DNA from: a virus
Virus record (IMG/VR): IMGVR_UViG_3300027861_000058
Location: 1-43,162 of that record
DNA length: 43,162 nt
Reading direction: 5' to 3' (one strand)
The notes beneath the pieces were generated by a model that worked only from the letters and a program-made list of their open reading frames with translations, had not been told where the DNA came from and did not search any database. This document shows positions 1 through 43,162 of this stretch, one piece after another (within the stretch, counting starts at the first letter, position 1; each line of letters opens with the position of its first letter). The translations under genes and the position numbers were made by a program.

Positions 1-100
1 AGCAAGTGCATCACCAAACATCCTTGTCAATCCACTTATTCGGAGAGTCAGAATTTCCATCCTGGCTCGAAGTAATGGTGAGGATGCGATCAGAGCTGCA
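1..100. repeat. Terminal direct repeat (left copy), genome join
   Basis: These 100 bases match 43063-43162 except at positions 25 and 82, both T/G differences. The same tape-measure reading frame runs through both copies, and both differences are synonymous on the minus strand (Thr ACA/ACC and Ser TCC/TCA). This is what an assembly of a circular or circularly permuted genome gives when strain variation is present. The true genome would be about 43,062 bp. Confidence 0.9.
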
Positions 101-282
101 AAAGCTCCAGTTGCTACAAGACCAAATTTCTTGAACGCTTGAGTTAGTTTTTTCATCTTTGGCTGTACTTTTTTCTGCATGTTGCCAACTTTATTTTGAA
201 AATTACCAACCTTTGAAGCTGCTTTCCCCACTCCCATACTTCTCATTCGGAGAACCAGTCCACCTAAAGCTCCTGCTACCAT
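1..282 (-). CDS. Tail tape measure protein, N-terminal part
   Basis: This is the start of the tape measure gene that continues at 43062 and ends at 42184 (386 aa in all). ATG is at 282-280, two bases after the stop of the frameshifted chaperone reading frame. The visible N-terminus (MVAGALGGLVLRMRSMG...) is glycine/alanine-rich, then basic and helical (residues 20-55), then hydrophobic. Tape measure proteins fix tail length and pass into the host membrane. The position right after the G/GT chaperones, and the family-like C-terminus on the other side of the join, support the call. An internal ATG at base 60 is not the start. Confidence 0.85.
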   Translation of the reverse strand, partial: MVAGALGGLVLRMRSMGVGKAASKVGNFQNKVGNMQKKVQPKMKKLTQAFKKFGLVATGAFAALIASSPLLRARMEILTLRISGLTRMFGDALA

Positions 283-284
283 TA

Positions 285-569
285 TTATCCCTTACTTGCC
301 TTTTTTTGTTTCTCTGCTTGTATTTTATCCATCTCTTGTAACCAGATAAACAGCTTCCCTGCATATGAAGCTGGCAACTGTTGAAGATCCTCGTATGTCA
401 ATCTGACAAACTTTCTGTGAATGAAATAGCTCTCAAACATTAATCGAGGGAGATACTTGTCCCAGTAAGTAGGGACAAACTCTTTCTCGATTATTTCCTT
501 GTTTGTGTCTGGATCGATTGACTTATGATGTATGATAAAGTCTTTTTGTTGTCTGAGAGCTGCTATGAG
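285..569 (-). CDS. Tail assembly chaperone T-extension (made by -1 frameshift)
   Basis: This open frame has no usable start codon of its own. It continues for 94 codons in the -1 frame after the slippery site at 569-575, starting LIAALRQQKDFIIHHK and ending at TAA 287-285. In lambda-like tails, the G protein is extended into GT by -1 slippage, and GT recruits tape measure and tube subunits; the genes lie immediately before the tape measure, as here. The fusion product would be about 244 aa (150 + 94). The extension is rich in charged and aromatic residues, a usual soluble T domain. The frame relation is seen directly; the function is inferred from position. Confidence 0.82.
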   Translation of the reverse strand, partial: LIAALRQQKDFIIHHKSIDPDTNKEIIEKEFVPTYWDKYLPRLMFESYFIHRKFVRLTYEDLQQLPASYAGKLFIWLQEMDKIQAEKQKKASKG

Positions 570-1018
570 TTTTTTCTTGTGGTCTCACTTATTTGTCCTG
601 GAACCACTTTATCTTCCTCGAAGGGATTGGGAAGATAATCCATTAATATTTTCAGGAACTTCTTATTGAAAAACCGAGCGTCTTTCCATTTGAAAGATGG
701 CTCTGTTTTGACTACCATTCGACTAAAGACATGAGCATAGTACTGTTTCCACTTGAGTTTTGTCTCTCCCTTCTTATCGAATGACATGAACAGTTCGAGC
801 AGGTCGAGTTGTTCAGTAATTGGTATTTCTTTGATCCACATTTTAATGAAGATTTTTCCTTCTTCATCTATGGGAATAGTATGCTCAACTGCTGTGTCTT
901 TATTCCGTAGTATTCGTTGAACATCATCAGAGGTGGCTTGTATCCATCCTTCTGCTTCAGAGATTAAATCTTTCGCTTCTTGTATCGCATCGATTATTTT
1001 TGTTTGGTTTTCGTCCAT
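563..1018 (-). CDS. Tail assembly chaperone (G-like)
   Basis: A 151-aa acidic helical protein (MDENQTKIIDAIQEAK... ending ETTRKNS), located between the tail tube and tape measure genes, the classic place of the lambda G gene. It likely coats the tape measure during tail assembly and is absent from virions. ATG 1018 is preferred, with AAGTGA seven bases upstream; a GTG at 1027 is in frame. The last codons carry the slippery heptamer AAAAAAC, so a fraction of ribosomes should make the longer GT form. There is a 95-base gap to the tail tube gene in which I see no other gene. Confidence 0.75.
   Translation of the reverse strand: MDENQTKIIDAIQEAKDLISEAEGWIQATSDDVQRILRNKDTAVEHTIPIDEEGKIFIKMWIKEIPITEQLDLLELFMSFDKKGETKLKWKQYYAHVFSRMVVKTEPSFKWKDARFFNKKFLKILMDYLPNPFEEDKVVPGQISETTRKNS
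569..575 (-). promoter_or_regulatory. Slippery heptamer A AAA AAC for -1 frameshifting
   Basis: In the zero frame the minus strand reads AGA AAA AAC TCA TAG. The heptamer AAAAAAC fits the X XXY YYZ rule exactly and lies two codons before the G stop. Slipping back one base opens a 94-codon frame. I see no strong pseudoknot directly downstream. Confidence 0.82.
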
Positions 1019-1113
1019 TTTTTTCACTTACTAACTATTTCTCTTCTAAAACCTTGTTTAGATAAACAGAGCGAAAAACCCTCGCAAAGTTTTCTAACGG
1101 AAGGAGTAGAAGG

Positions 1114-2076
1114 TTATGCTGCTTCAAATGGCCATAATTCAGTTGTATTGACTAACACCATTGTTACGTCATCAAGAACAAAGATTAGATCAGCACGAAC
1201 ATCATGGTCATCAAAGGCATATTTTGGCCCCTTATATTTTCCATATCCACTTATTGTTAAAGTGTCATTTGTCCCACGATTAAAGAGATAACTGAAATCA
1301 TGGCGAGTTCCACTATCTCCAATACATTCGTCCCATTCAGTACCGTCTTCTATTCCGACATTGACTTTCAGTTCTCCATAGTCAGCTTTACCTGGGACAA
1401 TATCATAAGGATCATTACCTTGTCCACCTGCATAAACAGGCTTACAATTGAGATTAATTGGTAATTCAAAGTCAAAAACTCTTGCTTTAGCTCCTGAGTA
1501 AATAGACGTGCTTGAGAGAGTCCCTTCTTTAAATAGGAAAGGTCGATCTCGAGTTGTAGAAATTGTTTCTGGAGTCGATCCTCCATCTTGAGCTTTGGCT
1601 GCAAAATAATCGACATCACATAATAATCTCTCTGCATCTTCGGCTACTTTGAATGTGGCTGCATTTACTCGGCATCCAAGAAATTCCTTGATTAGTGGTG
1701 TAGAGTCTTGGAGAAAACAGTGTTGGACTGCAAAACTTTTCGGCATGAGAGTACTCAAATTATAGGTGTGAGTATAATCTGGCCCTGATCCAGTAGTATT
1801 ACACTCGCCAAAAATTCCTCCAAGAAATTCTCCTGTTACTACTTCGAAAGGAAGCGTTCCTTTCATTTCTCTTTTCAGTTCATCCAATACATAAGCAGGC
1901 CCTCTTCCATGTCCAGGAGCATGAACGGTTTCTGTTTCTGGAACAGGAGTTGGGAGCTCTGGGGTAGAATGCAATCGGATGTATCTATCAATATTCGCGG
2001 GGGCTGTTTTATAGGTTGCTTCTTCTTCCCAACTAATTTGTGATATAGCTGAAAGAAGGGGTTCTGCGTAAGACAT
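1114..2076 (-). CDS. Major tail tube protein
   Basis: A 320-aa, beta-rich protein beginning MSYAEPLLSAISQISWEEEATYKTAP. The stretch ISWEEEATYKT resembles the start of many siphovirus tube subunits (a tube protein usually begins with 'G.E..YGT'). The C-terminal half has alternating strands and Asp/Gly turns, ending in LIFVLDDVTMVLVNTTELWP. It would polymerise into the tail tube around the tape measure. It lies between the connector/terminator genes and the chaperones, exactly where the tube gene is expected. ATG is at 2076. I call it by N-terminal pattern and position; no diagnostic catalytic residues exist in this family. Confidence 0.75.
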   Translation of the reverse strand: MSYAEPLLSAISQISWEEEATYKTAPANIDRYIRLHSTPELPTPVPETETVHAPGHGRGPAYVLDELKREMKGTLPFEVVTGEFLGGIFGECNTTGSGPDYTHTYNLSTLMPKSFAVQHCFLQDSTPLIKEFLGCRVNAATFKVAEDAERLLCDVDYFAAKAQDGGSTPETISTTRDRPFLFKEGTLSSTSIYSGAKARVFDFELPINLNCKPVYAGGQGNDPYDIVPGKADYGELKVNVGIEDGTEWDECIGDSGTRHDFSYLFNRGTNDTLTISGYGKYKGPKYAFDDHDVRADLIFVLDDVTMVLVNTTELWPFEAA

Positions 2077-2105
2077 TTTTTATTCATTCCATAGTTACTT
2101 TTTGG

Positions 2106-2633
2106 TTACGAGTGACCAAAATAATCACTCACTTTTGTTAATTCTACATCTTGAGTATATCGCCAAAAACCTGCTTGGCGATTAGATAAATCTTGTTTTT
2201 GTAATCGTTTAAGAAAGGTGTAATTGCCTCCAGGATTATATTTCTGTTTGTAAAGGCATCGTTTAATCTCATTGTAAAGAGCAATAAGTCTAACTCGACT
2301 TTGAATATGAAAGATGTCAATGGTGACTCGGACTTTCACATCACCAAATTTTTCATCCACAGATGCTTCCTCATCTCCACTATCACTGACCTCATAGACT
2401 ACCACTTCACATTTAGCTTTTATTTTTTTCAGATCAGTTTGTCCCTTCCTCCGAATGAACCTTCCATTTTTGACCTCTCCTTCCACTGGAATAAATCTTG
2501 GATGAGGTTTTGCATATCCCCCTCGAGTGAATCCTGAAATTACTTCCACTGCATCTTCAGAAATGTTATCTTTTATAATATCTAAGATTACTTGTACTGG
2601 ATCGCCTAAATCAACGCTTTCACTCAAAAGCAT
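2106..2633 (-). CDS. Probable tail terminator / tail completion protein
   Basis: A 175-aa protein located between the head-tail adaptor and the tail tube. Such proteins (lambda gpU, HK97 gp10 partners) cap the tail tube. An N-terminal helix (VQVILDIIKDNI) is followed by strands around KCEVVVYEV and VRVTIDIFHIQSRVRLIALYNEIKRCL, a typical alpha-beta arrangement for terminator proteins. ATG 2633 has AAAAAGGA upstream; GTG 2636 is an alternative. Function is inferred from position and fold pattern. Confidence 0.55.
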   Translation of the reverse strand: MLLSESVDLGDPVQVILDIIKDNISEDAVEVISGFTRGGYAKPHPRFIPVEGEVKNGRFIRRKGQTDLKKIKAKCEVVVYEVSDSGDEEASVDEKFGDVKVRVTIDIFHIQSRVRLIALYNEIKRCLYKQKYNPGGNYTFLKRLQKQDLSNRQAGFWRYTQDVELTKVSDYFGHS

Positions 2634-2655
2634 CACATCCTTTTTACTTACTTAC

Positions 2656-3351
2656 TTAGAAGGCATCAATAGGATCGAATGACATTCCTACTGGTATATT
2701 GGAGAGCTCATATTTTTCTATGAGTTCTGCTATTTTTTCTTGCCAAATGTTTATCATATCTTTCACTGTAATATCATCGGAGCCACCGTCAGGAAAGGAA
2801 ATATCCACTTGCGGGGAATTGGCCAACGCAATTCCTACGAGGAGAGCAGTAGCCTGTTTGATTGCACGAGGGACTACATCTCCTCCATTATAACGATAAG
2901 TTATTTTTGCTCTTTTGCGACCACTTGGAGGTCTTTGCCTGAGGAAGTATATTTTTCCCAGGGTATAATCAACCCAGAAATCTTCACCTCGTCCTTCAGT
3001 CCGAGCAGTAAGCCATTCTGTCCAAGTATTATTGTACCAAATTTTTATTGAATCGAAGTTAGGAGACTCTTCATCGAAATCCAAAACATTAGGAATATTC
3101 AGATGGATAGAGCATTCAGCCTGATCTTGCCAAATATCATGGACTTCATCACTCACTTGGATTGTTCGAGTTCCCCATGCGTTAGTGCATTTATCTTCGA
3201 GAGTTTCTTCTGCATCAAGGATAAACTCTACCACTTCGTCATAAGAGGGGAGAGTAATGTTCTGACCGAAAACTGCTCGTTCACCTTCATGGTCAGTGAG
3301 CTGACAAATTCTGGCCACATCTTTCGGGGTACAATAAACAGGGGTACTCAT
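2656..3351 (-). CDS. Head-tail connector / adaptor (gp6-like)
   Basis: 231 aa. An N-terminal helical segment with CTPKDVARICQL (residues 7-18) and an EILDAEETLEDKCTNAW-like helix is followed by a beta-hairpin module (DYTLGKIYFLRQRPPSGRKR, about 128-147) and a C-terminal helix bundle (AIKQATALLVGIALANS, IWQEKIAELIEKYELS). The 'G.IYF' strand followed by an Arg-rich turn is recurrent in gp6-type adaptors that dock under the portal. Its ATG overlaps the preceding stop (TAATG), so translation is likely coupled. Confidence 0.6.
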   Translation of the reverse strand: MSTPVYCTPKDVARICQLTDHEGERAVFGQNITLPSYDEVVEFILDAEETLEDKCTNAWGTRTIQVSDEVHDIWQDQAECSIHLNIPNVLDFDEESPNFDSIKIWYNNTWTEWLTARTEGRGEDFWVDYTLGKIYFLRQRPPSGRKRAKITYRYNGGDVVPRAIKQATALLVGIALANSPQVDISFPDGGSDDITVKDMINIWQEKIAELIEKYELSNIPVGMSFDPIDAF

Positions 3352-3542
3352 TAAACCACATTCGCATGAACAACGACCAGAGCTTTTTGCCCATAAATAT
3401 CAATTCGGACATTAATGAGAGAAACAAGGGTTAAGCCATCAATATAAGCTTTGATTAGTACAGGTTCAGCCTCTACATAATCAGAGAATATTGCTTCAGG
3501 CAGATCAGGTTCCCTCCACAAACACAATACACTTCTGGCCAT
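3351..3542 (-). CDS. Small virion protein, paralogue of its upstream neighbour
   Basis: 63 aa if ATG 3542 is used. From residue ~18 it is clearly related to the protein encoded just upstream: both contain VEAEP, then [VI]KAYIDGL, then YGQK near the end. The first 12 codons overlap the upstream gene out of frame and have no counterpart in the paralogue, so the true N-terminus is unsure. A +1 slip at the upstream ACC TGA would put the two domains in one chain. Position between head and connector genes suggests a minor head or decoration protein; function unknown. Confidence 0.6.
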   Translation of the reverse strand: MARSVLCLWREPDLPEAIFSDYVEAEPVLIKAYIDGLTLVSLINVRIDIYGQKALVVVHANVV

Positions 3543-3645
3543 AGACCGCTATTTCCAGAATATTTATTGTCGTGAGGGATAGTCCATCGATATAGGCCTT
3601 AACTGCTGCTGGTTCTGCTTCGACCCAATCGCAATAAGTCGCCAT
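3505..3645 (-). CDS. Small virion protein, 46 aa, tandem paralogue
   Basis: Starts at ATG 3645 (MATYCDWVEAEPAAVKAYID...) and ends VEGT at TGA 3507-3505. It shares VEAEP, KAYIDGL and YGQK with the following gene, so the pair arose by tandem duplication. Predicted as a short helix followed by three strands. GGTGAG lies upstream of the start with a longish spacing. The stop context ACC TGA sits where a +1 shift would continue directly into the paralogue's conserved region. It is too short for most gene finders. Confidence 0.6.
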   Translation of the reverse strand: MATYCDWVEAEPAAVKAYIDGLSLTTINILEIAVYGQKCIVFVEGT

Positions 3646-3653
3646 TTTTTAGC

Positions 3654-3956
3654 TCACCTTCGATGCATTACTAATGCTAAGATCAGTCCAGCAGATCCAG
3701 ATGTGAAGTCTAAATCAAGCCAACCAGCTTGAGCTCCAGCGTTATCAGCGTTCTTTTTGATTTGAATTGCTTGAACCGCTGCGTTATCCACACCAAGAGC
3801 AACGAGAACTTCATCACATTCCAGGTCAATTTCGCCTGTGGTGACTGCTGTGCCATCCCATTCGACAATAACCCATTCGGTTCTGTAAGCATCTCTTAGA
3901 CCTTGTTGCATGGGTGATCCTTGCATCTTTCCAACTATAGTACTTGTAAATGCCAT
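3654..3956 (-). CDS. Probable head decoration protein
   Basis: 100 aa, beginning MAFTSTIVGKMQGSP. It is small, Ala/Gly-rich and predicted mostly beta, with the acidic centre EIDLECDEVLVALGVD and a C-terminal hydrophobic strand AGLILALVMHRR. Genes of this size between capsid and connectors often encode trimeric decoration proteins that cement the capsid. An AGGTAAATAAAA leader precedes ATG 3956. I do not recognise the family; the role is inferred from location and size. Confidence 0.5.
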   Translation of the reverse strand: MAFTSTIVGKMQGSPMQQGLRDAYRTEWVIVEWDGTAVTTGEIDLECDEVLVALGVDNAAVQAIQIKKNADNAGAQAGWLDLDFTSGSAGLILALVMHRR

Positions 3957-3958
3957 TT

Positions 3959-4186
3959 TTATTTACCTTTGTGTTTTTCTATTTTCGCTTTAAGTTCGAC
4001 AATATCTTCCTTAAATTGTTTCGCAATGTCAGGTTCAACATTACCGATCCTGAGCATTGTTTCCTTTACTTCCAATAATAGTTCCAATTGGGTCAGTGCT
4101 TGATTGAAGGCTCGTTTGACTGCTTTTTTTGGTACTTGAGGAACCGAGCCTGGCACTGGTGGAGGAGGAACTCCTGTTCCTACCAC
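3959..4186 (-). CDS. Proline-rich helical virion protein, uncertain start
   Basis: 75 aa from GTG 4186: a Pro-rich hinge (VPPPPVPGSVPQVP) followed by a charged amphipathic helix to the end. No Shine-Dalgarno precedes the GTG. The frame is open for another ~35 codons upstream, and these codons look coding: SLDLVTQLTLRLLEDLSF is a good amphipathic helix. That open stretch has no ATG, GTG or TTG and runs into the previous gene. There the -1 frame would be entered at GTG AAA AAG. The gene may therefore be expressed as a frameshift extension of the 4282-5169 protein, or from a non-standard start. Confidence 0.55.
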   Translation of the reverse strand: MVGTGVPPPPVPGSVPQVPKKAVKRAFNQALTQLELLLEVKETMLRIGNVEPDIAKQFKEDIVELKAKIEKHKGK

Positions 4187-4281
4187 TTGTTGAATGATCT
4201 GTTGTTTCGGGAGGAATGATAAGTCCTCAAGTAATCGTAATGTTAATTGTGTTACGAGGTCAAGAGAGTTTTCAACAGTGA

Positions 4282-5169
4282 TTAGTCTTCCTTCGACTTT
4301 TTCACTGCTATCGCCTTGTCCTCCTTGGCTATCAATTCGTTCAGGTATTTGGCTATGTGTTTGCTTGATTTTGGAAGGCCGTCTTTGGATATGTCGTGTA
4401 ATATTTGAGCGGCTTCTCCTGGACGAAGAGGGATTTTTAACCCTTGTAGTATTTGAGATTTGCGAATCCTGAATGGAAGAGCGAGTATTCTTCCTACGTC
4501 CCTTGATAAAAAACGCTTTTTCTCCTTCTTTGTAGCTAGAGGATCATCTTCAACAAATCGGACTTTGAAATTCTTTTTGCCTCCTGGTGTCTGAAGTAAG
4601 TCATGGATATATTGAGTATCCTTGACATCACCACCAAATTCTTGTCCTCTGCGTAATCGAGCAGAGCCTACAAAGATTTTCCAGTTACCAGCATTAGGTA
4701 AGATCGACCTTTTGCCTAACTTAATTTCGCGTGACATGAAACGTCTGGGGCCTAAATAAGTGATTTTCGCACTGAAGGATTTACCACCTTTTTGATAAAT
4801 ACCTGTTCCTGCAAACCAATGAGCTGCTTGTAAAGCTTGAACACTTCTGGTTTCAGGATCTTCCGCTGGTTTCACAAAATAATCGGGAATTGCATCATAG
4901 TCGAGGTTCTTTTGTGCTTCTTTCTCGGCTTTGATTTGTGCTTTAATTTCTGCTTCAGCTTTCTTCATGGCTTTCTTAGCTTCAGCTTTCTTTTGAGCCT
5001 TGGCTATTTTGTCAGCCTTCTTGCGAGCTTTTTCTGCTTTTTCTTTCTTTGCTTCCTGTTCAGCCTTAACTCTTGCTTTTTTTTCAGCTAAGAAAGTTGC
5101 TTGTTCTTCTTCTTCTTGAGCTATAATAGCTAATTCTTCATCAGTTAATTCTTTGTTTTCTTCAGACAT
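4282..5169 (-). CDS. Head-associated protein with long charged coiled coil
   Basis: 295 aa, directly after the capsid gene. Residues 1-90 are an almost uninterrupted Lys/Glu/Ala helix (KKAEAKKAMKKAEAEIKAQ), typical of a long coiled coil. The rest is a globular basic domain with GKSFSAKITYLGPRRFMSREIKLGKR (residues ~128-153) and a helical end. No family recognised. It could be a capsid-lining or scaffold-like protein, or bind packaged DNA through its basic face. An AAAGGTGA Shine-Dalgarno sits before ATG 5169, separated from the capsid gene by a T-run. Confidence 0.6.
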   Translation of the reverse strand: MSEENKELTDEELAIIAQEEEEQATFLAEKKARVKAEQEAKKEKAEKARKKADKIAKAQKKAEAKKAMKKAEAEIKAQIKAEKEAQKNLDYDAIPDYFVKPAEDPETRSVQALQAAHWFAGTGIYQKGGKSFSAKITYLGPRRFMSREIKLGKRSILPNAGNWKIFVGSARLRRGQEFGGDVKDTQYIHDLLQTPGGKKNFKVRFVEDDPLATKKEKKRFLSRDVGRILALPFRIRKSQILQGLKIPLRPGEAAQILHDISKDGLPKSSKHIAKYLNELIAKEDKAIAVKKSKED

Positions 5170-5195
5170 AATAATTCACCTTTTTTAAAAACAAT

Positions 5196-5208
5196 AAAAA
5201 AATAGGGG
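5196..5208 (-). terminator. U-tract terminator/attenuator after the capsid gene
   Basis: Downstream of the capsid stop the minus strand reads CCCCTA followed by seven T, then ATTG. Such U-tracts suffice to terminate archaeal transcription. Partial termination here would yield more capsid mRNA than mRNA for downstream genes. No hairpin is obvious. Confidence 0.5.
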
Positions 5209-5221
5209 ATGGAGAGAGTAC

Positions 5222-6460
5222 CTAATTTAGGTACTTGATTGCTCCATGACAATTGAACTTGTCAGCACATAGCTGAGCCACAGTCAGGTACATGTACTTG
5301 TAATTGAACGAATCCAATAACAAGAAGTGAGCGTTTTCTGTATCCATGTAAACTGTGGGGAGAGCCACACGAATTTCGATGTGATCCATGTCTAACAGGT
5401 AAATGTTTCCATTACCACCTGCTTCACCATGAATGTCTTTGCTGGTGAAAATAGGTACTTCAATACCTGCTCCAACATAAGAACTGACTGCAAATCCAAT
5501 GCTTTCACCTTTTCTGGTGGAAACACCATTTTGAGTGCTGATCTTCCAGGGACTTTGACCTGAGGAATATCTTTGCTTAACTCCATCGAGAGCTTGGATC
5601 GAGTTGAGTTGAGATTCATCAGTTATCATGATGAAGTTTCTCGCTTCACTGTATTTTTTACAGTCAGAGATCATGTCATCAAGTAACCCTAATTGGAGGT
5701 TACGAAGAGTTCCACCATTGATGTCGTTATATGCTTCAGCTTCGTTGGCTGATCGATCAAATCCGTATATATCACAGTCACCTGCGTCTAACAGAGCCTC
5801 TTCAGCTCCATCACTACAAACTCGATCTATTGACTCAATGTAGTTGTCGAAGTTTCCACCAACTCTTGCGAGAGTGCCTGTGTCATAGGTCAATTTGGCA
5901 TTGATGTCTGAGGCATGTTGTTTGGACATGTAGAGTTTTGCCCATTCAGCGAAGTTTTGTCCTGGAGAATCTTGCCACCTGGTTTTGAGTTGTGCCAGTA
6001 AGCTTGAGTCCCAATGGTTATACATAACAGCAGGATCAGTGTAAGTCACTTCAACGAGAGTTGGAATGTCTGTTTCACCAAGAGCAGAGGCAGTTTCTAA
6101 TTGCCCGTAAAAGTTGCTCGGAGCTGCTGTGATAACTCTGAGAGAATCACCTTTCGCTTGATAGGTCGTCTTTTTCAAGAGCCTATAAACATCAGATTCA
6201 TGGTTCAGCCAATCAGTGGTCATTTTCCCATAGATTGGATTGAAATAATTAGTTTTAGTCGTTAAGAACGGATCATCTGCTTTCAAGAGGTCTTGATTGT
6301 GAACACTTGCTCCAATACCTTGACCACCCATTGATCCGAGTCCAAAAGCAGGGGTTTTGTTTCCCATGCCGAATTGTGGCCCCATGCCAAAGAAAGTTGC
6401 GGCATATTGGCCTTCATAAGTGACTTTCATTAAGTCGTCTATACTAAGTGGGGTTGCCAT
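5222..6460 (-). CDS. Major capsid protein (HK97 fold)
   Basis: 412 aa, following the protease-scaffold gene, as in most HK97-type viruses. A Gly/Met-rich N-terminus (residues 20-50, FGMGPQFGMGNKTPAFGLG) would form the flexible arm. TDIPTLVEVTYTDPAVMY resembles the strand that precedes the spine helix, and the C-terminal part has the usual P- and A-domain alternation, ending LLLDSFNYKYMYLTVAQL. An AAAAGGCGA Shine-Dalgarno precedes ATG 6460. A U-tract follows the gene. With a dedicated protease upstream, N-terminal trimming during maturation is likely. Family is inferred from order, length and pattern. Confidence 0.85.
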   Translation of the reverse strand: MATPLSIDDLMKVTYEGQYAATFFGMGPQFGMGNKTPAFGLGSMGGQGIGASVHNQDLLKADDPFLTTKTNYFNPIYGKMTTDWLNHESDVYRLLKKTTYQAKGDSLRVITAAPSNFYGQLETASALGETDIPTLVEVTYTDPAVMYNHWDSSLLAQLKTRWQDSPGQNFAEWAKLYMSKQHASDINAKLTYDTGTLARVGGNFDNYIESIDRVCSDGAEEALLDAGDCDIYGFDRSANEAEAYNDINGGTLRNLQLGLLDDMISDCKKYSEARNFIMITDESQLNSIQALDGVKQRYSSGQSPWKISTQNGVSTRKGESIGFAVSSYVGAGIEVPIFTSKDIHGEAGGNGNIYLLDMDHIEIRVALPTVYMDTENAHFLLLDSFNYKYMYLTVAQLCADKFNCHGAIKYLN

Positions 6461-6488
6461 AGCTAATCGCCTTTTACTTTTTTACACC

Positions 6489-8441
6489 TTAGCTCTTGAG
6501 AGCATTCATATCCATTGATGTGAGAGCTTCGATACTTTGCTCAGATGTCGGAAGTTTGCTTTTCTTCCTTTCTTGCCCTTGTGTCAAGTCACGATCGGTA
6601 GTTCCTGGAGCAGGGCTTTCGCTCACTTTCTTGAAACCCATCTTTTCAGCGGCTTTCTCGAACTGATCCATAGTTATACCGTCTTCGGAAAGAGTCAGAA
6701 CAGGTTCCTTGGTCGTTTTTGGATCCTTTGTATCCTTCTCCTTATCTGAGTTATCGCCTTTGGCTTTTTTCTTCTCTTCGTCCTTGTCCTCTTCTTTATC
6801 ATCAGGCTTTTTGTCGTCATCGCCTTTTGGAGGTGGGACATTCGCTTTGTTGAGAAGAGCGATAATCTCTTGCTGACCTTTTATCATTTCTTGCATAGCT
6901 GCGGAGAGGTCTGCTCCTTCTTTTCCTATATCTTCGCCCATTTCGTTAAACTCCTCTTTTGACATTTCGAGGGCATTCATTAAATCAAAATACATAATTG
7001 AACGTGCATCTGGTTCTGTTGTTCCCGCTTTGATTAATGAGTCGTAGTGAGATAAACAACTGGGACAAGAACTCAACATCAAATCCACCAGTTCTTCATC
7101 CGTAGCGGGGAGAGACTTTTCCAGATCCATTTTCAGTAAGCGTCCACCGACAACACCACCAATGGGAGTTATCAGGTTATCATATTCATCAATGGCTTTC
7201 AATAACTCAGTGGCAGTTTGCTGAGCTAATTCTCCATCAGCTTTTCCAATTTGTCCGAGTTTAGCTCTAAGCTCGCTAATTTTCGCTTGGATGGCTTGGA
7301 TTTCCTTTTTATAAACATTATCTCTTTGCTTTTTCTCTTGGTTAAACCGCTTGAGTTTTTGCTGAAAATCATTGCCCATTGAGTTATACTGCTGCTTAAA
7401 ATTGGCATAGTCGTCCTTCTTTCGAGCAAGTTGTTTGTCAAAATTAGCGATTTTCCTGGGAAGATCCTTTTGCATTTTACCCCATGCAGGGTTCCAAACA
7501 ACCGAACCAGAACGAGGAGGAGAACTACTTCCTCTGAATCCTTTTTTTACGTCTTCACTCATAGTAATTTCATCCATGTTTTGGCCTTTAGCTAGAGAAA
7601 TTTTGTCGATAGTACTCTCTGGGTTGGCTCCTTGTTGGCCTTGACCTGCGAGATCAGTAACCGTAAATTCATAAATTTGCAGGTCATCGAACTTCCTAAA
7701 ACATTCGTTCCCTGCACATTCATATTTTGGTACACCAACAGGAGTTGCCCCAAGAGAAAGGACTGGTTTGCCTGATTTTTCAGCAAGCTGTATTGATTCC
7801 CATGCTTGGTCGTCTATTTTATAATTATTAAATATGAGACCTTCTAACCATAGGCCAGGTACTTTTTTACCTGCTACCTCTTTCTTGCGTATTTCATACT
7901 TAAGAATCCTTCCAACGTGCCTGTTCGAGTGTCCATACATGATTGGGCTACCCCTCTGCATATATGTCGGCATTATCTTTTTAATACCGTCCATCGGGAG
8001 TTTATCTTCTTGTGAGTCTTTGACTTCAACTGAACCCCAACCAGAAAATTTCCGAGTGGCTTTCTTCAAATCTTGGAGATGGAAATTTATAACAGTATGA
8101 ATATGCTTTGCTTTGAGGACTTGATCGAGAGTAGCTCCCTGAAGTGTTGATGATGGATCAACAGTAGCTTGTTTCAGTCTGGGGTTTACGTACTTTTTAA
8201 TCCATGATTCGGATTTGCTTACCCGATCCATTATTTCCTTATGTGTTTGTCCTTCTTTTTTACAACAAACAGCATAATCAATCCAGTCGCCAGTTTGAAG
8301 CGACTTTTTGAGAGCTTCCACACCTGGTTCGAGTAGCTCCTTGGAAACGCCATCAACGGTTTTGTCCAAATTCTCAAACCAGTGGAGTAGCTCACCTTTA
8401 TTTTTATCAGTCGTATATTCTATTAATTCCGTTGCGTTCAT
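6489..8441 (-). CDS. Prohead protease (S78-like) fused to scaffold
   Basis: 650 aa. Residues ~130-275 match the HK97-type prohead protease plan: GSVEVKDSQEDKLP at the start, a GHSN motif with His171, a LSLGATPVG motif with Ser229, and YEFTVTD with Glu258 before an AGQGQQGANPES loop, giving a His-Ser-Glu catalytic set. Residues ~310-420 form a long coiled coil (QQKLKRFNQEKKQRDNVYKK), followed by a charged, low-complexity tail and a C-terminal helix. Protease and internal scaffold in one chain are known from HK97-group phages; the enzyme cleaves itself and the scaffold before DNA packaging. The first 120 residues are an extra helical domain of unknown role. The gene overlaps its neighbour by 4 bp (ATGA). 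Confidence 0.85.
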   Translation of the reverse strand: MNATELIEYTTDKNKGELLHWFENLDKTVDGVSKELLEPGVEALKKSLQTGDWIDYAVCCKKEGQTHKEIMDRVSKSESWIKKYVNPRLKQATVDPSSTLQGATLDQVLKAKHIHTVINFHLQDLKKATRKFSGWGSVEVKDSQEDKLPMDGIKKIMPTYMQRGSPIMYGHSNRHVGRILKYEIRKKEVAGKKVPGLWLEGLIFNNYKIDDQAWESIQLAEKSGKPVLSLGATPVGVPKYECAGNECFRKFDDLQIYEFTVTDLAGQGQQGANPESTIDKISLAKGQNMDEITMSEDVKKGFRGSSSPPRSGSVVWNPAWGKMQKDLPRKIANFDKQLARKKDDYANFKQQYNSMGNDFQQKLKRFNQEKKQRDNVYKKEIQAIQAKISELRAKLGQIGKADGELAQQTATELLKAIDEYDNLITPIGGVVGGRLLKMDLEKSLPATDEELVDLMLSSCPSCLSHYDSLIKAGTTEPDARSIMYFDLMNALEMSKEEFNEMGEDIGKEGADLSAAMQEMIKGQQEIIALLNKANVPPPKGDDDKKPDDKEEDKDEEKKKAKGDNSDKEKDTKDPKTTKEPVLTLSEDGITMDQFEKAAEKMGFKKVSESPAPGTTDRDLTQGQERKKSKLPTSEQSIEALTSMDMNALKS

Positions 8442-9025
8442 TCAAATTCCAATCCATGTCTTTTTGCGATACTGGGAGCCATCACCATTAATTTATCCAT
8501 AGCAGGTCTTAAATATGGATGAGGGCTCTGACCTCTGGCCATAATTTTTTTCCACGTACCCCAACCCAACCAAGTATGTACTCCATAATATTCACCGTCT
8601 AACCAACAGTGCATCCCACCTTTCACACCTTTCTTCCATGCCCAATAATCGAGGGGGTTTTTCATGATGTCAGGTGTCCCTTTAATAATAATGTTGGGTT
8701 TTTCTCCTTTCCTGACTTTTTTCTGAGTGTATTCCAGACCAGGGCCTAAAGGAGCCACATAAGGTTTTGTTCCAAATTCAACTGCTGAAGCATAAGGAGC
8801 TCCAAAAATAACCAGTCCTACCAAGTCAGCCTCGTTCTCTTCTAATTCTACCCTACCTGATTGAGCCAAGTTACCAGTGACCCAAGAATTGTTTTTCTTG
8901 AGATTATCTTGAGCTTCCTGTAAAATCAAGTCTAACATGTCCTCGTAAAAACCTCTAATAGCATCTATGTACATGCTTTCCATATCTGGTAGAGCTTTCA
9001 ACTTGTCCATTTTCATCTCAATCAT
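8438..9025 (-). CDS. HK97 gp10-like neck/tail protein
   Basis: 195 aa. The signature of the gp10-like family is clear: GAPYASAVEFGTKPY (residues ~75-89), then PHPYLRPAMDKL near the C-terminus, after an N-terminal helix with a GNLAQSG element. Family members sit at the head-tail interface or tail tip completion. A Trp/Gly/His-rich insertion (GMHCWLDGEYYGVHTWLGWG) between the two conserved blocks is unusual. The gene is placed between portal and protease rather than after the connectors. ATG overlaps the upstream stop (ATGA). Confidence 0.78.
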   Translation of the reverse strand: MIEMKMDKLKALPDMESMYIDAIRGFYEDMLDLILQEAQDNLKKNNSWVTGNLAQSGRVELEENEADLVGLVIFGAPYASAVEFGTKPYVAPLGPGLEYTQKKVRKGEKPNIIIKGTPDIMKNPLDYWAWKKGVKGGMHCWLDGEYYGVHTWLGWGTWKKIMARGQSPHPYLRPAMDKLMVMAPSIAKRHGLEFE

Positions 9026-9147
9026 GAGTAGAATTTCCTATCTTTAGCTGATTCTTCTTCGCGAACTCGTTTTCGTTTCTGTAGTTCACGATTAATTTCC
9101 TGCCTTTGTTTTCGTAGGTCTTTATCAGGTAAGTCTCCTAAGCTCAT
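9022..9147 (-). CDS. Small basic helical protein, 41 aa
   Basis: Starts at ATG 9147 overlapping the portal stop (TAATG) and ends at TGA overlapping the next ATG (ATGA), so it is translationally coupled on both sides. The sequence is almost all charged: KDLRKQRQEINRELQKRKRV is one amphipathic helix. No function recognised. Tight coupling argues that it is a real gene. Confidence 0.6.
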   Translation of the reverse strand: MSLGDLPDKDLRKQRQEINRELQKRKRVREEESAKDRKFYS

Positions 9148-12100
9148 TAGAATTTACCTCGTCCATCGATTATGTCCACCCTACCAGTCGCTTTGTGAAC
9201 TTGCAGAATGGTCACATCTTCCGAAGCATCTTTGTAAGCTGGATCAGTGGCTCCAATCAAATATACGCCTTCATCATTCTTGAATAACTCATAAGTCATG
9301 TCATTAGTCATAACAATATTATGTCCAGGCATGAATTCAGATTTTTCCACAGGGAGAGAAACTTTCCTCCTCAAAACTCTCCGACAATTTGCATGAGGAA
9401 CCCATTCTCGATAACCCCACTTGGGTTGAATTTCTCCAGTGACCGTCTTCATAATATCTTTGAGGTCTTGGAGGGGAACACCTTTTCCTCCTCCAGCTTT
9501 ATCAACTCGTTTTCCAATCTCAGTACAAATATCTGATGTTCGATGATCTTCAGGGCCAAACCATTCATAGAGATAATTCTCATGAGTGTCTCTTTGTTTG
9601 AGAGCTTCTTCTCGACCTTTAGCTGTAACACCTGTTGTTTCTGTGCGAGCTATTCGTTCCAATCGATAAGTATTTGTTCTGATGGATCGCTTCATTTTCT
9701 CAATGATCCTCGGAATACTCATTTTCCCAATACGTCTGTATGTGAGTTCCCTTGCTTCTGGAAGTGTATAATCTGGATGATCCATTTGGACATCTCGAAG
9801 TGTTGCGAGAAACCTGGGAGTTGTCGGAGCCTCATATCCTTCCTTAATTATTTCATTTAGCTCCTGACTCAACTCCTCATTCATTCCAGCAAAACTTTTC
9901 CAGAAAGGGTTCTCCCGATAAATAGTTTCAAGCACTTGCTTATCCGCTCTATCGAAAGGTGAAATATCTTCGTCTATATAATCGGGAGCCTCATCATCCA
10001 GAGCTTTGCGTATGGAATCATAATCGGCTTTGTCCAGTTCTGGTGTCATGCGTTTTCCTTTCTGATAGGCTCGAAGAACTTCCGCAAAAGCTTGTTTCTC
10101 TACTTGAGGGATTGACTTTTCTAACAGTTTTCCGAGTTCTTCTGTAAGCTCAGATGCAGTCTTCACATTCTCCAGTTTCTCTAGCTTGTTTAGTAACTCT
10201 TCTTTGTACACTCTTTCTACGTTACGTCCAAATATGGTCTCAACATTGCCAACTTTCTTATCGATTTTTCTTCCTGATTCACCTGATTTACTGAAGGCAA
10301 TATCAATATCATAAGAGCCACACTTAGGACATTTAACCTCCATGCTCTTAGGGATTTTCTTTTTGAATGTGTTTCCACATTCCATACATTGCATAGGATA
10401 TGAAGGTTGGGCTTTTTTTGTTTCATCATCTTCATCCTCACAGCCTCCACGATTATAATTATCTCGAGTACCCTTACCAGATCCATCGCGTTTTGGCTTA
10501 CCATATTCACTTGCTTTCTTTGTATCGCCAAGGCATTGATTGAGAGCAGCATCAAGTAATTTCTTTTTATTCCAGCTAGGATATTTCGATTCCATGAGGG
10601 ACAATTTCTTGTTCACACAATCCATGTCCACTCCTCCATCACCAGCAGCTTTTTTATCTAAGTGACCTATATAACCACAGACTTTTTTGACAATACTCCA
10701 AGGAATAATTCCTTTGTTGAGGTCGCCATACTCATTTAATTCTGTGAGGGCCTTCTTCGTTACCCTCTCTTTTTCATCTTCATTCTCATCTTCAGGTTTG
10801 GGAGGTTTCCCTGGTGGAAGTTGTTTGGGTTCTTGTCCGGGAGGAAGATTTTCTTGGTCAAATTGTCCGGGAGGAAGTTCTTCTTTTTTCTTGGCTTCAC
10901 CTGAAAAGATAAATTCCTCTCCTTCAAGTTTTACATCGAAACCCATGTCGAGCATCATTTGAGCAGAAGAGATTTTCTTCTCCATCCGTTCCAACTCAGC
11001 CATTTCATCATGTTCCCTGGAAGGCTGAAGTTTTAATTTCCAATCAGTAACAAATAATATTTCCAGCACTGGAGGAAAAACTTTGTTATGGTAAACTGCT
11101 TGGCCAAAGTCCACTGTCCTATCAGATACAGTAATCTGAAGTCCTTCGTTATTCAGTCCACCAGACGTAGAAACATCTGCTTGGAAAATAGGCATGATTC
11201 CCCAGAGAGCTGCTATATTCAATCGTAATTCCTTTTTATATTCGGAAGCTTGCATCTCTGCTAAAGAATCAATTAATTTAACAAATTCTACTTTGCCTTT
11301 ACCTCGTTCTCCGCTTTCAACAGCGACAACTGGCATATAGTGTGGGTCTTGTCTAAGCTTATCCTGAGTTTCAGACCACCACTTCCTAAGATAGTCCACG
11401 TTTTCTGTCGAGACTCCGAGGATTCCCTTGAGCCTCCCTTTTTCGTACAGGTTCTCCGCATATCGATCCATCAGTTGTAATGTGCGAGTAATGATCCAAG
11501 CAGTAAAAACTGGACTTACTCCATATAATCGACTGGGTTCATATTTTGAAGCATGTATTACCTCTCCTTTGATATAATACTTAATAGCGTTCTTTCCTCC
11601 TGCCTCTGTCTCAACATAGTGAACATCTTGCAGGGGTAAGTTACAAAACTCTCCATTAACTATTTCCTCACAATTCCCTGGTTCTTCAGCCGCTTGATTT
11701 CTATGATTCACACAAGTCCAATAGCGGCCACCTCGTCTTCCCGCTTCATCACCGACAATGCGGAATCTGCAAGGATCCCCTCGCATAAATTCTTTTGCCC
11801 TCCCAAATACTGATCCATCAGGGCCAATCATATAATCTTTAATAATAACTAAATACATGTCATCAGCAGTGTTCACATCATCTTCTAATTCTTGTAAGAC
11901 CTCCAAGAACGATTGATCTGCATCATTACATCTCTCTGCAAAGTTTTCAAAGAATTTCTTTTGAGCAGGATTAGGCTTTCGTAATTCCCCACCACACTCA
12001 CACTTTTCTGTTTCTTGCTCTTCTTGGTATTCGGTTCCGCATTCAGTACATTTGTATTTGAATTTGGGTTCAAAGTCAAACCCCTCTTTGAGTGTCTCAC

Positions 12101-12368
12101 GAAATATTTCTTGCTTAAGTTTGAGAATGATTGTCCTGAGAATAACTGATTGCCAGCGGATCAGGTAATACAAGAACATGTTGAATGGGATTCTTGGTAA
12201 CTTCACATCAGGGGTCATACTCATATCAGGTGAGCTGACTGTGGGAACAGGTGTTCCAGCAGCTTTGAGTAATTGTTCATTTTCCTTTTTGAGATCAACC
12301 ACATCTTGATCGTTAAAGATTGTTCGGTTATTCCATCTATTCTTTACTGTGTCTATAATCCAACTCAT
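9147..12368 (-). CDS. Portal protein fused to MuF-like domain
   Basis: 1073 aa, twice a normal portal. Residues ~60-500 are the portal body, with a zinc-ribbon insert CTEC...CEC (Cys107, 110, 123, 125). A Pro/Glu-rich linker (~510-540) follows. Then come a segment with CVNKKLSLMESKYPSWNKKKL, a second zinc ribbon (CMEC...CPKC, ~670-700), helices, and a MuF/SPP1 gp7-like domain (~890-1000: ARTETTGVTAKGREEA, FGPEDHRTSDIC, PHANCRR). The final ~70 residues are an added beta-rich domain. The portal is the dodecameric DNA channel; MuF-type proteins are minor head proteins, sometimes ejected. Fusion to the portal and two zinc ribbons are unusual but the frame is uninterrupted. Confidence 0.85.
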   Translation of the reverse strand: MSWIIDTVKNRWNNRTIFNDQDVVDLKKENEQLLKAAGTPVPTVSSPDMSMTPDVKLPRIPFNMFLYYLIRWQSVILRTIILKLKQEIFRETLKEGFDFEPKFKYKCTECGTEYQEEQETEKCECGGELRKPNPAQKKFFENFAERCNDADQSFLEVLQELEDDVNTADDMYLVIIKDYMIGPDGSVFGRAKEFMRGDPCRFRIVGDEAGRRGGRYWTCVNHRNQAAEEPGNCEEIVNGEFCNLPLQDVHYVETEAGGKNAIKYYIKGEVIHASKYEPSRLYGVSPVFTAWIITRTLQLMDRYAENLYEKGRLKGILGVSTENVDYLRKWWSETQDKLRQDPHYMPVVAVESGERGKGKVEFVKLIDSLAEMQASEYKKELRLNIAALWGIMPIFQADVSTSGGLNNEGLQITVSDRTVDFGQAVYHNKVFPPVLEILFVTDWKLKLQPSREHDEMAELERMEKKISSAQMMLDMGFDVKLEGEEFIFSGEAKKKEELPPGQFDQENLPPGQEPKQLPPGKPPKPEDENEDEKERVTKKALTELNEYGDLNKGIIPWSIVKKVCGYIGHLDKKAAGDGGVDMDCVNKKLSLMESKYPSWNKKKLLDAALNQCLGDTKKASEYGKPKRDGSGKGTRDNYNRGGCEDEDDETKKAQPSYPMQCMECGNTFKKKIPKSMEVKCPKCGSYDIDIAFSKSGESGRKIDKKVGNVETIFGRNVERVYKEELLNKLEKLENVKTASELTEELGKLLEKSIPQVEKQAFAEVLRAYQKGKRMTPELDKADYDSIRKALDDEAPDYIDEDISPFDRADKQVLETIYRENPFWKSFAGMNEELSQELNEIIKEGYEAPTTPRFLATLRDVQMDHPDYTLPEARELTYRRIGKMSIPRIIEKMKRSIRTNTYRLERIARTETTGVTAKGREEALKQRDTHENYLYEWFGPEDHRTSDICTEIGKRVDKAGGGKGVPLQDLKDIMKTVTGEIQPKWGYREWVPHANCRRVLRRKVSLPVEKSEFMPGHNIVMTNDMTYELFKNDEGVYLIGATDPAYKDASEDVTILQVHKATGRVDIIDGRGKF

Positions 12369-12382
12369 AATCTATTCTCCTT

Positions 12383-13792
12383 TCATGCAAATTCCCATTC
12401 TCCAATAGTCTGAATATCGCCCATAGCAGGGTGTATTCCCCAGTTTGCCCAGACGAAACTATCCACATAATCATCATACTTCTTTTCGTATTCTTCGCGT
12501 ACTTCCTCATTAACCATTTTCTTATGATAGGCTAATAATTGATTAGTAAGCATCTTGAACTTCTTAGGGATTTTTATTTTTCTCTTTTCCAATCTCATCC
12601 GGGCATTAGCAACCATGCGAAGTTTTTTGCCAGTGAAGGATCCTTGTTTCATAATAATTCCCATGTGAGCCACTCTACTTCTCAGCTCTTTATTGACAAA
12701 AGCTGATACAGCACTCTGTTCAGAAAGAATAATTGGCTCATAAATAGTGGCTATCTCAGCAATCCCTTCCACCATTTCTTCAATACGAGCTCGTTTCCAT
12801 GATTCAACAGCAAAGACATACCAAACGTCAGTTCCTAAAAATATGTCACCAGTATAGCCGACAACCGTAGCCACAGTTTCATGAGCATCTCCCCAATCTA
12901 TCCCCATGAAAAATTGTGTGACCTCATCGAAGGATGGAAGTTCATGCATTCCAATGAGGGCCGCTTGAATATCCGCTTGTCTAAAAGCTGATCCAGATTT
13001 GGAAGTCCACTTAGCCATCACTTCAATATCGAATGTTGCTTCATCATAGATATTTTTCAAACGCTCAATATTAACTCGAGGAATCCAGTTGCATTGGTAA
13101 GCATCCCAATGATAACGAACAATTCCCAGTTCCACCCATTTGTCCCACCAATCCTTGACTATGTGAACGATATGGTCAGGTGTGGTGAGAATAACTAATT
13201 TGAAAGATTCCGCTGTGATAATTTGCCCAAAGACTGACTGGAGTATTTCACTCTTAGCAGAACAGCCTTCATCAATAATAATCATGTCAGCCCTGGGAGC
13301 TTTGGTCTGCTTTGGTGATGCTGACAATATCTCCAATCCTCCTCCAGAAATAAGTTCAGTTTTTGTTTGAGTAATTTCCCCGAGTACCTTCTGACCACAA
13401 TCGGTCATTTTCAATACATCACTACAATAGCGATATGCCTGGGAAGCTTGTTTTTTTGATCCGGACAAAATACTTACTCGAAAATTGTCTAAGTTGTCCA
13501 AGAGGCAATTAGTAGAATAAGAAGTGAGCATGGTCTTGGATCCACCACGATTGCAGATTCCCATAACTATAGGAATATTAAAGTCAGTAATATCCCTCAT
13601 GAAGGCAATCTGGAAGTCATTCCATCCTCGCCATTTTGCTTTATGACGAGTATGCCTTTCGTACAATTCCCGACCTATGACTTTATCAGCCCAGAGGTGG
13701 GGATTGTCGAGGTTCCAATCTGAATTTATCCTGTTCTCGAGCTTTCCTCTCATGAAAGTTTCTATGGTATGGGCATTGCTCACAAAATTCAT
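12383..13792 (-). CDS. terL: Terminase large subunit
   Basis: 469 aa, ATPase plus nuclease of the DNA packaging motor. Walker A is RGGSKT (residues 82-87; the usual RGGGKS with Ser in place of the third Gly). Walker B is IIIDEG (171-176) with catalytic Glu175. The RNase H-like nuclease begins MGIDWGD (Asp299, Asp302), then ILSEQS (Glu358), and ends with DDYVDSFVWA (Asp441/444), so all metal ligands are present. ATG 13792 is preceded by AAAGGT. The gene overlaps the small-subunit gene by 107 bp in another frame; ATG 13753 is a shorter alternative that still overlaps. Confidence 0.92.
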   Translation of the reverse strand: MNFVSNAHTIETFMRGKLENRINSDWNLDNPHLWADKVIGRELYERHTRHKAKWRGWNDFQIAFMRDITDFNIPIVMGICNRGGSKTMLTSYSTNCLLDNLDNFRVSILSGSKKQASQAYRYCSDVLKMTDCGQKVLGEITQTKTELISGGGLEILSASPKQTKAPRADMIIIDEGCSAKSEILQSVFGQIITAESFKLVILTTPDHIVHIVKDWWDKWVELGIVRYHWDAYQCNWIPRVNIERLKNIYDEATFDIEVMAKWTSKSGSAFRQADIQAALIGMHELPSFDEVTQFFMGIDWGDAHETVATVVGYTGDIFLGTDVWYVFAVESWKRARIEEMVEGIAEIATIYEPIILSEQSAVSAFVNKELRSRVAHMGIIMKQGSFTGKKLRMVANARMRLEKRKIKIPKKFKMLTNQLLAYHKKMVNEEVREEYEKKYDDYVDSFVWANWGIHPAMGDIQTIGEWEFA

Positions 13793-14279
13793 CTAACCTT
13801 TGAATCAGTCGATCTTCTGTTTCTTTATCAATGCTTACTTGAGTTGCTGGTATATCTGGAACGCGATTACGAAATTGAAACTCGAACATACGAATAAGAG
13901 TATTTCCTATGCGAACATATTGCTCTGGATCTAATTCTCCCTGGGACATCATCAACAATCCTTGTTGAATACTTCTCCAGCCAACAGCTCCAATCATATT
14001 CATGGGAGTCTCTTTATCGATAGTGACATTTAGCTCTCCCATCGATTCGAGGGTTTCAATCATTCGCTCTGTCGTACTTGGCCCTCGAGTGGATCGCTTT
14101 TGAGCCAGGGTTGGTCGTAAGTTTCGATTCTTTAAATAATTAGAAATGTTGGCTCCTGAACAGCCGAGCTTTCGAGCCGCTTCTGTTTGCGTCATTTGTT
14201 TATTCAGAACCTTAGTGAGAATTTCTTCACCTTCAGGATGGCGAGAAAATACATTGGTTCGCTTTACTCGATCTTGCAT
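13686..14279 (-). CDS. terS: Terminase small subunit
   Basis: 197 aa. An N-terminal helix-turn-helix is evident in TQTEAARKLGCSGANISNYLKNR (about residues 30-53), the DNA-recognition element of small terminase subunits. A central helical region (RSIQQGLLMMSQGELDPEQY) would oligomerise. The C-terminus has CEQCPYHRNFHERK, possibly metal-binding. It is the first gene of the late module and lies directly upstream of the large subunit. The coding end overlaps the next gene by 107 bp. Confidence 0.78.
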   Translation of the reverse strand: MQDRVKRTNVFSRHPEGEEILTKVLNKQMTQTEAARKLGCSGANISNYLKNRNLRPTLAQKRSTRGPSTTERMIETLESMGELNVTIDKETPMNMIGAVGWRSIQQGLLMMSQGELDPEQYVRIGNTLIRMFEFQFRNRVPDIPATQVSIDKETEDRLIQRLDEFCEQCPYHRNFHERKAREQDKFRLEPRQSPPLG

Positions 14280-14295
14280 ACCAGTCCAGCTTTCT

Positions 14296-14331
14296 CTTTT
14301 AAGCTTGAAAGTTAAGTGTTAAGTTTAATTT
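14296..14331 (-). promoter_or_regulatory. Candidate late-operon promoter
   Basis: Two TATA-like elements precede the terminase genes on the minus strand: GCTTAAAAGAG at about 17 bases before ATG, and ATTAAACTTAAC about 40 bases before it. The first resembles the box in front of the 20831 gene (ACTTAAAAGAA) and would give a nearly leaderless transcript. Which is used cannot be told from sequence. Confidence 0.35.
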
Positions 14332-14378
14332 GAGAAGGATTAAGTCGATTCAGAGTTAAAAGGTTTTACGTATTTTTT

Positions 14379-14396
14379 TGTCATGTGACTGTCACA
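14379..14396. promoter_or_regulatory. Operator P1, TGTCA/TGACA inverted repeats
   Basis: TGTCATGTGACTGTCACA contains GTCA-TG-TGAC and a perfect GTGAC-T-GTCAC inverted repeat, ending seven bases before the P1 TATA box. The same half-site GTGACA recurs in front of P2 and P3. It lies between divergent early and late genes and could control both. Confidence 0.6.
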
Positions 14397-14402
14397 GCTA
14401 CA

Positions 14403-14421
14403 TTTATATAGTAGTATGGTA
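14403..14421 (+). promoter_or_regulatory. Early promoter P1
   Basis: TATA box TTTATATA at 14403-14410 followed by AGTAGTATGGTA, a 12-mer found identically at P2 and P3. TATA to ATG is about 35 bases; expected start near 14430-14435, leaving a short leader with GGAG at 14433. Confidence 0.65.
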
Positions 14422-14440
14422 GTATATTACTTGGAGAGAT

Positions 14441-14716
14441 ATGATGAACCTAAACGAATTAATCAATCAATTCCAAAAAATCGAAAAAAAATATGAGATT
14501 ATTACCTATCTGAATACTCGTCTTGCTGATAAGAAAGCAATTCTTGAAGAGTTATCCGAAAGATTCTCTGATGATGATGATGTGAATGAGCAGAGAGAGA
14601 AGTCCTTATGGGACGATCTAAACGCTTATGAAGCCATCATTGAACAAGAGAAGATCATTCTGGACAACTACTTAGGAAAACTGCTTCGTATCATTATGAA
14701 GAGTCGGATAATTTAA
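14441..14716 (+). CDS. Small early helical protein
   Basis: 91 aa, first gene behind P1. Entirely helical and charged, with an acidic patch FSDDDDVNEQREKSLWDDL in the middle and a likely coiled coil on either side; the C-terminus KLLRIIMKSRII is basic and hydrophobic. The start has two adjacent ATGs (14441, 14444) and the gene start carries AACCTAAACGA, a variant of the recurring 11-mer. No family recognised. Control by P1 suggests an early host-takeover or regulatory role. Confidence 0.7.
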   Translation: MMNLNELINQFQKIEKKYEIITYLNTRLADKKAILEELSERFSDDDDVNEQREKSLWDDLNAYEAIIEQEKIILDNYLGKLLRIIMKSRII

Positions 14717-14720
14717 TTAT

Positions 14721-14785
14721 CTCTTCCTTTTTCTTTTTTCCAAGTATTAGCTGAAGTCAGACGTTCGGTAGAACGAATGACTTGG
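14721..14785 (+). ncRNA. Structured intergenic element A1
   Basis: A U-rich tract (14721-14739) runs straight into a predicted stem-loop. Outer stem CCAAG/CTTGG, asymmetric loop with conserved GTATTAGCTGAA, inner stem GTCA/TGAC, GA opposite AA, apical stem CGTTC/GAACG. The 3' side of the outer stem overlaps the Shine-Dalgarno TTGGAG of the next gene, so folding could hide it. Two related copies exist (A2, A3), with outer and apical stems of different sequence that still pair. Confidence 0.65.
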
Positions 14786-14795
14786 AGAAAGAACG

Positions 14796-15065
14796 ATGAG
14801 TCTAAGTGAACAATTTAACCGATGCTATCAAGCCATCAAATCTTTCGAAGAGGATGTCAAAGCGTTGGAGAAAATTATAGATGATCCTTCGACTATCGAA
14901 GATTATGGATGTGGAGATCCAGGTTGTAGTATATGCGTGGATCCTGATCCAGATCAGATAGTTGAACATGCCTATAATGAACTCCAAACTGCTTTCAGCA
15001 ATCTATCCAGAGCAGAGATGGAATTGGGAGTATTGGTGAACAAATCTATCTTAGGAATCAGGTAA
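14796..15065 (+). CDS. Small early protein with Cys cluster
   Basis: 89 aa. Two helices (QFNRCYQAIKSFEEDVKAL and the C-terminal AYNELQTAFSNLSRAEMEL) flank a loop DYGCGDPGCSICVDPDPDQ with three close cysteines, which could hold a metal or iron-sulfur centre. Preceded by TTGGAG within element A1. It is the second gene of the P1 unit and is followed by strong T-runs. No family recognised. Confidence 0.68.
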   Translation: MSLSEQFNRCYQAIKSFEEDVKALEKIIDDPSTIEDYGCGDPGCSICVDPDPDQIVEHAYNELQTAFSNLSRAEMELGVLVNKSILGIR

Positions 15066-15067
15066 CT

Positions 15068-15127
15068 GATTCCGCTTCCTTTTTTCTTTTTGGAAGGGTT
15101 TGCCAAGGGAAACCTTTTTCTTTTTTA
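15068..15127 (+). terminator. Terminator region of the P1 unit
   Basis: CTTCC, a T-rich stretch, then GGAAG forms one hairpin, followed by GGTTT...AAACC and a second run CTTTTTCTTTTTT. Two T-runs in tandem directly before the P2 operators should insulate the units. Confidence 0.6.
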
Positions 15128-15128
15128 T

Positions 15129-15169
15129 TGTGACACAATACTCATGTCTCGTGACATGTCTCAGTGACA
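15129..15169. promoter_or_regulatory. Operator array P2
   Basis: Contains TGTGACA (15129-15135) and two tandem boxes, TGTCTCGTGACA (15145-15156) and TGTCTCAGTGACA (15157-15169). Each box is a TGTC...GACA inverted repeat. The last box ends four bases from the TATA box, the same distance as in P3. Confidence 0.65.
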
Positions 15170-15170
15170 A

Positions 15171-15191
15171 AACTTAAATAGTAGTATGGTA
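15171..15191 (+). promoter_or_regulatory. Early promoter P2
   Basis: AACTTAAATAGTAGTATGGTA: TATA-like CTTAAATA at 15173-15180 and the 12-mer AGTAGTATGGTA. It is identical over 21 bases to P3 and drives the gene at 15215. Confidence 0.65.
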
Positions 15192-15214
15192 TTAAGTTAC
15201 TTGGAGTAATTTGA

Positions 15215-15469
15215 ATGAACCCAAACGAAACAAATGAGTATATTGAAAATTTCTTCGAAGAGAAAGAAATCGAACAAATAGACTACGAACTCTATGATAA
15301 AGGCGGCATGTGGAATTTAGTCCCAACTGAAGTTATCATTGAATTTATCAAAGGATTACCCTACAGGGCTAAACACCAAGTAGCAATAACAATCCTAAAG
15401 ATCGATTTAGTGAACGGACGAGTGGAAGATTATCTAAAACATATTGCTCAAAATATGATAGACCAGTAA
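15215..15469 (+). CDS. Small early protein, 84 aa
   Basis: MNPNETNEYIENFFEEKEIE..., with the start codon and first codons formed by ATGAACCCAAACGA, the recurring leader motif. Acidic helix, then strand and a helix LPYRAKHQVAITILKIDL followed by NGRVEDYLKHIAQNMI. The pattern '..IKxIDxxNGxxxxYLxxIA' resembles small conserved hypothetical proteins of phages and prokaryotes as I recall them; no function is known to me. First gene of the P2 unit, Shine-Dalgarno TTGGAG. Confidence 0.7.
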   Translation: MNPNETNEYIENFFEEKEIEQIDYELYDKGGMWNLVPTEVIIEFIKGLPYRAKHQVAITILKIDLVNGRVEDYLKHIAQNMIDQ

Positions 15470-15482
15470 TCTATCTTCCTTT

Positions 15483-15534
15483 CTTTTTTTAGGTATTAGC
15501 TGGGGTCAGACACTCGATAAAGAGTGACCTAAAA
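15483..15534 (+). ncRNA. Structured intergenic element A2
   Basis: Second copy of element A. The U-tract itself forms part of the outer stem: TTTTAGG pairs with CCTAAAA. Conserved loop GTATTAGCTGGG, then GTCAGA, apical stem CACTC/GAGTG around GATAAA. Sequence of outer and apical stems differs from A1 while pairing is kept. GGAACTGATG and GAAGAG lie between it and the next ATG. Confidence 0.65.
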
Positions 15535-15549
15535 GGAACTGATGAAGAG

Positions 15550-15969
15550 ATGAAACATACATACACCAATATTAGTGTGGAAATACCTGGACATGTCTAT
15601 GTCGATGCTGTTAAGCTTTTAGCTAACAACGACTGGGAATATACCACTAAGACCGATGAACGAGATGATATGCAATTTGTCAAAATAACACCTCACAGAA
15701 TGAGTGGAAAAATAGAGGTTGTTTTTCTTCAACGGATGAAAGTCATTACCAGAGCAGGAGATAAAGAAACATATTACCTCTCTGTAAATGTCGCTTATCT
15801 GAAGCGAGGAGAATCAAACGATTATTTCTCACATCTGCAAGAGATTCAGGATGGCAAAGATGCAATCGAAGAATTCTTGGCTATTGTGGGATTCGAGAAA
15901 GTCTTTGTATTGAAAGACATAATGATTGGCTATGCGAATAATGAACAACCCTACGTCTGGGAGGATTAA
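15550..15969 (+). CDS. Early protein, 139 aa, alpha-beta
   Basis: Alternating strands and helices: ISVEIPGHVYVDAVKLL, then FVKITPHRMSGKIEVVFLQRMKVITRAGD, YYLSVNVAYLKRGE, and a closing helix plus strand IEEFLAIVGFEKVFVLKDIMIGYANNE. The order of repeated strands is loosely like a CYTH-type barrel, but the signature ExExK motif is absent, so I do not assign it. Second gene of the P2 unit, behind element A2; followed by U-tract and element B1. Confidence 0.65.
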   Translation: MKHTYTNISVEIPGHVYVDAVKLLANNDWEYTTKTDERDDMQFVKITPHRMSGKIEVVFLQRMKVITRAGDKETYYLSVNVAYLKRGESNDYFSHLQEIQDGKDAIEEFLAIVGFEKVFVLKDIMIGYANNEQPYVWED

Positions 15970-15983
15970 ACTCCTCCATCCTT

Positions 15984-16034
15984 TTTTACCAGAGCAGGTG
16001 GGACACACTCCCTCAACAGAGGTGTCTGGTAAAA
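15984..16034 (+). ncRNA. Structured intergenic element B1
   Basis: A perfect 10-bp stem TTTTACCAGA/TCTGGTAAAA encloses 31 bases holding GCAGGTGG, ACACTCCCTCA and GAGGTG with an inner CCTC/GAGG hairpin. The U-tract after the preceding gene is the 5' strand of the stem. The core is 24/31 identical to B2, while the stem sequence is different yet still pairs. Confidence 0.65.
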
Positions 16035-16036
16035 CG

Positions 16037-16047
16037 AACCCAAACGA
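16037..16047 (+). repeat. Leader motif AACCCAAACGA (non-coding copy)
   Basis: Exact 11-mer found also at 15218-15228 and 18229-18239; one-base variants at 14447-14457 (AACCTAAACGA) and 27927-27937 (AACCCAAATGA), with a shorter AACCCAAAC at 29334. Here it lies upstream of ATG 16059 and out of its frame, so it is conserved as nucleic acid, not as peptide. Confidence 0.6.
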
Positions 16048-16058
16048 GTTGAATAAAC

Positions 16059-16655
16059 ATGAAACAAGTAACAGACTATCGAGGACGAATCTTTGAACCT
16101 GTTGGACGGTATTGGAAACTTGTCGGCAGTGATAATGAGAGAGTCTATCGAAAAGGCTTCAAAAAGAAAAAAATAGGGGAACGCCTTCATCCCTCCGCAT
16201 ATTTCAAGCGATCCTATAACTTCAAAGGTATTCCTAACCGCAAGATCAATACCATGAAGAAACGATGGGTCAAAAACTTGAAGCCTATTCCTATTTACAG
16301 GATCGATGGAATCCAATTCACTATGGTTCCCAAACCTAAGCCAAAGAAAAAGACCGAACCAGTTCCCTTTGTTAAGTTCTTTGAAGATCCTAAAAATAAG
16401 AAATATCTGTTAAAAGATGTGGACTATTGGATCAAATGGAACGAAATGAAAAACGAATCTCAAAGTCTGATGGATGTCATGGATTCAATTTCTAAGAGTT
16501 ATGAGTCTAACTTCATTAATGGTGAAGAAACTCCTTTCCGAGAGAGATTGTATGACATATTATCCACTCACAAAGACTACGAGATTGGGAATTATCAAGT
16601 TCGCAAAGTATCTTTATCTGAGCAGGATGACAAGGAGCTGAACTCGAATGCCTAA
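16059..16655 (+). CDS. Basic early protein, 198 aa
   Basis: Strongly basic: YRKGFKKKKIGERLHP, RKINTMKKRWVKNLKP and PKPKPKKKTEPVP in the first 110 residues, then an acidic-helical second half (DYWIKWNEMKNESQSLMDVMDSISKS). Possibly nucleic-acid binding through the basic half. No family recognised. No good Shine-Dalgarno near ATG; the leader holds element B1 and the AACCCAAACGA motif. Its end overlaps the next gene by 8 bp, suggesting coupling. Confidence 0.65.
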   Translation: MKQVTDYRGRIFEPVGRYWKLVGSDNERVYRKGFKKKKIGERLHPSAYFKRSYNFKGIPNRKINTMKKRWVKNLKPIPIYRIDGIQFTMVPKPKPKKKTEPVPFVKFFEDPKNKKYLLKDVDYWIKWNEMKNESQSLMDVMDSISKSYESNFINGEETPFRERLYDILSTHKDYEIGNYQVRKVSLSEQDDKELNSNA

Positions 16656-16962
16656 AAAGAAATACACCATAACTCTGTCTGTGGATGAAGACTTACATGA
16701 GTACCTCATGGAGCAAACAGGTGGATCTAAATGGCATCGAGGATCCTTCATCAAATCCATCCTTTACCAATGGAAAAATAATAAAATCTATCTTGGTGGA
16801 GGTAATGGTAATGGTTCAGATCATCAGGCTTCAACTGTGAGAACCAAGAAAGGATCCTTCGCTGTTGGAACCGCTCTCTATGATACAAGTAAGGTAAGTA
16901 TAATGGATCTCAATTCAGAGTTAAAACAAGCCTTTAAAGAGAGAGGAATTAAGGTCTCTTAA
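16648..16962 (+). CDS. Ribbon-helix-helix DNA-binding protein
   Basis: 104 aa. The N-terminus KKYTITLSVDEDLHEYLMEQ is the beta strand plus first helix of a CopG/Arc-type ribbon-helix-helix, followed by RGSFIKSILYQWKNN as the second helix (residues ~30-46). A Gly/Asn-rich linker (GGGNGNGSD) leads to a C-terminal extension. Such dimers bind short inverted repeats, so this is a candidate reader of the TGTC/GACA operators. The gene overlaps its upstream neighbour (ATG inside the last codons). Confidence 0.7.
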   Translation: MPKKKYTITLSVDEDLHEYLMEQTGGSKWHRGSFIKSILYQWKNNKIYLGGGNGNGSDHQASTVRTKKGSFAVGTALYDTSKVSIMDLNSELKQAFKERGIKVS

Positions 16963-16974
16963 CCCTCTCTCCTT

Positions 16975-17021
16975 TTTCTGACACAGGTGGACTACACTCC
17001 CTCATTGGAGGTGGTCAGGAA
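16975..17021 (+). ncRNA. Structured intergenic element B2
   Basis: CTGAC/GTCAG stem (extendable through TTT/AAA with a bulged base) encloses a 31-base core with ACAGGTGG, ACACTCCCTCA and GAGGTG, matching B1. Inner hairpin CCTC-ATTG-GAGG. It follows the U-tract CTCCTTTTT after the RHH gene and ends eight bases before ATG 17029. Confidence 0.65.
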
Positions 17022-17028
17022 ATAAAAA

Positions 17029-17184
17029 ATGTTTAAGCTATTAGATAATGATATGATTGGACACATGGCTGATGAACTGATGAATTTGCATAACAAGCTT
17101 TACACAGGAACACCTGTGAATAATGATGATATGACAATTTTATCAGGGATCATTGGAATCCTGAACCAGAATCATAGAAACTAA
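17029..17184 (+). CDS. Small early protein, 51 aa
   Basis: MFKLLDNDMIGHMADELMNL... ending ILNQNHRN at TAA 17184. Two helices separated by a TGTPVNNDD turn. No family recognised. It lies between element B2 and a strong hairpin terminator, which supports it as a real short gene; start ATG is eight bases after the B2 stem and GGTCAGGA could serve as ribosome binding site. Confidence 0.55.
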   Translation: MFKLLDNDMIGHMADELMNLHNKLYTGTPVNNDDMTILSGIIGILNQNHRN

Positions 17185-17192
17185 TCTTCACA

Positions 17193-17233
17193 GTTTTTTT
17201 TGGAGTCACCTTTTTGGTGGCTCCTTTTTTTTT
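17193..17233 (+). terminator. Hairpin terminator with flanking T-runs
   Basis: GGAGTCACC-TTTTT-GGTGGCTCC (one G-U pair) followed by nine T, and preceded by eight T. It closes the transcription unit of the gene ending at 17184. Confidence 0.8.
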
Positions 17234-17234
17234 G

Positions 17235-17327
17235 GTCTTCGTTCCTGGGAAATACACATGAACAAATTAGTGTCTCACTTTTCCTGGGTACGAGGCGTTG
17301 TGTCTCACAAACCTGGAGAAGAAAAAA
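17235..17327 (+). repeat. Leader with CCTGGG and GTGTCTCAC repeats
   Basis: Between terminator and the next gene, CCTGGG occurs at ~17244 and ~17283 and CCTGG again at ~17312; GTGTCTCAC occurs twice (~17270 and ~17300). The order is CCTGGG, GTGTCTCAC, CCTGGG, GTGTCTCAC, CCTGG. TGTCTC is also the left half of the P2 operator boxes, so this may be a regulator binding region. GGAGAAG precedes the next ATG. Confidence 0.45.
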
Positions 17328-17597
17328 ATGAACCCTGAAGCTAATGACTGGAAAACTGCTCGTTGGAAGCAAATCTTTGCCGATGCGAGAAAACAAATGA
17401 ATGATGGAAGAAAGGGCAAAAGGATTGACTGCCCACAGTGTAGAGCTTTCTACGGTGACTATCCTTCCGATTCTGAAGAATTTATGAAATCATGGCCACT
17501 GATGAAAGCCACTTACACGCGTAAGGAACGAAGCAAGTGGACGAAGATCGGATACTATTGCGAACAGTGTGAGCTCTTCATTCCGCTTATCCGATAA
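17328..17597 (+). CDS. Zinc-ribbon early protein
   Basis: 89 aa from ATG 17328 (MNPEANDWKTARWKQIFADA), with GGAG nine bases upstream. Two CxxC knuckles, CPQC (about residue 40) and CEQC (about residue 80), are 40 residues apart and would bind one zinc. The start ATGAACCC is a partial copy of the leader motif. The stop lies inside the convergent methyltransferase gene (11-bp overlap). Function unknown; nucleic-acid or protein binding is likely for such ribbons. Confidence 0.68.
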   Translation: MNPEANDWKTARWKQIFADARKQMNDGRKGKRIDCPQCRAFYGDYPSDSEEFMKSWPLMKATYTRKERSKWTKIGYYCEQCELFIPLIR

Positions 17598-18117
17598 AAT
17601 CTTCTAACCTGGACTGAACTTTTTGCTCCACTAACATCATAGTATCATTCCTGTTTCCACCATGACAGAAAATATGGAGTTCCCTCTTTTTGTAGCCTCG
17701 CTTTTTTCCCATCCCAACAGAGTTGAAACCAAAAGTAATAATCTTTCCTTGGGGTCGGAGAAGTTTATCACAGGACTCTCTAACAATAGTCATAATGATA
17801 TGTTTCTTTCCATCCAGTTTGTAAGTTGCACGGGCCTGAAAATGTGAGAAGGGAGGATCCAAGACAATCATATCAAACTTAACTTTTAATTCTACCATTT
17901 CCAGTAAAACGTCTTTGCAGTCCCCGACCATATCAGGTAACATGTCTGGGTTAATATCAATAGTTCGAGAATGTTTGCATGAGCGGATCCTGGACTTCCC
18001 TCCATAGGGGAATAAAACTTTTTTTCCAGCACAGGCTTCTTCTAAGTAGTTCTTTATTTCTGGAATCTTAAACGTCCACTTATTAGGTAACGTAAAGTTT
18101 GTGTAGTAAATTTTCAA
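17587..18117 (-). CDS. DNA methyltransferase-like protein (DPPF)
   Basis: 176 aa. DPPF at residues ~87-90 in MIVLDPPFSHF is the catalytic motif IV of N6-adenine/N4-cytosine methyltransferases, following a GDCKDVLLEM motif III-like segment and TIDINPDMLPD. The SAM loop is unusual (VLFPYGGKSR instead of FxGxG). KIITFGFNSVGMGKKRGY matches the later core strand. The short length fits orphan viral methyltransferases, which protect DNA against host restriction or regulate. Start is TTG 18117 with GGAG nine bases upstream; there is no ATG nearby. Convergent overlap with the plus-strand zinc-ribbon gene. Confidence 0.65.
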   Translation of the reverse strand: MKIYYTNFTLPNKWTFKIPEIKNYLEEACAGKKVLFPYGGKSRIRSCKHSRTIDINPDMLPDMVGDCKDVLLEMVELKVKFDMIVLDPPFSHFQARATYKLDGKKHIIMTIVRESCDKLLRPQGKIITFGFNSVGMGKKRGYKKRELHIFCHGGNRNDTMMLVEQKVQSRLEDFIG

Positions 18118-18216
18118 TTTCTAATCTCCAGCGACTTTCTTGCCATGCTATCATACAGGGCTATCAAAGTTAAGGCTCAAATGACCCACTTCTGAGTCAA
18201 AAAATAAGAGGGAGAG

Positions 18217-18294
18217 AGGGTAGAGCTGAACCCAAACGATGATTTTTTCGATGATCTTGGAAGACAGTCGCAAAAAAAAGTTTGACTCTACCCT
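18217..18294. other. Nine-bp inverted repeat enclosing an orphan leader motif
   Basis: AGGGTAGAG (18217-18225) pairs with CTCTACCCT (18286-18294). Inside are AACCCAAACGA (18229-18239), two CGATGAT repeats and, on the minus strand, eight T (18272-18279) that would terminate the small-gene operon ending at 18305. No convincing gene follows the motif on the plus strand (only a 19-codon frame), so this may be a small RNA or a terminator/regulatory site. Confidence 0.5.
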
Positions 18295-18304
18295 TCAAGT
18301 AAGC

Positions 18305-18724
18305 CTAAACAGATGCCTCCTTATTAGGTTTTTCTTCCTTGCGTACAGGGTTGGCAACAACCCCAATCGAAACTGTATATTTCACCAGTTGAGGGGCTGG
18401 ATACTGTTCCAAGAAAAGTTTAAGTTCAGCGGATTCTTTCCCTTCCAGGTTAAAATCAACACTTCGCCTTTCGCCTGATCCCATATCAACTAAAGTAATA
18501 TGAAATCTTGTCATTCCTGTGTTAAAGTTCAAAGTTGAAAAAGATTCGATCAAGTGTAAGTCTTCTGTCTTTATGAATCCTGCTTTGATCATTTGGACTC
18601 CCATGATAGTTGGAACCATACCAGGGAGAGGGTCAGCTAATTTCTCTCTCATCTCTTCAAGAGAGTTTTTTAACTCTTCTTTTGGTGTTTGTTTTGATTT
18701 TTCTTCTTGCATTTTATATCTCAC
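18305..18724 (-). CDS. Hypothetical early protein, 139 aa
   Basis: GTG 18724 overlaps the previous stop (GTGA); ATG 18712 is an alternative. A charged N-terminal helix (EELKNSLEEMREKL) leads to a beta-rich domain: STLNFNTGMTRFHITLVDMG, RRSVDFNLEGKESAELKLFLEQ, KYTVSIGVVANPV. The sequence of strands with an intervening helix could be a small beta-barrel or sandwich. Last gene of the second small-gene unit. Family unknown. Confidence 0.65.
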   Translation of the reverse strand: MRYKMQEEKSKQTPKEELKNSLEEMREKLADPLPGMVPTIMGVQMIKAGFIKTEDLHLIESFSTLNFNTGMTRFHITLVDMGSGERRSVDFNLEGKESAELKLFLEQYPAPQLVKYTVSIGVVANPVRKEEKPNKEASV

Positions 18725-18846
18725 ATTTTTAATTCATTTGAGCAGTCAGCACAGTAATTATCAAAGTCAGGAATGCAGGGAATATTTTTCTCAAAGGCCT
18801 TACATTTTTTTATTATTGTTCCGCAATTATTACATCTTTCACACAT
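18721..18846 (-). CDS. Mini zinc-finger protein, 41 aa
   Basis: MCERCNNCGTIIKKCKAFEKNIPC... with seven cysteines: CERC, CGxxxxxxC, C, and CADC near the end. It could bind one or two zinc ions. Starts inside the end of the upstream gene (ATGTGTGA) and overlaps the next start, so it is coupled on both sides. Too short for the usual 60-aa cutoff. Function unknown. Confidence 0.6.
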   Translation of the reverse strand: MCERCNNCGTIIKKCKAFEKNIPCIPDFDNYCADCSNELKM

Positions 18847-19078
18847 TTTTTTCACGCTCTTTTGGTATTCGTAGAAAGTTCTCCAGGGAAGTTTGTTGCT
18901 TGAGAATTTTCTCCTTCATCCTCAAAAGCCGATCACAGTTTGGACAATTACCATGATCGAATGTGGGAAATACTTTCAGGAAACATGCACAACAGAGAGG
19001 ATCAGGTTCTCCAGTATAAGCTAACTCGCATCCATCCCATCCACATTCAACACATTTAACCATTGTCTTCAACATCAT
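18839..19078 (-). CDS. Double zinc-knuckle protein, 79 aa
   Basis: CVECGWDGCEL, CCACF and CPNCDRLL give at least seven cysteines in the first 55 residues, consistent with two zinc sites; the rest is a basic helix (KEKILKQQTSLENFLRIPKERE). Two adjacent ATGs start the gene. Member of the run of Cys-rich mini proteins between 20.5 and 18.7 kb. Confidence 0.62.
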   Translation of the reverse strand: MMLKTMVKCVECGWDGCELAYTGEPDPLCCACFLKVFPTFDHGNCPNCDRLLRMKEKILKQQTSLENFLRIPKEREKNV

Positions 19079-19083
19079 CTATC

Positions 19084-19239
19084 TTAGGTTTGACGACCTT
19101 GCCAAACATCTGATAATAACTCTTCAGTCCATTCACTTTGAATAATACATTTACATTGATCACACCAAAAAATAGTATTACCCATACCATCATCATCTGC
19201 TTCGATAAAATCATCAGTTCCACAATTATGGCATTTCAT
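19084..19239 (-). CDS. Zinc-ribbon mini protein, 51 aa
   Basis: MKCHNCGTDDFIEADDDG then FWCDQCKCII: two CxxC knuckles about 23 residues apart, the layout of a rubredoxin-like zinc ribbon, followed by a helix EWTEELLSDVWQG. ATG 19239 overlaps the upstream stop at 19236. Not in the usual length range for gene finders, but the knuckle spacing and coupling support it. Confidence 0.6.
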   Translation of the reverse strand: MKCHNCGTDDFIEADDDGMGNTIFWCDQCKCIIQSEWTEELLSDVWQGRQT

Positions 19240-19409
19240 CTTTTCAACTCCGTAGATTTAGCAATACATTCCATACAAAACCAGTGTTCTTTAGAAAAAT
19301 GATTGAAAGCCATTTGAGATATATCAGTTAAGTGACCGCAGTTTTCACAGATACGGAAATCTACCTTTTTCCCCAACATATTTTCCAAAGTAATTATTGT
19401 ATTTCTCAT
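19236..19409 (-). CDS. Zinc-ribbon mini protein, 57 aa
   Basis: From ATG 19409 (MRNTIITLENMLGKK) with AAGGATGG upstream. CENCGHLTD and CMECIA are the two knuckles, separated by a helix with HF and EHW. A longer in-frame start at 19490 would overlap the neighbour heavily and lacks support. Function unknown. Confidence 0.6.
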   Translation of the reverse strand: MRNTIITLENMLGKKVDFRICENCGHLTDISQMAFNHFSKEHWFCMECIAKSTELKR

Positions 19410-19422
19410 ATTCACACCATCC

Positions 19423-19605
19423 TTAGGTTTTGCGACTTTCATATAAATCGCCATAATCGTTTTTTGCTTTTGATTTACCACTCCAAGCATGAAGAGCTAG
19501 TAAAAAGTAAATACAGTCTTTTACAACCTCTTGATAATTTCTATTATGGTTCATATCATTACAAATTGTTCCAGATGAATAATGATTCTCAGGGTAAGGT
19601 TCCAT
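19423..19605 (-). CDS. Hypothetical early protein, 60 aa
   Basis: MEPYPENHYSSGTICNDMNHN... then a helix QEVVKDCIYFLLALHAWSG and a polar tail KSKAKNDYGDLYESRKT. AGAAGGATG lies ~10 bases before ATG 19605. The polar N-terminus followed by one hydrophobic-aromatic helix could be peripheral to the membrane, but it is too short and polar to call a transmembrane segment. Confidence 0.5.
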   Translation of the reverse strand: MEPYPENHYSSGTICNDMNHNRNYQEVVKDCIYFLLALHAWSGKSKAKNDYGDLYESRKT

Positions 19606-19619
19606 TTTTTCACATCCTT

Positions 19620-19805
19620 CTATGCCGAGATGAAATCATCCAATGTGGGACGAGTAATACCTTTCTCTTTCAGTTCTCTGCGTAAGTCCCAATGTTTCTT
19701 AGAGTTTTTGAAGTGATAATATAGCCCTGCTTTGCCTTTGTATTTTTTTCCACAGAGATAACATTCACCTGTTTTATAATTGGCTATTTCACCCATTAGT
19801 ATCAC
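19620..19805 (-). CDS. C2H2 zinc-finger protein
   Basis: 61 aa. CYLCGKKYKGKAGLYYH...H is a classical C2H2 finger (Cys-x2-Cys-x12-His-x6-His, about residues 15-38), followed by a basic helix and an acidic tail TLDDFISA. Single C2H2 fingers occur in archaeal viruses as DNA-binding regulators. GTG 19805 overlaps the preceding TGA; ATG 19796 is an alternative start. Confidence 0.7.
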   Translation of the reverse strand: MILMGEIANYKTGECYLCGKKYKGKAGLYYHFKNSKKHWDLRRELKEKGITRPTLDDFISA

Positions 19806-19966
19806 CAGTCTCTTTCTATTATATCAAAGACATCAAGATTGTTTTTAGGAACTCTCATAATCCATCTCCAACCAGGTGAGCAGCTAGTAACTCTGCAATA
19901 CACCAAGATAAATTCTCCATCATAAAGTAACCCAACATCTTTTTTTCCACAGAAACAACACCTCAT
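19802..19966 (-). CDS. Cys-rich mini protein, 54 aa
   Basis: MRCCFCGKKDVGLLYDGEFI then CRVTSC: a CCxxC knuckle and a CxxxxxC pair form a likely zinc site, followed by W-rich and acidic helix segments ending FDIIERDW. Starts inside the previous gene's last 16 codons in another frame. Not listed by length-based gene finders. The reading frame ends exactly in a GTGA overlap with the next gene. Confidence 0.55.
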   Translation of the reverse strand: MRCCFCGKKDVGLLYDGEFILVYCRVTSCSPGWRWIMRVPKNNLDVFDIIERDW

Positions 19967-20327
19967 AACTCATGCCTTCGATGATTTTTAATACCACTAC
20001 TGTCTTAGTCGATTCGGGAGTGGCTTGTTGATAAAATGGAGGAAGGAAACTATTAATGAGTTTACAAAATTCTTCATGAGAGGAAATAGTAAACCCCTCA
20101 TATTCACAGTCAGCTTTCAGAAATTCGATGGATAAGTCCTTGATCGCCCGAGGGGTTACACTATGCACTTCACAGAAATTAAGTTTGGAAGGATAAGTCT
20201 CTCGTACAATATCTCCCTTCTTAACTCTCTTCTTTAGAATTAATTGTAAACCTCTAACAGTAGTGTGCGTGGAGATATTCTGCTTATAATAATCATGCTT
20301 GTATTTAAAATTGTACATTATAGTCAA
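19920..20327 (-). CDS. Hypothetical early protein, 135 aa
   Basis: Start TTG 20327 overlaps the upstream stop (TTGA) and has GGAG seven bases before it; ATG 20318 is more distant. Basic N-terminus (KYKHDYYKQN, LILKKRVKKGD) suggests nucleic-acid binding; the middle contains a helix KLINSFLPPFYQQ and the end a strand VVVLKIIEGMSYEVLFLWKKR. No family recognised. Confidence 0.6.
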   Translation of the reverse strand: MTIMYNFKYKHDYYKQNISTHTTVRGLQLILKKRVKKGDIVRETYPSKLNFCEVHSVTPRAIKDLSIEFLKADCEYEGFTISSHEEFCKLINSFLPPFYQQATPESTKTVVVLKIIEGMSYEVLFLWKKRCWVTL

Positions 20328-20491
20328 TCACCTACTCCTGACGAAATATTGGCAATCTTATTTGTCCAATAATGGTTGCATTCAATACAGTAGTCCTTCC
20401 GATCAAGACCTCGGCAAACACAACAATTCCCATGTCGGTCACGTAACATACACCCAATATAAGTATGGCCGCACTTCTTGGATTCAGTCAT
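20324..20491 (-). CDS. Zinc-finger mini protein, 55 aa
   Basis: From ATG 20491, which overlaps the upstream TGA (ATGA): MTESKKCGHTYIGCMLRDRH. Cysteines at C-x6-C, CCVC and CIEC with HxxxxH-type histidines suggest two zinc sites or a RING-like cross-brace in a very short chain. A longer in-frame start at 20530 is disfavoured by the ATGA overlap. Function unknown. Confidence 0.6.
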   Translation of the reverse strand: MTESKKCGHTYIGCMLRDRHGNCCVCRGLDRKDYCIECNHYWTNKIANISSGVGD

Positions 20492-20831
20492 CTTCCTTCT
20501 CGGTCTTCCTAGCTGAATCAACTTCGGCATCTTTAATCACCCTGGGAGAACATCGAATTTTTTTACATGTGAAACAAATCTGAGTTAGTGATTCATGATG
20601 GACTGTATAAGCTACCTGCTGGACATGTTTCTTTTGCTTACAATTAGCAATCCAAGATTCAATATAATCCTGAGGCATACTATCTTGAATGAAAACATCA
20701 TCACCAGTCTTCAATAATCGCCAGAGATTAGGAAAAGCTTTGGTTGGTAAACCTTTATGTTCTTCCTTAGTGTCTGCTTGTTTAATCCATACAGCCCATA
20801 GTGTATCTATTTCTTTTTTCAGATCGTTCAT
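20484..20831 (-). CDS. Hypothetical early protein, 115 aa
   Basis: First gene of the second small-gene unit. N-terminal helices (MNDLKKEIDTLWAVWIKQADT, FPNLWRLLKTG, YIESWIANCKQKK), then ICFTCKKIRC, a CxxCxxxxC cluster near residue 92, and an acidic tail ARKTEKEDD. The Cys cluster may bind zinc together with HH at 79-80. ATG 20831 follows a TATA-like CTTAAAAG about 17 bases upstream, so the mRNA may be nearly leaderless. Confidence 0.6.
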   Translation of the reverse strand: MNDLKKEIDTLWAVWIKQADTKEEHKGLPTKAFPNLWRLLKTGDDVFIQDSMPQDYIESWIANCKQKKHVQQVAYTVHHESLTQICFTCKKIRCSPRVIKDAEVDSARKTEKEDD

Positions 20832-20846
20832 TATTCATCACTATTT

Positions 20847-20854
20847 CTTTTAAG
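20847..20854 (-). promoter_or_regulatory. Candidate promoter of the second small-gene unit
   Basis: ACTTAAAAG on the minus strand, 16-24 bases before ATG 20831 and after the U-tract of the preceding unit. It resembles the CTTAAATAG box of P2/P3 and the box before the terminase genes. Confidence 0.4.
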
Positions 20855-20883
20855 TCGGTTAGTTCAAATACTTCGAATACTTC

Positions 20884-20897
20884 AAAAAAAAGGGGAA
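20884..20897 (-). terminator. U-tract terminator of the first small-gene unit
   Basis: CACTTCCCC followed by eight T on the minus strand, shortly after the stop at 20902. It separates the 17-gene unit upstream from the 11-gene unit downstream. Confidence 0.55.
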
Positions 20898-20901
20898 GTG
20901 A

Positions 20902-21294
20902 TTACTCCTCCTCATCGAGGTCAGTTTCGTCACTTTTTATGGGAGCAAACTTGAGTTCCTGCTCTTCCACGCGAACTTTCAATGTAGAAAGATATTTGTC
21001 TAATCGCTGTTTACGATTGGAGAAAATAACTAATAGACATTGTTCGCCTGTATCTTCGATATTAAGAGCTGTTTGCACAAGTTGAACTGTTGAGGGTTCA
21101 TCTTTAAACTCTAATTTGCATGGGAGTCTCACAGGCTTTTGTTGTCCATCCACAAAAATATGGAAGTCACCTTTGAGAACTAACTGGCGAGTTTCTTTCA
21201 CGCCATCTTTAGTAGTCTCTCTTTGCAGAGGGACAAATTTCATTGCAGTTAAAGCTGCTTTTATTCCATCTTGCTTTGTTGTCAATTCTTTCAT
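20902..21294 (-). CDS. Early protein with acidic C-terminal tail
   Basis: 130 aa from ATG 21294 (GAGG nine bases upstream; GTG 21297 also in frame). Beta-rich: RQLVLKGDFHIFVDGQQKPVRL, TVQLVQTALNIEDTGEQCLLVIFSN, TLKVRVEEQELKFAP, and a very acidic end DETDLDEEE. A strand-rich body with an acidic tail is the layout of single-stranded-DNA-binding proteins, so an SSB-like role is possible but no OB-fold motif can be proved by eye. Last gene of the first unit. Confidence 0.6.
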   Translation of the reverse strand: MKELTTKQDGIKAALTAMKFVPLQRETTKDGVKETRQLVLKGDFHIFVDGQQKPVRLPCKLEFKDEPSTVQLVQTALNIEDTGEQCLLVIFSNRKQRLDKYLSTLKVRVEEQELKFAPIKSDETDLDEEE

Positions 21295-21297
21295 CAC

Positions 21298-21858
21298 CTA
21301 ATCCTCAGGTATGTATCTCATTCGTTCTTGTTCGAGTTTCTTATCCAAAGCCAGTTCCATCTTGGCAAAAGTATCCCTGGCAATTCTTTGAAAATCAGCT
21401 CCCATCTCACATTCCATTTTTGCACTTATGAAAAGTTGAATGTTTTCATATTGAGCCATCTCAGGGATAGTTGCCTGGGAGATTTTCCGAGTCTTGGATA
21501 ATGTCATTTCAACAAGCTTAAAGCTCCGATCAAAGAGTAATGTCTGATCGGCTGATTCCAATTTAATTTCTTTGGAAGGTTTCATCGTAACAGGGGGAGC
21601 AGGTTTTCCTTGGATCGATTGTTCTTGCTCTTCAAATTCACGATCTTGGGAAGATTGCTTTGATTGAGGGGGAAGTTTTTCCTTCTTCTTACACCAAGAT
21701 GGATTATGAAAGTGTCCCTTCCAATCTTCTCCTTTGGGAATATCTGCTGGTTTAGTTTGCATCCAGAATTCTTTTTCAGATTCAGTATTCAGAACCAGAT
21801 AGATATGAGTCTTACACACTCCACAATCTTTCTCTTGCATAATTTTAAATTTAGTCAA
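21298..21858 (-). CDS. Early protein with Cys/His cluster and coiled coil
   Basis: 186 aa from TTG 21858 (TTGA overlap; ATG 21840 alternative). N-terminal CGVC and, after 40 residues, HFHNPSWCKKK give a plausible zinc site (residues 11-58). A disordered Gln/Ser/Glu linker (PPQSKQSSQDREFEEQEQS) follows, then a helical C-terminal half (IARDTFAKMELALDKKLEQERM). Reads like a two-domain adaptor or DNA-binding protein; function unknown. The pair with the next gene, separated by no spacer, might act together. Confidence 0.62.
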   Translation of the reverse strand: MTKFKIMQEKDCGVCKTHIYLVLNTESEKEFWMQTKPADIPKGEDWKGHFHNPSWCKKKEKLPPQSKQSSQDREFEEQEQSIQGKPAPPVTMKPSKEIKLESADQTLLFDRSFKLVEMTLSKTRKISQATIPEMAQYENIQLFISAKMECEMGADFQRIARDTFAKMELALDKKLEQERMRYIPED

Positions 21859-21989
21859 TCAATTCCACTTCCTAATATTGAGGCATAATAGTTTTCATCC
21901 TCTTTTTGCCACTGTTTCAATTTGCGTCCCAGTCGCCATTCCCAGAAACGAATCTTCAATAGTATCCAGCAATATTTAACATAGTTCAT
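21855..21989 (-). CDS. Basic mini protein, 44 aa
   Basis: MNYVKYCWILLKIRFWEWRLG then KLKQWQKEDENYYASILGSGID. The N-terminal 20 residues are hydrophobic-aromatic with Arg/Lys, a possible amphipathic membrane-binding helix. ATG 21989 overlaps the previous stop; its TGA overlaps the TTG of the next gene. Supported mainly by coupling. Confidence 0.5.
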   Translation of the reverse strand: MNYVKYCWILLKIRFWEWRLGRKLKQWQKEDENYYASILGSGID

Positions 21990-22339
21990 TCTTTATCCTT
22001 CTCCAGTTGTAATAATGTTTGTAGCTCTTGCATCTCTTTGTGAACCATGTTACGAGCCATATTGAATATTTCCTGGTAACTATCATCCAGTAACTTTTTC
22101 CCCACCAGTTCGACATCACCAGAAAATTTAATGGTAACTTCCAGTTTGGGAGACCGTCCACTGAAAACTTGATGAGCCTCGTATTTTATTGTTGGTCTCT
22201 GGATAATAACTCGCTTCTCCACCTTAGAACTCTTCAAAGTTTTATTCTTTTTTATTTGTTGGTTCAATTGACCTTTCAAATAGTCAATCTCATTCTTTTC
22301 AGTTTTTGTTTGTTTGGGTTCTTTCTTTTCTTTACTCAT
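21986..22339 (-). CDS. Hypothetical early protein, 117 aa
   Basis: A lysine-rich, disordered N-terminus (MSKEKKEPKQTKTEKNEIDY) and coiled-coil (LKGQLNQQIKKNKTLKS) precede an alpha-beta domain: KYEAHQVFSGRSPKLEVTIKFSG, then a helix DDSYQEIFNMARNMVHKEMQEL. The pattern (charged tail plus compact domain) is common in DNA-associated phage proteins. ATG overlaps the upstream TGA (ATGA). Confidence 0.62.
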   Translation of the reverse strand: MSKEKKEPKQTKTEKNEIDYLKGQLNQQIKKNKTLKSSKVEKRVIIQRPTIKYEAHQVFSGRSPKLEVTIKFSGDVELVGKKLLDDSYQEIFNMARNMVHKEMQELQTLLQLEKDKE

Positions 22340-22512
22340 GGTATAATTCCAACCTCTATTTCATAGCCTTCTCGTAATAACTCGGCTCTTATTTCGTTCA
22401 GATCAAATCCCAAGGCTTCAAGGATCTGCTCGAAGAACCACTGCTTATGATGTGATCCATCAGTCATAAGTCCCTCTACACACAGGTTTTTAACATCAAC
22501 AGAATCAGTCAT
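22336..22512 (-). CDS. Small early protein, 58 aa
   Basis: MTDSVDVKNLCVEGLMTDGS, then HHKQWFFEQILEALGFDLNE and a closing strand YEIEVGIIP. The 'DGSHHKQWFLE.IL..LG' pattern is one I associate with small phage proteins of unknown function. It begins in a TAATG overlap with the MazG-like gene and ends in an ATGA overlap, so it is certainly part of the operon. Confidence 0.6.
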   Translation of the reverse strand: MTDSVDVKNLCVEGLMTDGSHHKQWFFEQILEALGFDLNEIRAELLREGYEIEVGIIP

Positions 22513-22751
22513 TAGTCATCCAACTCCACAATAATTGCGAGGGCCATAGCTGCAACTTGGCGAGCTTCATTCTTAATTACTACTGGGTCTTTGTTTTGCT
22601 TAATTGCATCCCACATCTCATCCACCTCTTCTTTTAATATCGCATATCCTTCATGGAACGAGGCGATCTTTCGATGTTTAGTTCTTGCTTGGATATATTC
22701 TTGGATTATATCAGCCACATCTTTTTCTACGCTCTTAAACCAATCAGTCAA
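22512..22751 (-). CDS. MazG-like nucleotide pyrophosphohydrolase
   Basis: 79 aa. ILKEEVDEMWDAIK (residues ~39-52) is the metal-binding EExxE motif and EARQVAAMALAIIVELDD (~63-79) the second ExxD-type helix of the all-alpha MazG/dUTPase-2 superfamily. Such enzymes hydrolyse NTPs or (d)NTP analogues to monophosphates; viral ones are thought to clean up damaged nucleotides or lower alarmone signals. TTG 22751 is the start, with AAGGAG upstream and a TTGA overlap. It is one of very few recognisable enzymes in the early region. Confidence 0.72.
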   Translation of the reverse strand: MTDWFKSVEKDVADIIQEYIQARTKHRKIASFHEGYAILKEEVDEMWDAIKQNKDPVVIKNEARQVAAMALAIIVELDD

Positions 22752-22960
22752 TCAAATTTCTCCTTGTATTTTTCATAAAAGTCAGCATTAACAGGATAGA
22801 AAAAATCCAGTGAGTATCGTTCCTCATGATTATATGTACTGGCTAACCAATGTAACGGATGTTCTCCAATAAGAATATTCTCATGGTTCCATTTATCCGT
22901 TGGTCTTCTTCTCCATCGATATTTGATAAACCAGAATTGGTGATTACAACTACAAGACAT
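22748..22960 (-). CDS. Hypothetical early protein, 70 aa
   Basis: MSCSCNHQFWFIKYRWRRRP then TDKWNHENILIGEHPLHWLAS and YSLDFFYPVNADFYEKY. Rich in His, Trp and Tyr; CSCNH and HENILIGEHPLHW could hold a metal. ATG overlaps the upstream stop (TAATG). A small phage-type protein; function not known. Confidence 0.6.
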   Translation of the reverse strand: MSCSCNHQFWFIKYRWRRRPTDKWNHENILIGEHPLHWLASTYNHEERYSLDFFYPVNADFYEKYKEKFD

Positions 22961-23493
22961 TATTCTTCCTCCAGTATTTCGCAGCCAGGTTCAGGAAACT
23001 TAGTAACAGAAAAATCATACAGTTTAAGACCTTCGATAGTTTGCCCAGGGAAGCCATCAAGTAGTGAGCCAAAACCTAATCCCTTTGGTTTTATGTCCTT
23101 GTATAATTCTATTGTAACCAGAATTCCCTTGTCATCTTCTTCAACTTCCACAATTTTTCCCATCGGAGGTTTTGTATGATCGAAATTATCTGACACTGGT
23201 TGTCCTTTGAGTTTCATGGATTGTAATTGTCCTTTGACAGAATCATAACCCTGCTGAGTATAAGTATCGCCTCGATAATCAGGTTCCGTTAGATGCTTCT
23301 TAAACAGGACGTATGCTTTGACTTTCGTTCTTTTGAATTTCTCACCACAGAGAGGACAATAAAATTCTTTCAGATCATCTATGCAGTGCCTCACATTTCC
23401 ATCATGGAAATAGAGTTTGCTGTTTTTGATAAAGAATCCAGCAAAGACATATCCTTCATAACGATATTCATATTCGTGCTTACAATCAGTCAT
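22960..23493 (-). CDS. Early protein with C-terminal beta domain and zinc knuckle
   Basis: 177 aa. N-terminal CKHEYEYRYEG and, at residues ~46-49, CPLCGEKF provide Cys/His ligands around a beta segment (VFAGFFIKNSKLYFHDGNVR). The C-terminal half (GKIVEVEEDDKGILVTIELYKD, IEGLKLYDFSVTKFPEPGCEI) is beta-rich and resembles the strand pattern of small protease-like or dUTPase-like folds, though no motif is decisive. ATGA overlap with the upstream gene. Confidence 0.6.
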   Translation of the reverse strand: MTDCKHEYEYRYEGYVFAGFFIKNSKLYFHDGNVRHCIDDLKEFYCPLCGEKFKRTKVKAYVLFKKHLTEPDYRGDTYTQQGYDSVKGQLQSMKLKGQPVSDNFDHTKPPMGKIVEVEEDDKGILVTIELYKDIKPKGLGFGSLLDGFPGQTIEGLKLYDFSVTKFPEPGCEILEEE

Positions 23494-23744
23494 GTCCCAG
23501 ATCCTCCTTTTGGTGGTGGTGGACTTGAAATAGTTTTATCTTTGGATCTCGTCCAGGTTTCATCTTCCTTCTGACATTTTTTATCGCAATATCTTTTTCC
23601 AGCAGTGAAGACATAAGTATTCTTCAAACGCTTCTGACACCAATCACATATCATCCAATTGAAGCTCTTCGCTATCCTTCTGCGAAACCTAGCTGCTGGT
23701 GTATATCCTTTCTTAGCTTTCTTTTCTTTGCGACTACCCATCAT
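23490..23744 (-). CDS. Basic zinc-finger protein, 84 aa
   Basis: Strongly basic N-terminus (MMGSRKEKKAKKGYTPAARF) followed by ICDWCQKRLKNTYVFTAGKRYCDKKC, a CxxC-x16-CxxxC finger like a treble-clef (residues ~33-58), then a flexible tail SSPPPPKGGSGT. DNA or RNA binding is likely. Two adjacent ATGs; ATGA overlap with the upstream gene. Confidence 0.65.
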   Translation of the reverse strand: MMGSRKEKKAKKGYTPAARFRRRIAKSFNWMICDWCQKRLKNTYVFTAGKRYCDKKCQKEDETWTRSKDKTISSPPPPKGGSGT

Positions 23745-23998
23745 AACTCATTCCTATTTAAATCAGGGCTTGGGAAATTGACCCTTACAGGTTTATACCA
23801 ACGACATTCTTCACCTGCGGCATGTGGACAGAGCTCTCCATGTGGAGGAACAGGGACAGAATAATCTCCTTTCTCTGAACCTTTATTATTACGAGCATTG
23901 CAAAAAGGGAACTTTCTTCCACCTAAGGATTTAACAACGTACCATTTTACATGGATACAGTCCACCCTTTTTACTTGGCGATCTTCAGACTTTGACAA
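23741..23998 (-). CDS. Cys/His-rich early protein
   Basis: Start taken as TTG 23998, seven bases after GAGGAG; ATG 24016 and an even longer in-frame start at 24052 overlap the neighbour more and have no Shine-Dalgarno. The protein (85 aa) has CIHVKWY, FPFCNAR, ELCPHAAGEECRW: four to five cysteines plus histidines, spaced C-x20-C-x21-C-x7-C, suggesting an iron-sulfur or zinc site. Function unknown. Confidence 0.58.
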   Translation of the reverse strand: MSKSEDRQVKRVDCIHVKWYVVKSLGGRKFPFCNARNNKGSEKGDYSVPVPPHGELCPHAAGEECRWYKPVRVNFPSPDLNRNEL

Positions 23999-24482
23999 TT
24001 TCAATCTCCTCTCCATAAAGTATAACGAAATTTTTCGCAGGGAATTGTTCAAGCAGTCTAGCTTTTAACTCAGGGGCAAACTTTTCCGCTTTGGATTTTT
24101 CACACTTCAGGAGAATGATAGCTCCCTTGTCCCTGTATGACATAGTGAATAACTGATAATCGTTAGCGTGACCTGATCCTTCAGGGCCTTCCCTGTGCAT
24201 TGTCATCTCGAAATCGACTTTGTCAAGTTTCTTCTCGAAGGCTTTCATCTCTGACTGTATAAAATCAAGTAAAGAATTTTGTCCTTCAGATATATGATCA
24301 TTCATTTTCTTTTCCAGAGACTCATACATTTCCACCAGTCTCTTGACATTATGTTCGAGAATAAATTGTGAACCCTGACTATTTAGTTTTGTCTGAATTT
24401 CTCGTAGTTGATCGAATACTTCATTGAAGGGATAGTCTTCTTTTGAATGATGGGCATTGCCTACTTTACGATAATTATTCAA
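23985..24482 (-). CDS. Hypothetical coiled-coil early protein, 165 aa
   Basis: Start is TTG 24482 with a perfect AGGAGGT seven bases upstream; no ATG is near. Residues 20-90 form a coiled coil (DQLREIQTKLNSQGSQF, KRLVEMYESLEKKMND, IQSEMKAFEKKLDKV). The C-terminal 60 residues form an alpha-beta domain (AIILLKCEKSKAEKFAPEL, FVILYGEEIEIVKV). No family recognised. The excellent ribosome site shows that TTG is used by design in this genome. Confidence 0.65.
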   Translation of the reverse strand: MNNYRKVGNAHHSKEDYPFNEVFDQLREIQTKLNSQGSQFILEHNVKRLVEMYESLEKKMNDHISEGQNSLLDFIQSEMKAFEKKLDKVDFEMTMHREGPEGSGHANDYQLFTMSYRDKGAIILLKCEKSKAEKFAPELKARLLEQFPAKNFVILYGEEIEIVKV

Positions 24483-24933
24483 AACTATTACCTCCTGAAA
24501 GTAAGAATTGAGGATTGTTCTCGATAAGATCCTTTATCTGGACTACTTTGCCATCAGGCAATTGAGTAAGAATGTATGACATAAGTATATGTTCTAATTT
24601 GAAGATGGAATATTCGGTGGCTTCTAAGATTTGTTTGAGTGTCCAATACACAAATCGCAATGTTTGAGCTCGAGGAACCTCGACAACTCGACCTCCCTTG
24701 TAAGCCTTCAATATAGGAATGTCCACTCGAACCATTTTTTTCAGTTGAACTCCCTGGGAAACAGTATCGATTTTAAACTGAATAGCTTCTTTACCTTCCA
24801 AGGTTCCCCACATCTGATCTTTAATTCCATACTTACCCAAGAGAGAAAGAATTTGCATACGACTATTATCAGCACTTACTTTGGTTCCATAGTAAGGCAT
24901 CTTACTTAACATAGGATAGTTTGATTTGTTCAT
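24475..24933 (-). CDS. Conserved phage-type hypothetical protein, 152 aa
   Basis: The layout is one I associate with a hypothetical protein family of phages and mobile elements: an N-terminal YYGTKVSADNSRMQILSLLGKYG, a strand segment (AIQFKIDT, KKMVRVDIPI), and a helical half with RFVYWTLKQILEATEYSIFKLEHILMSYIL and LPDGK. The function of that family is not known to me, and the match is from memory. ATGA overlap with the upstream gene. Confidence 0.6.
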   Translation of the reverse strand: MNKSNYPMLSKMPYYGTKVSADNSRMQILSLLGKYGIKDQMWGTLEGKEAIQFKIDTVSQGVQLKKMVRVDIPILKAYKGGRVVEVPRAQTLRFVYWTLKQILEATEYSIFKLEHILMSYILTQLPDGKVVQIKDLIENNPQFLLSGGNSFE

Positions 24934-25175
24934 CTGGTCAGTACCTCTTTAGTTTCATCTCGAAATTTAATCATAACCTCTGCTACCTTTACCCACTTCT
25001 TGGCTCCACCTTGTAAACTCCTGAACAGTTGCTCATCAGTAAGATGTTTGGGTTGTAGTCCTTTTTCAATTACTTCAATGAAGTACTCCAGATCGATAGA
25101 GTTGGCAATCTTGTTGGCTAAGAACATCCCTTCTTGGATCTCCTTGATGTTTCTATTTTTGATTTTCCCACTCAT
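24930..25175 (-). CDS. Hypothetical early protein, 81 aa
   Basis: All-helical: IQEGMFLANKIANSIDLEYFIEVIEKG, TDEQLFRSLQGGAKKWVKVAEVMIKF. Basic start (MSGKIKNRNIKE). The composition suggests a small helical bundle. ATGA overlaps on both sides. No family recognised. Confidence 0.6.
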   Translation of the reverse strand: MSGKIKNRNIKEIQEGMFLANKIANSIDLEYFIEVIEKGLQPKHLTDEQLFRSLQGGAKKWVKVAEVMIKFRDETKEVLTR

Positions 25176-25378
25176 GTAAACACAACCTCGTCTGATAATT
25201 CATTGGTCTTTAGATATAATATCCGAAAAGAATAAACACAAAAATCCACAAAATTCTCTTCTCTAAGAATTTCCAATAGTTGATCCTTTGTAAGAGGATT
25301 ATCTCGGACAATCAGAAGATCCTCTCCTCCACAGGGATAGTAATTGTCATAACCAAAATAGAGATATTTTTTACTCAT
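25172..25378 (-). CDS. Hypothetical early protein, 68 aa
   Basis: MSKKYLYFGYDNYYPCGGEDL begins with Tyr/Gly-rich strands, then a helix LTKDQLLEILREE and strands FVDFCVYSFRILYLKT. The YDNYYPCGGxDDxx start resembles small phage proteins of unknown role. ATGA overlap with both neighbours. Confidence 0.6.
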   Translation of the reverse strand: MSKKYLYFGYDNYYPCGGEDLLIVRDNPLTKDQLLEILREENFVDFCVYSFRILYLKTNELSDEVVFT

Positions 25379-25650
25379 GGTTTAATTCCTCCGCAACCAA
25401 AAGCTCGGAAAAGATTCAATCGCTCTTTAAGAGGGAGGCTCCCTATACGGATAATCATAGTTTGTGGATCAAAGAGAATGTGAAACTCGTCTTCCTCATT
25501 TACCAGATACAGGGCAATCGTTTGGTTCCTCATCATTTGAGCAACCACCAAGTCGCCATGAGCTAAGAATTTTTTCTTATTTGTAACCTGAATGAAATTC
25601 CCGACATTCTCTTTTAATCGGTCATAGATTCCTTCTGCTACTGTGGTCAT
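25375..25650 (-). CDS. Hypothetical early protein, 91 aa
   Basis: MTTVAEGIYDRLKENVGNFI, then strands LVVAQMMRNQTIALYLVNE and DEFHILFDPQTMIIRIGSL, and a closing helix PLKERLNLFRAFGCGGIKP. Compact alpha-beta protein; no motif recognised. TAATG overlap with the upstream gene and ATGA with the downstream one. Confidence 0.6.
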   Translation of the reverse strand: MTTVAEGIYDRLKENVGNFIQVTNKKKFLAHGDLVVAQMMRNQTIALYLVNEEDEFHILFDPQTMIIRIGSLPLKERLNLFRAFGCGGIKP

Positions 25651-26138
25651 TATTCAATCAGTCCTACTAATTCCACTCCACGAAAACCTTTCTTAGCATC
25701 GATGTAAAATAGAGGGGATTCACTTTTTCCCTCTAAGTTTTCCCAGATCCGAAATGTTACAGTATTAATAATAATTTTTGTTTCATCTGAGATCGCTCGC
25801 CTGGATAGAGGTTTTCCATAGTGTTGAAGGCATTCAACAATCATTCCCAGGTCATCCAATTTTTTATGCTCGGCAGGTTCAAAAGAAAGGACATGAGCTT
25901 TAGGATACTTAGACAAATCAGTTTTGAGAATAGTTGATTTGTACCCTTTTCTTCCAAATTCAAGAACCATGTGCATAATTTTAGAGCGAACGATTTGTCT
26001 TCGCTCATCAAGTAGTGACTGAAAGCATTCATGACAGAAATAATATGTTCCTCCTCGAGTGCCATAGCTGGAATGTTTTTCTCCAAATCCAATGGCTTTG
26101 AAACATCCAGTACAGATGCGAATTTTCTGGGACTTCAC
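25650..26138 (-). CDS. Zinc-finger plus winged-helix protein
   Basis: 162 aa from GTG 26138 (AAGGA four bases upstream, GTGA overlap); TTG 26141 is also in frame. CTGCFKAIG and CHECFQSLLD form a zinc knuckle pair (residues ~8-38). From ~95 a winged-helix-like domain follows: MIVECLQHYGKPLSRRAISDETKIIINTVTFRIWENL, then strands ESPLFYID, GVELVGL. The combination suggests a transcription factor of TFE/TFIIB-adaptor style, but this is inference. Confidence 0.6.
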   Translation of the reverse strand: MKSQKIRICTGCFKAIGFGEKHSSYGTRGGTYYFCHECFQSLLDERRQIVRSKIMHMVLEFGRKGYKSTILKTDLSKYPKAHVLSFEPAEHKKLDDLGMIVECLQHYGKPLSRRAISDETKIIINTVTFRIWENLEGKSESPLFYIDAKKGFRGVELVGLIE

Positions 26139-26653
26139 CAATTCCTTATTAGCTCCTTCATGTATGATAGTAAAGGCTTTATTTCTGGAGGTTCCTTCTC
26201 TTTATCAGATAGATAGCTCTTGAGGTCTATGGAGAAACAACGAGCCAAACGATTCTGTTTCCAGATGCGATCCGTAACGATAGGAAAAGTCCCAGACCCT
26301 ACTTTGTGAACCATGATAATACCAACTGACGAGAAACACACACCCAATCTCTGCATTCGTTCGAGCAATCGCTTGGTCGAGTATTGCTTCCGCTTGGGGA
26401 ATGTGACTAATAAAGCCAAATCTTCCATTTCACCTTTCTCTTTTGTTATTTGTGTGCAAAACAAGTTGGCTATACTAGCTGGTCGATTTTTCTCGTTGTA
26501 ACAGACAAATCCATGAATGGCTTCGTAACCGAATTTACTTTCAAAGTAATCTGTGGCAATAGCTATGGCATCCCAGTATCCTTCGGAAGTAGTTGAGAAA
26601 TATTTCTGACCGTCAGCAGCATATCGAAATTTCAGGGTTTTTTCATTTTCCAA
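26135..26653 (-). CDS. First gene of the small-gene operon, 172 aa
   Basis: Start is TTG 26653, seven bases after GAGGT; the next in-frame ATG would lose 75 residues. Alpha-beta protein: KTLKFRYAADGQKYFSTTSE, YWDAIAIATDYFESKFGYEA, HGFVCYNE, ALLVTFPKRKQYSTKRLLERMQRLG, FSSVGIIMVHKVG. Basic patches around KRKQYSTKRLLERMQR suggest nucleic-acid contact. No family recognised. As first gene behind the main early promoter it is probably expressed most strongly. Confidence 0.62.
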   Translation of the reverse strand: MENEKTLKFRYAADGQKYFSTTSEGYWDAIAIATDYFESKFGYEAIHGFVCYNEKNRPASIANLFCTQITKEKGEMEDLALLVTFPKRKQYSTKRLLERMQRLGVCFSSVGIIMVHKVGSGTFPIVTDRIWKQNRLARCFSIDLKSYLSDKEKEPPEIKPLLSYMKELIRNW

Positions 26654-26692
26654 ACTTAGACCTCTTGAGCGTATTACCTTAACCCCTTCATA

Positions 26693-26702
26693 CTAATATA
26701 CT
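26693..26702 (-). promoter_or_regulatory. Promoter of the small-gene operon
   Basis: AGTATATTAG on the minus strand is a good TATA box about 40 bases before TTG 26653, preceded by an A-run. Predicted start near 26667 leaves a short leader with GAGGT. Confidence 0.5.
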
Positions 26703-26854
26703 TTTTTACGGGGCTACAATTATTTCCTGTTTTATTGATAAAAAATTTGCTTTTCACCTTGATTGCCTATGGATACTCGGATCTAAGGGTGGTCGGGAAG
26801 CAAACGGAAGCATCTAACAAAGAAGGATAATTTTAGTGGAAATCGAGGTTGATA

Positions 26855-26876
26855 CCCTAACCCCCACACCCCCACC
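26855..26876 (-). other. G-rich tract, possible G-quadruplex
   Basis: The minus strand has G runs of 2, 5, 5 and 3 separated by 1, 3 and 3 bases (the plus strand reads CCC, CCCCC, CCCCC, CC). A two- to three-layer quadruplex is possible. It stands out in an AT-rich genome. Confidence 0.45.
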
Positions 26877-26967
26877 TTGGCTTCTCATAAGTTCGAAAAA
26901 AGAGAGAGAGAGTGTACTGTCTTACCATATATATTATATATACTAACCAGCTTTTTCGGAGGGGAAA

Positions 26968-26985
26968 ATTAACTCCAAAGTTAAT
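26968..26985. repeat. Perfect inverted repeat ATTAACT-CCAA-AGTTAAT
   Basis: Seven-bp palindromic arms around a four-base loop, in the gene-free region and followed by more TTAA elements. It could be a binding site of a replication initiator or part of a terminator. Confidence 0.55.
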
Positions 26986-27278
26986 ATCTTAACCTGATAA
27001 GTGAATTTTCAAGTTAAAATTTCAATTAATCATTTCCATTGGAACTCGAGCTGGGGGTTAGCCTCTTCAGGTAGTAAGGCTTTGATTTTCATTTATAAAG
27101 AAAAGGCTCCACTGGAAGTATAGGAGGGGTAATGCTCTATACGGGTCTTAATAGGATCTACTCCACACCTGTCGCCAAGATGAGTCCATCGCCTACTAAA
27201 ACCCTTTTTCGCTGAGCATCGTAATGTTCTACATTTAGTCACCATCTAAATTCATGAAACAAAAACAGATGTAATCGA

Positions 27279-27650
27279 TCAGTCTTTTTCGACTGTTATA
27301 AGCAGGTGAACTTCCCTATTTAAAAATTCTTCCTCTTGAGTAAAAACATCCATGACTCCATCATAGAAATTTTCAGTGAAATCCTGGACATGGGATCCTA
27401 ACCACTTCGCACTAACCATAAGATGGTAAGTTATCCATGCAAAGCCCTTTAGGAAAATAATACATACAGCAACAACCCCACCTAAAGCCAACAGTGTTAA
27501 TTGACCCAAGAAAGTTAAGAGAGCTGCTATGATAATTAAGAGTAAGATTCCAATAGCTTTCAATATACTTTTGATAATTTCCCTGGAAGTCCTTATACCC
27601 CAACCCACTCTTCGACCAAACCAACCAGCCACGCGAGTAAGAATTGCCAT
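27279..27650 (-). CDS. Small membrane protein, holin-like
   Basis: 123 aa. A basic amphipathic N-terminus (TRVAGWFGRRVGWGIRTSREI) precedes two hydrophobic segments, about residues 30-52 (AIGILLLIIIAALLTFLGQL) and 54-75 (LALGGVVAVCIIFLKGFAW), then a soluble acidic tail. Two transmembrane helices with a charged tail fit holin-type proteins or a viral membrane-remodelling protein. It stands alone between the gene-free region and the P3 promoter and ends before a T-run (CTGTTTTTG). ATG 27650 has AT-rich sequence upstream. Confidence 0.6.
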   Translation of the reverse strand: MAILTRVAGWFGRRVGWGIRTSREIIKSILKAIGILLLIIIAALLTFLGQLTLLALGGVVAVCIIFLKGFAWITYHLMVSAKWLGSHVQDFTENFYDGVMDVFTQEEEFLNREVHLLITVEKD

Positions 27651-27739
27651 ATATTATAATAATATTTCATATGATAAAAAGTTTTGTGGCCGATTAAGGC
27701 TCGACCGTACCTGTTAAACTAAAATGGTGAATGTCTCAC

Positions 27740-27864
27740 TGTGACATAATTGTGACAGTAAAAAGTGGCTCCATTTGAGTAACCCTTCACGTACTTCTAT
27801 TTAAAGTTTTATGTGTGACACACTTGGGACATAACATTTTTCTCTGTGACCTGTCCCAGTGACA
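27740..27864. promoter_or_regulatory. Operator array P3
   Basis: TGTGACA at 27740-27746, 27751-27757 and 27814-27820, and TGTCCCAGTGACA at 27852-27864. A second TATA-like box, CTATTTAAAG, lies near 27797. The last box is placed four bases before the TATA box exactly as in P2. Confidence 0.62.
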
Positions 27865-27865
27865 A

Positions 27866-27886
27866 AACTTAAATAGTAGTATGGTA
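27866..27886 (+). promoter_or_regulatory. Early promoter P3
   Basis: AACTTAAATAGTAGTATGGTA, identical to P2 over 21 bases. The distance to the AACCCAAATGA motif is about 14 bases longer than in P1/P2, explained by the inserted hairpin at 27899-27914. Confidence 0.65.
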
Positions 27887-27898
27887 TTATAGTACATA

Positions 27899-27914
27899 GA
27901 GGAAGAAATTCCTC
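27899..27914 (+). promoter_or_regulatory. Leader hairpin GAGGAA-GAAA-TTCCTC
   Basis: Perfect 6-bp stem with a GAAA tetraloop directly before AAAGG of the P3 gene. It contains GAGG, which would otherwise act as a Shine-Dalgarno, so it may shape initiation. Confidence 0.6.
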
Positions 27915-27933
27915 TTAAAGGAAATGAACCCAA

Positions 27934-29253
27934 ATGAGTCGAACATTAACAACTCTAGAAAAGAAGCTTCCAAGACCAACAACCGTTGCAGAAGCAATTG
28001 AAATGGATTCCCGCTTGGAATATATTCCTATTCCAAAAGGAGTACAAGAACTGATTCACTCTGAAGATGAAACAGTTGAAACCAGTTTCGAGCATGACGA
28101 GAAAACCTATGTCCTTGATGAAGCAGTCATCAAGCAAGTGTCTCGCTATACAATTCGAGAGAATGAGAACGCTCAGTTAATCGTTTATAACGATCCTGAT
28201 GATGGTACTCATGAAGTCATTCGAGCTGTGTCTGCTCTATTTCGACCAATTCCTTTAGCCGAAGTATGGAAAAAAGCTGTGGAACGATTAGGTGAACCAA
28301 TCAAAGAGATCCAAACAAGTCAAGCTATCATAGCACAATTCGAGCCTGTATTGACAAAATACAGTAAAGAAGGCGAAGTGTTAGACACTGACTATGAAGT
28401 ATTTCCCACGATTGCTTTCTCTTACAACTTTGCAGAGAAAAGCTTTCAGTTAGGATTTACAGTCGGAGTCCCCTTCTGTGCTAATCAAATCTTTACTTTC
28501 TTTGGTGATTCTAAGATTGTTCATAATGTCCACAAGATCAATGCGAAGGACTTCACTATCGAAGCAGCTTTGGATACATTGATGAAAAACCTTACTCGCC
28601 TGGAAGAATTAATAGAAAAAGCTCAGACCACTGCCTTGAGACTTTATGAAGCTCCAGCCCTTTACTGGAAAGGAGTTCGCTCTCAAACCAAACCTCTTGA
28701 ATTAGTCTATGGCCAACACTATGAAATGATTGCTAAAAAAGGAGAGGGTAATTTAACCCTCTGGGATGCAATTATGAATCTCACCTGGGTAAGTACCCAC
28801 GACATTGAGAATGTGAATTCCTCTGTTGAGATGTCCACCGTAGCTGGCAAGACTTTGATTGAATTAGGTGAAGTCTTACCTGATGAATATGTCAAATCTC
28901 TTGGCTGGTATATGGAACACAAACGCAGAACAACTGGTCAAACCTGGAAGGATCAACCTTCAATTTTTCAGCGAATCAATCTAGTACCCCTTATGAGTCA
29001 CACGATTGCAGTTATTGAAGCTGCAATCCAATCTATCTGGGATCAACAGAACCGAGATGAAGAGGAACGACAACAAGCGGAAGACATCAAGACTGCTGAT
29101 TCAACCAAAGAGGTCAAGGAAATTCAAGACTGGTCTAATAACGCCTCAGATGAAGAGAAGAAGAACATGTTCCAAGAAACAGAGGATCCAGCAACTATCG
29201 AACCTTTACGAAGGAACGATAACTCTGCTTATCCTTATGCCGAAGAAGAGTAA
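27934..29253 (+). CDS. DUF932-like early protein, 439 aa
   Basis: Largest early gene. VFPTIAFSYNFAEKSFQLGF, then FTVGVPFCANQIFTF and HNVHKI, followed by long helices (DTLMKNLTRLEELIEKAQ) and TLWDAIMNLTWVSTHDI, resemble the order of the DUF932 phage/plasmid family ('R.vCtNG', 'H...', 'WD..N..T'), whose biochemical role is unclear. The last 75 residues are acidic and disordered (RDEEERQQAED, PYAEEE). A 25-codon overlapping frame begins at ATG 27924 (MNPNESNINN) and could act as an upstream ORF. First gene of the P3 unit. Confidence 0.6.
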   Translation: MSRTLTTLEKKLPRPTTVAEAIEMDSRLEYIPIPKGVQELIHSEDETVETSFEHDEKTYVLDEAVIKQVSRYTIRENENAQLIVYNDPDDGTHEVIRAVSALFRPIPLAEVWKKAVERLGEPIKEIQTSQAIIAQFEPVLTKYSKEGEVLDTDYEVFPTIAFSYNFAEKSFQLGFTVGVPFCANQIFTFFGDSKIVHNVHKINAKDFTIEAALDTLMKNLTRLEELIEKAQTTALRLYEAPALYWKGVRSQTKPLELVYGQHYEMIAKKGEGNLTLWDAIMNLTWVSTHDIENVNSSVEMSTVAGKTLIELGEVLPDEYVKSLGWYMEHKRRTTGQTWKDQPSIFQRINLVPLMSHTIAVIEAAIQSIWDQQNRDEEERQQAEDIKTADSTKEVKEIQDWSNNASDEEKKNMFQETEDPATIEPLRRNDNSAYPYAEEE

Positions 29254-29263
29254 TCTTCTTCTC

Positions 29264-29316
29264 TCTTTTTTTCCAATCGGTACTAGCTGAGGTCAGACGT
29301 TCATACGAATGACCGA
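29264..29316 (+). ncRNA. Structured intergenic element A3
   Basis: Third copy of element A: U-tract, outer stem TCGG/CCGA, conserved GTACTAGCTGAG, inner GGTCA/TGACC, GA opposite AA, apical CGT/ACG with TCAT loop. As with A1 and A2 it is located between the first and second gene of a unit driven by the shared promoter. Confidence 0.65.
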
Positions 29317-29330
29317 AAGGAGAAACAAAA

Positions 29331-29633
29331 ATGAACCCAAACTACGACCTGAAAAAAATCAAGACCCTCCTGAAAATGACTGAAGGCAAGGGAATGAATT
29401 TTGAGGAAAAGTGGACTCATATTGGAGAACAGTTTGGGGTGTCTCGTCATGCTGTAAGAAAATGGTATTATCGAGCCATAGAAAAAACCAAGGCAAAAGA
29501 TGAAAAACATATCACTTCAGACCAATGGCGAAACGCTTACCTGATCTTAACTGGAACATCCAATCGAGACAAAATTTCCACAATCAAACGAAAGATCGTT
29601 CTGTTATGTGAGGATGAGCCTATCGAGGCTTAG
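29331..29633 (+). CDS. Helix-turn-helix regulator
   Basis: 100 aa. HIGEQFGVSRHAVRKWYYRAIE (about residues 29-50) is a clear helix-turn-helix, after a helix KIKTLLKMTEGKGMNFEEKW; a second helical region DQWRNAYLILTGTSNRDKI follows. The start ATGAACCCAAAC carries the leader motif. AAAGGAG is nine bases upstream. A plausible regulator of the shared P1-P3 promoters or of the early/late switch. Its end overlaps the end of the convergent late gene by 14 bp. Confidence 0.7.
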   Translation: MNPNYDLKKIKTLLKMTEGKGMNFEEKWTHIGEQFGVSRHAVRKWYYRAIEKTKAKDEKHITSDQWRNAYLILTGTSNRDKISTIKRKIVLLCEDEPIEA

Positions 29634-30984
29634 ATGATCCACATGCAGGACATCTAATTTTCTTCATATCATTTTTACGGTTGCATTTGGGACATTCCCA
29701 ACAAATTATATGGAACTCTGGTGGGGAGGGTTTTTGCTGTACGGCAGCAGGGACATCAACAATTTCCATTTCTGATGGAAGTCCTTCAGATATGCCATAA
29801 ACTTCTTTAACGTCCTTTTCCATTTGTTCCTTATATTCAGTTTCTTCTGCGAAGCCTACTTCACTTCTGAGAGATGTTGGAACAATACCCACAGCAACAT
29901 CTTTTGCTGATTTTATGGTTGATTTAATTTTCTCCACTATGCCATCATTCTCTTTGTCTTCCAATCCATCGAGTATTGACAAAGCTTCTTGGAGAGGGGC
30001 TTCATCGAGTTCCTCAGCTTTTTGTGTTCCATGAACCTCTGAAATGATGTCATTGAATTTTTCATCTAATTCTTCAGGTGTTTTAGGTACGAACTCAGGT
30101 TCGGGAGGTTTATCAATTCCCATTCGAGCAAGAGGATGACCAGAATCGTAAGGAAATTGTTCAGCTTCTTTCTCAGGGATAGGAGGTTCTTTTTCCCTCA
30201 TGATGCGAATGTCATCTCGAAGACCTGTAATTATATGATCTTTTTCTTGGATTACTTTCTTAAGATCGGATGTCTCTAACAAGAGTTCATCGTGAGTGGT
30301 TCCAATATTTTTATTGATCTGCTCCAACTCTTCAATTTTATCTGCTTCTTCTGGTGTAACAGGATACTGGGTCTGAGGAATTTTCAGAGCTGCTTCTATT
30401 GCATTGATTGATTCCAGGATTGTATCATAATCCATAGTGAGCTTTTCGAGTTCTTGCATAATCTTATGGACATTCTCAGTGCAAATCACTGAATCCACAG
30501 AATTAATTCCTTTAGCTTTGAGAACTTCTCGTAATTCTTCTACTACTTGATGGAGCTGGTCTCGTTCTGCCCGATCTGATTGACTCAAAATGTAGTCACG
30601 CGAAGCATCAATATGGTTGATTTTAGCCATTGCTAAGTCATTAAATCGTATCTGTTTATTTTTCTCTCGTTCCATACGGACATTTGCTTCGGCAGTGAGA
30701 GCTTTGTTCCGTTCTTTCTTTATACTGTATTGTGTATCTTGCCATGTCCTTATAACAATTAATGGAATACATATAAGAAGAACGATAAAAGCTAATACCC
30801 CTAATAATAGGGGAAGCTGTTCTGCTTTTCCTTGTAAAGCTGCTGATGCAATGCCACCTAATAATGGCAGAATTCCAAAAATCACTATCAATGCTAACAC
30901 AGGGTCAGCCTTGACAAGTTTTGTAATTGCATCAATAGCTGATGGGATTTTTCCTTCAGGTTTAGGTTCTATTTCTTCAGTCAT
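29620..30984 (-). CDS. Membrane-anchored coiled-coil zinc-ribbon protein
   Basis: 454 aa, last gene of the late module. Two hydrophobic helices at about residues 25-50 (VLALIVIFGILPLLGGIAS) and 58-82 (LPLLLGVLAFIVLLICIPLI) anchor it; a coiled coil follows (~90-260: KKERNKALTAEANVRMEREK, EELEQINKNIGTTHDELLLE). A Pro/Glu-rich flexible region comes next, then a C-terminal zinc ribbon CWECPKCNRKNDMKK...CPAC. Where lysis genes usually lie, this could act in release or membrane remodelling, or be a membrane-associated virion component. AGAGGT precedes ATG 30984. Confidence 0.7.
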   Translation of the reverse strand: MTEEIEPKPEGKIPSAIDAITKLVKADPVLALIVIFGILPLLGGIASAALQGKAEQLPLLLGVLAFIVLLICIPLIVIRTWQDTQYSIKKERNKALTAEANVRMEREKNKQIRFNDLAMAKINHIDASRDYILSQSDRAERDQLHQVVEELREVLKAKGINSVDSVICTENVHKIMQELEKLTMDYDTILESINAIEAALKIPQTQYPVTPEEADKIEELEQINKNIGTTHDELLLETSDLKKVIQEKDHIITGLRDDIRIMREKEPPIPEKEAEQFPYDSGHPLARMGIDKPPEPEFVPKTPEELDEKFNDIISEVHGTQKAEELDEAPLQEALSILDGLEDKENDGIVEKIKSTIKSAKDVAVGIVPTSLRSEVGFAEETEYKEQMEKDVKEVYGISEGLPSEMEIVDVPAAVQQKPSPPEFHIICWECPKCNRKNDMKKIRCPACGSSKPR

Positions 30985-30995
30985 TTTTTTTACCT

Positions 30996-31364
30996 CTATG
31001 GAGGGGCTGTTGTGGGAGCTGCTGCCACAACGGGAATTATTAGCTCATGGATATATCCATCCGTTCCATCAAGGAACTCAATGTATAACTCTCCTAAAAA
31101 GGTTCCCACTGTATCGAAATCAGTGACCGCTGGAACATAATTACATATTCCATCAAGTCCATCAGTTTCATATTCAATCTGACCATCAACCGTTTTATTA
31201 ACTCGAATTTTATAAACTGTTGTTCCTTGCTCCCACATAGTAAAAGTTAGCTCACTAACTTTGGAAGTATCGATGGGAATAACCACACCGTCTTCATCTT
31301 TAATAATCCACTGGATTCCTTCTTTAGTTTGGTTCTGAACGAACGGAGGTAATGTTGTAACCAT
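30996..31364 (-). CDS. Baseplate/fibre protein, BppU-like fold
   Basis: 122 aa, beta-rich: IQWIIKDEDGVVIPIDTSKV, ELTFTMWEQGTTVYKIRVNK, FLGELYIEFLDGTDGYIHEL. The pattern of paired strands with 'F.G.L.I.F.DG.....' matches the upper-baseplate N-terminal domain used for attaching receptor-binding proteins in siphoviruses. Starts one base after the preceding stop. Family assignment by pattern only. Confidence 0.55.
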   Translation of the reverse strand: MVTTLPPFVQNQTKEGIQWIIKDEDGVVIPIDTSKVSELTFTMWEQGTTVYKIRVNKTVDGQIEYETDGLDGICNYVPAVTDFDTVGTFLGELYIEFLDGTDGYIHELIIPVVAAAPTTAPP

Positions 31365-31365
31365 T

Positions 31366-31524
31366 TTAACTCACTTTTATTGTTGCTTGTAATGTATCGG
31401 TTTTTGTTATATCCCCTCGTAAATCAGGCTCTTTCTGAATGCTGGCCTTGAGGGTATTTATTTTTGTTATAGTTGCTTTAAGTATCAGGGACTTCTTCAT
31501 GTCAGCAAATAAATCGATACTCAT
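31366..31524 (-). CDS. Small fibre protein with decapeptide repeats
   Basis: 52 aa, MSIDLFADMKKS then four ten-residue repeats of the type LKATITKINT, LKASIQKEPD, LRGDITKTDT, LQATIKVS. Alternating hydrophobic positions suggest beta-solenoid or trimeric fibre shaft. ATG overlaps the upstream stop (ATGA). Its neighbour upstream has the same LQAVI repeat twice. Confidence 0.6.
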   Translation of the reverse strand: MSIDLFADMKKSLILKATITKINTLKASIQKEPDLRGDITKTDTLQATIKVS

Positions 31525-31679
31525 AATTTCACTCTCTTAATAACCGCTTGTAAAGTAAAAGATTTTCTTATCACTGCTTGTAAATCTCCCACTGCTTCAT
31601 AGGGAACAATAGTGACCCTTTCACCCCATCCTCTAGTAACAAGACTGGATCCACCCATGCCACCTGTAACTATACTCAT
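31521..31679 (-). CDS. Small fibre protein, 52 aa, related repeat
   Basis: MSIVTGGMGGSSLVTRGWGE then DLQAVIRKSF and TLQAVIKRVKL. Gly-rich start followed by the LQAVI repeat shared with the next gene. ATGA overlaps on both sides. Probably a fibre or tip component; function inferred from location. Confidence 0.58.
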   Translation of the reverse strand: MSIVTGGMGGSSLVTRGWGERVTIVPYEAVGDLQAVIRKSFTLQAVIKRVKL

Positions 31680-32212
31680 TGGGGAATCCTCTGAGCAATG
31701 GCTCCTTCAGGTACAGATATGGTGTTACCATCAATATCTTTTAATGTCCATCTTGCTAATTCTGATATTCCATCAGTATCATATAAAATCCAATCATTTG
31801 TAGATTTATCAATGATTAATTTATTTGTAAAATAGGCTGTTAAATAACTTAAGTTTAATGTAATTAATCCTGCTGTATTGAATGCTCTAATAGAAACTTG
31901 ATTAACATTTGTTACTTCTGCAAAGTTTGTATTAGCTCCTACCATATTCACAGCATACTGACCGTCCTCAAAAGTGATAGTATAGCCATTGATAATAATA
32001 ATTGATCTCGACAAGACTGTACCTGCAACAGTAACTTCCGCATTATGAGTATGTGTTGGAAGAAAAACAATGCCTTCTTCATCATCTTCAAGAGCTCTAA
32101 GGTCAAGTCTAAACTGATCACAGTCTAATTCATAGATGGCTCCTCCTAATGATGTAAGGTAAGACTGAGGGATTGAAATTACCTTGGTTGCCCAATTAAT
32201 ACTAATTGCCAT
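31676..32212 (-). CDS. Tail fibre/receptor-binding region protein
   Basis: 178 aa of a type common in tailed phages: INWATKVISIPQSYL at the start, YELDCDQFRLDLRALEDDEEGIVF, THTHNAEVTVAGTVLSR, then IINGYTITFEDGQYAVNMVG and NQVSIRAFNTAGLI. The conserved 'INGY.v.FEDGqYAV...GAN.N' is recognisable. Such proteins lie near fibre genes and are structural. The last 10 residues overlap the next start. Confidence 0.7.
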   Translation of the reverse strand: MAISINWATKVISIPQSYLTSLGGAIYELDCDQFRLDLRALEDDEEGIVFLPTHTHNAEVTVAGTVLSRSIIIINGYTITFEDGQYAVNMVGANTNFAEVTNVNQVSIRAFNTAGLITLNLSYLTAYFTNKLIIDKSTNDWILYDTDGISELARWTLKDIDGNTISVPEGAIAQRIPQ

Positions 32213-32465
32213 TTAACTTATCTCTTAGCCTTTGTATCTCTTCTAAATACTCATTATTCTGTTTATTTTGATTTTCTATTGCTGATTGATTAATTCTATC
32301 TCGTACTTCCAGTTGTTGAAGAAGCTGTTTATTCTTTAATTGGATATTTGCATGTTCAGTCGATAATTGATTATATTCTGCTGCCAGCTTTGTATGAGCC
32401 TCACCTAGCGATTCATATCTTTTCCATAAACTATCATGGTTTTTTTTAAGTTCTTTAAATTTCAT
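32202..32465 (-). CDS. Small coiled-coil protein, fibre region
   Basis: 87 aa, a single continuous coiled coil: LKKNHDSLWKRYESLGEAHT, YNQLSTEHANIQLKNKQLLQ, EYLEEIQRLRDKLNGN, rich in Asn and Gln. Could be a trimerisation stalk or fibre assembly chaperone. TAATG overlap with the upstream gene. Confidence 0.6.
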   Translation of the reverse strand: MKFKELKKNHDSLWKRYESLGEAHTKLAAEYNQLSTEHANIQLKNKQLLQQLEVRDRINQSAIENQNKQNNEYLEEIQRLRDKLNGN

Positions 32466-34270
32466 TATTGATCTAATCCCATTTGTATTGGTAAATCCAG
32501 ACCGCTAGAACAATCTGATCCGTTGAAATTAACATCAGCATAAAAAGGAGACCCGCTCGCCATTCTTACTTTTCCTCTATATGTTTGTGTTCCGCTAGCA
32601 TTAAAAGATTCGGAAGCTATTCCTCCAGTAATTGTTACTTCACTTAAAAAACATTGGGTTGAAGTAGGAGTACCTGTGGCTGGACTGGCTGGAGTACCAG
32701 ATATAGTGTACGAATATTGGGTTGAGCTAATAAAAGTAATAACTTTACCTGCTCCGTTATATTCTGGTTGAATACAGCCTCTAATATTAACCATTTGACC
32801 TGTAGTTAATCCATGACCAGAATGAGTAACAGTCGCTACTCCTCCAGTTGAAGTGATAGAAACAGAATCTTCAAAGGGAGCTGCTCCACTGTCATCACCA
32901 GCTTCTATAAAACATCTAGCTCCTACAATAGCAGCTCCATCAGGATCTTTAACTGTAAGTTGTAAAGTAACAGCATTTACAACGGTCACCGTACCACCAG
33001 CAGAAGTACAACCTGCTGATACTAAGTTAGTTCCGTTGAGAGCATTAATAGTCAATGTCCCGCTACCACTTGCCCAATATATAGCATAACTTGTGGTATT
33101 ATTCGGATCATCAAATTGCCAATTATCCATATCAAATTCAGTCACGCTAGCAGCTACATACACAGCATAAGTTGTCGCACCTGGATAATCACTAAAGGTT
33201 AAATCTTTACATGCTTCTCCCTCTGTATCCACATTAACCATAAGCGAACCTTCAGAGGTTCCACTCACAGTCGAATTGGATATAGTATTATTCTCGAAGG
33301 TCGATCCGTTAGGATCAATAGCATCACATGCGTTAAAAATATTATAAGTAATTGATTGACCTGTCAAGAATGTAATATCTCCTCCTCCATCGAAAGTAGT
33401 ACTGATCACCGTAAAAGTATTAATGTTTGCTCCCGAAGCATTAATTGTGAACTTCTCTGATCCTGCACATTTAATAACCGAATTACTAATGATAACATAA
33501 GTCGGGTTGGTAGCATTACCTAATGGTATTATCTGGTAGAAGTCGGAAGCAACCAGATCATTATCGGGAAAAATAATAACTTCATTATCAATTACGAAAT
33601 CACATGTTTCTGTACTTGTCCCACCTAAAGTAATTTGTCCGGATTGAATAAATGCTCCATACGCCTTCTGAACTACACCAAAATAATTATCATTAAGTTC
33701 ATCATCAAATATGTCTTGATAGTCAGCATCATCGGTGGATGCACTTGTAACAATCAATCCTTTTCCATATCTCATGGCATCCCAAAAACAATTCACGAAT
33801 TTATTCTGTCCAACAGATGGAGCGTCTGTAAGTGTTTTAAACTGAATACCTATCCTTGTTACATCACTCGGATCAAATGTCCCTACTTCATCATCAGGAG
33901 TTGCTGACGCATCAGTACACAATAACACCCATCCACCATTAGGATGTGTATCCTTCCCTCCAACATAGAAGGTGGCATAATTGCTGGAATCAGTATAGAG
34001 AACAATTCTATAACCACCATTTGCTTTGGTATCCACTACTCCATTACAACTCATCCATACAAAGACATGCTCTCCATCACTAAGGTCGGTAGAAGAAATT
34101 GTATAATATTCGACAGCACTGGTGGTTTGATCTATCCATGCGGCAAGTGAATAACTACCCTCCACCTTTATATCAGATTCGGTAGCAAACTCTTCGATGC
34201 CACCAGCCCATCCAGTTATAGAATCACACATTGATACGTCAGTCATGTCTTCAGTTATGGTGACAGTCAC
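32465..34270 (-). CDS. Beta-helix tail spike/fibre protein
   Basis: 601 aa. N-terminal ~180 residues: a carbohydrate-binding-like jelly roll (EEFATESDIKVEGSYSLAAW, GGYRIVLYTDSSNYATFYVG). Residues ~190-400 consist of short repeated strands with Asn ladders (YVIISNSVIKCAGSEKFTIN, STFENNTISNSTV), typical of a right-handed beta-helix. A C-terminal Ig-like segment (TLQLTVKDPDGAAIVGA, residues ~430-450) and TGQMVNIRGC follow. Probably binds or cleaves host surface glycans; no catalytic motif was found. Confidence 0.65.
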   Translation of the reverse strand: MTVTITEDMTDVSMCDSITGWAGGIEEFATESDIKVEGSYSLAAWIDQTTSAVEYYTISSTDLSDGEHVFVWMSCNGVVDTKANGGYRIVLYTDSSNYATFYVGGKDTHPNGGWVLLCTDASATPDDEVGTFDPSDVTRIGIQFKTLTDAPSVGQNKFVNCFWDAMRYGKGLIVTSASTDDADYQDIFDDELNDNYFGVVQKAYGAFIQSGQITLGGTSTETCDFVIDNEVIIFPDNDLVASDFYQIIPLGNATNPTYVIISNSVIKCAGSEKFTINASGANINTFTVISTTFDGGGDITFLTGQSITYNIFNACDAIDPNGSTFENNTISNSTVSGTSEGSLMVNVDTEGEACKDLTFSDYPGATTYAVYVAASVTEFDMDNWQFDDPNNTTSYAIYWASGSGTLTINALNGTNLVSAGCTSAGGTVTVVNAVTLQLTVKDPDGAAIVGARCFIEAGDDSGAAPFEDSVSITSTGGVATVTHSGHGLTTGQMVNIRGCIQPEYNGAGKVITFISSTQYSYTISGTPASPATGTPTSTQCFLSEVTITGGIASESFNASGTQTYRGKVRMASGSPFYADVNFNGSDCSSGLDLPIQMGLDQ

Positions 34271-34282
34271 TTGTTACTGCCC

Positions 34283-36169
34283 CTATGCGTCACTTGTTCT
34301 AATAGCTGTAAATCCACCACCACCACTTGTAAAAGTAGTAGGCGTTTTAAAAGGTTTAATTGGTGTGGATTTGCCATCTCTGACCTTACCAACTAAAGAT
34401 TTGTCAGAAGCATAAACTCCTGTAAAAGTTGCTGTTGTAGCATCGGCTAACTTATCAATTAATCCAATGAAAATATTATTCCCAGAAGTAGCTTGTAAAG
34501 TATCCCAATCAGTTGAAGGTGTCACAAATGTAGTATTTGTAGAAATTGACCAAGACGTATAAGCGACTTTTCTGTAAATACCTGTTGTATCTAACTCAAC
34601 TCTAAGGAAACCTGTTTGAGGTGTGTAAGCATCAACAGATCCAGTAACAACCACAGCAGTTTGACCTGACCCATTCAAAGTTATTTGTAGAGCATATTGA
34701 TCGTAATCAATTTCATCTGATCCATCATTGGCAGCCACAATAACATAATCTTCAGAAGATACTAAACCACCAACAGTAAAGACTTGATTATTAGGAGGTT
34801 GTCTAAGAGTTCCTGTGAGATCAAATACTTTATCAGCAGCAGCCAAATCGCTTGGATCAACACCTAAACCATGAGATCCAATGATAGATGTACCAGTTGA
34901 AGCCCCAATAAATTCAGGACTTACTGTTCTTGTAGTTACTGATCCATTCACTTGATTGCTATTTTCTGAAGTCTGGCCCCATACAAACAATGGATCGACT
35001 GGAGGCGAACCCTTCAATAATTGAATCCATACCGTATCAGTACCATCATCAGCTAATAAAATTCCTGTTCCACCAGCAGCAGTTCCACCAGTAACAGCTC
35101 CTACATCACAGGTTTCTGTTGAAGTAACACCAGTCATCGTATCTGACGAAGTTGGTGTTGCTGAATTAGGATCAAGCATAACTACCATATTACCAGTAGC
35201 TCCACCAGCTCCATCATCAAAAATCAGTTGTCCTACTGCTCCACTCGGAGAGAAGGTAACTGTTTCGTATAGTGTGAAAGCTCCAGTTCCACTGGTGAAA
35301 GGAAACGATGTTCCCCATGCTAGTACTTCGTCTTCTGTCAAAGCTCCTGTTTCATTATCATAATCCCATTCATGGGTAATTCCTCTGTAATAAATACCAT
35401 TCATACCATGAATTGTTTCTGATGTGGTTCTTCTTTGGATGTCTTTTGTAAATTCATAAAGATCGTTAATAAGAGATCTAGTACCTAAATCCCATTGAGA
35501 ATAATAAGGCTGATCTCCATTACCGTCATTAAGATCAATAAGTTGGTAACCTTCCGTATTTGAACAATCCCAAGCATTGACAGTAGTTTGTGATGTTGCA
35601 TTGTTTAAATCTTCACCTGTAAAAATAGCTGCTGTTGAATTGCCAAGACCCAAGGTAAGAGTAAACTCTGAGTATGTATCACCAAATTCTCTAGCTTGCA
35701 CTCTAAGTTTTTTAGAATTAATATCATTACCATCTTCTCTTGTTTTAATGAGTGTCCTCATAAGAATATTATTAGCAGCATCAATATTAATTCCTGTACC
35801 CCACCAACTTGTTATGAGGGTATTATTTCTAATAAGAACTAATTCAGTACCCGTTTCAACTGCTCCTACAACTACTAATCCAGAGAAAACTTCATCTCCT
35901 CCATCTTGAGTAATAGATCCATCATATAATTGCTCTGAAGCATCCTTATCAATATTGTAAGGACTATTAAGAGTAATAATATTATCGGTTGATCGGTCAG
36001 ATGAATCTAAGCTTGTAATATCTAATAAATCATTACCAGATGCTTGTTCATCATCAGCTAGACTTTGTAAAAATCTATGCAGTTCCAGCACTGTATAATA
36101 AGTAGACCCTCCACCTGTATATCTAATGTCTCCATTTAAAGCGACTGTAAAATCATCTGCTATTGCCAT
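34283..36169 (-). CDS. Large beta-rich receptor-binding/fibre protein
   Basis: 628 aa. Starts MAIADDFTVALNGDIRYTGGGS, the sort of N-terminal domain found on virion tail fibres, then GSGVV-type strands (EVFSGLVVVGAVETGTELVL) and repeated short beta elements with Thr, Gly and Asp turns. The stretch FTVGGLVSSEDYVIVAANDG and GSDEIDYDQYALQITL appears twice in variant forms in related virion proteins. ATG 36169 is clear. Probably a trimeric fibre; fold inferred. Confidence 0.62.
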   Translation of the reverse strand: MAIADDFTVALNGDIRYTGGGSTYYTVLELHRFLQSLADDEQASGNDLLDITSLDSSDRSTDNIITLNSPYNIDKDASEQLYDGSITQDGGDEVFSGLVVVGAVETGTELVLIRNNTLITSWWGTGINIDAANNILMRTLIKTREDGNDINSKKLRVQAREFGDTYSEFTLTLGLGNSTAAIFTGEDLNNATSQTTVNAWDCSNTEGYQLIDLNDGNGDQPYYSQWDLGTRSLINDLYEFTKDIQRRTTSETIHGMNGIYYRGITHEWDYDNETGALTEDEVLAWGTSFPFTSGTGAFTLYETVTFSPSGAVGQLIFDDGAGGATGNMVVMLDPNSATPTSSDTMTGVTSTETCDVGAVTGGTAAGGTGILLADDGTDTVWIQLLKGSPPVDPLFVWGQTSENSNQVNGSVTTRTVSPEFIGASTGTSIIGSHGLGVDPSDLAAADKVFDLTGTLRQPPNNQVFTVGGLVSSEDYVIVAANDGSDEIDYDQYALQITLNGSGQTAVVVTGSVDAYTPQTGFLRVELDTTGIYRKVAYTSWSISTNTTFVTPSTDWDTLQATSGNNIFIGLIDKLADATTATFTGVYASDKSLVGKVRDGKSTPIKPFKTPTTFTSGGGGFTAIRTSDA

Positions 36170-36236
36170 TTTTTTTCACATTCATATTTTGTTTAATTTT
36201 ATATTGGGTTTTTTCTTCTTAATAGTTTTGTCATTC

Positions 36237-36404
36237 TTATTCTAGCTTTTCGATAATTTTGTTGAGTTCAACAATTCCTCCTTCCATAGAAGTTATCTCT
36301 TTTCTTGCTGCTCGTATTTGGATTTTTAGCTGTATTTCAAGAGCTTCCCATTTAACAATGTCAGTCAGTAATAATTTTTTCCTAGCTTTTAATTCTTCAA
36401 TCAT
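36237..36404 (-). CDS. Small coiled-coil protein, 55 aa
   Basis: MIEELKARKKLLLTDIVKWE, IQLKIQIRAARKEITSMEGG, IVELNKIIEKLE: heptad-like pattern over the whole chain. Starts at ATG 36404, four bases after the preceding stop. Not found by length-limited prediction. Likely a trimerisation or chaperone element of the fibre module, like the 32202 gene. Confidence 0.58.
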   Translation of the reverse strand: MIEELKARKKLLLTDIVKWEALEIQLKIQIRAARKEITSMEGGIVELNKIIEKLE

Positions 36405-36407
36405 ATT

Positions 36408-37004
36408 TCACACCTGATTAATTTGGTTTATGTTGGATGAAGCAATCTGATTAACACCATTTATATTGCTATTCAAGATTTGATTCACATCGTTTCCGTA
36501 TCCTGCTGGTGTATAATAAACAGTAATACTGAAGCCATCACACCACCATGTACCTTGAGTAGCAACAGAGTTTTGAATGCTTATTCCAAAATTACTACTA
36601 TCTCTGACATAAGTATTAATATCGGCTTGAGAAAGTCCCCATTTTTCAGTGGAACTTCCGTATTGAGCATATAAAGCTCCAGTACAACTAGCGACATCTG
36701 TATCCAATAAAACTCCTCTAGCTACTCCCCTTTTTGTTGTACCATTGATAATATAAGTGTACATAGATTGTATTTCAGGAGATCCTTGTGTTCCTCCTGC
36801 ATGAAGCTGAACATAGACTCCATCAATTGTTTCATCTCCGATAAAACCAAAACCATAAGTATAGGCATAAAAAGTCGTTCCAATTGCTGCTGGTGAAGAT
36901 AAATATCTGCATACATTATCATTATATTGTTTTCCACCACTTGAACCAGTGTCTCCAGTCCATCCAGATTGAGTTGATGCTAAAGTCTTGGTTATACTTG
37001 CCAT
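36408..37004 (-). CDS. Tail fibre tip-like protein, 198 aa
   Basis: Mostly beta: TGFGFIGDETIDGVYVQLHA-like strands (residues ~50-70), NGTTKRGVARGVLLDTDVAS, DGFSITVYYTPAGYG; ends with Asn-rich repeats (VNQILNSNINGVNQIASSNI). It resembles phage domains for glycan binding. The Asn/Ile repeats may form a short beta-solenoid. Located among fibre genes. Family not certain. Confidence 0.58.
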   Translation of the reverse strand: MASITKTLASTQSGWTGDTGSSGGKQYNDNVCRYLSSPAAIGTTFYAYTYGFGFIGDETIDGVYVQLHAGGTQGSPEIQSMYTYIINGTTKRGVARGVLLDTDVASCTGALYAQYGSSTEKWGLSQADINTYVRDSSNFGISIQNSVATQGTWWCDGFSITVYYTPAGYGNDVNQILNSNINGVNQIASSNINQINQV

Positions 37005-37010
37005 TGTTAA

Positions 37011-37658
37011 TTACTCATTTATTGTATTTAATTGGAGATTAGCAGCCCATACATCACCGTCAGCTCCATTATATCGAGCATATTTACCTGATAGTGTCAT
37101 ATCAGCTTCACTCATAATCACAAAGCCACCATTTCCTTGATCGCCATAAGCAGATCGCTGATCGAGTACTTGATTACTCAAAAAAGCTTCTATTGTGGAT
37201 TCTTCGATTCCTTCTTTATAAACACCTAAATTTCCATATCCAACTGTGGGATAACCAATTGCTGCTGCTACATTCTGAACCTGTGAGAAAGGGATTCGTT
37301 CTTGAGTCCCGTACTTGGTAATATTAAATAAAATGTATCGTGCAGGGATTCCCCAGTTATAACCAACAAATCGTTGATAAAGCATATCGCAAAAATGGAG
37401 AATATATTCAGTCCCCTCTTTCCATCTTACACTTCTGGTAGTTCCCAACAGTTTTTCCTGGACAATAAATCTGGCAGTCATTAATCGAATTAGTTCATCA
37501 TTTGATAACTCAGTTTGACCTTCAACATTCAGACTGGGAAATCTTCTTGTCTGAAGTTGCCAGCTCAGATTAGGAGCATGTCCTCTGGTAATTTCCATAA
37601 ATTCCAAATCAATATATTCGCTGGATCCTTCGAGTTCTTCTGGTGTTGGTTCTGACAT
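37011..37658 (-). CDS. Tail/fibre-associated protein, 215 aa
   Basis: MSEPTPEELEGSSEYIDLEF, acidic start, then mixed alpha-beta: LIRLMTARFIVQEKLLGTTR, EYILHFCDMLYQRFVGYNWG, FSQVQNVAAAIGYPTVG, and a Gly-rich end (DQGNGGFVIMSEADMTLSGK). The end may be surface exposed. No family recognised; role inferred from location between fibre genes. Confidence 0.55.
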   Translation of the reverse strand: MSEPTPEELEGSSEYIDLEFMEITRGHAPNLSWQLQTRRFPSLNVEGQTELSNDELIRLMTARFIVQEKLLGTTRSVRWKEGTEYILHFCDMLYQRFVGYNWGIPARYILFNITKYGTQERIPFSQVQNVAAAIGYPTVGYGNLGVYKEGIEESTIEAFLSNQVLDQRSAYGDQGNGGFVIMSEADMTLSGKYARYNGADGDVWAANLQLNTINE

Positions 37659-38642
37659 TTAATTAATCTCCACGATGACTGGTGAGGGCATAACGAATAC
37701 TGTAGTTGCATTAAGAGCATGACCAATAACTTGAATCTGATCTCCAGTACCACTTGGAGGAGTCTGAACCATAATGCCTGGATTATTAGAAATGTAAATT
37801 AATCCATTAACTCCTCCATCAGTCCAAGTCCAAGTTGATAAAGTCATAACTCCATATATTAGTACGCGACAAGCTTGTGAAGATGTAACAGAATCAAGAG
37901 CTAATCCTATCGAAGGCATACTTACAGTCGAATCCGCATCGGCTAAAGAAAGTGTTCCTGAAGCATTAACATAAACAGCATGTCCTCTGGTAATACTTAC
38001 ACTCGCAGTTAGACTAAGAATCAATCCTGATTCTTCATTAGCAGAAAGGTTGTTGCATAAAACACCCCTCCCATATAAATCAAGATCAGCTCCTAATTGA
38101 GGGGAAGAGTCGTCATGTAACGAAGTGATGGGAACACCAGCCAGTCCTCCTAAATATCCCCATTGATCGTTTGAAATAGTTTTAGTACCGATATTCTGGA
38201 GTTGGGTTATTTCTGCTGCATCTAAATCTTCAGTAAGAGCATATTTGACATGATGAGCTGATGCTGCTGGGGTTGCCACATGATTTTGAATATTAGCATT
38301 GGCCACTTCATAGTTAGTTGAATGATAGGTATTGCTGTGGAGTTGTGGATGATGAGCATCTGCTCCAGGAGTTGCCACATGCCCTTGGATATTAACATTT
38401 GAAGGTTCATAGGCAGTTGTGTGAGCTGTGTTATCGTGAGTTTTTGGAGGTTGAGCATCAGCTAATTCTCCAGATAAACCTCCGACATTTATTTCATCAG
38501 ATCCACTATCTTGATGAGTAGTAGCGTGAGAACCTATTCCTCCAGCGGCATTAATAGCGGCTATCATTTCCACTATTTTATCATATTTAGGCCCCTTATT
38601 TAGAAAAGGCTCTTTCCAATGAGGAGGATTAGTTACTGTCAT
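37659..38642 (-). CDS. Tail fibre with His-rich repeats
   Basis: 327 aa. SHATTHQDSGSDEINVGGLSG (residues ~37-57) is a sequence block common in phage fibre proteins. It is followed by two copies of a 33-residue repeat: HDNTAHTTAYEPSNVNIQGH and HSNTYHSTNYEVANANIQNH, each continuing with VATPxAxAHH. His at fixed positions may coordinate metal ions in a trimeric needle, as in T4-like fibre tips. The C-terminal 150 residues form a beta-rich domain (LILSLTASVSITRGHAVYVN). Related repeats are also visible in the DNA. Confidence 0.65.
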   Translation of the reverse strand: MTVTNPPHWKEPFLNKGPKYDKIVEMIAAINAAGGIGSHATTHQDSGSDEINVGGLSGELADAQPPKTHDNTAHTTAYEPSNVNIQGHVATPGADAHHPQLHSNTYHSTNYEVANANIQNHVATPAASAHHVKYALTEDLDAAEITQLQNIGTKTISNDQWGYLGGLAGVPITSLHDDSSPQLGADLDLYGRGVLCNNLSANEESGLILSLTASVSITRGHAVYVNASGTLSLADADSTVSMPSIGLALDSVTSSQACRVLIYGVMTLSTWTWTDGGVNGLIYISNNPGIMVQTPPSGTGDQIQVIGHALNATTVFVMPSPVIVEIN

Positions 38643-38648
38643 TTTTAT

Positions 38649-38912
38649 TCACAAATATCCTGACTGTAATATTGGTTCTGTTGATTCACCAGTCCATTCT
38701 TGCCAATTCACCTGCTTCTTTTCTCGCCTTTTCTTTTTTTTACTTTTCACATGGGAGAAACTTTTCCGCTTTTTTGTGCGTGGTTCTGGTGGATAATCGA
38801 AATCATAATCGATAACTTTTTCTGTTGTATCTTTTTTCGGAGTGAAGGCATCCACGAAAATATTACAAGCAATTACCAATAATTCAGTTTCCGTTGGTCT
38901 GTTCATTTTCAT
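38649..38912 (-). CDS. Small basic protein in tail module, 87 aa
   Basis: First 25 residues helical (ETELLVIACNIFVDAFTPKK), then DYDFDYPPEPRTKKRKSFSH and a run KSKKKKRREKKQ, ending SGYL. The two ATGs at its start lie four bases from the end of the 945-aa gene. Lysine-rich tail could bind DNA or a negatively charged surface. Function unknown. Confidence 0.5.
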   Translation of the reverse strand: MKMNRPTETELLVIACNIFVDAFTPKKDTTEKVIDYDFDYPPEPRTKKRKSFSHVKSKKKKRREKKQVNWQEWTGESTEPILQSGYL

Positions 38913-38918
38913 TATTCC

Positions 38919-41756
38919 TTAATCGCAAGGTGGAGGGCAACCGCGAGTATGATCGCCATACGTTTGATTTGGGTCAATATATCCTCGTCTAAATCGTAAC
39001 CAGATGATTGCATGAAACGTATGACCCAAATAATCCGACAATACCTTGTCAGTACGATAATAAACATTAATATATCCTGAAAAGGTACTATCGAATCGTG
39101 TGAGAGATAGCCATGCCACAGGAGGATCCCCATCGGTGGTGAGCCATCGATCAGCAAAATCAAAATCATACGTCCATTCCATTTTATACATTCTTCGAGC
39201 AGCTATTTTAGTCTGAGTAAATGTCTGATCAGCAGCTAACCTGGGACAAACAACTAATGCCGCGTCTTCTTCCGAATTATCTTCACATAACGGATGGGGA
39301 GCAGAAAAACTGTTACTGGCAGTAATCATCATTCGAGTCATTGGTGACCAAGAATTATAGGGAAAACCTCCAGCTTCTACGATATATCCACCCAAGTAAA
39401 TCAAGAAAGGGGTGGTCAGGTACGCAGGGCCATGTTTCAATCCAAACACTATCCAACACCGAAAAGTGGTGAGCTGGCGATCTAAGTCAGTTAAGGTGGG
39501 GAATACCGCCCTGGCAAAAAATTCATCTCCATCATTATTCTCTAACCCTATTTCCGAGAGGTCATAAGTGGATGGCATCGATCCTTGTTGAGCTGCTTCA
39601 ATACGATAAAGAACTCCGTATTCTTTATGCCATCCACCTGACGCAGCAGTTTTTTTTTCTGGATCTTCTTGCCTATAAGCAATAATACTGTTAAACTCAT
39701 TTTCCAGTCCTGTATCTGACGGTTTCGCAGGAGTAGTTCCAGTTCCGAACATCATCCTAACAGGCCCATCCATAGAGGGATTAGTCGATCCCCAAAAATC
39801 GAATAGCATATCCATTCCATGATCCGATATTATCCCTTGTCCTTGAGCCACACAATTATTATAAGCGTCATCGATCTGATAAACAAACGTGGCATAGAAA
39901 TCCACTTGAGCTTCAATATCAACAACTTTTTCATTCTCCACATCATCGGAGGGGAACGCATTAGATTCTTGAGTCTCAGTACGTTCGTATAACTCGGCAA
40001 GGAATAAGATAGTGGAAGGTAGAATTTCTAACAGTCGTAATGTCATTACTCCTTTAATATCAGAATGGATCGACAAGACCAATACTTCTGCATTGTCTAA
40101 TAATAGATCAGGGATAGTGACCCGAATAACTTTTCCTTTGGTGATTGACCAATCTGGTCGGATCAATACATCGATTACTCGAATGGGTTCCAAAACTCCA
40201 CTCATATAATAGGCTAATGCCTCATCCACTTCTGTTTGTGTAGTTAAATCTAATCGATTAATATTCCGATAGACTACCGAATAATTAGAAAATGTGTCCT
40301 CGGCAACCTGTCGAGTGGATTGAACACCATTACCAATAACTCGCAGAAAATTTGGTCTTCGTATAAAGGTAGCCTCATAATTCCATTTGATTATTCGATC
40401 CTTCCCATACATAAGATGAATGTCGGTTTCATTCGTAAAGTAATTTTCAAAATGTAGATTATTGGCTATATCCAAGAATAGAATAAAACCTTCTAAACTT
40501 GCCATTTCCATTAATGGATCGATTTTAAAGAGATTTTTATAAGAACGATTGTAAGTAGTTGTCGCACTGTCGAAATATGTAGAAGTATCGAACAGGTATT
40601 TATCATCGGGAGAATTTACTATGTCATCAATAATAACTGCTGCTGTTTGAGCTGTGTATTCATCAACTTCCGTTTTCTCTCCACTAAGAATACTATTATA
40701 TCCTTCTGCTTGGAACCAGACTCTTTTTTTTCCAGGAGCTTCTTTTGTGGCTCGGATCAGTCCTCGGAAGTGACCTATAAATGGATCAGTCAGGCTATTT
40801 CGTTTATAAAACTGGACATCCATGCCTTCAGTAATAGCATGAGGAAATGTACATTTGAGAGTGGCTTCAAATAAAGTAGGATATTTTTTAGAAAGGATGG
40901 AATCCTCAAACTCGAAACGAGCGAGTTGGACATCCCTGGTAATGTACACATCTTTGAAGTAAGCTTCTACATAATTACCATTCGTGGCCCCTCCATCGTT
41001 CTCGCAAATTATCGTGGGGCCACATCGACCTAAACAATAATTACGAGAAGACCAGCCAGTACCAGTATAGTTATCTTTCCATTGGGAAAATTCGATTGTT
41101 TCCTCAAAGAGTAACGAATTATTGACATAGACCCTCACGATATAAGATAAATATTGATCCTTACTGGGCATCCATGCAGTAGTAGAATGCCAGTCATGTT
41201 CCCACTCGATACGGACATCATACCAAGTGTCCAAAGAGCCAACCCATTCTTCATCATAAACAATGTTTCCAACTTGTAACGAACCGCCTGAACTAGCTCC
41301 TGCAATCCCTACTCGTTGATTTGCCACACTAAACAGGACATACATTCTATCTTTGTTATGCGTATCGAAATAACTTACAGCTCCATCTAAACAGAACCCT
41401 GACGAGCAAGAGAGTTTGTTTGAGGCATCGACTTCATCATCGGCAATCCTCATACGAAATTCGGCTTTCATTTTCCATTGATACGGATTCTTAGGTGAAA
41501 CATAATATAAATAAGAACGATTCTGGACATAACCCACAGCCCCACAAGCATCTAATCCTAACGCATCTCCGATTGTCCCTTTCAAATTCAGAGCGTTGCC
41601 CGAAAGTCCAGGAGCAGCAGGAAAAGTTTTTACTACATTCGTTCCTGTCCAAGTATTAAACCATTTTGTTGCTGATAGGGTTACATCATCGAAATCATCA
41701 AATACCCCTCCAAGAGCAAAAATCTGTCTTTTTTCCCTGGGATATAAATGGGTCAT
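38919..41756 (-). CDS. Tail hub / tail-tip protein with lectin-like domain
   Basis: 945 aa. Residues ~15-280: beta-sandwich of concanavalin/LamG type (FDDVTLSATKWFNTWTGTNV, FRMRIADDEVDASNKLSCSS, DVRIEWEHDWHST). Residues ~285-600: baseplate-hub-like part (ILSKKYPTLFEATLKCTFPH, EGMDVQFYKR, WFQAEGYNSILSGEKTEVDE, ...), as in phage Tal/Dit-hub proteins. Residues ~640-945: a second beta-rich virion domain (MFGTGTTPAKPSDTGLENE, TYDLSEIGLENNDGDEFFAR). Together this looks like the central tail-tip protein that plugs the tail and contacts the host. ATG overlaps the upstream stop. Confidence 0.7.
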   Translation of the reverse strand: MTHLYPREKRQIFALGGVFDDFDDVTLSATKWFNTWTGTNVVKTFPAAPGLSGNALNLKGTIGDALGLDACGAVGYVQNRSYLYYVSPKNPYQWKMKAEFRMRIADDEVDASNKLSCSSGFCLDGAVSYFDTHNKDRMYVLFSVANQRVGIAGASSGGSLQVGNIVYDEEWVGSLDTWYDVRIEWEHDWHSTTAWMPSKDQYLSYIVRVYVNNSLLFEETIEFSQWKDNYTGTGWSSRNYCLGRCGPTIICENDGGATNGNYVEAYFKDVYITRDVQLARFEFEDSILSKKYPTLFEATLKCTFPHAITEGMDVQFYKRNSLTDPFIGHFRGLIRATKEAPGKKRVWFQAEGYNSILSGEKTEVDEYTAQTAAVIIDDIVNSPDDKYLFDTSTYFDSATTTYNRSYKNLFKIDPLMEMASLEGFILFLDIANNLHFENYFTNETDIHLMYGKDRIIKWNYEATFIRRPNFLRVIGNGVQSTRQVAEDTFSNYSVVYRNINRLDLTTQTEVDEALAYYMSGVLEPIRVIDVLIRPDWSITKGKVIRVTIPDLLLDNAEVLVLSIHSDIKGVMTLRLLEILPSTILFLAELYERTETQESNAFPSDDVENEKVVDIEAQVDFYATFVYQIDDAYNNCVAQGQGIISDHGMDMLFDFWGSTNPSMDGPVRMMFGTGTTPAKPSDTGLENEFNSIIAYRQEDPEKKTAASGGWHKEYGVLYRIEAAQQGSMPSTYDLSEIGLENNDGDEFFARAVFPTLTDLDRQLTTFRCWIVFGLKHGPAYLTTPFLIYLGGYIVEAGGFPYNSWSPMTRMMITASNSFSAPHPLCEDNSEEDAALVVCPRLAADQTFTQTKIAARRMYKMEWTYDFDFADRWLTTDGDPPVAWLSLTRFDSTFSGYINVYYRTDKVLSDYLGHTFHAIIWLRFRRGYIDPNQTYGDHTRGCPPPCD

Positions 41757-42187
41757 TAATCTTCACCTACATAAAATTCAAAATCGCCATCGATCTTGAC
41801 TGTATGTTCTCCAGCAACAAATCGTTTTTTCATGTTTTTGACTTTACCTGTGAGAGTAATTGTACTAGACTCTGAGGGAGTAGAATCTTCATGGTCAAAC
41901 GTCAGATCGAACTCCCACTCATTAACTCCTCCAGACAGAAGTAAGGCCCTGAAAGCCAACCATTTATCAGTACAAGAATCACCACTTGAAGGATAAGAAT
42001 CATCATGTAAAAGCTGATAATCAATTTTCAACATCTCTAACCAAGCTCCAATATGAATGACTAAGGAGGGTTGATTATCTGGTAATGCTTGAGCAGTAAA
42101 ATATTTGGCATCCATTCGCCAGTCGATTACTTTGAAAGTGTCAAACGTAATGGTGGTTGTTCCATCGGATAATGTTAATGTAGTCAT
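41756..42187 (-). CDS. Tail protein next to tape measure (distal-tail-like)
   Basis: 143 aa: TLTLSDGTTTITFDTFKVID, WRMDAKYFTAQALPDNQPSL, DKWLAFRALLLSGGVNEWEF, LTFDHEDSTPSESSTITLTG, NMKKRFVAGEHTVKIDGDFE. A strand-rich domain immediately downstream of the tape measure occupies the place of distal tail (Dit) proteins. Start codon overlaps the tape measure stop (ATGA). Confidence 0.6.
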   Translation of the reverse strand: MTTLTLSDGTTTITFDTFKVIDWRMDAKYFTAQALPDNQPSLVIHIGAWLEMLKIDYQLLHDDSYPSSGDSCTDKWLAFRALLLSGGVNEWEFDLTFDHEDSTPSESSTITLTGKVKNMKKRFVAGEHTVKIDGDFEFYVGED

Positions 42188-43162
42188 ATAGTTGCCCTCC
42201 TGATTCCACTATCAAATTGCTCTTCAAAACTATCTCGATCAGTTACACTTGGTAATTCTAAGGACATACTTTCAATATTGAAAACTCTGCTAATAGTATC
42301 ACCAGCAGTTCGCTCAACTCCCTTGCCAATTCCTTCAACATACGACTGGCCAAGGTCTTGACCCCATGTAACAATATGTTTTAGTGGCCCTCTTTCTGGA
42401 AGTGATCCTCCAAAGAAATCACCTAAGAAACCAAGAATATCCTCAATAATACCCCAGACTGCTCCAGCAGCATCTTTGATTCCCTGGACAAATGCGTTAA
42501 TAAAATCTCCACCAAACTTCATTATGTCTTTTATGAAGTTCCCACCAATTATTCCAGCAATCAAATCTTTGAGAGCAGTGATTGGCCACATAATAATATT
42601 CTTGATTGCCCCGAAAATATTCGAGAAAATCTTCTTTATTGCATTGATTGCTCCCTCTAAATCACCACTAAAAACTGCCTTGATAAAATCGATTATCCCT
42701 TCAAAGACTCCGATAACATTCCCTATTACCCTTCCGACCATTTTACCAAAACCACTAATCACCTTACCTATTCCCTCAAAGATGGATCCAATAACAGCAA
42801 AGACCATTTTTATTAAATCTCTTATACCGAGAAAATTTGTCTCCCAAACCAAGTAAAGAATGGCTGCAACAGCGGCTAACCCTAAAATAACAAGTGTTAC
42901 TGGCGACATGGCTGTTGATAGAGTTGCGAAAGCCATAGCTAATAGTCCAAGTAAAATAACGAAAGTTCCTCCAAAAATAATAGCATTTTGTACAACAGGA
43001 TCTAAATCATTAAACCAACTGGTCAGTCCTTCAATCAGATCAGTAACAAATTCAATAGCTGGAGCAAGTGCATCACCAAACATCCTGGTCAATCCACTTA
43101 TTCGGAGAGTCAGAATTTCCATCCTGGCTCGAAGTAATGGTGATGATGCGATCAGAGCTGCA
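42184..43162 (-). CDS. Tail tape measure protein, C-terminal part (continues across the join)
   Basis: Codons from 43062 down to 42184 follow those ending at base 1; the complete protein is 386 aa. Two hydrophobic segments (NAIIFGGTFVILLGLLAMAF and PVTLVILGLAAVAAILYLVW) are followed by helical repeats (VIGSIFEGIGKVISGFGKMV, IINGNVIGVFEGI-like). The C-terminal part is a hallmark of tape measures: FFGGSLPERGPLKHIVTWGQ, DLGQSYVEGIGKGV. By the 0.15 nm per residue rule the tail would be about 58 nm long. The gene follows the G/GT chaperones on the other side of the join. Confidence 0.85.
   Translation of the reverse strand, partial: AALIASSPLLRARMEILTLRISGLTRMFGDALAPAIEFVTDLIEGLTSWFNDLDPVVQNAIIFGGTFVILLGLLAMAFATLSTAMSPVTLVILGLAAVAAILYLVWETNFLGIRDLIKMVFAVIGSIFEGIGKVISGFGKMVGRVIGNVIGVFEGIIDFIKAVFSGDLEGAINAIKKIFSNIFGAIKNIIMWPITALKDLIAGIIGGNFIKDIMKFGGDFINAFVQGIKDAAGAVWGIIEDILGFLGDFFGGSLPERGPLKHIVTWGQDLGQSYVEGIGKGVERTAGDTISRVFNIESMSLELPSVTDRDSFEEQFDSGIRRATI
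43063..43162. repeat. Terminal direct repeat (right copy)
   Basis: Copy of bases 1-100, differing at 43087 (G for T) and 43144 (T for G). Both differences are silent in the tape measure frame. Confidence 0.9.

Follow-up and report, generated by a model that had tools for sequence, protein, structure and literature searches.

Two similar sequences follow U-tracts between consecutive genes in one region of an unstudied viral genome, which raises the question of whether they are copies of a structured RNA element and, if so, what such an element does at these junctions. The window, i.e. the whole stretch of DNA analysed, is a complete IMG/VR virus record of 43,162 bases with a 100-base direct repeat at its termini. 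Terminase and portal domains were detected in it by Pfam, and the 412-aa protein encoded at 5222-6460 corresponds to the major head protein in PHROGs. Its portal protein shows about 31% identity to haloviruses, and a portal-alignment search retrieved relatives with about 41-46% identity, many of which look like magrovirus contigs and some of which are contigs within archaeal genomes. Identity of the portal to the magrovirus-like contigs is about 44%. Judging from the portal relatives, the terminase and portal domains and the head protein, the window represents a tailed virus of archaea, and the collections searched contain no close relatives of it. The virus and its portal relatives have few structural genes in common, and the early region is not among the shared parts.

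Several observations on these relatives were made along the way. The same portal family is present on contigs L039, L041, L044, L046, L047, L050 and L052, which are labelled as bacterial metagenome-assembled genomes (Cytophagaceae, Maricaulis, Omnitrophota, Altibacter, Patescibacteria and Melioribacter) and are probably mis-binned virus contigs. Positions 5685-16460 of L149 (G418 C4, about 110-121 kb) hold the portal, the head protein and other shared structural genes in one block within a 155-kb contig from a small archaeal genome, and this block is likely a provirus related to the virus studied here.

Within the window, three near-identical promoter-like repeats (at 14404, 15174 and 27869) each precede one plus-strand unit. 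The corresponding regions, 14404-14444, 15151-15209 and 27846-27904, carry TTAAATAGTAGTATGGTA or a close variant, with GTGACA/TGTCTC-like repeats upstream in two of the three, and they are probably archaeal early promoters with an operator. From the promoter-like repeats, the gene spacing and the terminator-like sequences we infer the following units, their operon status and the label 'early', where B denotes the element under study and A another structured element found at comparable positions:

Unit 1, plus strand: gene 14441-14716, element A1, gene 14796-15065
Unit 2, plus strand: gene 15215-15469, element A2, gene 15550-15969, element B1, genes 16059-16655 and 16648-16962, element B2, gene 17029-17184
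Unit 3, plus strand: gene 27934-29253, element A3, gene 29331-29633

Unit 2 ends in a terminator-like hairpin followed by T9 (17200-17233). Each U-tract-bearing internal junction of the three units has either A or B, with A in first position within every early unit and B at the junctions after it. The junction of the overlapping genes at 16648/16655 has neither a U-tract nor an element. The three promoter-proximal leaders also lack A and B, and the leaders of the first genes are too short to accommodate an element.

Other recurrent motifs were seen in the same region. A GAACCCAAACGA motif is located at or near gene starts at 14446, 15217, 16036, 18228, 27926 and 29333; allowing up to two mismatches, it has 15 matches against 2.8 expected. 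It often codes for MNPNE, and at 16036, just 3' of B1, and at 27926 it is out of frame with the annotated gene. Upstream of gene 17328, the leader that follows the unit-2 terminator (17235-17328) carries duplicated GTGTCTCAC and CCTGG motifs and is possibly a third kind of element.

The two B junctions comprise the following features, with both elements delimited by the minimum-energy fold, pair probabilities and the two-sequence consensus:

15960-15977, plus strand: stop-codon hairpin of gene 15550-15969 (GGAGGA-TTAAAC-TCCTCC), forming the 5' side of the B1 junction
15982-15987, plus strand: U-tract T6, the last four U's of which form the outer part of B1 P1
15984-16034, plus strand: element B1
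15984-15993/16025-16034, plus strand: B1 P1
15995-15996/16023-16024, plus strand: B1 CA/UG pairs
15997-16000/16006-16009, plus strand: B1 P2, followed by unpaired C 16010
16011-16014/16019-16022, plus strand: B1 P3
15995-16024, plus strand: B1 conserved core
16059-16655, plus strand: gene downstream of B1 (198 aa)
16648-16962, plus strand: 104-aa gene overlapping the end of the 198-aa gene
16939-16971, plus strand: stop-codon hairpin of gene 16648-16962, forming the 5' side of the B2 junction
16973-16977, plus strand: U-tract T5, mostly within B2 P1
16974-17022, plus strand: element B2
16974-16982/17014-17022, plus strand: B2 P1
16984-16985/17012-17013, plus strand: B2 CA/UG pairs
16986-16989/16995-16998, plus strand: B2 P2, followed by unpaired C 16999
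17000-17003/17008-17011, plus strand: B2 P3
16984-17013, plus strand: B2 conserved core
17029-17184, plus strand: short gene downstream of B2 (51 aa)

The conserved core reads CAGGTGG-N3-ACACTCCCTCA-N3-GAGGTG, and the 30-nt cores of the two copies are identical at 24 positions arranged in blocks of 7, 11 and 6, the same number of matches as in the original prediction. Within the window the core matches only B1 and B2, the next best site reaching 15 of 24. Both copies are predicted to adopt the same three-way junction by minimum energy and by the two-sequence consensus: P1 is followed by one unpaired base, the CA/UG pairs, P2 (GGUG/CACU with a 5-nt loop), an unpaired C, P3 (CCUC/GAGG with a 4-nt loop) and the 3' strand of P1. 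An alternative P3 (CAC/GUG plus CUC/GAG with a UCC bulge) is disfavoured by the calculated pair probabilities, which still leave it some weight.

P1 is formed by UUUUACCAGA/UCUGGUAAAA in B1 and by UUUUCUGAC/GUCAGGAAA in B2, so that its sequence is almost completely different between the copies, yet pairs fully in both. Five of its pairs are altered on both sides and 100% of cells are paired, as compared to 47-55% paired and zero two-sided compensatory pairs when the partners of the whole structure are slid. These results bear out the proposal that the enclosing stems differ in sequence and nevertheless pair. P2 and P3 are invariant, therefore the covariation support is limited to P1. The U-tract had been described as part of the stem in B1; it is, and the same holds for B2, so the feature is not specific to B1. 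As predicted, B follows a U-tract and precedes a gene start, as A does, with T6 and T5 leading to genes 16059 and 17029, respectively; a covarying helix and a retained core thus lie upstream of both genes, as expected for a cis-regulatory RNA. The core begins 64 nt (B1) and 45 nt (B2) before the downstream gene start. A coding repeat or conserved peptide was considered and rejected because the frame of the core differs between the copies, both relative to the upstream genes (15995-15550 = 445; 16984-16648 = 336) and relative to the downstream starts.

Not every measure sets B apart from chance. For a sequence of this length, the raw identity of 24 out of 31 is close to the level of shuffled sequences, which reach 24-25 anywhere and 23 if both sites follow a T-run, and the folding-energy z-scores against shuffles (-0.7 and -0.8) are unremarkable, since T- and A-rich shuffles pair as well. 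What clearly exceeds chance is that the copies lie right after a T-run at an operon junction and that this T-run is also taken up into a P1 of 9 bp or more. A search of both early regions for T-run-anchored stems in which 9 or more contiguous pairs close off 24-45 nt yielded A1, A2, B1 and B2, whereas 100 dinucleotide shuffles of these regions contained 0.28 such stems on average and at most 2. On the minus strand, at 20831-20902, a T8 run also marks a junction where a 10-bp stem, different in sequence, may be anchored in the U-tract. Taken together, we consider it highly probable that B is a real, selected RNA element.

The junctions themselves have a common architecture that had been overlooked in the original prediction: at all five, a stop-codon hairpin lies before the U-tract of A or B. 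Upstream of A1, A2, A3 and B1 it has at least 6 bp and a loop that overlaps the stop codon, a configuration seen at 4.4% of random positions; its counterpart upstream of B2 is longer and consists of two parts. In each case the order is the stop codon in a hairpin, the U-tract, the element with the U-tract in its basal stem, and the next gene start. Inside the putative operon, both T6 and T5 provide at least four U's after a stop codon, as expected for terminator junctions. Early-gene ends with a stop-codon hairpin followed by a pyrimidine or U-tract are found at 14690-14745, 15040-15100, 15440-15495, 15940-15990, 16925-16980 and 29225-29280, with stems of 6-8 bp at most of them, and these hairpins may couple termination to translation. 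A stop-codon-spanning hairpin with U-tracts is also present on the minus strand directly 3' of the major head protein gene (5169-5222), where neither A nor B occurs.

Element A is represented by three copies:

14734-14791, plus strand: A1, at the first junction inside early unit 1
15484-15537, plus strand: A2, at the first junction inside early unit 2, which also contains B1 and B2
29266-29325, plus strand: A3, at the first junction inside early unit 3; a 2x2 AA/AA loop breaks its P1

A1 and A2 have the U-tract within P1, and in A3 it makes up the outer P1 segment. Of the 14 pairs of A, five are changed on both sides, which is the same kind of support as for B. The proposed parallel between A and B holds for the kind of junction and for the overall topology, as both have a U-tract-containing P1, three helices and zero nucleotides between P3 and the 3' strand of P1. 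It does not extend to homology: the core of A is GUAYUAGCUGRRGUCAGA, and in cross-searches the covariance model of each element failed to detect the other. The P2 loop of A, RRGU, resembles the end of the 5' strand of P1 (14739-14791, 15489-15537, 29276-29317), so that the 3' strand of P1 can pair with either partner. Competing folds are predicted for A1 and A3, and these models suggest a switch.

The expectation that B belongs to an RNA family extending beyond this genome was not borne out in the collections searched, where no second genome with B was found. Neither the full core pattern nor a structure-preserving pattern matched anything in IMG/VR, and the core is absent from the GTDB contigs. 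The relaxed pattern GGTGG-N4-CACTCCCTC-N4-GAGG had one IMG/VR match, which lies in coding sequence on the contig of an unrelated phage, and the element A pattern had two, both coding; all were dismissed as chance. Rfam 15 contains no match to B1 or B2 at E<=1, the sole match at this level being a sub-threshold ncS54 at the terminator (17167-17231). BLAST of the region against phage and plasmid records returned nothing, and no relatives were retrieved with the terminase or a 945-aa protein as bait. With covariance models of A and B, no convincing match emerged from 70 loci of related viruses, from 140 kb around related portal genes or from 12 whole genomes; a weak A match in L042 (E = 0.037) was rejected, as it overlaps the end of a coding region. 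U-tract-anchored stems in the relatives were scattered and mostly intragenic or unrelated. The absence of B from distant relatives is expected, given that they share few structural genes with this virus. B is therefore a singleton family in the collections searched (two copies in one genome), a structured RNA element that is new with respect to the databases searched and specific to this virus as far as visible.

What might such an element do? Each copy starts within a U-run expected to stop transcription and sits before the next gene, so B probably governs if, and in what manner, that gene is expressed. Archaeal U-tracts terminate transcription with aCPSF1/FttA, and aCPSF1 binds the U-tracts of terminators; in Methanococcus, intra-operon U-tract terminators lower or tune the expression of downstream genes (PMC8716108, PMC10450193). 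FttA requires about 36 nt of nascent RNA that is U-rich at -30 to -36, cuts near -22, and has a reported 5'-to-3' exonuclease activity besides its endonuclease activity (PMC11616081). We tentatively propose, at somewhat less than even confidence, that B promotes read-through by shielding the U-tract. As a cis-acting element on the plus strand at junctions of the viral early operon, B would fold once the polymerase has passed the U-tract, so that the U-tract becomes part of a duplex together with the adjoining 3' region where cleavage takes place. Recognition and cleavage of the aCPSF1/FttA type would thereby be blocked, and the downstream cistron would stay connected or receive a protected 5' end. 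The invariant core would most likely serve as a docking site for a viral or host factor that tunes the shielding. This proposal is consistent with the location of the U-tract within P1 of B1, B2, A1 and A2 and in the outer P1 segment of A3, with the four U-tract-anchored stems in the early regions against the shuffled mean of 0.28 and maximum of 2, with the compensatory changes in P1 of both elements, and with the confinement of the elements to internal junctions that have a stop-codon hairpin and a U-tract. If the U-tract is the recognised U-rich stretch, the FttA cut would fall at the 5' end of the B core, with the caveat that this geometry may not be that of the host. The same geometry could also count against shielding by letting FttA engage the U-tract before the 3' strand of P1 emerges, so that shielding would need slow termination or early folding of P2.

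A translational operator is an alternative of somewhat lower probability: B would fold at the start of the downstream cistron and hide the ribosome-binding sequence, and a viral protein or a ligand acting on the core would alter translation. Phage translational operators are RNA hairpins bound by viral proteins, and B resembles them in having a conserved core near a start codon and a paired ribosome-binding sequence. In A1, A2, A3 and B2 a Shine-Dalgarno-like GGAG/AGGA, missed in the original prediction, lies in the 3' strand of P1 and is paired with the pyrimidine/U-tract; the GAGGUG of the B core fits the general Shine-Dalgarno consensus and pairs with CCUC, and an invariant core with a freely varying P1 is the appearance expected of a protein operator. 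Phage operators differ from B in that B forms a three-way junction with its base in a terminator-like U-tract and such elements are found at several junctions. Against the operator reading, P1 of B1 has no Shine-Dalgarno sequence, and GAGGUG is 34 nt from the annotated start in B1 (15 nt in B2). The constant placement of the U-tract in the stem is left unexplained, as is the restriction to terminator-bearing junctions, although the leaders of first genes could not hold an element. Shielding of the U-tract is, we infer, slightly ahead of the other mechanisms, the translational operator being nearly as likely.

An unlikely explanation is 5'-end protection or processing, in which cleavage of the mRNA 3' of the stop-codon hairpin would leave B at the new 5' end, where the junction blocks 5'-to-3' exonucleases, that of FttA included (PMC11616081), yielding a stable mRNA of the next gene. 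The order of hairpin, U-tract and structured element at five out of five junctions is in its favour, but no pseudoknot or ring-like feature of exonuclease-resistant RNAs is evident in B, and a cut at the U-tract would shorten the very stem of which the U-tract is part. A site acting at the DNA level (an operator, a recombination site or the boundary of a mobile cassette) is very improbable. Exactly two genes lie between B1 and B2, which are in direct orientation and could be viewed as direct repeats around a two-gene cassette, but P1 covaries like an RNA stem among junctions that A also occupies, and no transposase or integrase was found among the plus-strand early genes scanned. Nor did inspection of 15980-16036 and 16969-17024 reveal attC-type RYYYAAC/GTTRRRY boxes, the R''/R' boxes of integron cassette boundaries. 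Chance similarity or a functionless recent duplication is the least probable reading. It would fit the near-shuffled raw identity and the occurrence of only two copies in a single genome, but not the placement and P1 design shared by five junctions with complementary changes in P1, and a recent neutral duplication would not leave the core intact while P1 and the flanks diverged.

Among the closest known systems are the put elements of phage HK022, two tandem stem-loops of about 70 nt located downstream of early promoters and upstream of their target terminators, which cause terminator read-through via contact with bacterial RNA polymerase (PMC9378689). Like putL and putR, the B copies are two similar nascent RNA structures of a viral early operon for which read-through is proposed, but B, with about 50 nt, folds as a three-way junction whose 5' end lies within a U-tract internal to an operon, shows no Rfam relation to put and lacks the structure and placement that characterise it. 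The B junctions also resemble the archaeal aCPSF1/FttA-dependent ioTTS, with a U-tract between co-transcribed genes and lower downstream expression expected (PMC10450193, PMC8716108). Unlike B junctions, where a stop-codon hairpin lies upstream and a structured element absorbs the U-tract, ioTTS are reported to require no hairpin. The literature searched contained no report of an archaeal virus with a cis-acting antiterminator or a structured RNA at gene junctions, and the transcriptome of the archaeal tailed virus HFTV1 shows no sign of antitermination (PMC12542753).

A broader and still less certain possibility is that the two three-way-junction families, A at first junctions and B at later ones, represent a cis-acting archaeal-virus antitermination system. 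By capturing the terminator U-tract they would guard the nascent RNA against the CPSF-type termination nuclease of archaea and so set graded expression along each early operon, perhaps under the control of a viral protein that binds the core. Shielding of U-tracts by B, if confirmed, would offer a direct handle on how aCPSF1/FttA-dependent termination in archaea is overridden, in a compact part of about 50 nt; as a translational operator, B would still constitute a new RNA family.
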